DNA from: an uncultured Clostridia bacterium
GTDB lineage: Bacteria > Bacillota > Clostridia > Christensenellales > UBA1242
DNA: 39,666 nt
Direction of reading: 5' to 3'
Assembly (NCBI GenBank): GCA_947625165.1
Contig: CANQNH010000005.1
Location: 1-39,666, forward strand
Translations under genes and position numbers: made by a program
The notes under the pieces: generated by a model
What the model was told of the DNA's origin: nothing
The model's input: only the letters and a program-made list of their open reading frames with translations
Databases searched by the model: none
Shown: positions 1 to 39,666 of the stretch, in pieces
How the letters are laid out: every line of letters begins with the position of its first letter
How positions within the stretch are numbered: position 1 is the stretch's first letter

Positions 1-157
1 TTACTCCGGAAACAACTTGTATAACGAAAAAATTCAACCTATTAGTCCTAATTCACGCACTGGTGAAGTTTGGTTTAAAACAACAGTTGACGACCAATTC
101 ATTGACCAAAAAATTTCAGAATTGTTTGATGGAAAGAAAGGCGGAGAAAGAAAATAA
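1..157 (+). CDS. 3' end of an unrecognised protein gene (partial)
   Basis: The reading frame is open from base 2 to a TAA at 155-157, giving 51 C-terminal residues ending in a basic, glycine-rich tail (DGKKGGERK). The 5' end lies outside the window. The fragment contains GEVWFKTTVDDQFIDQKI, which I cannot tie to a family. In Bacillota the gene before rimP is often polC or a cell-envelope gene, but nothing here confirms that. It is separated from rimP by about 430 bp with its own promoter, so it is probably not in the same operon. Confidence 0.6.
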   Translation, partial: YSGNNLYNEKIQPISPNSRTGEVWFKTTVDDQFIDQKISELFDGKKGGERK

Positions 158-464
158 CCTTTTTTATCGAATTTTTGTGCTTGACAATATCATTCTGAGA
201 AGTTGAAAATAAAATTTTTGTGTTTATCAATAAAACTTCTTGTGCAAAAAACCATTATGTCTGACAAAAAATTCTTATGCTAAAATTTCTTATGTCAGAC
301 AAAAAGTTTTGTGCTGAAAATTTTTATGCTCTGCAATCGGATTTCTTTGTGTTGTTGACCATCGAAAAGGGGCTTTCTGCCAAGTTTTTTGACAAAATAT
401 GGGAAAATGTTGTGAAAAAATCTTGAAAAACATCAAAAAACCTTGAAAAATCTTGCGAAAACAC
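158..464. repeat. AT-rich intergenic region with degenerate tandem units
   Basis: No gene is visible. A 16-base unit occurs at 255-270 (TTATGTCTGACAAAAA) and again at 290-305 with one mismatch, a period of 35. Looser copies of 'TTATGCT' and 'TTGTGCTGAAAA' flank them. From about 420 the segment CTTGAAAAA is repeated twice and then grades into the rimP promoter. Confidence 0.5.
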
Positions 465-493
465 TTGCATTATTGATTTTTATGGGGTATAAT
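465..493 (+). promoter_or_regulatory. sigma-A-type promoter of the rimP-nusA-infB operon
   Basis: A -35 box TTGCAT (465-470) and a perfect -10 box TATAAT (488-493) are separated by 17 bp. The predicted start is near 500, leaving a leader of about 85 nt before rimP. Confidence 0.75.
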
Positions 494-508
494 AAAATTA
501 ACTTCTTG

Positions 509-535
509 GCGAGGGGGCAATTTTTGCCTCCTCGT
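509..535 (+). promoter_or_regulatory. leader hairpin upstream of rimP
   Basis: Bases 509-519 pair with 525-535 in an 11-bp stem (two G-U pairs) with a 5-base A/T loop. It lies just after the predicted transcription start and before the Shine-Dalgarno site. The stem is GC-rich in an AT-rich setting. No clean T-run follows, so it is not an obvious terminator; a transcript-stabilising or NusA-responsive leader element is possible. Confidence 0.5.
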
Positions 536-584
536 TGCATTATATGGGAAGTTTTCAAAAAATTTTTTGAAAATTGGAGGAGAT

Positions 585-1043
585 ATGTCAAAAATCAAGC
601 AGATTTGCGAAGAAAAACTTGGCGGCGTCATCAGTGAGATGGGCTATGAACTTGTTGATGTGGAATATGTGAAAGAAAACGGCGGAATGAGTTTGATTTT
701 CACAATTGACCGCGATGAAGGCGTGACAATTGATGACTGCGAGGCTGTGAGCAGAAAAATCGACCCACTTCTTGACGAAATCAATCCGACAGAGGACAAG
801 CCATACACTTTGGTTGTTTCATCTCCGGGCTTGGACAGACCGCTGAAAACAGACCGCGATTTGAAACGCAATCTTGGGCAAGAGGTTGAATTGACACTCT
901 TTGCAAAGCAGAACGGGAAGAAAGTTTTCGTTGGAAATTTGGCTTCGTTCAACGACAAAGAAATCACTTTGAAAACTGAGAAAGAAGAATTGGTCTTTGA
1001 AAGAGACAAAATTGCAAACATCAAACTTGTCATAAATGTGTGA
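585..1043 (+). CDS. rimP: ribosome maturation factor RimP
   Basis: 152 residues, the usual RimP length. RimP binds the 30S subunit and helps assemble it, acting with S12 and S19. The sequence shows the family's N-terminal alpha/beta domain (GYELVDVEYVKENGG, IDRDEGVTIDDCEAVSRKI) and the hallmark SSPGLDRPLK stretch before a C-terminal SH3-like barrel. I chose the ATG at 585 because GGAGG (576-580) sits 4 bases upstream; an upstream TTG at 567 would include the Shine-Dalgarno site. It is the first gene of the nusA-infB operon, and nusA follows 21 bp after its stop. Confidence 0.95.
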   Translation: MSKIKQICEEKLGGVISEMGYELVDVEYVKENGGMSLIFTIDRDEGVTIDDCEAVSRKIDPLLDEINPTEDKPYTLVVSSPGLDRPLKTDRDLKRNLGQEVELTLFAKQNGKKVFVGNLASFNDKEITLKTEKEELVFERDKIANIKLVINV

Positions 1044-1064
1044 CAAAAAACGAGGAGAAACAAA

Positions 1065-2273
1065 ATGGTTAATAAAGATTTTTTTAAGGCACTTGAAGAT
1101 TTGGAAGCAGAGAAGAAAATTGATGCAAACACATTCATTCAAACTCTGGAAACCGCTTTGACATCAGCATACAAAAAGATGTATGGCGAAGCAAAATCCG
1201 CGATGGTGAAACTCTATCCAGAGCGCAGCACAATCAGAATTTTCTCATACAAAACGGTTGTGGATGAGGTTGAAGACCCAGACAAACAAATTTCGCTGGC
1301 GGAGGCGCGCGAAATCAAAAAATCCTATAAAGTTGGCGATATCGTTGCGGTTGAGGAGACAACAAAAGACTTTGGGCGTATTGCAGCACAAACAGCAAAA
1401 CAAGTTGTTATGCAAAAACTTCGCGAAATGGAGCGTCAAACTGCAATCAGTGAACTTTCTGAAAAGGAAGACGAACTTTTGACAACCATTGTCAAGAGGA
1501 TTGATGGCGACACAGTTTTTGTGCAGATTGCAGGCACAAACACCGAAGGCGCTCTGATGAAAAATGACCAAATTCCAGGCGACAAATTCAATGTTGGTGA
1601 TCGCGTGAAAGTTTATGTCAAGAAAATCAGAGACAGTTTCAAAGGTCCACAAATTCAGGTTTCCAGAAGCAACATTGGTTTTGTCAGAAAACTTTTCGAG
1701 TTGGAAATTCCAGAAGTTGCAAGCGGCGAGGTGAAAATCAAGAATATTGCGCGTGATGCAGGAAATCGATGCAAGGTTGCTGTTTTCACTGACAAGCCAA
1801 ATGTTGACGCAATTGGTGCTTGCGTTGGAAATCGCGGAACGAGAATTAACACCATCATCAACGAACTCAACGGCGAAAAGATTGATTTGGTGGAATATAG
1901 CGACGACCCGCTGGAATATATTGCAAGAGCGCTTAGCCCAGCAAAAGTTTTGTCGGTTGAGACAAACGACAGTTTGAATATGTCACAGGTGATTGTTCCT
2001 GACGACAAACTTTCGCTCGCCATTGGCAAGAGCGGACAGAATGTCAGACTTGCTGCAAAACTGACAGGTTGGAAGATTGATGTGAAGCCAGAAAGTTTCA
2101 TCAAGCCTGCTGAAACGCAGAAAAGCGAGACGGAATATGAACTCACAGAACTTTCAGATGACACATCTTTTGATATGGGCGATTTGGAAGAACTTGAACC
2201 TATTGATGACGACCTTGAAGAAATTCCGGGTGACGAAATTGCAAGTTTGGATGAGGAAGACAAGGACGAATAA
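1065..2273 (+). CDS. nusA: transcription termination/antitermination factor NusA
   Basis: 402 residues. NusA binds RNA polymerase and modulates pausing and termination. Order: N-terminal polymerase-binding domain (1-125), S1 domain (about 138-200), KH1 with GACVGNRG at 251-258, KH2 with IGKSGQNVRLA at 320-330, then a strongly acidic tail (355-402, many D/E). It lacks the C-terminal acidic-repeat domains of E. coli NusA, as is normal in Bacillota. GAGGAG lies just before the ATG. It sits in the conserved rimP-nusA-ylxR-ylxQ-infB order. Confidence 0.97.
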   Translation: MVNKDFFKALEDLEAEKKIDANTFIQTLETALTSAYKKMYGEAKSAMVKLYPERSTIRIFSYKTVVDEVEDPDKQISLAEAREIKKSYKVGDIVAVEETTKDFGRIAAQTAKQVVMQKLREMERQTAISELSEKEDELLTTIVKRIDGDTVFVQIAGTNTEGALMKNDQIPGDKFNVGDRVKVYVKKIRDSFKGPQIQVSRSNIGFVRKLFELEIPEVASGEVKIKNIARDAGNRCKVAVFTDKPNVDAIGACVGNRGTRINTIINELNGEKIDLVEYSDDPLEYIARALSPAKVLSVETNDSLNMSQVIVPDDKLSLAIGKSGQNVRLAAKLTGWKIDVKPESFIKPAETQKSETEYELTELSDDTSFDMGDLEELEPIDDDLEEIPGDEIASLDEEDKDE

Positions 2274-2294
2274 GACCTTTTTTGTGAGGTGAAA

Positions 2295-2558
2295 ATGCAA
2301 AACAAACCAAAAGAAAAATTGAGAATGTGCGTTGTTTGTCGGGCGCAAAGTGACAAAAAACAACTTTTGCGGATTGTCAAGAACAAAGATGGCGAAATTT
2401 TTGTTGACAAAACGGGCAAGGCAAATGGGCGTGGCGCATATGTTTGCAAAGACAAGGAGTGCTATGCAAAACTTTGCAAGCAGAAAAGTTTGAACAAGGC
2501 ATTCAAGTGTAATGTTCCGGCAGAGGTGTATGAAAAAATTGGAAAAGAATTTGAGTGA
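2295..2558 (+). CDS. ylxR: YlxR/RnpM family RNA-binding protein
   Basis: 87 residues. The family (DUF448) includes RnpM, which in B. subtilis modulates RNase P. The translation shows MCVVCR near residues 11-16 and GRGAYVCKDKEC near 46-57, both family signatures. I chose the ATG at 2295; GAGGTG at 2286-2291 is its Shine-Dalgarno site, so the GTG at 2289 is unlikely to be the start. The gene overlaps the next one by 29 bases, suggesting translational coupling. Confidence 0.9.
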   Translation: MQNKPKEKLRMCVVCRAQSDKKQLLRIVKNKDGEIFVDKTGKANGRGAYVCKDKECYAKLCKQKSLNKAFKCNVPAEVYEKIGKEFE

Positions 2559-2838
2559 ATTGAAAGGGCTTTTTGGCTTGGCGCGCAAGGCGGGCTATGT
2601 GATTGTGGGGCTGGAAAACTTGCGGGAATATGACAAAAAACTGTATGCCCTTGTGATTGATGAAATTTGCGGAAAAAGCCTTAACAGAGAAATGGAATTT
2701 TTGGCAAAGAAAAGAAATCTGCCTCTTGCCAGAACAAAAAATTTGGCGGAACTTGTTGATATTGAAAACTGCAAGGCGGTTGGAATAAAAAACAAAGGAC
2801 TTGCGGACACAATATTGGAAAAATTGAAAGACATTTGA
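2530..2838 (+). CDS. ylxQ: L7Ae-family ribosomal-protein-like YlxQ
   Basis: 102 residues of the L7Ae/L30e/S12e fold, which binds K-turn RNA. Signature: GLFGLARKAGYVIVGLENL near the N-terminus. The ATG at 2530 lies inside the end of ylxR with AGAGGTG immediately upstream; the earlier in-frame start (2512) has no such site. The protein probably associates with the ribosome or K-turn RNAs; its exact target is not known from this sequence. Confidence 0.88.
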   Translation: MKKLEKNLSELKGLFGLARKAGYVIVGLENLREYDKKLYALVIDEICGKSLNREMEFLAKKRNLPLARTKNLAELVDIENCKAVGIKNKGLADTILEKLKDI

Positions 2839-2872
2839 TGGACAAAAACAAATAAATTTGAAGGAGAAGAAT

Positions 2873-5449
2873 TTGGCACAACAACTTAACGCATTAAAAA
2901 CCATAAACAATTTGCAAAAGGACGGAACTTTGCAAAATCTTTTGTTGTCAATCAAGCAGGCAAAGTCTGATGTTGACAATTTTTCCAAGTCCTTAAACGA
3001 AAGAAAAGCAAAACTTGTTGCACAGGCAAAGTTGGAGGAAGAGCGCAAAAATGCCGAACTTCTCAAAAAACAGCAAGAGCAAGTGCAGAAGACTGTTGCA
3101 GAGAAGAAAGAAGAGGTTCAGCCTGCTGTTTCTTCTGAGCAAAAACCAGTCCGCGAAGAACACAAAAAGCAGCAAATTTTCTCACAGGGGAATGGTGGAC
3201 AAAACAATTTCCGAAAATTTGATGGACAAGACCGCTTTTCTGGGCGTGGGCAGCAAAATGGCGGCCAACAAAGAAGTTTTGGCGGAAATCTTGGCAGAGA
3301 TGGGCAAAGACCTCAGCAAAACAGAGGCAATTTCTCGGGGCAAAATCGCCCTTTTGCAAACAACGGACAGCGCTCACAAAATGGACAAAACAGGCCGTTT
3401 GGGCAGAATGGCAACCGACCATTTGTTTCAACCAGAGCAAACAATTTCAAATCTTTCAATCAGCCAACAGAGGACAGTTCTGTTCTTGCAACGCCTGAAA
3501 GAAACTTTGGAAACAAAAACAAGCAAAGAAGAAACATCGACGAAACAAAGAAAGCCAGCGCAAAAACAAGGCAACAACAAGGCAAACAAAACAACATTCT
3601 TGTTATGGATGAAGATGGTTTTGAAGAAACCACAATGGGTTCAAGAAAACTTATCAAGAAAAAGAGAGAAATGCAAGTTGTTGTTGCTCCAACAGTCACT
3701 CACGCAATTTTGACCTCGCGCGAAGTGACAGTCAAAGAGCTTTCTGAAAAAATCGGAAAACCTGTTGCCGAAATTGTCAAAAAACTGATGATGCTGGGGG
3801 TTATGGCAACAATCAACAGTGCCATTGACTTTGACACAGCAGAACTTGTTTCAAGTGAATTTGGCGTCACGCTGGAATTGAAACTTGACAAGACCTATGA
3901 GGAAAAACTTTTGGATGTTTCGTCCTCGGCAGATGATGACAAAGATTTGCGCCCAAGACCACCTGTTGTGACGGTTATGGGGCACGTTGACCACGGCAAG
4001 ACTTCTCTTTTGGATGCTTTCCGCAAAACAAATGTTGTTCTTGGCGAGGCTGGTGGCATCACTCAAAAAATTGGTGCTTATCAAATTTCGTTCAATGGTG
4101 AAAAAATCACTTTCATTGACACTCCGGGTCACGCAGCATTCACAGCGATGCGTGCAAGAGGTGCGGAAGTGACCGATATTGCCATTCTTGTTGTTGCGGC
4201 TGATGACGGAATTATGCCACAAACAGTTGAAGCAATCAATCACATCAAGGCGGCAAAAGTGCCGATGATTGTTGCCATAAACAAAATGGACAAACCGGAG
4301 GCAAATCCAGAGCGCGTCAAACAACAGTTGACGGAATATGGCATTTTGCCAGAAGAGTGGGGTGGCGATGCGATTTGCGTTCCAATTTCAGCAAAAACAG
4401 GAATGGGACTTGACGAACTCAAAAAAATGATTTTGCTTGTTGCTGAGGTGGCAGAACTGAAAGCAAATCCAAACAAAATGGCAACGGGAACAATCATTGA
4501 GGCAGAACTTGACAAAGCGCGTGGCCCTGTTGCAACCATATTGGTGCAAAACGGCACACTCAAAATAGGTGACAACATAATGTCCGGCATCACCTATGGC
4601 AAAGTGAAGGCGATGTTTGACGAAAATGGCAAACCAATGAAAAAAGCACCACCTTCAACGCCTGTGTCGGTTATGGGCTTCAACGAAGTGCCAAATTCGG
4701 GCGATGCTGTCTATGCAGTTGAGGAGAGCCTGTCAAAACAAGTCATCAACGAGAGAATAAACAAAATCAAGGAAGAGCGAGCTCGTCACACATCAGGCGT
4801 GAGTGCGGATGACTTTATGAGCAGAATTCACGAAGGCAACTTGAAGAGTTTGAACATCATCATCAAAGCGGACACACAGGGCTCGGTTGAGGCGTTGAAA
4901 GGCTCGCTTGAGGCAATAAGGAATGACGAAGTCAAAGTTGTATGTTTGCACAGCGGTGCAGGCGCAATAAGTGAAAGTGATGTTCTTCTTGCTCAAACAA
5001 CAGGCGCAACACTGATTGCATTCAATCTGAAAACACCATCAAAGATTTTGCAGATGATTGAAGGCTTGAAAGTTTCGCTGATTGAATCAAAAATTATATA
5101 TGAGGTTGTTGACCAAATCACGCGGCTTTCAAAAGGTCTTATGGCAATTAAATATGAAGAAAAATATATTGGCAGCGCAGAAATCCGAGTTGTGTTCAAA
5201 CTTTCCACCGCTGGAAAAGTTGCGGGAAGTTATGTTCTTGACGGAAAAATTCAACGAAATGCAATTGCAAAAATCAAACGTCAAGGAGAGGAGATTGGCA
5301 GCACAACAATTGAATCCTTGAAAATTGTCAAGGATGAAAAGAGCGAAATTGCAAAAGGTTTTGAGTGCGGAATTAAACTTAAAGACAACATCGATTTTGC
5401 TGAGGGTGATGTGATTGAGTGCTATGTTAAGCAAGAAATCAAAAACTGA
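2873..5449 (+). CDS. infB: translation initiation factor IF-2
   Basis: About 858 residues. IF-2 is the GTPase that brings fMet-tRNA to the 30S subunit. Start: TTG at 2873, with AAGGAG at 2861-2866 placed 6 bases before it. Order: charged helical N-terminus (1-100), a glycine/glutamine/asparagine/arginine-rich low-complexity stretch (about 105-200, repeats of the type GQNRPF), the IF2-N domain (VTVKELSEKIGKP), then the G domain with GHVDHGKT, DTPGHAAF and NKMD, and the C-terminal beta-barrel domains. The low-complexity stretch is the only odd part. It is coupled to ylxQ by a 34-bp gap. Confidence 0.97.
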   Translation: MAQQLNALKTINNLQKDGTLQNLLLSIKQAKSDVDNFSKSLNERKAKLVAQAKLEEERKNAELLKKQQEQVQKTVAEKKEEVQPAVSSEQKPVREEHKKQQIFSQGNGGQNNFRKFDGQDRFSGRGQQNGGQQRSFGGNLGRDGQRPQQNRGNFSGQNRPFANNGQRSQNGQNRPFGQNGNRPFVSTRANNFKSFNQPTEDSSVLATPERNFGNKNKQRRNIDETKKASAKTRQQQGKQNNILVMDEDGFEETTMGSRKLIKKKREMQVVVAPTVTHAILTSREVTVKELSEKIGKPVAEIVKKLMMLGVMATINSAIDFDTAELVSSEFGVTLELKLDKTYEEKLLDVSSSADDDKDLRPRPPVVTVMGHVDHGKTSLLDAFRKTNVVLGEAGGITQKIGAYQISFNGEKITFIDTPGHAAFTAMRARGAEVTDIAILVVAADDGIMPQTVEAINHIKAAKVPMIVAINKMDKPEANPERVKQQLTEYGILPEEWGGDAICVPISAKTGMGLDELKKMILLVAEVAELKANPNKMATGTIIEAELDKARGPVATILVQNGTLKIGDNIMSGITYGKVKAMFDENGKPMKKAPPSTPVSVMGFNEVPNSGDAVYAVEESLSKQVINERINKIKEERARHTSGVSADDFMSRIHEGNLKSLNIIIKADTQGSVEALKGSLEAIRNDEVKVVCLHSGAGAISESDVLLAQTTGATLIAFNLKTPSKILQMIEGLKVSLIESKIIYEVVDQITRLSKGLMAIKYEEKYIGSAEIRVVFKLSTAGKVAGSYVLDGKIQRNAIAKIKRQGEEIGSTTIESLKIVKDEKSEIAKGFECGIKLKDNIDFAEGDVIECYVKQEIKN

Positions 5450-5487
5450 TGGAAAGGAATTTGAAACATAATTCCTTTTTGTTTAAT

Positions 5488-5540
5488 CAACATCTTGTGG
5501 TGGTATGCAATAAAAATGCCTGCATAATACACCACATTTT
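5488..5540. repeat. palindromic repeat family, copy A
   Basis: Between infB and rbfA. Left arm 5488-5509 (contains ATCTTGTGGTGGTATGCA) and right arm 5521-5536 (TGCATAATACACCACA) are inverted around an 11-base spacer. The left arm plus the preceding T (5487-5509, 23 bases) is identical to the reverse complement of part of copy E, and the right arm is identical over 16 bases to copy B. Confidence 0.75.
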
Positions 5541-5576
5541 GCGGACATTTTTAAAACTTTTTGGAGGTGAAAACAT

Positions 5577-5936
5577 ATGTCAAACAGAATGGACAGGGCA
5601 AACAGCGAAATTCAAAAGGCTCTTGTTGAAATCATCAAGGACAAAATGAATGACCCACGGCTTGACCAAATTGTCAGCATAACAGAAGTTGAAACAACGC
5701 CTGATTTCAAATTCTGCAAAGCAAAGGTCAGTGTGTTGGATGTTGACCAAATTGCAAATGTCACAAAAGTTTTGCAAAAAAGCGAAGGTTTTGTGAAACG
5801 CGAACTTGCCAAAATGGTCAAAATGCCACAAGTGCCAAAAATCAGATTTGTGGTTGACAAAAGCACGTTGAGCGCAATTCGTGTTGACGAAATTTTGAAA
5901 ACTCTCAACATTCCAGAGGTGGATGATGAACAATGA
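5577..5936 (+). CDS. rbfA: ribosome-binding factor A
   Basis: 119 residues, normal length. RbfA is a single KH-fold protein that binds the 30S subunit near the 16S 5' helix during maturation and cold adaptation. Visible: MSNRMDRANSEIQKALVEII, then NDPRLDQIVSITEVETTPDF and KAKVSVL, a standard RbfA core. TTTGGAGGTG lies 6 bases before the ATG. The 127-bp gap after infB contains a palindromic repeat. Confidence 0.95.
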   Translation: MSNRMDRANSEIQKALVEIIKDKMNDPRLDQIVSITEVETTPDFKFCKAKVSVLDVDQIANVTKVLQKSEGFVKRELAKMVKMPQVPKIRFVVDKSTLSAIRVDEILKTLNIPEVDDEQ

Positions 5937-6918
5937 GGTTGAAGCTCTCCCAAAAAACATTTCAGTCAAAAAAATGTTTTCTTTCTTTCAAAAAGCAAAA
6001 TCAGTTGCAATATTTTCGCATATAAACCCCGACACTGATGCCTATGGTGCGATGTTTGCTTTGCGTGATATGTGCAGGAGTATGGGCAAAAAAGCGGATT
6101 GTTTTGCGATGAAAAATCCTGACAGTTTTCTTGACCAGATTTTTCCATTGACTGAACTTCGCACTGATTTTTCAAGTCAGGAATTTGACCTTGCTGTGAT
6201 TGTTGACCTCAACAGTCTGACGCGTGTTTATGGCAAGTTTGTTGACGAAATCAACAAAACAAAAAATGTGGTCAACATTGATCATCATCTTCACAGCACA
6301 AAAATCACAGACAATCAAATCATTGACCCAACCAAAGCGGCTTGTTGCCAATTCTTGCTCCACTTTTTTGAAGAAACCAATCAGTCAATCACGCCGCAAA
6401 TGGCAACATATCTTTGGGCGGGGCTTATTGGTGACACTGACAGATTTTTGCACTCCAATTTGACGAAAGATGTCCTTCTTGATGCTGCGAAACTTTTTGA
6501 GTTGCGGGCGAAAGTTCAGTTTGTTTATGACAAGATGTATCGCAGAAATTCGCAGAAAGACATTGAAATTCAAAATCAATATCTTTCAAACACGTTTTTT
6601 GACAAAAACAGGGCTGTTGGCTGCACAATTTTCACTCTGAAAGATATGAAAAAAATGGGAGTTGACGCCGAAATGGTGAAAAGATACACCACTTTGATTA
6701 TCAACTTTGATGGCACAAAAGCATCGTTTTTGTGCGTTGAAAATCAGCCAAATATATTCAAAATCGCCATTCGTACAAAGGGTTTGAGCGCACAGAAATT
6801 TGCAAAGAAATTTGGCGGTGGAGGTCACGATTGCGCTTCGGGTTTTGTTTTTGAAGGCACAAAAAAACAACTTAAATCCGCTTGCAAAGTTTGGATGAAT
6901 GAAATTTTGAACTACTGA
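5923..6918 (+). CDS. nrnA: DHH/DHHA1 phosphoesterase (NrnA-type nanoRNase/pAp phosphatase)
   Basis: 331 residues. NrnA degrades 2-5 nt RNAs and dephosphorylates pAp. Metal-binding motifs are in order: HINPDTDAYG at 33-42, D-x-D in the 'VDLNS' region (about 95), DHH at 120-122, GLIGDTDRF at 168-175, and the DHHA1 loop GGGGHDCASG at 298-307. The start overlaps rbfA by 14 bases; ATG 5926 is equally possible. Gene order rbfA-nrnA-truB is common in Bacillota and links RNA turnover to ribosome maturation. Confidence 0.93.
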   Translation: MMNNEVEALPKNISVKKMFSFFQKAKSVAIFSHINPDTDAYGAMFALRDMCRSMGKKADCFAMKNPDSFLDQIFPLTELRTDFSSQEFDLAVIVDLNSLTRVYGKFVDEINKTKNVVNIDHHLHSTKITDNQIIDPTKAACCQFLLHFFEETNQSITPQMATYLWAGLIGDTDRFLHSNLTKDVLLDAAKLFELRAKVQFVYDKMYRRNSQKDIEIQNQYLSNTFFDKNRAVGCTIFTLKDMKKMGVDAEMVKRYTTLIINFDGTKASFLCVENQPNIFKIAIRTKGLSAQKFAKKFGGGGHDCASGFVFEGTKKQLKSACKVWMNEILNY

Positions 6919-7073
6919 ATTGGGACAGCCTTTGCAAATTGAAATTGAATAAAGTGAAAGTTGTTTAAATTAAAATTGAAAATTCTTGGCATTTAGATGT
7001 CGGAAAATGACAAACTGGCGAGAATTTCAAGAAAAACAATTTTGACCTTTGCGGTCGGAAATATGAGGGCATT

Positions 7074-8006
7074 ATGGTTGAAAACGCAGAACCAAAAGGC
7101 TGCAACGATAAAAACTTCAAAGCTGACAAATTTTGTTCAAGTGGGATTGTGCTGGTGCATAAACCCGTTGGCATATCATCAAACACGGCAGTCAACATTG
7201 TCAAGCGCAGTGTTGGTGCAAAAAAGTGCGGGCACTTGGGGACTCTTGACCTTGAAGGTGAAGGGCTGCTGCTTGTGACTGTTGGCTCGGCCACAAAACT
7301 GTTTGATTTGTTTCTTCAAAAAGAAAAGACTTATGTTGCAGACTTTGAGTTTGGTTTTGAAACGGACACTTTGGATTTGTCGGGCAAGGTGACAAAAGAA
7401 AAACCTTGCAATTTGACGCTTGAAGAAGTGGAGAGTGCGGCCAAAACAATGATTGGAAAACAACTTCAAATGCCGCCTATGTTTTCAGCAAAAAAGGTGA
7501 ATGGAAAAGTTGCCTATAAAGAAGCATTGAAAGGCAGAACTTTGGAATTGAAGCCAAAAGAGATTGAAATTTTTGATTTGAGGGTGTTGCAGATGCTTGG
7601 AAAAAACATCTTCAAATTTGAAATTTCGTGTTCAAGCGGAACATATGTGCGCTGCATATGTCGAGATTTGGCGGAAAAACTCTCAACCTATGGCACGATG
7701 CGAAACATTTTGCGCACAAAATGTGGCGGATTTTCTCTTGATGACGCGTTCACGATTGAACAAATCAAATCTGGTGATTTTGAAGTTGTTCCAAGTGAAA
7801 AATTGTTTGATTTTGAAAAGGTCTTTTTGGATGAAAACCAAACATCAAAACTTCTTTGTGGGCAAAAGATTGCGCCAAATATGGATAAAAAGGCATCAAA
7901 ATTTTGTGTCTATGGCACATTTTCAACAACAGGCGAGAAGCCCATTTTCTTGGGAGTTGGCTCACTTGAAGATGGATTGCTTAAACTTGAACTTCGTTTA
8001 ACATAA
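7074..8006 (+). CDS. truB: tRNA pseudouridine(55) synthase TruB
   Basis: 310 residues. TruB isomerises U55 in the T-loop of tRNAs. The catalytic aspartate is D59 in GHLGTLDLEGEGLL, where most TruBs read GHTGTLDP. Other family blocks: VHKPVGISS at 28-36, MPPMFSAKKVNGKVAY, and SCSSGTYVRCICRDL. GAGGGC precedes the ATG. It follows nrnA after 155 bp without a visible promoter, so it is probably the last operon gene. ribF, the usual next gene, is absent here. Confidence 0.93.
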   Translation: MVENAEPKGCNDKNFKADKFCSSGIVLVHKPVGISSNTAVNIVKRSVGAKKCGHLGTLDLEGEGLLLVTVGSATKLFDLFLQKEKTYVADFEFGFETDTLDLSGKVTKEKPCNLTLEEVESAAKTMIGKQLQMPPMFSAKKVNGKVAYKEALKGRTLELKPKEIEIFDLRVLQMLGKNIFKFEISCSSGTYVRCICRDLAEKLSTYGTMRNILRTKCGGFSLDDAFTIEQIKSGDFEVVPSEKLFDFEKVFLDENQTSKLLCGQKIAPNMDKKASKFCVYGTFSTTGEKPIFLGVGSLEDGLLKLELRLT

Positions 8007-8138
8007 TGCAGTTTTGTGTTATGTCTGTGCATTTTGGTTTTTGCGCTTTAATTTTTTCTTTTTAGCAATCTTATATTATTCTTGCTGGAATAATCAGATT
8101 GAATGTGGTTTGTTTTTTTGTGGCGGCATTTGTTTCGC

Positions 8139-8168
8139 TTGCTTTTGGGCTTGCAAAAGATGTATAAT
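8139..8168 (+). promoter_or_regulatory. promoter of the endonuclease IV-like gene
   Basis: TTGCTT (8139-8144) and TATAAT (8163-8168) with 18-bp spacing, about 20 bp before the ATG at 8188. Confidence 0.65.
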
Positions 8169-8187
8169 CAAAGAAACGGGAGAGAAA

Positions 8188-9072
8188 ATGGGAAAAGTTT
8201 TGTTTGGGCCGGCTGGCAACAGCGAAAGTTTTTATACACAAGGTTTCAAGACAACGCTGCAAACTCCTAAGTGGCTGGAAAGTCAGGGCAAGGGGTTGTT
8301 TGAAGGCGGACTTGACCTGTTTGAATACAGTTTTGGTCAGGGCTATCGGATGAATTTTGATATGGCGCAGAAAATTGGGCAAGAATTTGCCAAAAGCGGC
8401 ATTGAAATTTCAATCCACGCTCCGTATTTCATCAATTTTGCAAATCCCGACCCAACAATGTTTGACAAGTCGCTTGGCTATGTTCGCACCGGCATCAACT
8501 TTATGAAGGCGTTTGGCGCAAAGCGTTTCACCTTTCACGCAGGCTCTTGTGGAAAGGAAACACGCGAGAATGCGCTGAGACTTTTGACAGAGCGTTTCAA
8601 ACAGTTTATGCCTGAGGTTGAAACCGAACTTGATGATGGAATGTTTGTCAATCCCGAAACAATGGGCAAGCAGATGCAGATTGGCACTTGGAAAGAAATC
8701 ATTGACCTGTGCACAATTTCTGAAAAACTTATGCCAACATTTGATTTTGGGCATATCAACGCACTGACGCAGGGAAGTTTGAAAACGAAAGAGGATTTTC
8801 AGCGCATATTTGACTATTCTTTTGAGAAGTTGGGGGAATATCGCACCAAAAACGCACACATACATTTTTCGAAAATTCAGTATGGTGACAAGGGTGAAAT
8901 CCGCCATCTGACTTTTGACGACAACACTTTTGGCCCAAATTTTGAGCCGCTTTGCGAGTGTTTGTTGGACAATGATATGTCCTGTCACATTGTTTGCGAA
9001 AGCAACGGAACGATGGCGGAAGACAGCGTTTTTATGAAAAAAACATATCTTGATATGAAGAAAGGGCGTTAA
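8188..9072 (+). CDS. endonuclease IV-like TIM-barrel protein
   Basis: 294 residues of the AP endonuclease family 2 / xylose isomerase-like TIM barrel. Putative metal ligands match those of E. coli Nfo in order: H77 (SIHAPY), H117 (TFHAGSCG), E157 (NPETMGKQMQIG), D186 and H189 (FDFGHINA), H226 (HIHFSK), H240 (GEIRHL) and E271 (CESNG). The Asp of the Nfo DRH motif is not conserved (EIRH), as in some divergent family-2 members. A role in cleaving DNA at abasic sites is likely but the altered site leaves another substrate possible. Start ATG 8188 follows GGGAGAG; it has its own promoter. Confidence 0.85.
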   Translation: MGKVLFGPAGNSESFYTQGFKTTLQTPKWLESQGKGLFEGGLDLFEYSFGQGYRMNFDMAQKIGQEFAKSGIEISIHAPYFINFANPDPTMFDKSLGYVRTGINFMKAFGAKRFTFHAGSCGKETRENALRLLTERFKQFMPEVETELDDGMFVNPETMGKQMQIGTWKEIIDLCTISEKLMPTFDFGHINALTQGSLKTKEDFQRIFDYSFEKLGEYRTKNAHIHFSKIQYGDKGEIRHLTFDDNTFGPNFEPLCECLLDNDMSCHIVCESNGTMAEDSVFMKKTYLDMKKGR

Positions 9073-9108
9073 AAACAGGTGTTTTTCAAACTTTTTTCAC
9101 AAAAACAC

Positions 9109-9138
9109 TTGATATTGGCGTGCTGAATGTGCTAAACT
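9109..9138 (+). promoter_or_regulatory. promoter of efp
   Basis: TTGATA (9109-9114), 18 bp, TAAACT (9133-9138) with an extended -10 TGC directly upstream. The leader before efp is about 105 nt. Confidence 0.55.
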
Positions 9139-9249
9139 AAATCAGATTAAAGCGGATGCAGAAACACTTGCCAAGCCGGAAAGAAAAAGCAGAAAAAAAC
9201 GCAAAGCGGGTGCATCCACAAAAATATGAAAGAAAAAATAGGAGATGTT

Positions 9250-9813
9250 ATGGTCACAGCAGGAGATTTCAGAAAAGGAACAACATTTGAAATGGAAGGT
9301 GCGGTTTACAGCGTCACAGAATTTATGCACGTCAAACCCGGCAAAGGCTCACCATTTGTGAGAGCAACAATCAAAAACGTGATGACTGGGCAGGTGAAGG
9401 AAACAACTTTCAACCCTGGTGACAAGTTTCAAGAGGCTGTCATCGAAAAGAAGGAAATGCTTTATCTTTACAACGATGGCGATCTTTATTATTTCATGGA
9501 CAATGAAACATATGAGCAAATGCCACTCAACAAAGATGTTGTTGCTGATGCTTTGAATTTTGTCACAGAAAATATGACAACCACGATGTATATCTATAAA
9601 GGTGTGCCTTTTGCGGTTTATCCACCAACATTTGTTGAGTTGGAGGTTGCTGACACTGAGCCTGGCATTCAGGGTGACACATCGAAGGCATCAAAGAAGC
9701 CTGCAAAACTTGTGACGGGCTATGTCATCAATGTTCCGCTTTTTGTCAATATTGGTGATGTTATTCGTGTTGACACGCGTGATGGGTCATATATGGAAAA
9801 AGTCAACAAGTGA
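9250..9813 (+). CDS. efp: elongation factor P
   Basis: 187 residues. EF-P relieves ribosome stalling at polyproline. The KOW-like N-domain begins [15 protein letters not shown], and the functional lysine is K32 in [10 protein letters not shown], the same number as B. subtilis Lys32. The two OB domains follow, ending in [26 protein letters not shown] chose ATG 9250 because AGGAG (9240-9244) lies 5 bases upstream; the in-frame ATG at 9226 lacks one. Monocistronic: own promoter and terminator. Confidence 0.96.
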
Positions 9814-9941
9814 AGATCGCTTGGGTTGCTTTTTGTGCTTGATTGCATAAGGTGAGTGTGGAAAAGGGCATGGGAAAAGTTTAACAAACAAATCTGACAA
9901 CTTTTGTGCCGATAATTCTCATTTTGAAATTGAGAAAAAAT

Positions 9942-9966
9942 AAGAGAGCCTGCGTGGCTCTTTTTT
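9942..9966 (+). terminator. intrinsic terminator after efp
   Basis: AGAGCC (9945-9950) pairs with GGCTCT (9956-9961), extended by A-T pairs to 9942/9964, 5-base loop, followed by a T run. Confidence 0.85.
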
Positions 9967-10001
9967 CAATTAACAAAACACAATTTTTTAAAAAATGGGT
10001 A

Positions 10002-10030
10002 TTGACAACAAGCGGTGTTTGTGATATAAT
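10002..10030 (+). promoter_or_regulatory. consensus sigma-A promoter of the lipoprotein gene
   Basis: TTGACA (10002-10007), exactly 17 bp, TATAAT (10025-10030), with an extended -10 TGA. All twelve hexamer bases match consensus, so strong constitutive expression is expected. Confidence 0.9.
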
Positions 10031-10054
10031 TTAGGCATAAAAGGAGAGAAAATT

Positions 10055-10432
10055 ATGAATGGAAAACTGAAAACAATTGCAGCACTTTCACTTTGCGCAT
10101 CAATGTTTGCATCTATTGGACTTGTGGGCTGTGCAAGGGAGGAAAAGGATGATGGTCTTGATGACAATCTGACATTGGATCGCAGTAATTTTTATGTTTT
10201 GTCAGCCAAAGAAGATGCCTATGTTGTTATTGATGGTGTTCTGCACACAGGTGATGTCTATCAACTTGCCACCCTTAAGGCAGGCTATGGAATTGCTATG
10301 GTTGATGTTGATTGCACAGAGAAAAAAGATGACTATTTTGGATATGATATGAAAGTCTATGACAAAGATTTCAAACCTTCTGAAAAAGTGTATCCAAATG
10401 GTGTTTGCGAAAAATGTCTTGGCGGAAAGTGA
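10055..10432 (+). CDS. small predicted lipoprotein, function unknown
   Basis: 125 residues. A lysine-containing start and hydrophobic segment (1-25) end in the lipobox LVGC, so C26 is probably lipidated. The mature part is acidic and ends with a CEKC motif near the C-terminus (about residues 119-122), which could bind metal or form a disulfide. I do not recognise the family. AAGGAGAG precedes the ATG. It stands alone between a perfect promoter and a terminator, suggesting an abundant surface protein. Confidence 0.85.
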   Translation: MNGKLKTIAALSLCASMFASIGLVGCAREEKDDGLDDNLTLDRSNFYVLSAKEDAYVVIDGVLHTGDVYQLATLKAGYGIAMVDVDCTEKKDDYFGYDMKVYDKDFKPSEKVYPNGVCEKCLGGK

Positions 10433-10584
10433 CACAAAACAACTTTGTGTTGATGTAAGCACAAAAATCAATTTCAACTTGTTGCCGCAAATAAAAAGAC
10501 AACATAAATCGAAAATTTTTTTAAAATCCAAAGAAGGTGTTTGAGAACAAATTTGAAAGTTTGCTTCAAATAGAAGAAAAAAAT

Positions 10585-10615
10585 AAAGAAGAGTAAAACG
10601 GCTCTTCTTTTTTTT
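10585..10615 (+). terminator. intrinsic terminator after the lipoprotein gene
   Basis: AAAGAAGAG (10585-10593) pairs with CTCTTCTTT (10602-10610), 8-base loop, followed by a T run to 10615. Confidence 0.85.
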
Positions 10616-10734
10616 GTTTAATCAAATTCTTGGCTGATAAGTTTTTTAGTTGATAAATTTCTTGGGGTGTTATTCGGTTGATAAATTTTTTAGCCTTTTA
10701 GTTTATAAAATTTTTGCTTAGTCAAAATTTTTAG
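10616..10734. repeat. degenerate tandem repeats between lipoprotein and tdk
   Basis: Units related to GTTGATAAATTTTTTAG occur three or four times (about 10632-10648, 10649-10665, 10677-10693, and a weaker one at 10700-10716). No gene is visible. This is the 3' flank of the minus-strand tdk gene. Confidence 0.5.
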
Positions 10735-11679
10735 TCAACCGACACATTTTTTGATTTGTCGAAGCCACTTTGTGACTGTGCCTTCTTCAATGAGAGTTTT
10801 TAAAAGCCCCGGCTTGATTTTTTCAAGTTTCAAAGCATAGGAAATCAAATTCATCATATAGTCAAAATTTTTGTCCTTCATCGGAATTTTGCGTAAGGTC
10901 GCGATGTTGTCATCAATCAACAAAACTTTTTGAGGGTCTTTAATTTGAAAAGTTTTGAAATCGTTGATGAAATTTTGCACCTCTTCATCATAAATCACGT
11001 GAGGGGTGTGCATCACAATGTTGTCAATCGCTGTGTCACCAGACCAATCACCAGCACTGTCCATATTGTCAAAAATTTTCAAATATTTGATGATTTTTTG
11101 ATAGATGAGCGCCTTGTTTTGCTCTTTTTTGAAACACGACCAGCACAAACTGCGATATTTTTCATCGCCGCCAATCACAACTTCTTCGCCTTCCGTCACA
11201 ATCAAGCCCTTCACAAAACGACCGTTCATAATTGCTTTCTTGCCGCACTCACAAACACTTTTGACTTCTTGAATACTGTCCGAAACTTCCAAAAGACGCT
11301 TGCTGCCTTCAAAAAGTTCACCCTTGAAATTGGTTTTCAGCCCATAGCACAAAACAGGCACACTTTCGGCAATTTCGCGCAGTTGGTCAATTTGCTTTTT
11401 TGTGCAAAATTGGCATTCATCCACAATCACAACTTCAACTTTCTCTTTTTCATTGGCTGCGGCAAACAAATCCGCTATGCTCTCATTTTCAGCAAACGAA
11501 ACGCAAGGCGCAGTCAAGCCGATGCGCGATGTCACCTCATTTTCCTTGCTGCGAGTGTCAAGTTTTGGTTTCAAAAGCAAAACACTGATGCCTTTTTGAA
11601 GATAGTTAAACCTGCACATAAGCGCCGATGCGGTTTTTGACGACCCCATCGCACCAAATTTGTAATATAATTTTGCCAT
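10735..11679 (-). CDS. tdk: thymidine kinase with an extra C-terminal domain
   Basis: 314 residues against about 190-200 for a usual type II thymidine kinase, which phosphorylates thymidine in the salvage pathway. Kinase part: P-loop GAMGSSKT (9-16, Ser in place of the Gly before Lys), VDECQF with catalytic E88, and zinc cysteines C143/C145 and C179/C182. Residues 192-314 form an added domain with GDWSGDT, a Y-x5-NFINDFKTF segment (230-244) and the end TKWLRQIKK; this resembles DUF6508 as I remember it. AAAGGAGG precedes the ATG. In B. subtilis tdk lies beside rho; here a Rho-like gene is 2.8 kb away on the same strand. Confidence 0.88.
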   Translation of the reverse strand: MAKLYYKFGAMGSSKTASALMCRFNYLQKGISVLLLKPKLDTRSKENEVTSRIGLTAPCVSFAENESIADLFAAANEKEKVEVVIVDECQFCTKKQIDQLREIAESVPVLCYGLKTNFKGELFEGSKRLLEVSDSIQEVKSVCECGKKAIMNGRFVKGLIVTEGEEVVIGGDEKYRSLCWSCFKKEQNKALIYQKIIKYLKIFDNMDSAGDWSGDTAIDNIVMHTPHVIYDEEVQNFINDFKTFQIKDPQKVLLIDDNIATLRKIPMKDKNFDYMMNLISYALKLEKIKPGLLKTLIEEGTVTKWLRQIKKCVG

Positions 11680-11709
11680 TTGAAACCTCCTTTTTCACAT
11701 TCAAAATTT

Positions 11710-11738
11710 ATTATATCAAATCGGTTTATTTTTTCAAA
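11710..11738 (-). promoter_or_regulatory. promoter of tdk
   Basis: On the minus strand: TTTGAA (11738-11733), 17 bp, TATAAT (11715-11710) with extended -10 TGA. Confidence 0.7.
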
Positions 11739-11777
11739 ATAATTTCCTCTCAAGACGCGAATTTGTTTCTCATTTTG

Positions 11778-11807
11778 TTGCAAAATGGCAGTGTTTTAAG
11801 GTAAAAT
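11778..11807 (+). promoter_or_regulatory. promoter of lepA
   Basis: TTGCAA (11778-11783), 18 bp, TAAAAT (11802-11807). Divergent from the tdk promoter, 40-odd bp away. Confidence 0.55.
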
Positions 11808-11852
11808 AATTCAAAAGTACTCAAAAGTTGAAAATTTGCAAGGAGCACTCAT

Positions 11853-13565
11853 TTGAAAGATTTATCGCACATAAGGAATTTTTGCATAATTGCGCATATT
11901 GACCACGGCAAAAGCACGCTTGCCGACCGCTTGATTGAAACCACAGGCACTGTGTCAAAACGAGATATGCAGGACCAAATCCTTGACAGTATGGAACTTG
12001 AACGCGAAAAGGGCATAACAATCAAACTTGCCCCAACGCGTTTGGTGTATGACTTTGAGGGCGAGGAATACACTCTCAACCTGATTGACACGCCGGGACA
12101 TGTCGATTTCACCTATGAGGTTTCGCGCTCGCTGGCTGCTTGCGAGGGGGCTCTTCTTCTTGTTGACGCGTCACAAGGGGTTGAGGCACAAACGCTTGCA
12201 AACACTTTTTTGGCGCTTGACAACAACCTTGAAACAGTGCCTGTCATAAACAAAATTGACCTTCCATCTGCTCGCGTTGACGATGTGAAAGCGGAGATTG
12301 AAGATGTGATTGGCTTGGATGCACACGATTGTCCGTGCATCTCCGCAAAAGATGGAACAAACATCGATCAAGTTTTGAAAGCGATTATCGAAAAAATTCC
12401 TGCGCCAAGCGGAGATGAAACAAAACCGCTCAAATGCCTGATTTTTGACAGCCACTATGACAATTTCAAAGGGGCGGTTTGCCTTATCAGAGTGTTTGAT
12501 GGGCAAGTGAAAGCGGGTGACCGTATTTTGATGATGCAAACGGGCAAAGTGTTTGATGTGACCGATGTGAAAGTTGGTGACACGGTGACTTCTGCCGACA
12601 ATCCTGTCAGTGAGGCGCTGCCGGGATATAAAGAAGTGCAACCGGTGGTTTTCTGCGGAATTTTCACTGTTGACGGGGCGAAATACAACGAACTGAAAGA
12701 CAGTTTGGAGAAATTGAAACTGAACGATGCAAGTTTGCAATTCACACCAGAAAACTCAACAGCGCTTGGGTTTGGGTTTAGGTGCGGATTTTTGGGGCTT
12801 TTGCATCTTGAAATCATCACGGAGAGGCTGGAGAGGGAATTTGACCTGGACATCATCACAACAGCTCCAAGTGTTTCTTACAATGTTTTCAAAACGAATG
12901 GCGAGATGCTTGAAGTGTCCAATCCGTCAAACCTGCCACCACAGGTTGAAATTGACCGAATTGAAGAGCCAATTGTGAAAACAAGCATATTCACTCCGCC
13001 GGAGTATGTTGGTGCGATTATGGAACTTTGTCAAGACAAACGCGGGGTTTTCAAAGATATGCAATATCTTGACAAAAAGCGAGTGGAACTTTCGTATGTT
13101 TTGCCGCTTGGCGAAATCATATATGACTTTTTTGACAGTTTGAAATCGCGCACAAAGGGGTATGCAAGTTTTGACTATGAATTTTGTGGTTTTCAACGGG
13201 CAGAACTTGTGAAAGTTGACCTTCTTTTGAATGGTGAGAAGTGTGATGCATTGTCACTGATTGTCCATAAGGATAAGGCGTATGCTCGCGGAAGAGAATT
13301 GACAGAGAGGTTGAAAAAAATCATTCCACGACAACTTTTTGAAGTGCCAATTCAGGCGTGCATCGGAAACAAAGTGATTGCACGAGAAACGATTTCTGCG
13401 ATGAGGAAAGATGTGCTTGCCAAGTGCTATGGCGGGGACATAACGCGAAAGAGAAAACTTTTGGAAAAGCAGAAAGAGGGCAAAAAGCGTATGAGGAAAA
13501 TTGGCTCGGTTGAAATTCCGAGTGAGGCTTTTATGAGCATTCTGAAACTTGATGAAGACAAATGA
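11853..13565 (+). CDS. lepA: elongation factor 4 (LepA), with an internal in-frame deletion
   Basis: 570 residues against about 600 for the family. LepA is a ribosome-associated GTPase that affects initiation and stalled ribosomes. Start: TTG 11853 with AGGAG 7 bases upstream. G motifs: AHIDHGKS (14-21), DTPGHVDF (79-86), NKID (133-136). The C-terminal part is intact ([23 protein letters not shown]). In domain II the sequence runs GKVFDVT then DVKVGDTV at about 231-245; in other LepAs some 30 residues (EVG...ASIKN) separate these blocks. The rest aligns throughout, so this is one clean deletion, with a GATGTGA direct repeat at its junction (12555-12570). Possible real variant or assembly collapse. 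Confidence 0.95.
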
Positions 13566-13590
13566 TGTTCTCAATTGTTTGTTTGCAAGC

Positions 13591-13645
13591 GCATAACACC
13601 GCAACATAAAGTGTGGTATGCATTGCATAATACACCACATATTGT
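13591..13645. repeat. palindromic repeat family, copy B
   Basis: Just after lepA. Half-sites: GCATAACACCGCAACAT (13591-13607), GTGTGGTATGCA (13611-13622) and TGCATAATACACCACA (13624-13639), the last two inverted with a single base between. The last is identical to 5521-5536 of copy A. Confidence 0.75.
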
Positions 13646-13730
13646 TGTATCAAACAAAAATATGAAAATCATCCAACCGACACAAAAAAGAAAATGATGT
13701 GATTTTTGCTGAAAATGTCACTTTGTTTGT

Positions 13731-13760
13731 TTGACTTATTTTTGCTGAATGTGATATCCT
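13731..13760 (+). promoter_or_regulatory. promoter of the orphan gene at 13804
   Basis: TTGACT (13731-13736), 18 bp, TATCCT (13755-13760) with extended -10 TGA. Confidence 0.6.
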
Positions 13761-13803
13761 AAAAAGGAGAAGAAAGTAATTCAAAGGGGAAAATGAAAAT
13801 TAT

Positions 13804-14382
13804 ATGGAAAAACATCTGACACAAAAACAAGCAATCCAAGCCATTCACAAATATCTCAACACTTATGCACACTCAAAGTCAGCCAGTGACTGTGTTAAAC
13901 GTGCCTACGAAACAAAATGGTATTCGATCAATGCTGAAAACGATATGACGATTTATGCTCTTGCTGCCATTCTCATCAAGAAAGAAGAAAAATTGAAAAC
14001 TTCGGCTGAGCCGAAAAAGGATAAAATCATCAAAAGCATCGAAACCTATTTGGATTTCGTCAATGAGTTTGGCAAAGTGAGTGACCATATCCATTACAAA
14101 TTTATTGATTTCCCAAGTGCCGAAAAGTCAGAAAAAAATTATGGCCCTGACTATGCAAAGGCCAGGGCTATTATGCTGAAATCGTTCAAAAAAGAGTGTA
14201 GCAAAGAACTTTCTGAGGTCAAACGTGAAAATGGTGACCGGTTTGTTGACAATGTGAAAGAAGTTTTTTCTGGGATAGGTGAAGAAATTGCTGGCATATT
14301 TGACAGCCCTGCACATTCGGAAACCACAGAAGAAAAGCAGGAACGTGAAGAGAAAAATGACTATCTCAACCGCATTCTTTAA
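13804..14382 (+). CDS. unrecognised protein, 192 residues
   Basis: I do not recognise a family. The translation is charged and predicted mostly helical, has no signal peptide or membrane segment, and ends in a run of Glu/Lys (EEKQEREEKNDYLNRIL). A glycine-containing amphipathic stretch (VKEVFSGIGEEIAGIFDSP, about 149-167) might pack against a membrane or partner. The upstream region has AAGGGG close to the ATG. It has its own promoter and shares a bidirectional terminator with the convergent Rho-like gene, so it is a single-gene unit. Real-gene status rests on promoter, start and codon use matching neighbours. Confidence 0.75.
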   Translation: MEKHLTQKQAIQAIHKYLNTYAHSKSASDCVKRAYETKWYSINAENDMTIYALAAILIKKEEKLKTSAEPKKDKIIKSIETYLDFVNEFGKVSDHIHYKFIDFPSAEKSEKNYGPDYAKARAIMLKSFKKECSKELSEVKRENGDRFVDNVKEVFSGIGEEIAGIFDSPAHSETTEEKQEREEKNDYLNRIL

Positions 14383-14481
14383 TGTGTTTTAAGGTTTAAT
14401 CTGTTTTAATTTGTTCCTGCAAATTAAATTTGAGAAAAACAAAGCATAAACAAGGCAATATGAACCAAAATATTAAAAAAA

Positions 14482-14512
14482 CTCCAAACTTTCGTTTGGG
14501 GCTTTCTTTTTT
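14482..14512. terminator. bidirectional terminator between the 13804 gene and the Rho-like gene
   Basis: 14482-14489 pairs with 14494-14501 around a 4-base loop (core CCAAAC/GTTTGG). T-rich DNA follows on the plus strand, and an A run before the stem gives T residues on the minus strand. Confidence 0.75.
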
Positions 14513-14517
14513 GTTTT

Positions 14518-15702
14518 TCATAACTCAACTTTGTTGCAAACTTTGTAAACCGCCGAAACAAACAATGGGTCAATTTTGTCAACGTCATCAACAGTTGTGA
14601 AAAGGGTGGTGTTGTGACCACTTTTGTCCGCTTTTGCAAGCATAACAACTTTTTTGACAAGTGTGTTTGATGCCTCTGTGTGTCCCATTGATGTTTTTGA
14701 GTTGTTTTTGAAGGCAAAATCAACAATATTTGCAATCGAAACAAAATCCTCCACAAAAACCGCCAACGAAAATCCGCACTGTTGAAGGTGTTTGATATGT
14801 TCAACAAAAATGTTGAGTGTTTCGTTGATTTGATATGGGTTGTCCTCATATGGCAAAGCAAAAACATTGTCAAATCCAAGTTGTTTGAGCAAGGTTTCTT
14901 CTTCTGGCATCACATTTGGAAACAATCCAATTGTGACAATTCCATTTGATTTGAGTTTTGACACTAAGTTTTTTGTTGTTGGATTTTCAGCAAATTTTGG
15001 TGTGTTCAACATATATCTTCCGCCCAGCAACAAAGATGTTTGACCAAAAGCAAAGCGCTTCTCTGGGAGTGTGGGTTGAAGTTCAACTGTTTTTCGCTGA
15101 TACGTTTTTGCGTTTTCAAAGTTGACACTGTCAAGAGTGTCAAGAATATATTCTTTGTTCGCGTTCATTTCAACTGCCGTTCCGGTGATGAAGTCATATG
15201 GTTGCAGGGTTGGATAGTTGCTTTTCTTGACCAAAACGGACTTCCTTTCGCCGCTTTGATTTTGAAGGAACATTTCTTTTTCGCTTTTGTCGCAAAGCAC
15301 GCCGCTGACGCGGATTGGATTGATTTTTTTGCGATAAATTTCAACATCAACTTGCTTGAATTGCACAACTTTGTTGACGTGTGGTTTGTCGTCGCCTGCG
15401 GATTTGATGGAATAATCCTTTCCGGTTATGCTTGAAAGTTCTGCCAAAATGCCGTTTATGTTGGAAAGTTCCTTATACGGACGCCCTTGACGAAGTGGGA
15501 GTGGCTGCAAGTCATCGCCAGCAAGAATTTTGTTCATAACAAAATTTATATGGTCGTTTCGCTTGATTGTGGTCGGTGCAGAATCGCCGAAAACTCTTGC
15601 CAAAGCACGCAACTCATAAATTCCAAGTGATTCGATGAGCGAAAGGCAACTTTGTTGAGATTTGGTCAAATCTTTATAGTCAAAATTACTTTTTTTTGCC
15701 AT
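14518..15702 (-). CDS. divergent Rho-like protein lacking the Walker A motif
   Basis: 394 residues with Rho's architecture end to end. Rho_N-like: LGIYELRALARVFG (26-39) then KRNDHINFVMNKI. Cold-shock-like RNA-binding region 130-200: SGVLCDKSEKEMFL and VLVKKSNYPTLQPYDFITG align with Rho's GVLE...GFLR and VYVSPSQIRRFGLRTGD. RecA-like region 215-394: MPEEETLLKQL aligns with Rho's RPEEVTDMQR, and FVEDFVSIANIVDFAF with LLDSITRLARAYN. Where Rho has PPRAGKT, this has NTPKFAENPTTKN (232-244), so no P-loop; the arginine finger region (VDDVDKIDPLF) has no Arg. ATPase activity is therefore unlikely. Start ATG 15702 follows AAAGGAG by 11 bases. It could be the only Rho descendant here, or a paralogue. 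Confidence 0.72.
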   Translation of the reverse strand: MAKKSNFDYKDLTKSQQSCLSLIESLGIYELRALARVFGDSAPTTIKRNDHINFVMNKILAGDDLQPLPLRQGRPYKELSNINGILAELSSITGKDYSIKSAGDDKPHVNKVVQFKQVDVEIYRKKINPIRVSGVLCDKSEKEMFLQNQSGERKSVLVKKSNYPTLQPYDFITGTAVEMNANKEYILDTLDSVNFENAKTYQRKTVELQPTLPEKRFAFGQTSLLLGGRYMLNTPKFAENPTTKNLVSKLKSNGIVTIGLFPNVMPEEETLLKQLGFDNVFALPYEDNPYQINETLNIFVEHIKHLQQCGFSLAVFVEDFVSIANIVDFAFKNNSKTSMGHTEASNTLVKKVVMLAKADKSGHNTTLFTTVDDVDKIDPLFVSAVYKVCNKVEL

Positions 15703-15750
15703 TTGTTTTGTTTCTCCTTTAAGATGTGCCGGTCTCTGCACTCCAAAAGC

Positions 15751-15779
15751 ATTATACCAAATTCAAAAGAAATCTCAAA
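15751..15779 (-). promoter_or_regulatory. promoter of the Rho-like gene
   Basis: On the minus strand: TTTGAG (15779-15774), 17 bp, TATAAT (15756-15751) with extended -10 TGG. Confidence 0.7.
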
Positions 15780-16034
15780 GCAAATTTCACTTTGTTGTTG
15801 AATATCTTTCAAAAACTTTGCTGTCGAATTTTTTTGGCAATTTTGTTGTCATACTTTTCAAAAAAAGAAAAGAGATGCCAATCATCTATTTTTTCACAGC
15901 ATTCTCTTTCCTTTTTCTTCGGTTAAGATTTCTGAGATTTTTTTCAGGTCACTTAACCTACTCTTATGTTGTGGACATTTTTGAAAAATATTCACAATAA
16001 AAACAAAATTTTTCTTTTTTATGTCAAATTGAGG
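15780..16034. other. T-rich intergenic region with one hairpin
   Basis: No coding region is convincing. An imperfect hairpin is present: GGTTAAG (15921-15927) pairs with CTTAACC (15952-15958), with an inner CTGA/TCAG pairing. No T-run follows on either strand, so its role is unclear. Confidence 0.35.
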
Positions 16035-16062
16035 TGCATTGAGTGAAATTTTATGCTATAAT
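16035..16062 (+). promoter_or_regulatory. extended -10 promoter of the flavoprotein gene
   Basis: A perfect TATAAT (16057-16062) with extended TGC; the -35 (TGCATT, 16035-16040, 16-bp spacer) is weak. Confidence 0.55.
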
Positions 16063-16114
16063 GGGTGTGAATGGGTGTGTGAAATGTGGCACAAAAGATT
16101 TTGAGGAGGAACTT

Positions 16115-17482
16115 ATGAAATATGATGTGATTATTGTCGGTGCAGGCCCAGGTGGAATTTTTTCGGCATACGAACTTGTCAAGCAGAACGCCAACTTGAA
16201 AATTGCTGTTTTTGAGATGGGACACGAACTTTCAAAGCGTAAATGTCCGATTGGCGACAAGGTGAAAACTTGCATAAAGTGTCCAACCTGCTCCATTATG
16301 AGTGGTTTTGGCGGTGCAGGGGCTTTTTCTGACGGAAAATTCAACATCACAAACGATTTCGGCGGACATTTGTTTGAGTTTATTGGCAAAAAGCGTGCAC
16401 TGGAACTTATGAATTATGTTGACGAAATCAATTTAAGCCACGGCGGGCAAGGAGCAAAACTTTACTCCACCGAAGGAACAAGGTTCAAAAAGTTGTGTTT
16501 GGAACACGACCTGCATCTGCTCAATGCTTCTGTTCGACATTTGGGGACGGACATAAATTTTGTTGTTCTGCAAAATCTTTATGCTGAGCTGAAAAGCAGG
16601 GTTGATTTCTTCTTTGACACACCGGTTGAGGCAATCAAGGTTGTGGGCAAAGGTTTTGAAATTGTTGCAAAAAATGGGACATTCTCTTGTGACCACTGCA
16701 TTGTTTCCGTTGGTCGAAGTGGAAGCAAATGGATGGAAAAAATATGTCAGGATTTGAACATCCCAACCGAATCCAATCGTGTTGACATCGGAGTGCGCGT
16801 GGAACTTCCTGCTGAGGTGTTTTCACATATCACAGACGAACTCTATGAGGGAAAGATTGTTTACTACACGAAAAAATATAACGACAGAGTGCGAACTTTT
16901 TGTATGAACCCGAAAGGTGCGGTTGTCAACGAAAACACAAACGGCATCATCACTGTGAACGGGCACAGCTTTGAGGACCCAAGCAAGCAGACAGAAAACA
17001 CAAATTTTGCCCTTCTTGTTTCAAAAACATTTTCAGAGCCTTTCAAGGATTCAAACGGCTATGGCGAAGCGATTGCAAGGCTTTCAAATATGCTTGGAGG
17101 AGGGGTGATTGTGCAGAGGTTTGGCGATTTGATAAGAGGACGTCGCTCAACGCAAAAGCGTATTGATGAGTGTTTTGTGACACCAACCTTGCAAGCAACG
17201 CCAGGCGATTTGAGCCTTGTTCTTCCAAAGCGTATTCTTGACGGCATCATTGAGATGATTTTTGCTCTCGACAAAGTTGCACCGGGCACAGCAAACGATG
17301 ACACTCTTCTTTATGGCGTTGAGGTGAAATTCTACACAATGGCTGTGGAGGTTGACAACAACTTGCAAACGCGTTTTGAGGGGCTTTATGTGATTGGCGA
17401 TGGAAGTGGAGTGACGGAGTCACTTTCGCAGGCATCGGCAAGTGGAATTTATGTTGCGCAAGACATTTTGAAAAAGATTTGA
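16115..17482 (+). CDS. FAD-dependent dehydrogenase of the COG2509 type
   Basis: 455 residues. Rossmann FAD-binding start VIIVGAGPGGIFSAYEL (5-21) with the GxGxxG loop at 9-14, and a C-terminal FAD-contact block GLYVIGDGSGVTESLSQA. The family mark is a cysteine cluster (C44, C53, C56, C59) followed by SGFGGAGAFSDGKFN (63-77). COG2509 proteins are putative flavin dehydrogenases without an assigned substrate, so only flavin chemistry can be inferred. ATG 16115 follows GAGGAGG; the earlier ORF start at 16043 overlaps the promoter. The next gene begins 117 bp downstream, possibly co-transcribed. Confidence 0.9.
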   Translation: MKYDVIIVGAGPGGIFSAYELVKQNANLKIAVFEMGHELSKRKCPIGDKVKTCIKCPTCSIMSGFGGAGAFSDGKFNITNDFGGHLFEFIGKKRALELMNYVDEINLSHGGQGAKLYSTEGTRFKKLCLEHDLHLLNASVRHLGTDINFVVLQNLYAELKSRVDFFFDTPVEAIKVVGKGFEIVAKNGTFSCDHCIVSVGRSGSKWMEKICQDLNIPTESNRVDIGVRVELPAEVFSHITDELYEGKIVYYTKKYNDRVRTFCMNPKGAVVNENTNGIITVNGHSFEDPSKQTENTNFALLVSKTFSEPFKDSNGYGEAIARLSNMLGGGVIVQRFGDLIRGRRSTQKRIDECFVTPTLQATPGDLSLVLPKRILDGIIEMIFALDKVAPGTANDDTLLYGVEVKFYTMAVEVDNNLQTRFEGLYVIGDGSGVTESLSQASASGIYVAQDILKKI

Positions 17483-17599
17483 GCCAATTTCTTGGGGTGT
17501 TTTCGACATTTAATATTTTTCAGAATATTTTTGCTGTTCGGGCCGACAAAAAAAGGAAAAGAAAAATTTTAAGAATAAAAAACAAAAAGGCATGGGGCA

Positions 17600-18787
17600 A
17601 TGAAACAAGTCGTGGAAATTTCAAAAGAAGAAATTGCAGATTTTTTGCAGCGGGTGTATGCAAACGAAAAAGTAAAAAATTATGTTCAACAATGTTCAAG
17701 TTTGGACAAGGCGGAAAACCTAAATGATATGTTTGGAGATTTTTTGGTCAACTATGCTGTTTCAACCGCTGATTTTTCTGACCAGAGCATCTCAGTGCTT
17801 GCGGATGAGATCGGAAAAACATATCTAAATGCAAAAACCTATATTTCTCGGGAAGATGTTTTTTTGAAGGCGGTTGTGCCACATATGCTTGACATTGTGG
17901 CCGCTCAACTTGATATCAAAAATCCGCATTCTGTTCAAGATTTGGCTTTGATTGCATCTGCTGTTGAAAGTCAAAACAAAAGCAACCGATTTTCAACACA
18001 TTCTTTTAATGGTGCGCTTTTTGATGAGGTTGACAAGAATGGTCTTGACATTTCAAAGGAAAAGTTTGTTGACGAACTCAATCTTCTTGCAAGATATGGG
18101 CTTGCCACGCCTTTTCGGAAGGGCGAACTTCTTGTGTGCGAACTTTCTTATGCAAGTTTTGGCTATTTGCACAAAAATCCTGAGAGGATTTATATGACTT
18201 TTAAGGGGCTGCAAAAACAAGGAAATGACCAAACACTGAGGGAATATTTGCTTGAAGGGCTGACACAACAACTGCAAGAACTTGCTTGTGACGACCAGAA
18301 AAAGAAAGAATTGTTTGACATCGGCAAGAAAATTGTGGAATATTACACCTCATCAAACGATGTTTGTATGGCTGTGTTGAAAAACAGGAACAAAACAAGC
18401 AATCCAACATTGTTTTCTCTTGAATTTATGCTTAACAATTTGTCGGGGATTGTTTTCAAAATTCCGCTTTCCATACGGAAAAACCTTCCGCAAAAGGAAT
18501 TTGCTTCTGCCTGCCGAGAGAAGAATGTTGAAGCTGTTGACCGCATGTTGCAGGAGTGGGTAAAGGCATATCCAGAAATTTCATCGACCATTGAAAAAGC
18601 CAAAGAAGATGCTTTTGTTGATGCACTTTGCAGCGCCGCGCTAAACAATTTTTCAAATGCTTATGCTGACGGACATATCGTGCCAAATGGTCGCTTGGAA
18701 AGAAATGATTTTGCACTTGCAAAATTTGAAGATGCAGTGAAAACCTATCCAACCTTGCATAAAGAAGCACCGACAAAACAGATTTGA
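17600..18787 (+). CDS. unrecognised protein, 395 residues
   Basis: I do not recognise a family. The protein is soluble-looking, mostly helical and without a signal peptide or membrane segment. A readable block is HSFNGALFDEVDKNGLDISK (about 134-153), followed by an ELNLLARYGLATPF helix and LSYASFGYLHKNPERIYMTF; this could be a winged-helix or a substrate-binding surface, but I see no catalytic motif. The Shine-Dalgarno site is weak (GGGG 4 bases before ATG). It lies between a flavoprotein and a PLP enzyme, 49 bp before the latter, suggesting one transcript. Confidence 0.8.
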   Translation: MKQVVEISKEEIADFLQRVYANEKVKNYVQQCSSLDKAENLNDMFGDFLVNYAVSTADFSDQSISVLADEIGKTYLNAKTYISREDVFLKAVVPHMLDIVAAQLDIKNPHSVQDLALIASAVESQNKSNRFSTHSFNGALFDEVDKNGLDISKEKFVDELNLLARYGLATPFRKGELLVCELSYASFGYLHKNPERIYMTFKGLQKQGNDQTLREYLLEGLTQQLQELACDDQKKKELFDIGKKIVEYYTSSNDVCMAVLKNRNKTSNPTLFSLEFMLNNLSGIVFKIPLSIRKNLPQKEFASACREKNVEAVDRMLQEWVKAYPEISSTIEKAKEDAFVDALCSAALNNFSNAYADGHIVPNGRLERNDFALAKFEDAVKTYPTLHKEAPTKQI

Positions 18788-18836
18788 AAGGAAAAAAATT
18801 TGAAAATTGATTTTTGAGAAAAATGGAGAAAGATTT

Positions 18837-20081
18837 ATGAAGAAGGCGGAAAAAAGTGCATCAAGAGTGGAAAAAAGCAAAAGTGAACTTGAAGAAATCG
18901 AAAAAAGTTTGAGGCCAAAGTTTGAAGAAATTGAGCAGGTGGCATTTTTCAATCAAAAAAAGGTGTTGGATGCTTTTCGCGAGATTGGAGTGACAACTTC
19001 GCACTTTGTTGGCACAACGGGCTATGGCTACACCGACCGTGGCCGTGATGATTTTGCAAGATTGGTGGCAAAAATTTTCGGTGCCGAGGATGCGATATGC
19101 TCTCCGCATCTGACTTGTGGCACGCACACAATCGCAACAGCACTGTATGGGCTTTTGCGTCCAAATGATTTGATGATTTCCATCACGGGAGAACTTTATG
19201 ACACTCTCAATGACACTCTTTATGGCGCTGACAACGGCAGTTTGGAAAGTTTGGGTGTGAAATTTGAATTTTTGGACCTTGTTGACGACCACTTTGATGA
19301 GAAGCGAATTTTGAGCGAAGTGAAAAAACATAAGCCAAGAGTTGTTTTTGTTCAGAAATCGAGGGGTTATTCCTCACGAAAGGCCCTTTCTTGTGATGAG
19401 ATGGCGCCGATTTTTGCGAAAATCAAAGACGCATCTCCGGAAACATTTATCGTTGTTGACAACTGTTATGGCGAATTTGTTGAAACAAAAGAGCCAACAG
19501 AGGTTGGAGCGGATGTTGTTATGGGCTCGTTCATAAAAAATCTGGGCGGTTCACTCGCGGCAACGGGCGGCTATATTGTTGGAACAAAAAAGGCGATTGA
19601 AAAAATTGAAAACCGCTTCACTTGTCCATCACTCAAACGCGAAACGGGAAGTTATGAAGCGGGCTATCGTTTGTTCTATCAAGGTTTGTTTCTTGCCCCA
19701 CACATTGTCAGCCAAGCGCTGAAAGGTGGGCTGCTTGTGGGCGAAGTTATGAAACAAAAGGGGCATCGCGTCATTCCAGACACAAACGAGAAATGCTATG
19801 ACATCATCAAAAGCATTGTTTTTGACACCGAAGAGGAGTTGATTTCTTTTGTTCAACTCATTCAAAAATTGTCACCTGTTGACAGCAGTTTTGTGCCGAT
19901 GCCTTACGCGATGGCGGGCTATACGACCGATGTCATTATGGCGGCAGGAACGTTTGTTGAGGGGGCATCGCTGGAACTTTCGTGTGACAGCCCAATCAAG
20001 AAGCCGTATATTGCCTATTTTCAAGGCGGCATCACCTATGAGCAACTCAAAATTTTGGCTGAGGAGTTGCAAAATCGCTGA
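18837..20081 (+). CDS. PLP-dependent methionine gamma-lyase family protein (Alum_res, YnbB type)
   Basis: 414 residues of the COG4100 'aluminum resistance' family, a branch of fold-type I PLP enzymes. Motifs: TTGYGYTDRGRD (60-71), CGTHTIATALYG (94-105), PLP-contacting D208 in VVDNCYGEF, and the Schiff-base lysine K234 in GSFIKNLGG. Then FTCPSLKRETGSYEAGYRLFYQGLF, typical of the family. The likely reaction is a gamma-lyase on a sulfur amino acid, but the substrate is not fixed in this group. Start ATG 18837 follows GGAGAAAG; an upstream ATG at 18807 lacks a site. Confidence 0.9.
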   Translation: MKKAEKSASRVEKSKSELEEIEKSLRPKFEEIEQVAFFNQKKVLDAFREIGVTTSHFVGTTGYGYTDRGRDDFARLVAKIFGAEDAICSPHLTCGTHTIATALYGLLRPNDLMISITGELYDTLNDTLYGADNGSLESLGVKFEFLDLVDDHFDEKRILSEVKKHKPRVVFVQKSRGYSSRKALSCDEMAPIFAKIKDASPETFIVVDNCYGEFVETKEPTEVGADVVMGSFIKNLGGSLAATGGYIVGTKKAIEKIENRFTCPSLKRETGSYEAGYRLFYQGLFLAPHIVSQALKGGLLVGEVMKQKGHRVIPDTNEKCYDIIKSIVFDTEEELISFVQLIQKLSPVDSSFVPMPYAMAGYTTDVIMAAGTFVEGASLELSCDSPIKKPYIAYFQGGITYEQLKILAEELQNR

Positions 20082-20275
20082 TGTGCTTTTGAAGTCATCG
20101 AGAGGGGGAAAAGCACAAGATGCACAAAATTGATGACATAAAACAACTGCTTGCAAAACAATTGTAGTTTTAAGATTTTGCAAAACTTGCGGAAATAAGT
20201 TAAAATTTTTGTGAGAATTTAGAAATAAACACAATTTTTGATTGATTTTGAAAATATTTAATCATAAATCAGAAA

Positions 20276-20310
20276 GAAAGCCTGAGCAAAATCGGCTTTT
20301 TCTCTTTTTT
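20276..20310 (+). terminator. intrinsic terminator after the PLP enzyme gene
   Basis: AAAGCC (20277-20282) pairs with GGCTTT (20294-20299) around an 11-base loop; a T/C-rich run with T6 follows. It closes the 16115-20081 unit. Confidence 0.7.
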
Positions 20311-20346
20311 GTTATTTTTTACATTTAAAATCAATAAACATAAACT

Positions 20347-20970
20347 ATGGTCAGGTCATTGAAAACTTCCTCCTTTTTTGATGGATTGAAATATTCTTGC
20401 ATCGGAGCGGTGCGGGCGAACAAGTGGAAAATTGCTGTCATTGTGGCGCTTGTCCTGTGCGGCATCGGTGTGGGCGTGTTTGTGGCAGTCAAATATAACA
20501 CTTCATATCAACTCTATCAACTGCGCGAAATTGATTTGCAAGATTTTTATTCAGGGTTTGCAGCCTCATCTTCCGCATTTTTGTCACGCACAATGTCACT
20601 TTTTGTCAATTTGATTTTGATTGTGTTGCTTGCACTGTCACCCTATCTTTTTCCATTTGCCTGTGCGTTGTTTGTTTTCCGTGCCTATCTTTTCGGCTTG
20701 AATTTTGCACTGATTTTTGTTTTCTATGGCATAGGCTCACTTTTCACTGCGGTCATCATCATTTTGCCGTGCCAGATGCTGACGCTGTTTGTGATGATTT
20801 TGTTCTATCTTCTTCTGCGGCAACTCAATCAAAATTGCAAGCGATATGGTGGGGTTGATGTGAACAGGCTTGTTTTTGTGATTGGCGGATTTATTGCTCT
20901 TGTTCTTCTCAATTTGGTGGAAACTCTTTTGCTTTGCCTGCTCAGTGGGCGCGTGATTTTGGTCATTTAG
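20347..20970 (+). CDS. SpoIIM-like membrane protein
   Basis: 207 residues, about five hydrophobic segments (28-50, 83-105, 108-130, 132-158, 172-200) with a short soluble loop after the first. Shape and the neighbouring dacF match SpoIIM, a mother-cell membrane protein of the DMP engulfment machinery that recruits SpoIID and SpoIIP. Sequence similarity alone would not prove it: the segment FRAYLFGLNFALIFVFYG and the loop IIILPCQMLTLFV are what I used. The ATG has no visible Shine-Dalgarno site (the upstream DNA is A/T only), so a different start or leaderless translation is possible. Confidence 0.55.
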   Translation: MVRSLKTSSFFDGLKYSCIGAVRANKWKIAVIVALVLCGIGVGVFVAVKYNTSYQLYQLREIDLQDFYSGFAASSSAFLSRTMSLFVNLILIVLLALSPYLFPFACALFVFRAYLFGLNFALIFVFYGIGSLFTAVIIILPCQMLTLFVMILFYLLLRQLNQNCKRYGGVDVNRLVFVIGGFIALVLLNLVETLLLCLLSGRVILVI

Positions 20971-20994
20971 AAAAATTTTGAGGCTTTCAACCTT

Positions 20995-21024
20995 GCATAT
21001 TTTCAGACAAATTTGGAAAATCTA
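20995..21024 (+). promoter_or_regulatory. candidate sigma-F/sigma-G promoter of dacF
   Basis: GCATA (20995-20999) matches the sigma-F -35 (GYATA) and GGAAAATCTA (21015-21024) matches the -10 GGNNANANTR at all but one fixed position; spacer 15 bp. B. subtilis dacF is forespore expressed, which fits. Confidence 0.45.
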
Positions 21025-21047
21025 AAAGCATCGAAAGGAGTTTTAAG

Positions 21048-22211
21048 ATGAAAAGATTTTCAATATGTTGTGTGGTATGCATACTTATGCTCGCAATATT
21101 TTGTGGTAGTATGCAAACTCTGTGGGTTGGCATCGCTTATGCCGCATCGGACATCGACATCACAAGCAAGAGTGCAATTTTGGTGGAGTTTGACAGCGAT
21201 GAGGTGCTTTATGCCAAAAACGAAACGGACCATTTGCCTGTTGCAAGTATGGTGAAGATGATGACGATTTTGATTTCCTTGGAAGAACTTGAGGAGGGAA
21301 ATGTGGCGCTTGACACAAAAATCACCACAACTGAGAATGCATCAAGCATGGGTGGCTCGCAAGTTTTTCTGGACCCATATGTTGAATATCGGTTTGAGGA
21401 TTTGTTGAAGTCGGTGATTATGGCTTCCGCAAACGATGCAAGTGTTGCTTTGGCGGAATATTTTAATGGCAACGAAAATGCGTTCACAAACAGAATGAAC
21501 AAACGCGCCAAGGAACTTGGGATGAATGACACACACTATGCAAACTGCACGGGTCTGCCTGCACCAGAGCAATATTCGTCCGCAAAAGACACCGCAATTT
21601 TGCTGAAAGAGATTTTGAAATATGACACCTATCACACTTACAGCACAATTTGGATGGACGAGTTGACACATCCATCTGGGCGCAAAACTGAACTTGTCAA
21701 CACAAATAGATTGATAAGATACTATCAAGGATGTGACGGTGGAAAAACCGGCTCAACAAACGAGGCTGGGTGTTGCTTGGGGGCATCAGCAGTGCGAAAT
21801 GATATGCGTTTGATTTCGGTTGTTGTTGGTGCAGAAAACAGCAAAACAAGATTTAATGAAAGTGCAACACTGTTCAACTATGGCTTCAACAACTTTGAGG
21901 CGCAAAAACTTGTTGACAGTGCAGTGGAAATTGCCAATTTGCCTGTGAGCAAAGGAAAGGTTGACAGCACGCCAGTGTTTGCAAGTGACGATTTCACTGC
22001 TGTTGTGAAAAAAGGCGACAAGACGGGATATGAAGTCAGTGTTGAAACAAATGAAAAAGTTTATGCACCAGCAAAAGCAGGCGATGTTGTTGGAACGGCG
22101 ACTGTTACAAGAGATGGCAACATTGTCAAAAAAATTCCAATTGTTGTGAAGGACGATGTCAAACATTTGTCATACTTTGAAACAGCAAGTGGCATCTTGA
22201 AAAAATGGTGA
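21048..22211 (+). CDS. dacF: D-alanyl-D-alanine carboxypeptidase (DacF/PBP5 type)
   Basis: 387 residues. Removes the terminal D-Ala from peptidoglycan stem peptides outside the membrane. Signal peptide 1-33 ends at AYAA. Active site: SMVK (67-70), SAN (127-129), KTG (233-235). A C-terminal beta domain (about 280-370) is present. AAAGGAG precedes the ATG. The signal-peptide codons overlap a palindromic repeat copy (see copy C), giving an unusually Cys-rich leader (C at 7, 8, 11, 19). The neighbour SpoIIM-like gene and the sigma-F-like promoter suggest a sporulation role rather than vegetative PBP5. Confidence 0.92.
   Translation: MKRFSICCVVCILMLAIFCGSMQTLWVGIAYAASDIDITSKSAILVEFDSDEVLYAKNETDHLPVASMVKMMTILISLEELEEGNVALDTKITTTENASSMGGSQVFLDPYVEYRFEDLLKSVIMASANDASVALAEYFNGNENAFTNRMNKRAKELGMNDTHYANCTGLPAPEQYSSAKDTAILLKEILKYDTYHTYSTIWMDELTHPSGRKTELVNTNRLIRYYQGCDGGKTGSTNEAGCCLGASAVRNDMRLISVVVGAENSKTRFNESATLFNYGFNNFEAQKLVDSAVEIANLPVSKGKVDSTPVFASDDFTAVVKKGDKTGYEVSVETNEKVYAPAKAGDVVGTATVTRDGNIVKKIPIVVKDDVKHLSYFETASGILKKW
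21061..21115. repeat. palindromic repeat family, copy C (inside dacF)
   Basis: Two half-sites in the same orientation, 21061-21081 (ATGTTGTGTGGTATGCA) and 21094-21115 (TTTTGTGGTAGTATGCA), 33 bases apart. They encode part of the DacF signal peptide. Confidence 0.55.
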
Positions 22212-22262
22212 TGTTTTGAAAAGATGATGAAAAAACAAAAAAATAAATGGTTGAAAACAAAA

Positions 22263-22292
22263 AAAATAAAGCCAAAATTGGCTTTATTTTTC
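22263..22292. terminator. bidirectional terminator between dacF and the PadR gene
   Basis: AATAAAGCC (22265-22273) pairs with GGCTTTATT (22280-22288), loop AAAATT, T run on each strand. It serves the convergent dacF and padR-type genes. Confidence 0.85.
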
Positions 22293-22327
22293 ATCTTTAA
22301 AAACGCTTTTTCAATCTTGCAAAATTT

Positions 22328-24181
22328 TTATCTTGAAAAGTGTCTATACAAAAACTTTTTGATGTAGTAATTCAATGGGAAGCACAAAAGCATCGCATAG
22401 ATTGGAAGCACAAGCGAGGTGATGTATGGCAGCATATTTTCGTATTGCATTCCGCAGATAATGTTGACAATGACAACAATCACAATTGACAGCACAAAAA
22501 TTGCCCAATTCACAACACTATTATAGAGAAGTGTTGCCTTCTTGCTGGCAAACCATTTCAGGCGAACAAGTGTGAAAATGGTGTATAGGAAGAAAAGAAT
22601 TGGAATGGTGTAGAACATAAAATTTGTGGTTGGGTTGAGGAATTTTGTTGCATATGCAATTCCATAAATCACCGCTGCTCCAACACCTGACAAAAACAGC
22701 AGGACAATTGAACTTATGAACAACAAAAAGTTTGTGTTGTGGTTTCTTTCAACTTTTGATGATTGATATTCCTTAAATTCAATTCCGTGACCATTATAGT
22801 ATTTTTTGAGGGTGCTATAGTCCACAAAACTGTCAACTTTTGCACAGTTTTCGGTTTCAACCTTTGCGGCAGCAGCAGGGGACTGTTTTTGGGCAGGCTT
22901 AGCGGATTTTTCTTGTTGCTGTTCCTGCTCTTTTTCTTTCTTGCGTTCAAACAACTTTGACATCATATCTTTGTAAGTTGGCTCCAAATTGGAGTTTCTT
23001 TTTGGTGCAGGCAGATTTTCGGTTGTCACGCTGATTTCAATGTCGGGAGGAGTGATTTTCTTTTGAACAGGCACTTCGTCATATCTTGAAGTGATGAAAA
23101 CAGCATCATCATCTGGTTGAACTTGCGAAATGATTTCCTCTTGCTGATGTTGTTGCGGCGCAGTTTGTTGCATTGGTTGGGCGGCAGGCTGCGGATTTTC
23201 AAAGGTTGGTTGATATGCAAAATTTGAGCGCTCTTTTGGAGGCTCTTGTGACGAAAAACCCTTGTTTCTTGCTGAAAGCAAAGATGCCTTCAATTCTTCA
23301 ATACGCGCCCTTTGAATTTCTTGGTCTTGCTCTGTTTCATAAACAACATCCATCTCAATTTGATTTTCGGCAAAACTTTTGCGTTTGCGGAATTTTTTGA
23401 GTTCACTTGAAGTGTCAAAAATACGCTGATTTTCGTCTTTTTCCTCAGTTGTCAGGCGCTCATCATCTGCAAGGAGAACGGCATCATCGCGCTTTTCTTC
23501 TTCCTGCAAGTTTGTTTGATTGAAATCCATCCTCTCTTGTGCCGCAACTGTGCGGTCACCAAAAAGATTGGTTGTGTATTGCGAGTTTGTTTGTGAATTT
23601 GTTTCCGAGTTGTTTTGTGTGCTTGTCTGTGATTGATAGGTCTCATTTTGCGAAACATTTTCTTGCTCTTCCACCTTTTCCTCAACAGGCAGCGAAAAGA
23701 TGTCCATTTGATTTTCAACAACATTGTTTTCTTGTTTTTTTTCTGACCTTTCTTCCTCTTTTGCAGTGGTTTGCTGACCATTCACCAGATTGAAAATGTT
23801 GTCTTGCTGCATAATGGTTGGGGTGGAGATGCGTTCTTCAACAAAAACGGCATCATCTTTTGGCTCTTCTTCCTCTTCCTCAGATGTGAAATTTGCATTT
23901 TGAAACTCAAGCGAAAGTTGTGCATATTCACGCTTGCCATCGGTTGTGATGGTGTAGTAATGGCGTTTGCCACCCAATTCGCTGTCGCCCCAATATGACG
24001 AAGAAACAAGACCTTTTTTTTCCATTCGGGTGAGGCAGGAATAAAGTGTTGGCTTTTTCAAAACAAAAGCACCGCCCGTCCTTTTTGAGATGTGCTCGAT
24101 GATTTCAAGACCATACTTTGACCCGTCTGCAAGGCTGTCCAAAATCAGATAAGAACTTGCACTTGATGAATTATATGCCAT
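22328..24181 (-). CDS. PadR-family regulator fused to a four-helix membrane domain
   Basis: 617 residues. N-terminus (1-95) is a PadR winged helix: SYLILDSLADGSKYGLEII (10-28), the recognition-helix region VLKKPTLYSCLTRMEKKGLV (40-59) and GKRHYYTITTDGK. Residues 96-480 are Glu/Gln-rich and disordered, with a short motif repeated three times: DDAVF (109-113), DDAVL (232-236), DDAVF (358-362). Residues 484-606 hold four membrane helices (484-510, 520-543, 555-577, 584-606). Start ATG 24181 follows GGAAAGGAG by 5 bases. A membrane-tethered PadR is unusual; most PadR proteins are small cytoplasmic dimers. Confidence 0.8.
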   Translation of the reverse strand: MAYNSSSASSYLILDSLADGSKYGLEIIEHISKRTGGAFVLKKPTLYSCLTRMEKKGLVSSSYWGDSELGGKRHYYTITTDGKREYAQLSLEFQNANFTSEEEEEEPKDDAVFVEERISTPTIMQQDNIFNLVNGQQTTAKEEERSEKKQENNVVENQMDIFSLPVEEKVEEQENVSQNETYQSQTSTQNNSETNSQTNSQYTTNLFGDRTVAAQERMDFNQTNLQEEEKRDDAVLLADDERLTTEEKDENQRIFDTSSELKKFRKRKSFAENQIEMDVVYETEQDQEIQRARIEELKASLLSARNKGFSSQEPPKERSNFAYQPTFENPQPAAQPMQQTAPQQHQQEEIISQVQPDDDAVFITSRYDEVPVQKKITPPDIEISVTTENLPAPKRNSNLEPTYKDMMSKLFERKKEKEQEQQQEKSAKPAQKQSPAAAAKVETENCAKVDSFVDYSTLKKYYNGHGIEFKEYQSSKVERNHNTNFLLFISSIVLLFLSGVGAAVIYGIAYATKFLNPTTNFMFYTIPILFFLYTIFTLVRLKWFASKKATLLYNSVVNWAIFVLSIVIVVIVNIICGMQYENMLPYITSLVLPIYAMLLCFPLNYYIKKFLYRHFSR

Positions 24182-24280
24182 AAAAACTCCTTTCCAAAAG
24201 TTTTGATGATTTTGCGTCAAAAGTGATGTTTGTTCTGTGGTTGTTGCACAAAATTATTACACAACTTGTTTTTCAATATG

Positions 24281-24298
24281 TATTTTAAACTTAAAATA
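24281..24298. promoter_or_regulatory. palindrome upstream of the PadR gene
   Basis: A perfect 8-base inverted repeat, TATTTTAA / TTAAAATA with AC between, about 100 bp before the PadR start. It could be an autoregulatory operator, although it lacks the ATGT-ACAT form of known PadR sites. Confidence 0.3.
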
Positions 24299-24320
24299 AA
24301 AAAAAGTCAAATTTTTTTGA

Positions 24321-24426
24321 GGTATTATGCAAAAAATTTTATTCTGCATAACACAACAACATATTTGGTGTTATGTGCATAATTCATACAATATGTTGTG
24401 GTGTTATGCAACATTCTGCATTGTTG
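24321..24426. repeat. palindromic repeat family, copy D (cluster of half-sites)
   Basis: A 19-base inverted repeat with one mismatch: 24346-24364 (GCATAACACAACAACATAT) against 24391-24409. Further half-sites lie at 24321-24331 (GGTATTATGCA) and between the arms. The cluster ends just before the metalloprotease promoter. Confidence 0.75.
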
Positions 24427-24435
24427 AAAATTTTG

Positions 24436-24464
24436 TTGCATCAAAAATTTTTTTGTGCTATAAT
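24436..24464 (+). promoter_or_regulatory. promoter giving a leaderless metalloprotease mRNA
   Basis: TTGCAT (24436-24441), 17 bp, TATAAT (24459-24464) with extended TGC. Only six bases separate the -10 from the ATG at 24471, so the expected start point is the ATG itself. Confidence 0.75.
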
Positions 24465-24470
24465 GACAAA

Positions 24471-25100
24471 ATGAAAATTGAAATTGTCAAGATGAAAAGA
24501 AAAACGATGGTGCTGAAAATCATTGACAGCGAGAATGCTGTTTTGAAAGTTCCATCAAACTTCTCTCAAAAAAAGATTGATGCCTTTTTGCAAAGCAAGG
24601 CAAGGTGGCTTGAAAAAACCATCGCAAAAATGAAAGAAAGAGAAAACCTTTCAAGCAGTTTTGATTTTATGAATTATGTCTATTTGGAAGGAATGCCTCT
24701 TCATCCAACAAGCGAAATTTCGCTTGACTTTGATTGCCAAAGCGATGAAAAAAAGAAAAAATTGATAAAGAAGTTCTATCTCTCAAATTTTGGGCGTCTT
24801 GAGGGGCTTGCACGCGAAATTGCGCAAAAAACAGGCCTGAAGGTGAAGGAAATCAAGCCGACAACATCGGTGAGGATTTGGGGCAGTTTTAATTCATCAA
24901 AAGTGATGAAACTGAATTGGAAATTGTTGATTTTGCCCGAACAACTGTGCGAATATGTGATTTGCCACGAACTTTGTCACGGGCTGTTTATGAACCACAA
25001 ACCAAAATTCTGGCAAGCGGTTGAAAAAGTATGCCCAGAATATAAATCTCTAAAAAAACAACTTGCCGCATATTCTTTTGTGCTTAAAGCTGATTTTTGA
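24471..25100 (+). CDS. YgjP-like zinc metallopeptidase domain protein
   Basis: 209 residues of the YgjP/DUF45 (M48-like) family. The zinc site is HELCH at 166-170 with a third ligand H177 in NHKPKFW, the usual spacing. The block TTSVRIWGSFNSSKVMKLNW (131-150) is the family's conserved RWGSC-type motif, here with Phe-Asn in place of Cys. The cellular substrate is not known for this family. ATG 24471 is the only sensible start; there is no Shine-Dalgarno site and the promoter ends 6 bases upstream. It precedes spoIVB by 58 bp on the same strand. Confidence 0.88.
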   Translation: MKIEIVKMKRKTMVLKIIDSENAVLKVPSNFSQKKIDAFLQSKARWLEKTIAKMKERENLSSSFDFMNYVYLEGMPLHPTSEISLDFDCQSDEKKKKLIKKFYLSNFGRLEGLAREIAQKTGLKVKEIKPTTSVRIWGSFNSSKVMKLNWKLLILPEQLCEYVICHELCHGLFMNHKPKFWQAVEKVCPEYKSLKKQLAAYSFVLKADF

Positions 25101-25121
25101 TGGTCTCAAAAGCGCTTTACT

Positions 25122-25150
25122 GCATATTTGCGCCAAAACTACAAAAACTA
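25122..25150 (+). promoter_or_regulatory. weak candidate forespore promoter of spoIVB
   Basis: GCATA (25122-25126), 14 bp, then ACAAAAACTA (25141-25150), which matches the sigma-F/G -10 except for its first two bases. The start would fall at about 25157. Weak, listed because SpoIVB is expected to be sigma-G/F dependent. Confidence 0.25.
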
Positions 25151-25158
25151 AATCGGAA

Positions 25159-26331
25159 ATGAAAAAGAGTTACTATAAATTTGTTTCCCTTGTTTTTGTG
25201 TTTATTTTTCTTCTTTCAATCGTTGTTCCTTTGGGCGAAGTTCTTTCTTTTGACGACGGGTTTTTGGCTGGCTATGCGGATGTGGAAATTGCCAACGAAA
25301 ATCGCCGATTTGGAAGTTTCATCACCACTCATCTTGAGGAAAAAGAGACCAAGGTTGACGGGCAAAAAAGCAAAAAAAATGAAGTTGTTTTCAAACTTTT
25401 TGGATTTATTCCAATTCGGCGTGTTTCGGTGACGCTGTGTGACCAAGAGGAGTTTTATCTTGGAGGTGTGCCGATTGGACTTTCGATATGCACCGATGGG
25501 GCGATTGTTGTCAGCAACGATGGAAATTCGCCTTTGACGGAGGGCGACATCATCACGCACATTGATGGACAAAAGTTTGACAGTCTTGACCAAATTCCAA
25601 GCCTATTGCAAAATGCGGCTGGCGAAGAGATTGAGGTGGAATATTTGCACAAAAACCGACCAATCAGGGCGCTTGTCAAGGCGGACAGAGAAAGCGATGA
25701 TGTGAAACTTGGATTGTGGGTGAAAGATGATGTGAGCGGTGTTGGAACTTTGACTTTTGTCAACAAAAACACTCACAAATATGGCGCACTTGGGCATCCG
25801 ATTTCGGATGTGAACAGTGGAAATGTTGTGCCTGTTTCGTCTGGGAAAATCCTGCCTTGCAATCTGATTGGCATAAACAAGGGCAGAAAGAATGCTCCGG
25901 GGGAACTTAAGTGTGTTTTCATCGCAAATCAAAAGCCAAAAGGGAATATTGTTTGCAACGATAAATTTGGCATAAACGGGGTTTTGACCGATTTGAATGG
26001 GTTGGTTGACGAAAATTTGACTGCAAAAGTTGGTGGAAGGCTGGGCGTCAAACTTGGAAAGGCCAAAATTGTGTCAAGTGTGAGCGGCATAACGGAGGAA
26101 TATGACATTGAAATCATCAAAGCCAATCTTCAAAAATCACCGAACGACAAAAGCATTGTTTTCCGTGTGAAAGACAAGCGGCTTTTGGGGTTGACTGGTG
26201 GAATTGTGCAGGGGATGAGCGGCTCGCCAATTGTTCAAGACGGAAAACTGATTGGTGCAGTCACGCATGTTTTTTTGAACGACCCAACCAAAGGTTTTGG
26301 CGTTTATGCTGACTTTATGATGAACAACTGA
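25159..26331 (+). CDS. spoIVB: SpoIVB signalling peptidase (S55)
   Basis: 390 residues. SpoIVB is made in the forespore, secreted into the intermembrane space, and cuts SpoIVFA to start pro-sigma-K processing. An N-terminal membrane anchor (9-29) is followed by a PDZ domain (about 110-175, including EGDIITHIDGQKF) and the S55 peptidase. Catalytic residues: H213 in GALGHPISD, D339, S354 in GGIVQGMSGSPIVQ. Start ATG 25159 has only a weak GGA upstream. spo0A, its usual downstream neighbour, is missing here; a convergent recombinase follows. Confidence 0.95.
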   Translation: MKKSYYKFVSLVFVFIFLLSIVVPLGEVLSFDDGFLAGYADVEIANENRRFGSFITTHLEEKETKVDGQKSKKNEVVFKLFGFIPIRRVSVTLCDQEEFYLGGVPIGLSICTDGAIVVSNDGNSPLTEGDIITHIDGQKFDSLDQIPSLLQNAAGEEIEVEYLHKNRPIRALVKADRESDDVKLGLWVKDDVSGVGTLTFVNKNTHKYGALGHPISDVNSGNVVPVSSGKILPCNLIGINKGRKNAPGELKCVFIANQKPKGNIVCNDKFGINGVLTDLNGLVDENLTAKVGGRLGVKLGKAKIVSSVSGITEEYDIEIIKANLQKSPNDKSIVFRVKDKRLLGLTGGIVQGMSGSPIVQDGKLIGAVTHVFLNDPTKGFGVYADFMMNN

Positions 26332-26450
26332 CAAGGAATGATGTTGATTTTCAAAGTGGGCGTGGCGACAAAAGAATTTTATAAGGCAAAAATTTTCATA
26401 ATATGCTCTGGTCACAGAAATCTCGTGTGGTTAAATGAAAAATTTGGTGC

Positions 26451-26489
26451 AAAAAAAACAGGTTATGTTTTTTCGGCCTGCTTTTTTTT
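26451..26489. terminator. bidirectional terminator between spoIVB and the recombinase gene
   Basis: A tract plus CAGG (to 26462) pairs with CCTG plus T tract (from 26477), one mismatch, 14-base loop. Long A and T tracts on the outside serve both strands. Confidence 0.6.
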
Positions 26490-26559
26490 GAAAATTTTTA
26501 TAACTTTGAAAGTTATTGTCCAATTTAAAATCTTCTTAAAAATTTCTTATTTAAAATCC

Positions 26560-27600
26560 TCAATCTGCTCGGTGAATTTTGATTTTGTCTGCAACGCTCT
26601 TTCGCATATCTTCGCTGATGGCGGCATAGTGGCGTTTGGTTGTGTTGACATCCTTATGCCCAAGAACGTCCGCAACAATATATATGTCCTTCGTTTCACG
26701 ATATAGGTTTGTGCCAAACGTGGAGCGCAGTTTGTGAGGGGAGATTTTTTTCAGAGGACTTCCCTCGCGAGCAAATTTTTTGACAAGATTTTCAACCGCG
26801 CGGACACATATTCTTTTGTTTTGCAATGAAACAAACATCGCGTTTTCGTTTGGGTCGAGATTGAGCGTTTTTCGTTTTTCAAGCCACTCTTCCAAAGCGG
26901 TTTTGACTTCCAGCGAAAAATACAATATCGTCTGATTTCCACCTTTTCTTGTCACTTTGAAAGCATCTTGTGAAAAGTCAAAATCCTCAACATTCAATCC
27001 GACAAGTTCGGAAATACGGATGCCCGTGCCAAGAAACAAGGTGACAATGGCATTGTCACGCTCTTGGGTGTTTTTGTTATAGTTTTTTTGCCTCTTTGAA
27101 AAAGTGGTTGGACTTTGCACGGCGTCCAACATTCTTTCAACTTCATCTTTTTCAAGGCGAATGATTTCTTTGTTGTGCAATTTTGGAGTTCTGATTTTGC
27201 TTGCCACATTGCTTGGCAGCATATCGTGGTCAAAAAGATATTTGAAAAAACTTCTCACCGATGCAAGTTTTCGGGCTTTTCCGCGCTCAGTGTTTCTTTG
27301 CATATGGTCGTTGATTTCATAGTATGAAAGATAGGAAAGATAGTTTTCAATGTTGCGTGCTTCCAACTTTTCAAGGTCGGAAAGCAGAATTTCGCCTTTT
27401 GGCTTTTTGACAACATATTTCTCCAAATAATCAAAAAAAACAGCCAAATCCATCGCGTAGTTGACGCGTGTCAGGGTGGAGGTGTTGTTTTCAATGCCGG
27501 TGAAAAAGTCATAGCAATATTCGGGCAGCGCTTGAAGATAGGAGCCGATTTTTTGCATATTTTTCAGGTCGCGTTTTTCATAGTATGAAAGATTTTTCAT
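26560..27600 (-). CDS. tyrosine recombinase of the Xer type
   Basis: 346 residues: N-terminal SAM-like core-binding domain (about 25-135) and a catalytic domain with all active-site residues: R195 (GTGIRISEL), K219 (TRKGG), H289 and R292 (SPHKLRSTFG), H315 (LGHKDV) and Y325. Length is nearer that of the single-recombinase XerS (about 356) than XerC/D (about 300), so it may resolve chromosome dimers alone; this is inferred from size. A role as an element integrase is less likely since no phage or att features flank it. The ATG directly follows a promoter, with no Shine-Dalgarno site (leaderless). Confidence 0.88.
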   Translation of the reverse strand: MKNLSYYEKRDLKNMQKIGSYLQALPEYCYDFFTGIENNTSTLTRVNYAMDLAVFFDYLEKYVVKKPKGEILLSDLEKLEARNIENYLSYLSYYEINDHMQRNTERGKARKLASVRSFFKYLFDHDMLPSNVASKIRTPKLHNKEIIRLEKDEVERMLDAVQSPTTFSKRQKNYNKNTQERDNAIVTLFLGTGIRISELVGLNVEDFDFSQDAFKVTRKGGNQTILYFSLEVKTALEEWLEKRKTLNLDPNENAMFVSLQNKRICVRAVENLVKKFAREGSPLKKISPHKLRSTFGTNLYRETKDIYIVADVLGHKDVNTTKRHYAAISEDMRKSVADKIKIHRAD

Positions 27601-27606
27601 AGGAAC

Positions 27607-27635
27607 ATTATATCACCATTTGATTTTTTTTGCAA
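27607..27635 (-). promoter_or_regulatory. promoter giving a leaderless recombinase mRNA
   Basis: On the minus strand: TTGCAA (27635-27630), 17 bp, TATAAT (27612-27607) with extended TGA, then six bases (GTTCCT) and the ATG at 27600. Confidence 0.75.
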
Positions 27636-27932
27636 AAGATTTCGGGCATGTTTTAAAAACTTTTCTGGCAATTTTCCAAAAGTTTTCATTAGGCAAAATT
27701 TTAAAAGATTTTAGAATTTTTTGCGGGGAAAACTTAAAAAGTTTTTCGACAGGAATTGAGACAGAATTAAAACAAATTAAAAACAGAATGAAAACAGAAA
27801 TTAAAACAAGATTGAAGAAAAATTGGAACAAAATCTTGGCGAGGGGAAAAAGAAAAATCAACTTTATTATTTTGAAAAAGAAAAATGGGACAAAGGGAGA
27901 AGTAAAAAGCATCGCGGTTGATTTAAAAAAAA
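27636..27932. other. A-rich, low-complexity spacer
   Basis: No credible gene. Variants of AAAACAGAATTAAAACA recur (about 27740-27810). The 124-codon frame here is open only because of A-richness and has no start signal. Confidence 0.4.
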
Positions 27933-27933
27933 G

Positions 27934-27958
27934 AAAAAAACGAGGGTTGACCTCGTTT
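27934..27958 (-). terminator. terminator of the SRP RNA
   Basis: On the minus strand the stem AAACGAGG / CCTCGTTT (27958-27951 with 27945-27938) has a 5-base loop and ends in a T run. Confidence 0.85.
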
Positions 27959-27965
27959 CAATCAT

Positions 27966-28234
27966 TTCTGGGCGGATGCTTTGTTGCAATCTGACCGACT
28001 GCCTTGAAAACTTCAAACTCCACCAAAGTTTCCCTATGGCACATCAACAGGTCTTTTTAGTGATGCTTCCGTCAGGATCTGACACGGTTCAAAGTTGCTG
28101 ATTGCATAGGACCTTGATTTCACCATCCGAAGTTGACACACATATTCAACCAAACTGCACCTAGGCAACTGTTCGACCCTGCTGTAGCGGATTGCAGGTC
28201 ACAGGGCACCGCTATCTCCCCATCTAGCCCAGTT
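27966..28234 (-). ncRNA. ffs: large bacterial SRP RNA (scRNA)
   Basis: About 270 nt on the minus strand. 5' and 3' ends pair (CTGGGC at 28232-28227 with GCCCAG at 27973-27968). The Alu region is typical of Bacillota: GGTGCCCTGTGACC and CAATCCGCTACAGCAGGG near the 5' end. Domain IV reads CAGATCC-TGAC-GGAAGCAT (about 28060-28082), with the asymmetric loop that binds Ffh. Its tetraloop is TGAC (UGAC) rather than GGAA. A sigma-A promoter and a terminator bracket it exactly. Confidence 0.93.
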
Positions 28235-28239
28235 CTATC

Positions 28240-28268
28240 ATTATAAGCACTTTGATTGAAAAAGTCAA
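28240..28268 (-). promoter_or_regulatory. promoter of the SRP RNA gene
   Basis: On the minus strand: TTGACT (28268-28263), 17 bp, TATAAT (28245-28240). Predicted start about 28233. Confidence 0.85.
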
Positions 28269-28395
28269 GTTTTTTGCTTGGAAAAGTAAACATTTTTTTG
28301 CTTTGAAGAGTAAACTTTTTTCTGGCCGAAAAACAATTCGACAAAAAAGGTGTTTTTTTGATGTTTATTTATGCTTTATGCTTTCGCCTTGCGCA

Positions 28396-28403
28396 CATAA
28401 AAT
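28396..28403 (+). promoter_or_regulatory. candidate sigma-E -10 box of the spoIIIA operon
   Basis: CATAAAAT differs by one base from the sigma-E -10 CATACAAT. No good -35 lies at the required spacing and the start point would touch the Shine-Dalgarno site, so this is weak. Confidence 0.3.
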
Positions 28404-28421
28404 GTGGCAAAGGAGAGTTGT

Positions 28422-29336
28422 ATGCTGGAAAAAATCCTGCCGGACAAAATACATCGAGTTTTGGCAGAGAAAGTCAACTTCAAAGCGGTGAACGAAATCC
28501 GTCTGCGCGCTGAAAAGCCGATTGCGGTCAACATAAATGGGCGGATGTTTTTCTTGTGTGAAAGTGGAGTGACAAGCAACATCAAGAACGCCCTTTTTGC
28601 AAGCAAAATTATGATTGAAGATGTGATTTTTCGTGCAAGCGAGTGTTCAATCTATTCCGTCAACGAGCAAATCAAAAAAGGTTTCATTGTCACAGATGAG
28701 GGCGTGCGAATTGGGATTGGGGGAAATCTTGTTGAGGAAAATGGACACATCAAAACGATGACAAATTTTTGCTCGTGCAACATCCGAGTGCCGCATATCG
28801 TCAAGAATTGCAGTTTGTCTGCCTATCCGTTTCTTGTCGGGCAGGACGGCCCAGAAAACACTTTGGTGATAAGTCCGCCGGGCTGCGGAAAAACAACTTT
28901 TTTGCGCGATTTTGTCTTTCAACTTTCAGAAAGAGGGCTTGCTTACAATGTTTTGCTTTTGGACGAGCGTGGCGAACTTGACTGTGGCATCAATTCATTT
29001 TTCACTGACAAAATTGCTTTTTCAAGCAAAAAAGATGGCTTTGAAAACGGCATAAGGGCGCTTGCGCCAGACATCATTGTCACCGATGAACTTGGACAAG
29101 AAAACGACATCGATGCGGTGAGATATGCAAGTTTCTGCGGAGTGAAGGTTTTTGCCTCAACGCACGCTGACAGCATTGAAAGTTTTTCCAGAAAACCACT
29201 CTTTGCGCAACTTTTGAAAGAAAAAGTTTTCAAAAGGTTTGTGCTGTTGTCAAAGCGAAATGGCCCTGGAACATTTGAGGGGGTTTACAACGAAAATTTG
29301 TCGCGCGTTTATCTTTCTGGCAAGCGTGATGCATAG
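28422..29336 (+). CDS. spoIIIAA: stage III sporulation protein AA (ATPase)
   Basis: 304 residues. Secretion-type ATPase thought to power assembly of the channel linking mother cell and forespore. Walker A is PPGCGKTT (152-159), Walker B-like LLLDERGEL (178-186), and DIIVTDELG lies further on. The N-terminal half has EIRLRAEKPIAV (25-36), which is diagnostic of the family. AAAGGAG lies 6 bases before ATG 28422. First gene of spoIIIAA-AH. Confidence 0.95.
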   Translation: MLEKILPDKIHRVLAEKVNFKAVNEIRLRAEKPIAVNINGRMFFLCESGVTSNIKNALFASKIMIEDVIFRASECSIYSVNEQIKKGFIVTDEGVRIGIGGNLVEENGHIKTMTNFCSCNIRVPHIVKNCSLSAYPFLVGQDGPENTLVISPPGCGKTTFLRDFVFQLSERGLAYNVLLLDERGELDCGINSFFTDKIAFSSKKDGFENGIRALAPDIIVTDELGQENDIDAVRYASFCGVKVFASTHADSIESFSRKPLFAQLLKEKVFKRFVLLSKRNGPGTFEGVYNENLSRVYLSGKRDA

Positions 29337-29500
29337 TAATGAAAGATGTGCATCAACAGAAGCGGTGGAATGATGAAAAAGCGTGAAATTTGAAAGAAAA
29401 AAAAAGAATAAGTTGCCTTATGAAAATGTTGGCTCATAAAGGTTGAAAGGCTCAAAAAACGAAATATTGAATGAGATTAAGCATTGAAAGGAGTTGTGAG

Positions 29501-29995
29501 ATGAAATATATTTTGATTGTTGTTGTTTTTGCAATATGCTGCGGTGTGGGCTATTTTTTCTCGACAAAATATATGAAAAGAAAAAAGTTTTTCACATCCT
29601 TGATTGCCCTTGCGGACAAACTTTCATTGGAAATCAACTTTTCACGCGAGCGGCTGAGGGTTTTGCTGGAAAATTTTGATGCCGCCACAAAGAAAAATCT
29701 TCTTGGCGTTGATGAAAATTTTGTTGCCTATCTCGACAAGAAAGCAGAACTGTCTTCAGAGGAAATTTTCAAGAAAGCAGACTGTTTGAAGAGCGAGGAA
29801 AAAGATGCTGTTTTGCTGTTTTTGAAAACTCTTGGAAGAAGCGATGTTGAAAATCAAACAAAAGAAATCCAATCGTTTAATTCGCGATTTTTGGAGATAA
29901 AGGCCAAGTGTGATGAAGAGCAAAAAAAGTATGGCGGTTTGGCAATCAAACTTGGGATTGTTGCAGGATTGTTTTTTGCGATAATACTTTTGTGA
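29501..29995 (+). CDS. spoIIIAB: stage III sporulation protein AB
   Basis: 164 residues, a GspF-like platform protein: one N-terminal membrane segment (3-21), a helical body with the family block LGRSDVENQTKEIQSF, and a C-terminal hydrophobic segment (YGGLAIKLGIVAGLFFAIIL). ATG 29501 follows GAAAGGAG. A 164-bp A-rich gap separates it from spoIIIAA. Confidence 0.92.
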   Translation: MKYILIVVVFAICCGVGYFFSTKYMKRKKFFTSLIALADKLSLEINFSRERLRVLLENFDAATKKNLLGVDENFVAYLDKKAELSSEEIFKKADCLKSEEKDAVLLFLKTLGRSDVENQTKEIQSFNSRFLEIKAKCDEEQKKYGGLAIKLGIVAGLFFAIILL

Positions 29996-30018
29996 CGCAA
30001 AGCGAAAAGGAGGCTGCA

Positions 30019-30231
30019 TTGGGGGTTGACATAATTTTCAAAATTGGTGCGATTGGAATTTTGACGGCGGTGGTCAGTCAAATTCTCAAAAACAGCGGCA
30101 AAGAGGACATTTCCACACTGGCAACTTTGGCAGGGGTGGTTGTTGTGCTTTTTATGGTGCTTTCTTTGATTGGCGAACTTTTTTCAAGCATCAAAACGAT
30201 GTTTGACTTTTCAATTCTGCCGTTTTTATGA
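30019..30231 (+). CDS. spoIIIAC: stage III sporulation protein AC
   Basis: 70 residues with two membrane helices; channel membrane component. I chose TTG 30019 over GTG 29992: AAAAGGAGG (30005-30013) lies 5 bases before it and the start MGVDIIFKIGAIGIL matches the family's MGVD start. Confidence 0.9.
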   Translation: MGVDIIFKIGAIGILTAVVSQILKNSGKEDISTLATLAGVVVVLFMVLSLIGELFSSIKTMFDFSILPFL

Positions 30232-30300
30232 AATCTTTTTCCATTTGCTTTGATAAAATTTCTTCTTTGCTTTGGGAAGCAAAATGACATTTGACGAAAT

Positions 30301-30364
30301 CTTGTTTTGCATATCACCACAAGATGCGGTGTATTATGCACTGCATACCACCACAAGATGTTGA
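30301..30364. repeat. palindromic repeat family, copy E (inside the spoIIIA operon)
   Basis: Three half-sites: 30309-30325 (GCATATCACCACAAGATG region), 30326-30340 (CGGTGTATTATGCA, inverted) and 30342-30364. The last, read in reverse, is identical over 23 bases to 5487-5509 of copy A. It fills most of the 152-bp gap between spoIIIAC and spoIIIAD. Confidence 0.75.
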
Positions 30365-30383
30365 ATTTTGAAAGGAGGGCTGA

Positions 30384-30776
30384 ATGGACACATTCTTTAA
30401 GATTGTTGCTGTTGCGATTGTCACTTGCGTGGCGTGCCTGATTGTCAAGCCTGTTCGGTCTGATTTTGCCATTCTCATCTCAATTGTGGGTGGAATTATC
30501 ATCATTTTCTATATGCTTTCCTTTCTTTCAAGCATATTTGATGTTTTCAACAACATCTTCACGACATCTGGCATCAATTCATCGCTTTACGCAATCATTT
30601 TCAAAATCATCGGCATTGGCTATTTGACCGAATTCACCGCATCCATTTGCGGCGACACGGGAAATCAAAGTTTGGCAGACAAAGTCCTTCTTGGCGGAAA
30701 AATTTTGATACTGGTTATGGCCCTTCCAATTGTGACCAGCATCTTGGACATTGTTATGCAGCTGTTGCCAAAATGA
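30384..30776 (+). CDS. spoIIIAD: stage III sporulation protein AD
   Basis: 130 residues with four predicted membrane helices and the family run SDFAILISIVGGIIIIFYML and GIGYLTEFTASICGDTGN. GAAAGGAGGG precedes the ATG. Channel membrane component; its last bases overlap the spoIIIAE start. Confidence 0.93.
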   Translation: MDTFFKIVAVAIVTCVACLIVKPVRSDFAILISIVGGIIIIFYMLSFLSSIFDVFNNIFTTSGINSSLYAIIFKIIGIGYLTEFTASICGDTGNQSLADKVLLGGKILILVMALPIVTSILDIVMQLLPK

Positions 30777-32077
30777 CACCTTTTTTTGCTGCTTTTTCTT
30801 GGCATAGGAAGGGGTTGTTTCAAAAAAAAGCAAATTTTGAGAAAAAAACTTCAAAAAAGAAAAAATTTTTTGTTTTCCTTGTGATTGGTTTCATCTTTTT
30901 GACTTGTTTTTATGGCAGATTTAACATTGAAAAAGGGTTTGTTTTCAATGTGGCTTTCGCTGACAGTGGCGAGCTTGACGAACTTGAAAAACAGTTGCAA
31001 GACGAAGTTGACAATCAACTTTCAAACCTCGATTTGAGCGATTTGGAAGAGGTGCTTTCAAATTTGTCTGAGCGGGCAAAGTTGTTGTTCAATTCAAACT
31101 CCTTTGCTGACAAGGTGCATTTGGTGATTTCTGGGGAATATGCCGACACTTCGCAAAACTTCTTTGCATCTGTTATGTCAATTTTTTGGGAGGGCTTAAA
31201 GGCCTTTTTGCCGATGATTGCAAGCATAATTTCAATTTCCATTCTCGGCGGAATGGTGGCAAACCTCAAGCCTGTGACAAACGGCAAATCGATTGGCAAC
31301 ATCATCCACTTTGTGACCTATGGGATTGTTATTGTTTTTCTTGGAACATCGCTTGCGCAACTTGTGAAGGTGACAACTCAAACACTGATGAGTGTGAAGT
31401 CGATTTTTGATGCCATCTTTCCAATTTTGTTGACGCTTTTGACTGCTGTTGGCGGCACGGTGTCTGTGGGAATTTATCAACCAGCAATCGCGCTGCTTTC
31501 CGGCGTTTTTGTTTCATTGATAACAAACATCCTTCTTCCGCTTTTCATCTTTTCGGTGGTGTTTTCCATTGTCGGAAACCTGTCCAACAATGTCAAACTT
31601 GACAAATTTGTTTCGTTTTTGCAGGGCGCGTTCAAGTGGACAATTGGGCTGTGCTTCACGGTGTTTTTGGGATTTGTTTCCATTCAGGGCATTATGGCTG
31701 GCGCTGTTGATGGGCTTTCCATTCGTACGGCAAAATATGCCATCAAAAGTTATATTCCAATTGTGGGCGGCTATGTTTCTGATGGAATGTCGGTGATTTT
31801 GGCAAGCAGTGTTCTGATTAAAAATGCTGTCGGCGGCGTTGGGCTTTTCCTTCTGCTTTCAATGGTCATCTCGCCGATTGTTCATCTTGTGCTGTTCGTC
31901 CTTTCGCTGAAATTTATGGCGGGCATCATCGAACCTATTGGTGACCACAAAATCGCAAACTTCATCAGTGACATCTCAAAAAGTATGTCGCTGCTCATCG
32001 CTCTTTTGGTGGCGGTTTCGTTTATGTATGTTGTCATCACGGGGCTTGTGATGTGTTCGGCAAATCTGGTGATTTAA
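30773..32077 (+). CDS. spoIIIAE: stage III sporulation protein AE
   Basis: 434 residues. Start ATG 30773 overlaps the spoIIIAD stop as ATGA with no Shine-Dalgarno site, so translation is probably coupled. N-terminal lysine-rich leader and membrane segment (about 30-47), an acidic helical region (60-110), then about seven membrane helices including LGGMVANLKPVTNGKSIGN and KYAIKSYIPIVGGYVSDG, both typical of SpoIIIAE. The largest membrane piece of the channel. Confidence 0.92.
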   Translation: MTPFFAAFSWHRKGLFQKKANFEKKTSKKKKFFVFLVIGFIFLTCFYGRFNIEKGFVFNVAFADSGELDELEKQLQDEVDNQLSNLDLSDLEEVLSNLSERAKLLFNSNSFADKVHLVISGEYADTSQNFFASVMSIFWEGLKAFLPMIASIISISILGGMVANLKPVTNGKSIGNIIHFVTYGIVIVFLGTSLAQLVKVTTQTLMSVKSIFDAIFPILLTLLTAVGGTVSVGIYQPAIALLSGVFVSLITNILLPLFIFSVVFSIVGNLSNNVKLDKFVSFLQGAFKWTIGLCFTVFLGFVSIQGIMAGAVDGLSIRTAKYAIKSYIPIVGGYVSDGMSVILASSVLIKNAVGGVGLFLLLSMVISPIVHLVLFVLSLKFMAGIIEPIGDHKIANFISDISKSMSLLIALLVAVSFMYVVITGLVMCSANLVI

Positions 32078-32090
32078 TTGGAGGAGTGAT

Positions 32091-32588
32091 ATGTCTGCTG
32101 TGTCGTCTTGGCTGCTTTCAATCGCGTGCGTGGTGATTTTGAGTGTGCTTGCTGAATTTGTTCTGCCCGAAGGACAAATCAACAAATACACCAAAGTGAT
32201 TTTCTCGTTTGTGATTATGCTTGTCATCATTATGCCGCTTCCAAAACTTTTTGGCAAAGACATCAATTTTTCCGAACTGCTTGGACACTATGACAGCAAC
32301 TTGCAAGAGGACTATCTTTTTCAACTCAATATTGACAAAATCACCGCTCTGACGGATGAACTTTCCGAAAAAATTGAGGATGAAGGACTGCGGAATGTGC
32401 GCGTGAGAATAAATGCAAGCGTGCTGACAAAAGAGTTGGAAATTTATGGGATTTTTGTCGATTTGTGCGATATTGAATATGACAAAAAGTTTGGAAGTAA
32501 AGATATTGTGAAAGCAAAACTTCGCATCTGTGAACTTGCATCCGAATTTGACATTTTGAAAGACATCAAAGTGGAGTTTTTGGAATGA
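32091..32588 (+). CDS. spoIIIAF: stage III sporulation protein AF
   Basis: 165 residues: two N-terminal membrane helices (about 5-24 and 33-51) then a soluble domain facing the intermembrane space, with the family start WLLSIACVVILSVLAEFVLPEG. GGAGGAG lies before the ATG, 13 bp after spoIIIAE. Confidence 0.92.
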   Translation: MSAVSSWLLSIACVVILSVLAEFVLPEGQINKYTKVIFSFVIMLVIIMPLPKLFGKDINFSELLGHYDSNLQEDYLFQLNIDKITALTDELSEKIEDEGLRNVRVRINASVLTKELEIYGIFVDLCDIEYDKKFGSKDIVKAKLRICELASEFDILKDIKVEFLE

Positions 32589-32719
32589 TGAGAGCGGGAA
32601 ACTGCGAAAGTTGGCCGATGTTTTCAAGTGAGAACCCATTTTGTCAAGGGTTGGGGCGAAAAGAAAGTTTTTTTGAAAAGAATTTATCATAATTGATTTG
32701 AGTTTTTGGAGGTGGAAAG

Positions 32720-33232
32720 TTGGGTAAGATTAAAGATTTTTGGGAAAGAATGAAAAAAATGAAACATAAAGAGATTGTTTTTGGGGTTGCCATGGCGCTT
32801 CTTTTTTGCGTTTTGTGTGGGGCTTTTTTCATCAACAAAAAAACTGACAAAACTGAGCAAAATTCGACCAATTCTTTCTCAACAGCGGAGGAATATGTGG
32901 ACTGGGTTGAGAATAAATTGAATAATGTCTTGTCGCAGATTTCGGGTGCAGGCAAAACAAGCGTGATGGTCACTTTGGAGAGCGGGTTTTCATATGACTA
33001 TGCCAAAACAATCGAAAGCCGGACAAGTGGCGGCGGAGATGTTGTCATCACAAGCGAAACGGTGATTTTAGTCAATGGACAACCTGTTGTGGTCAAGGAG
33101 TGGTATCCGGTCATCAGAGGCGTTGTTGTGGTCTGCTCTGGGGCAAAGGACTTTGCAGTGAAAATGAAACTTTTGGAGGCAATTGAAACACTTTTGGAGG
33201 TGGAAGAGAAACAAATAAAAATCCTTTCGTGA
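32720..33232 (+). CDS. spoIIIAG: stage III sporulation protein AG
   Basis: 170 residues. One membrane helix (20-38) and a ring-forming domain (about 55-165, ISGAGKTSVMVTLESG and GVVVVCSGAKD) that stacks in the channel. Starts at TTG 32720; TTGGAGGTGG sits just upstream. Shorter than B. subtilis AG (about 229). Confidence 0.9.
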   Translation: MGKIKDFWERMKKMKHKEIVFGVAMALLFCVLCGAFFINKKTDKTEQNSTNSFSTAEEYVDWVENKLNNVLSQISGAGKTSVMVTLESGFSYDYAKTIESRTSGGGDVVITSETVILVNGQPVVVKEWYPVIRGVVVVCSGAKDFAVKMKLLEAIETLLEVEEKQIKILS

Positions 33233-33506
33233 CGGGTTTTGAGAGGTTGGGAAGAATGCAAAATTGACAGGTTTTGTGCAAGCGGACAAGCAAAAGAAAA
33301 GTTTTTTGACAAAGATGAATGGTGATGAGTTGAAAAACGGAAGAGCAAAAGAAAGTTAAAAGTCGAGAAATTGGGGCAAGCATAAGAAAAAGACGAAAGT
33401 TTTGGAAGACAAACAAAGAGAAGAATGTTTTGAAAGAACCGATGAAAGATAAAGAATGTTGAAAAGAAACAGACGAAAAAGAAAAATTTGAAAAAGGAGA
33501 GGGAAA
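33233..33506 (+). other. purine-rich spacer inside the spoIIIA operon
   Basis: No gene is visible in 274 bp. The coding strand is almost wholly A/G with near-repeats of AAGAATGTT(TT)GAAA (about 33420-33465). Such spacers recur between the genes here. Confidence 0.4.
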
Positions 33507-33974
33507 ATGAAAAAAAGAACAAAAATCATCATACTTTCACTTATGATTGTGCTTTTGGGAGTGACGGGCTATCTCAACATTGTGCTGAACAATTCAATCA
33601 AAGAAACAAATGTCACGGTGACAGCGGGAAGTTATTTCTCGTCCTATCGCAACGACAGGACAAGCACGCGCGACCAAGAATTGTTATACTATGATGCCAT
33701 CATTGAAAGCGGAGAGGCGACAGATGCCGATGTTGTTGCTGCAAAACAAGCAAAATTGGACCTTGTTGCAAGAATGGATGAAGAACTCACCGTTGAGGGC
33801 TTGATTAAGGCTCAGGGCTTTTCAGATTGCGTGATTGCCATCACAAAAAACAAAGTTAATGTTGTTGTGCAAGCGGAAAGTTTGACCGATTTGGAAGTTG
33901 CTCGCATTTGCTCAACTGTGACAAGAGAACTTGAATGTCCAATCAGAAACATTGTGATTTTCTATGCTGAGTGA
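33507..33974 (+). CDS. spoIIIAH: stage III sporulation protein AH
   Basis: 155 residues. An N-terminal anchor (7-25) is followed by a linker and a YscJ-like ring domain (about 90-153, LIKAQGFSDCVIAITKNKV); in B. subtilis AH zips with forespore SpoIIQ. GGAGAGGG precedes the ATG. Last spoIIIA gene. Confidence 0.93.
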   Translation: MKKRTKIIILSLMIVLLGVTGYLNIVLNNSIKETNVTVTAGSYFSSYRNDRTSTRDQELLYYDAIIESGEATDADVVAAKQAKLDLVARMDEELTVEGLIKAQGFSDCVIAITKNKVNVVVQAESLTDLEVARICSTVTRELECPIRNIVIFYAE

Positions 33975-34245
33975 TTTGATTTCTTTCAAGGTTGTTCGCA
34001 AAACTGCTGGCAAAATTTTCCGAAAAACAGTGCAAAATTGCACGCGTTTGGCTGGTCAATGATGAAATAATTCGCACCAAACGAACTCAAAATTGTTTTC
34101 AAAACAAACAATTCTGCAAAGAAAAATGGCTGGAAGATGCACCTTAATTGACAAATTCCGCAAAGAAAATGCAGGAAGATGGGCATTAAATGACAAAACT
34201 TGCCAGCAAAATTTTGAAAGTTGTCAGTTTTTTGTGTTGAATGAT
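33975..34245. repeat. intergenic region with a 44-bp tandem duplication
   Basis: Between spoIIIAH and asp23. Units 34110-34153 and 34154-34195 (starting AATTCTGCAAAGAAAA and AATTCCGCAAAGAAAA) are about 80% alike. Weaker related pieces occur at 33998-34080 and 34199-34220. Confidence 0.6.
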
Positions 34246-34275
34246 TTGCAAATTGCCTTTGGAATATGTTATTAT
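34246..34275 (+). promoter_or_regulatory. promoter of the asp23-nusB-xseAB-proS operon
   Basis: TTGCAA (34246-34251), 18 bp, TATTAT (34270-34275) with extended -10 TGT. Confidence 0.55.
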
Positions 34276-34347
34276 GGAAATGAAAAATCTGTTTTGGAAG
34301 GTTTTGATGTGTGTCAAAATCCTCAAAACTGAAAAGAAGGAGTTTCT

Positions 34348-34713
34348 ATGACAACAAAATCACAAGAGGGAAGTGGAAAAATCACTCTTGACAGAAAAAT
34401 TTTGACATCAATCATCAACCTTGCTGCAAAGGAAATCAACGGGGTGGAGAATGTTTCCAATTCAGAACGACCGTGGTATAAAAAAATGTTCAACAAATAC
34501 GATGACGGCGTTGTCATCAAATTTGAAAAAAATGGGGCGCTCACGGTTGATGTTTTCATCAGCATATATGTGGGCTTCAGCGTCCCCGACATCGCCTATC
34601 GCGTGCAGGAAAACATCCGCAATTCTTTGGCAACAATGGTGGCACTCAAACCTCTGAAAATCAACATCCATGTTGTGAATGTGGAATGCGACAAAGAGGT
34701 TGAAAATGCGTAA
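34348..34713 (+). CDS. Asp23/Gls24 envelope-stress family protein
   Basis: 121 residues of the Asp23 family: GKITLDRKILTSIINLAAKEINGVENV at the start and a hydrophobic VDVFISIYVGFSVPDIAYRVQENI repeat unit. These small proteins gather at the membrane, usually through AmaP, or appear as an nusB neighbour in Clostridia as here. AAGGAG lies 7 bases before the ATG. The stop overlaps the nusB start by 8 bases. Confidence 0.88.
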   Translation: MTTKSQEGSGKITLDRKILTSIINLAAKEINGVENVSNSERPWYKKMFNKYDDGVVIKFEKNGALTVDVFISIYVGFSVPDIAYRVQENIRNSLATMVALKPLKINIHVVNVECDKEVENA

Positions 34714-35092
34714 AACTGCCAGAGAGAATGCGTTTAAACTTGTGTTTGAAAGCCTGTTTCATCAACCTGACGAACTTCTTTCCAGTCAAAATTTGGAAGA
34801 ACTGAAAAAAGAGGACGACCAAAAGTTTTTTGAGCAGATTATGAACGCCTTTCACGAGCATAGGGACGAACTTAAAGAAAAAATCGAAAAAAATTTGAAA
34901 AATTTTTCGTATGACCGACTTTTCAAGATTGACCTCGCACTTGTCTATGTCGCACTTTGCGAAATTCTGTTTTGCGGCACTCCAAAGGCGGTGGCAATCA
35001 ATGAAGCACTTGAACTTGCAAAAACTTACAGCACTCAGAAATCACACAAATTCATAAATGGTCTGATTTCTGCAATAATCAAAGAAGAATGA
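34706..35092 (+). CDS. nusB: transcription antitermination factor NusB
   Basis: 128 residues, helical RNA-binding protein of the rRNA antitermination complex, binding boxA with S10. Signature: TARENAFKLVFESLF (4-18), LALVYVALCEILF and the closing KSHKFINGLISAI. Start ATG 34706 has AGAGG upstream; upstream start 34679 is less likely. Overlaps both neighbours. Confidence 0.93.
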   Translation: MRKTARENAFKLVFESLFHQPDELLSSQNLEELKKEDDQKFFEQIMNAFHEHRDELKEKIEKNLKNFSYDRLFKIDLALVYVALCEILFCGTPKAVAINEALELAKTYSTQKSHKFINGLISAIIKEE

Positions 35093-36267
35093 ACACAATA
35101 ACCGTCACAAAGTTTAATAACTATGTCAAAAACATTTTCAACGCAGAGGAACTTCTCCACAACATTCAAATTGTGGGAGAAGTTTTTGGCGTTTCTGTGT
35201 CGAAAAGTGCGGTCTATTTCTCAATTAAGGACGAGGAAAGTTCTCTTCCTTGCGTTTCGTTTTATTCTGACATCGCCAGCACTTTGGATGAGGGCGCTTC
35301 CGTTGTTGTCACCGGGTCGCCGAATTTTTACACCAAAAGCGGTCGTTTCAATTTTGTTGTTTCAAAGGTTGAGCCTTTTGGACAAGGGGTTTTGTTTCAA
35401 AGATTTTTGGAACTGAAAGATAAACTTGCCAAAGAGGGACTTTTTGACCAACAACACAAAAAAGAAATGCCGAAAAGCATAAGGCGTATTGGCGTGGTGA
35501 CATCGAAGGATGGGGCGGTCATCCAAGACATCAAAAATGTGGCTTGGAGAAGAAATCCGTCAGTTGATATTGTGCTTTTTGACTGCAAAGTGCAGGGCAA
35601 CGGAGCCGAATTTGAAATTGCCGATGGCATCAACTTTTTTTCAAACTATGACGGCGTTGATGTTGTGATTGTTGCGCGTGGCGGCGGAAGTTTGGACGAC
35701 CTGTGGGCATACAACACCGAAACGGTGGCGCGGGCAACATATGAGTGTCAAAAACCAATCGTTTCGGCGGTTGGACACGAGGTTGACTTCACCATCATTG
35801 ATTTTGTCAGTGACCTTCGTGCGCCAACACCAAGTGCAGCGGCAGAACTTTTGACCAAAGACACCAAAAATTTGCAGGAGACATTCAAACGAGAAATTGG
35901 GCGGCTGTCCAGACTTCTTGACAGCATTCTTGCCGAAAAAACAATGCTGTTTCAAGGCACAAAAAACATCTTTGTTGAGCTTTTTGAGGACAGGCTGAAA
36001 GAGGAGAGCGTCAAACTGAAAAAACTGACAAGCACGCTTTCAACCAAACTCGCCACAATGTTGGTGGAGAAGGACTATGCCCTCAAACTGAAACTTGCCA
36101 ACCTCAATCAACGCAATCCGCTTGACATTTTGGCACTTGGATATGCTAAAATTGAACAACAAGGCAAAAATATTGGCAAACTTGCCCAACTTGACGCAGC
36201 AAGGGAATTTGAGATAAATTTTGTTGATGGCAAAGTGACGGCAAAAGCAAGCAAAAAAGAAATGTGA
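35089..36267 (+). CDS. xseA: exodeoxyribonuclease VII large subunit
   Basis: 392 residues (B. subtilis 448). Degrades single-stranded DNA with XseB. N-terminal OB fold (IVGEVFGVSVSKSAVYFSIKD), then the catalytic core with DVVIVARGGGSLDDLWAYN, PIVSAVGHEVDFTIIDFVSDLRAPTPSAAAEL, and a coiled-coil tail. ATG overlaps the nusB stop (ATGA). Confidence 0.95.
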   Translation: MNTITVTKFNNYVKNIFNAEELLHNIQIVGEVFGVSVSKSAVYFSIKDEESSLPCVSFYSDIASTLDEGASVVVTGSPNFYTKSGRFNFVVSKVEPFGQGVLFQRFLELKDKLAKEGLFDQQHKKEMPKSIRRIGVVTSKDGAVIQDIKNVAWRRNPSVDIVLFDCKVQGNGAEFEIADGINFFSNYDGVDVVIVARGGGSLDDLWAYNTETVARATYECQKPIVSAVGHEVDFTIIDFVSDLRAPTPSAAAELLTKDTKNLQETFKREIGRLSRLLDSILAEKTMLFQGTKNIFVELFEDRLKEESVKLKKLTSTLSTKLATMLVEKDYALKLKLANLNQRNPLDILALGYAKIEQQGKNIGKLAQLDAAREFEINFVDGKVTAKASKKEM

Positions 36268-36489
36268 CGAAAAGTTTTTGGAAAAGGAATTTGAAAACTC
36301 AAATCCAATCAGAACAATCCAATCCAAATAATCGAAACAATCAACTCCAAATAATTAACTCCAAACAAAAAACGATGCAACGCGATGGGCATTTGGAAAA
36401 ATTAAAAAACAAAAGAACGAAAACAAAGAACGGAAAAACAAGAAAAAATAAAAAAAGAAAAACCAAAAAAGTTAAAGGAGAGCAAAAAA
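36268..36489 (+). other. A-rich repetitive spacer between xseA and xseB
   Basis: 222 bp with near-repeats of AATCCAA(T/A) (36301-36365) followed by a lysine-codon-like AAA-rich stretch. xseA and xseB normally overlap, so this insertion of spacer is unusual. The Lys/Arg-rich 78-codon frame is not supported. Confidence 0.45.
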
Positions 36490-36693
36490 ATGACATTTGA
36501 AGATGCAATCAAAGAGATTGAAGAGATTATTCAAAAACTTGAAAGTGAAAACTTGCCATTAAAGACTGCGCAAGGCCTTTTTGAGAGGGCATCAACACTT
36601 GCAAAATTTTCGCAGGAAGAACTTGCAAAAAGTTCGGGCAAACTTTTGCTGATAAAGAAACAACTTGATGAAATTGTGGAGGAGGAAATATGA
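36490..36693 (+). CDS. xseB: exodeoxyribonuclease VII small subunit
   Basis: 67 residues, short coiled-coil partner of XseA: TFEDAIKEIEEIIQKLESENLPL is the family signature. AAAGGAGAG lies before the ATG. Its stop overlaps the proS start. Confidence 0.92.
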   Translation: MTFEDAIKEIEEIIQKLESENLPLKTAQGLFERASTLAKFSQEELAKSSGKLLLIKKQLDEIVEEEI

Positions 36694-38408
36694 AACTGTC
36701 AAAACTTGTTGGAGAGCGTCTGAAAGACGTTCCAAGCGGGGCAACACTCCGAAGCCACATATATCTTTTGCGTGCGGGCTACATAAAACAGGTCAGTGCG
36801 GGGATTTTCACGCTTATGCCACCGGCACAGCGGGTGAACTTGAAAATTCAAAATATCATCAGGGAGGAGATGAACGCTGTTGGCGGTCAAGAGGTGCTTT
36901 TCCCGGTTGTTATGCCGCGCGAACTTTGGGATTTGAGTGGAAGATATTCCTCAATCAAGGATGAAATGGTCAGATTTAAGGACCGAACGCAGCACGATAT
37001 GTTGCTTGGAATGACGCACGAAGAGGCGGCTGTGCATATGGCGCTGAACACCATAAAAAGTTATGACCAACTGCCGTTTATGGTGTATCAAATTCAAACC
37101 AAATTCCGTGACGAAGCCAGACCTCGTGGCGGGCTTATCCGTGCGCGTGAGTTCACGATGAAAGACGCCTATTCTTTCCACGCAACGCAAGAGGATTTGG
37201 CAGCATACTATCAAAAGGTTTTTGATGCCTATATGCGCATTTTCAAACGCATTGGCTTCAAGAAATTTGTTGCTGTTGAGGGCGACAACGGAATGATGGG
37301 CGGCAAGGTTTCGCACGAGTTTATGGCGGTGACTGATGCGGGCGAAGATAAACTTGTGATTTGCAAGTCGTGTGGCTATTCCAGCAATATGGAAGTTGCT
37401 GTTTCCGTCAAAGATGAAAACGATGGCACAGTTTTGGGCGAAATCACAGAGGTTTTCACCGGAAACGCACACACCATTGATGAAGTTTGCGCCTTTTTGG
37501 AAACTGATGCAAAACACACCGCAAAGGCAGTTTGCTATAAAACCGATGACGGCAGACTTGTTGTGGCATTCCTGCGTGGTGACCATGATGTGAACGAAGC
37601 AAAACTTCAAAAGATTGCACGAAGTGAACTTTCGCCAGTTGATGTCGAAGAATTTGGTCTTTGCGCAGGCAACATTGGGTGCATAAATCTGAATGTTCCA
37701 GGAGACAGCGTTGTTGCTTTTGACAAGAGTTTGCAGGGGCTTGAAAACTTCATAACAGGTGCAAACAAGAAAGATTTTCACCTTAAAAATGTTTCGGCAT
37801 CGCGAGACCTTGCCGGAGTGGAATTTGTTGACATTGCACTTGTCAAAGAGGGCGAAAAATGTGTTCACTGCGGGGCAGAACTTTCTTTCACGCGCGGAAT
37901 TGAGATTGGAAACATCTTCCAACTTGGAACAAGATACACAAAACAGATGGGAATGAAGGTGACAATGCCAGACGGAACTGCCAAAGAGGCGGTGATGGGT
38001 TGCTATGGCATTGGGGTTGGTCGAAGTTTGGAAAGCATAATTGAGGAAAAGGCTGACGACAAAGGGCTTATTTGGCCAATGAGCATCGCGCCTTGGCAGG
38101 TGCATTTCTGCCCATTGAGGCTTGATGATGAAAATGTTGGCGTTTTGGCGGAGGAACTATATCGCGAAATGGAAAAAGCCGGCATTGAGGTGCTTTTTGA
38201 TGACAGAAACTTGTCTGCCGGCATCAAACTGACGGACAGCGAACTTATGGGCATTCCAATCAGAGTGCTGATAAGTCCAAAAACGATTGTCAATGGTCAG
38301 GCGGAGGTTACAATTCGCGAAACGGGAGAGAAGTTGTTTATCAATTTTGCCGATTTGATTTCCGAACTGAAAGAAATGATAAGAGGCGATTTGGAAGAAC
38401 TGAACTGA
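36690..38408 (+). CDS. proS: prolyl-tRNA synthetase, bacterial type
   Basis: 572 residues, class II synthetase with the bacterial insertion (editing) domain in the middle (about 220-370). Motifs: motif 1 around AQRVNLKIQNIIREEMN, motif 2 FRDEARPRGGLIRAREFTMKDAYSF, motif 3 GCYGIGVGRSLESII, and the C-terminal anticodon-binding domain (DRNLSAGIKLTDSELMGIP). GGAGGAAAT precedes the ATG, overlapping xseB by 4 bases (ATGA). Confidence 0.96.
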   Translation: MKLSKLVGERLKDVPSGATLRSHIYLLRAGYIKQVSAGIFTLMPPAQRVNLKIQNIIREEMNAVGGQEVLFPVVMPRELWDLSGRYSSIKDEMVRFKDRTQHDMLLGMTHEEAAVHMALNTIKSYDQLPFMVYQIQTKFRDEARPRGGLIRAREFTMKDAYSFHATQEDLAAYYQKVFDAYMRIFKRIGFKKFVAVEGDNGMMGGKVSHEFMAVTDAGEDKLVICKSCGYSSNMEVAVSVKDENDGTVLGEITEVFTGNAHTIDEVCAFLETDAKHTAKAVCYKTDDGRLVVAFLRGDHDVNEAKLQKIARSELSPVDVEEFGLCAGNIGCINLNVPGDSVVAFDKSLQGLENFITGANKKDFHLKNVSASRDLAGVEFVDIALVKEGEKCVHCGAELSFTRGIEIGNIFQLGTRYTKQMGMKVTMPDGTAKEAVMGCYGIGVGRSLESIIEEKADDKGLIWPMSIAPWQVHFCPLRLDDENVGVLAEELYREMEKAGIEVLFDDRNLSAGIKLTDSELMGIPIRVLISPKTIVNGQAEVTIRETGEKLFINFADLISELKEMIRGDLEELN

Positions 38409-38584
38409 TGCGCGCTTGCTTGTTGCAACAAAAATTTTGTCTGATAAGCAACAAGTCTTTTGTTGATGAAAACCTTCCGAAAGGAATAATCAAACACGGA
38501 CACGAAAAAAAACAAATTTAAAACAAAACAATTTTAAGAATTAACAAACAGAAAAGGACAAATAGAAAACCGAAAATAAAAAAC

Positions 38585-38617
38585 AAAACAGGGCTTGGAA
38601 AAAGTCTTGTTTTTTTA
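38585..38617 (+). terminator. intrinsic terminator after proS
   Basis: 12-bp stem with two G-U pairs (38585-38596 with 38602-38613), 5-base loop, T run after it. Upstream 38409-38584 is A-rich with no gene. Confidence 0.75.
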
Positions 38618-38754
38618 TCAAAAGACAGCATTATTTTGAAGATGTTATGCCATTTATTTTCTCAACTTATTTTTGAAAGGTGATGACATCGTTTTCTCAG
38701 TTTTTTTGGAAGATGGTGCTTATATTCTATCTCAATATTTTTGAAAAAAAGGTC

Positions 38755-38783
38755 TTGATTTTGCTTTGCTGATGTGATATAAT
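38755..38783 (+). promoter_or_regulatory. promoter of the 38812 gene
   Basis: TTGATT (38755-38760), 17 bp, TATAAT (38778-38783) with extended TGA. Confidence 0.8.
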
Positions 38784-38811
38784 CAAACTTGGAAACACAA
38801 AGGAGAAAATT

Positions 38812-39666
38812 ATGACAACAGAACAAATTTCAAAGATTGCTCAGGAGCAAAATCTGCCTTATGATTTTGTGGAACTCTATTTTGAAGAATTTGAGAAGAT
38901 TTTTCGCAAAAATTTTTGCTTCACTGACAAAGAAATAGCAAAAAGCATTGAACAAATTTTCAAATCCAAAGACGAAGAGGCGGTGGAATATTTCTTTGAC
39001 ATCTTTCAAAAATACGCATCTTTGCAAGCATCATCAAAAACTTTGACTGATGATGAAAAAATTTCCAGACGCCAACTTGCCGAAAGGATTGTTTCAAAGG
39101 CGGTTGACCTCTATCAAAAAGGAAGTCGAAAAATCAAAAACGAGTTTTTTGACGCTTTGAAAGAGGCGGAGAGTTATGGCATTGACCCATATCGCATCTC
39201 AAACAAGACAACTTTCAGAGGGCTGACTGTGGATGCTTTCCAAAAGAGCCTGAAAGCGCTTGTTGAGGAGACATATGTTGACCTCAACACAGAAAAAGAC
39301 TTCAAACTTTTTGAAGATATGGACGATGTGAAAGCAATGTTTGAGGAGTGCAGTTCGGTTGCTTGCAAATTCAATGCAGACACCATTCAAGATGTTTTGG
39401 GACTTCTCAGTAATTTCACCTATGACAAAGAGCATAAAGTGTTCTATGGCAATGTCAACTATGTGAATATGGTGCGAAAAAGCAAGCAGATTTTGATACA
39501 GCCACTTTCAAGATTGGAAGAAACAATGGAATTTCTTGAAAAGAACTTCACTGACCCAAAAGACCCGTCTTCAAAGGCAGAACTTGTCAAGAAAATAGAC
39601 GAAAACCCAACAATTTTGCTGCTTTCGCCTGACAAAGTGCTTTCGTTCGAGAAAAAACTTGTTTCT
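38812..39666 (+). CDS. unrecognised protein, 5' part only
   Basis: Open from ATG 38812 to the window edge with no stop (285 codons seen). AAAGGAGA lies 7 bases before the ATG and a good promoter is upstream. The product is soluble and helical with many acidic and lysine residues; no signal peptide, membrane helix or known motif. Near the edge it reads PTILLLSPDKVLSFEKKL, loosely like the repeats of organelle mTERF proteins, but that is not enough to assign it. Confidence 0.85.
   Translation, partial: MTTEQISKIAQEQNLPYDFVELYFEEFEKIFRKNFCFTDKEIAKSIEQIFKSKDEEAVEYFFDIFQKYASLQASSKTLTDDEKISRRQLAERIVSKAVDLYQKGSRKIKNEFFDALKEAESYGIDPYRISNKTTFRGLTVDAFQKSLKALVEETYVDLNTEKDFKLFEDMDDVKAMFEECSSVACKFNADTIQDVLGLLSNFTYDKEHKVFYGNVNYVNMVRKSKQILIQPLSRLEETMEFLEKNFTDPKDPSSKAELVKKIDENPTILLLSPDKVLSFEKKLVS

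Follow-up and report, generated by a model that had tools for sequence, protein, structure and literature searches.

The window, by which the whole analysed stretch of 39,666 nucleotides is meant, carries on its minus strand an open frame of 394 codons (P0001, 14518..15702), whose ATG lies at 15702 and whose stop codon ends at 14518, exactly as the earlier note had it. The 394-residue product, a presumably ATPase-dead descendant of Rho, is referred to below as pseudo-Rho. Upstream of the frame lies a promoter-like site TTGAGA-16-TATAAT with TG ahead of the second hexamer (15751..15778, minus strand, 11/12 match), and just behind the stop a terminator-like hairpin CCAAAC-GAAA-GTTTGG followed by a T run (14484..14499, minus strand). 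These signals, previously described as a strong promoter and a terminator, are indeed located on the correct strand, but the region contains hardly more of them (4 promoter-like sites and 2 hairpins) than shuffled sequences do (3.3 and 1.4, respectively). Two other ORFs of the window, of 192 and 395 amino acids (13804-14382 and 17600-18787), have no Pfam match above cut-off. The host genome (G000; 1.04 Mb, 82% complete) belongs to a family (f1) of small-genome Clostridia, some of which originate from animal gut (deer rectum, caecum or colon).

In the loci of the genus (L112-L188) pseudo-Rho stands in a conserved cluster with lgt, a membrane protein and a DivIVA-like protein, in this order. The neighbours in 77 named loci, some of them cut by contig ends, include lgt in 67, the DivIVA-like protein (Pfam E 8e-4, below its cut-off) in 59, an ArsP-like permease in 58 and a small membrane protein in 54. 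The window copy is situated outside the lgt cluster, and nine of its neighbours in the window, when tested, were all absent from the 100 loci searched, hence the window pseudo-Rho, or its surroundings, has moved. The closeness of tdk, formerly taken as a sign of descent from rho, had to be rejected as such, because among the loci compared (flanks up to 6 kb in the genus loci, mostly ~1.5 kb in the intact-Rho loci) tdk was found beside the window copy only. The thymidine kinase itself (10735-11679, minus strand, 314 aa) matches Pfam TK over residues 3-183, its C-terminal ~130 residues being an extension. A gene of a SpoIVB-like peptidase (25159-26322, plus strand), shared with a few of these loci and 79% identical to the L112 copy, hints that sporulation genes are kept in this genome of ~1 Mb.

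The relation to Rho is barely visible from the single sequence. P0001 alone gave no Pfam or NCBIfam match, its best match in the PDB was the Thermotoga maritima Rho with a marginal E of 0.018, and the NCBIfam Rho model TIGR00767 (curated cut-off 509 bits) did not detect any protein of G000 at E 0.001. When 61 genomes were searched with the protein (37 from the genus, including G000, and 24 from different families of the order), 36 gave matches: 35 of the 37 genus genomes, with 23 to 67% identity to P0001 (self excluded), and one genome beyond the genus, G045, in which the single, marginal match covers an N-terminal stretch of a true Rho. The two remaining genus genomes, G009 and G010 (94% and 97% complete), yielded no copy either by the protein search or with the family profile. 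This profile, A1, was built from the 35 genus matches, which are the "genus members" below. All 11 of its matches among PDB chains at E up to 1 are Rho proteins (best 5.4e-8); it retrieves intact Rhos of the order (e.g., G088 and G108), and its alignment by hhalign with 18 of them reaches E 6.4e-28 over 356 columns, while P0001 alone still gives E 2.3e-8 over 339 columns. In agreement with this, the best fold match of the predicted P0001 structure is Rho, the match extending from model residues ~115-132 through 394 and stopping at residue ~345 of the ~419 of E. coli Rho. Up to that point, pseudo-Rho and Rho share common descent and a collinear order of domains according to the hhalign and PDB profile matches, and the possibility that the protein is not Rho at all is ruled out by these matches together with the fold comparison. 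Thus, the relation to Rho and the descent from a true Rho, both proposed earlier, are borne out far beyond chance, and the suggested structure prediction does place Rho at the top. The profile search proposed along with it succeeded with part of the genus members only, Pfam Rho_N being recognized in 17 of the 35 genus members (best 8.9e-6) and Rho_RNA_bind in four, but neither in P0001 itself. The description of the protein as a full-length Rho is too strong, since its structural similarity stops at E. coli residue ~345 and the C-terminal segment is absent.

The domains of pseudo-Rho, all encoded on the minus strand, can be traced as follows. The N-terminal Rho_N-like region of three helices (residues 14-61, 15520..15663; SLGIYELRALAR..APTT..R; modelled helices 14-24, 28-37 and 48-61) aligns to the Rhos of the order and is followed by a basic GRPxK motif (GRPYK, residues 73-77, 15472..15486), which presumably resembles the core of an AT-hook. 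The motif is invariant in 35/35 genus members, in which a Pfam scan at E 0.01 listed only Rho_N and Rho_RNA_bind; in the corresponding columns of 17 intact Rhos, G is present in 17, R in 13, P in 14 and K in 13. An OB/cold-shock-like domain (about residues 129-195, 15118..15318) was revealed by the fold match, with beta strands within residues 130-193. The remainder (residues 215-394, 14521..15060) is a RecA-like core devoid of motor residues, its fold being supported by the model and the fold comparison, which ends at the equivalent of E. coli Rho residue ~345. Within this core, the former P-loop position is occupied by TPKFAENPTT (residues 234-243, 14974..15003), containing no GK[ST], and the former DERPEE motif by NVMPEE (residues 263-268, 14899..14916), in which Glu211 and Arg212 are lost and the Glu214 position is kept. 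Besides GRPxK, the invariant positions in A1 are G27, E30, L31, R32, R36, G39, P43, T44 and R48 in the N-terminal region and, further on, Q117, D170, G227, E267 and L355. The Glu214 position and an Asp of the OB domain are kept in 35/35 members, and the Asn of the VNG motif in 34/35. The RNA-contact residues of the OB domain are kept in part: aromatic residues occupy the Phe64 and Tyr80 positions in 21/35 members each, the Phe62 position is Phe or Tyr in 5/35, and Arg66 is retained in 2/35. Positions such as Phe64 or Glu211, here and below, are numbered as in E. coli Rho.

The loss of motor residues was followed in an alignment of 93 rows that joins 17 intact reference Rhos, the 35 genus members and 41 rows from other f1 genera; L198, truncated by the end of its contig, was omitted, and G229 is counted twice (L099 and L211) among the 41. 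GK[TS] at the P-loop columns, Glu211 and Arg212 are each present in 0/35 genus members; the Asp265 column contains Asp in 0/35 as well, and the nearby D319 is nearly invariant. The segment of Arg353 and of the arginine finger Arg366 is a gap in 35/35 members, while Arg is present there in 17/17 reference Rhos. All scored motor residues are carried by the references, which were selected by their P-loop, DERPEE and DSxTR motifs, so that only Arg353 and the finger provide an independent comparison. Walker A, the catalytic Glu, Arg212, the arginine finger and the C-terminal segment are thus lost in the genus. The earlier claim of a missing ATP-binding motif holds, then, for the entire genus, whereas that of an arginine-finger region lacking Arg proved correct but understated, since the whole Arg353/Arg366 segment is missing and not just the Arg. 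A P-loop in another register was ruled out, as [AG]x4GK[ST] is absent anywhere in the 35/35 aligned members; stray GKS or GKT in five of them (residues 153, 213, 217, 222 and, in one member, 312 with 364) have no Walker A spacing. Among the 41 f1 rows from outside the genus, GK[TS] remains in three, Glu211 in three, Arg212 in 20 and the finger Arg in one. We infer from these losses that ATP hydrolysis and movement along RNA are both beyond pseudo-Rho, which consequently would not be able to terminate transcription in the way Rho does.

A dead subunit might poison a hexamer, and the earlier note considered the protein as a regulator or antagonist of Rho; such a role would call for an intact Rho in the same cell. 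The search for a second rho suggested there was run, and none was found in G000 (82% complete), which contains no TIGR00767 match. The 37 genus genomes contain no intact Rho by the same search: weak matches occurred in eight of them, those in G002 and G011 being pseudo-Rho itself and the other six being short and confined to model positions 133-221, within ORFs of 302-365 aa. Nor did any of the 197 sampled genomes of the family exceed the Rho cut-off (best 191 bits, G447), while A1 found matches in 170 of these genomes and in 37 of 42 genera. In the control set of 14 known genomes the TIGR00767 search gave matches in 12, above cut-off in 8, and many of the relatives' genomes are 97-100% complete. 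Each of 29 genomes inspected in this respect has one Rho-type gene, the additional weak matches in them looking ATP-synthase-like or like short P-loop matches. With no intact partner in G000, the genus or the family sample, the regulator or antagonist role is close to refuted for this lineage, unless an intact rho escaped every one of the assemblies searched, and we ascribe to it a negligible probability. The ATP-synt_ab profile likewise found no match in G000 versus 14/14 controls, so that an F1-type ATPase also seems to be missing.

Decay of Rho is graded within the family. In other genera of f1 the P-loop and DERPEE positions read PKKSGKTF and DKRPEN (L194), PKGSGKTS and DKRPED (L190), EKGSGKSE and DKRPED (L193), DKNSNKSD and DKRPEE (L095), and PKNVDYST and DERPED in L189, which retains the finger Arg. 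The genera g144 and g175 were missed by A1, yet they carry Rho-like relics, of 299 and 337 aa in two g144 genomes and of 287-305 aa in five g175 genomes, the latter with no match to the N-terminal part; in three g147 genomes the lengths are 306-344 aa. The A1 match is also lacking in g152, g158 and g159. Among 396 sampled genomes of the order, some TIGR00767 match was obtained in 371 and a match above cut-off in 215, the weak ones possibly being other P-loop proteins. Inspection of the motifs of low scorers revealed decayed single Rhos in the families f4, f6, f9, f15 and f20, besides f1. Of 76 rows chosen for a tree, the five scored sites are complete in 40 and incomplete in 36, a ratio that represents no frequency, since the rows were hand-picked and low-scoring Rhos deliberately sought. 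The decayed rows comprise 16 from f1, 10 from f15, seven from f4 and one each from f6, f9 and f20, of which the single rows could be binning errors. On this tree, obtained by a quick method and with long branches meeting, at least seven changes of state are required, and f4, f6, f15 and f20 each contain both states; the f1 Rhos are located on one side of a branch with support 99, in line with vertical descent. The degree of decay varies: L228 (f6) lacks the finger Arg alone among the five sites, and L225 (f4) lacks Arg212 and the finger. A decayed Rho is the sole Rho-type gene found for L054 (G044), L056 and L226 in f4 and for L234-L245 except L236 and L238 in f15. The f4 genomes with a decayed Rho measure 1.6 to 3.3 Mb; extreme genome reduction is therefore not required. 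L226 belongs to the f4 genus g72, for which near-closed genomes of 3.3-3.5 Mb are available. In several genomes of f13 and f32 (e.g., G048, G076 and G068) Rho-type matches are absent or very weak, and outright loss of Rho is possible there. Altogether, the whole family f1 appears to have traded Rho for a motor-less descendant, and partial or full losses appear to recur in the order, five further families of which show lost ATPase sites as well.

These data bring up the chief rival explanation, namely that pseudo-Rho is a relic on its way out, i.e., that Rho became dispensable, kept a weak leftover role and decays stepwise before deletion. Its fast evolution and variable length, down to the short g175 relics, the long tree branches, the absence of a copy in 2/37 genus genomes and the missing or very weak matches in f13 and f32 would all agree with such a course. 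However, the frames are open in all 35 genus matches (371-435 codons stop to stop, with no internal stops), and the GRPxK and other motifs are invariant in 35/35. The dN/dS ratio, calculated for the whole gene with 25 of the 35 sequences, ranged from 0.045 to 0.204 in eight of only nine pairs with at least 60% identity, the ninth pair being saturated; in most pairs dS is close to saturation or past it, and the two least saturated pairs gave 0.045 (dS 0.60) and 0.059 (dS 0.18). Judging from these values, the pseudo-Rho frame is kept by purifying selection, although the branches of the family are long, and the earlier supposition of selection for an intact frame gains support. Considering also that decay is found in the larger f4 genomes, we regard the relic explanation as unlikely, though it deserves to be taken seriously. 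Far less probable is a sensor function in which the degenerate RecA pocket would still hold a nucleotide or some other small ligand: the model gives the RecA-like fold and the helix behind the former P-loop with high confidence, but the residues of the former pocket are not conserved in the genus, and the P-loop columns show many letters.

The coding purine bias was reported to be much weaker in Bacilli lacking rho, a mild bias remaining, in the accessible part of that work (PMC13323073). It was determined here for the window and for 77 stretches no longer than 20 kb. Each genome contributed a single stretch, apart from G083 with L297 and L298, and three stretches under 4 kb (L319, L323 and L330) were omitted. 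The purine excess on the majority strand was 0.086 in the genus (9 stretches, window included), 0.122 in other f1 genera (12) and 0.056 in intact-Rho families (20, of which 11 are from genomes with Rho motifs read). Both f1 groups are thus shifted in the higher direction (Mann-Whitney p 0.21 and 0.0003, respectively), with a G+C of 0.50 in the intact families versus about 0.35. The values for f32 and f13 were 0.097 (3 stretches) and 0.088 (2). Within families, with G187 and G256 (five sites kept) and G314 (motifs unread) omitted, decayed and intact groups gave 0.068 (n=10) and 0.071 (n=9, motifs read in 4) in f15 (p 0.90), and 0.023 and 0.016 (n=5 each) in f4 (p 0.84). No relaxation of the coding purine bias was therefore found in the decayed lineages of f1, f4 and f15, meaning that the bias is not driven by Rho in these bacteria, that Rho was lost only recently, or that its dead form still fulfils part of the task. 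Where genes converge, intrinsic terminators were more frequent in f1 (18/40) than in intact families (12/42), though not significantly (Fisher p 0.17). The counts were 7/20 (decayed) and 5/13 (intact) in f15 and 2/13 and 1/7 in f4, with G187, G256 and G314 grouped among the decayed, and 2/5 in f32 and f13 together.

Taken together, these results suggest with good though incomplete confidence that the window gene is the host's own Rho, vertically inherited, which has lost its motor and now probably serves as a passive, putative nucleic-acid binder. Passive binding of RNA or DNA would be the likeliest remaining activity: the Rho_N helices, the invariant GRPxK patch and the OB domain may hold the nucleic acid, the dead RecA domain may act as a scaffold, possibly in an oligomer, and pseudo-Rho perhaps still meets NusG, present in 39/41 genomes, or RNA polymerase. 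E. coli Rho was described, in the available portion of PMC12133298, as binding dsDNA via its primary site and as a possible nonspecific repressor. Against passive binding speaks the partial retention of RNA contacts in the OB domain, and no single retained piece explains all cases, because the relics of g175 and g144 are shorter and mostly devoid of the N-terminal part. The reading as the host's own, disarmed Rho is also opposed by the lack of a copy in the two genus genomes, the unrelaxed purine bias, and the quick, long-branched character of the tree. More tentatively, and with the odds clearly against it, one may suppose that in this order Rho was repeatedly turned into a non-enzymatic binder still marking pyrimidine-rich, mostly antisense transcripts, or AT-rich DNA via Rho_N and GRPxK; if true, this would explain both the selection despite the lost motor residues and the unrelaxed purine bias. 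The apparent exchange of Rho for a motor-less descendant throughout f1, along with the ATPase sites lost in the other families, would suggest that Rho is in part valuable independently of ATP. Such proteins, the graded ones included, could serve as natural separation-of-function variants for asking about the roles of Rho beyond translocation, and searches scoring only the presence of a Rho homologue may misjudge genomes of this kind.

No earlier report of a motor-less Rho was found in the open-licence library searched. Atypical Rhos with N-terminal insertions were reportedly described by Moreira et al. in NAR in 2024. They share an altered N-terminal region with pseudo-Rho, theirs consisting of extra disordered regions according to PMC13269538, the accessible part of which does not speak of a lost motor as in pseudo-Rho. 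Rho, an ATP-driven motor that stops transcription, is among the best studied of bacterial motors, and the same source cites its presence in about 90% of bacteria. Compared with Rho proper (TIGR00767; PDB 3l0o, 1pv4 and 8q3n), pseudo-Rho is devoid of Walker A, Glu211, Arg212, the arginine finger and the C-terminal ~75 residues, and escapes the TIGR00767 model. F1/V-type and secretion ATPases possess the same RecA-like ring ATPase fold, but gave a lower fold score (best 15.8) and are absent among the PDB sequence matches of A1. A parallel is provided by the Rho-less Bacilli and Cyanobacteria (PMC13323073 and PMC13289151, respectively, as represented by their accessible parts), in which likewise no working Rho is expected. 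In those Bacilli the purine bias is weaker, whereas in the lineages with decayed Rho it is not relaxed; and while rho is absent from the Bacilli and Cyanobacteria, here its dead descendant is kept under selection.
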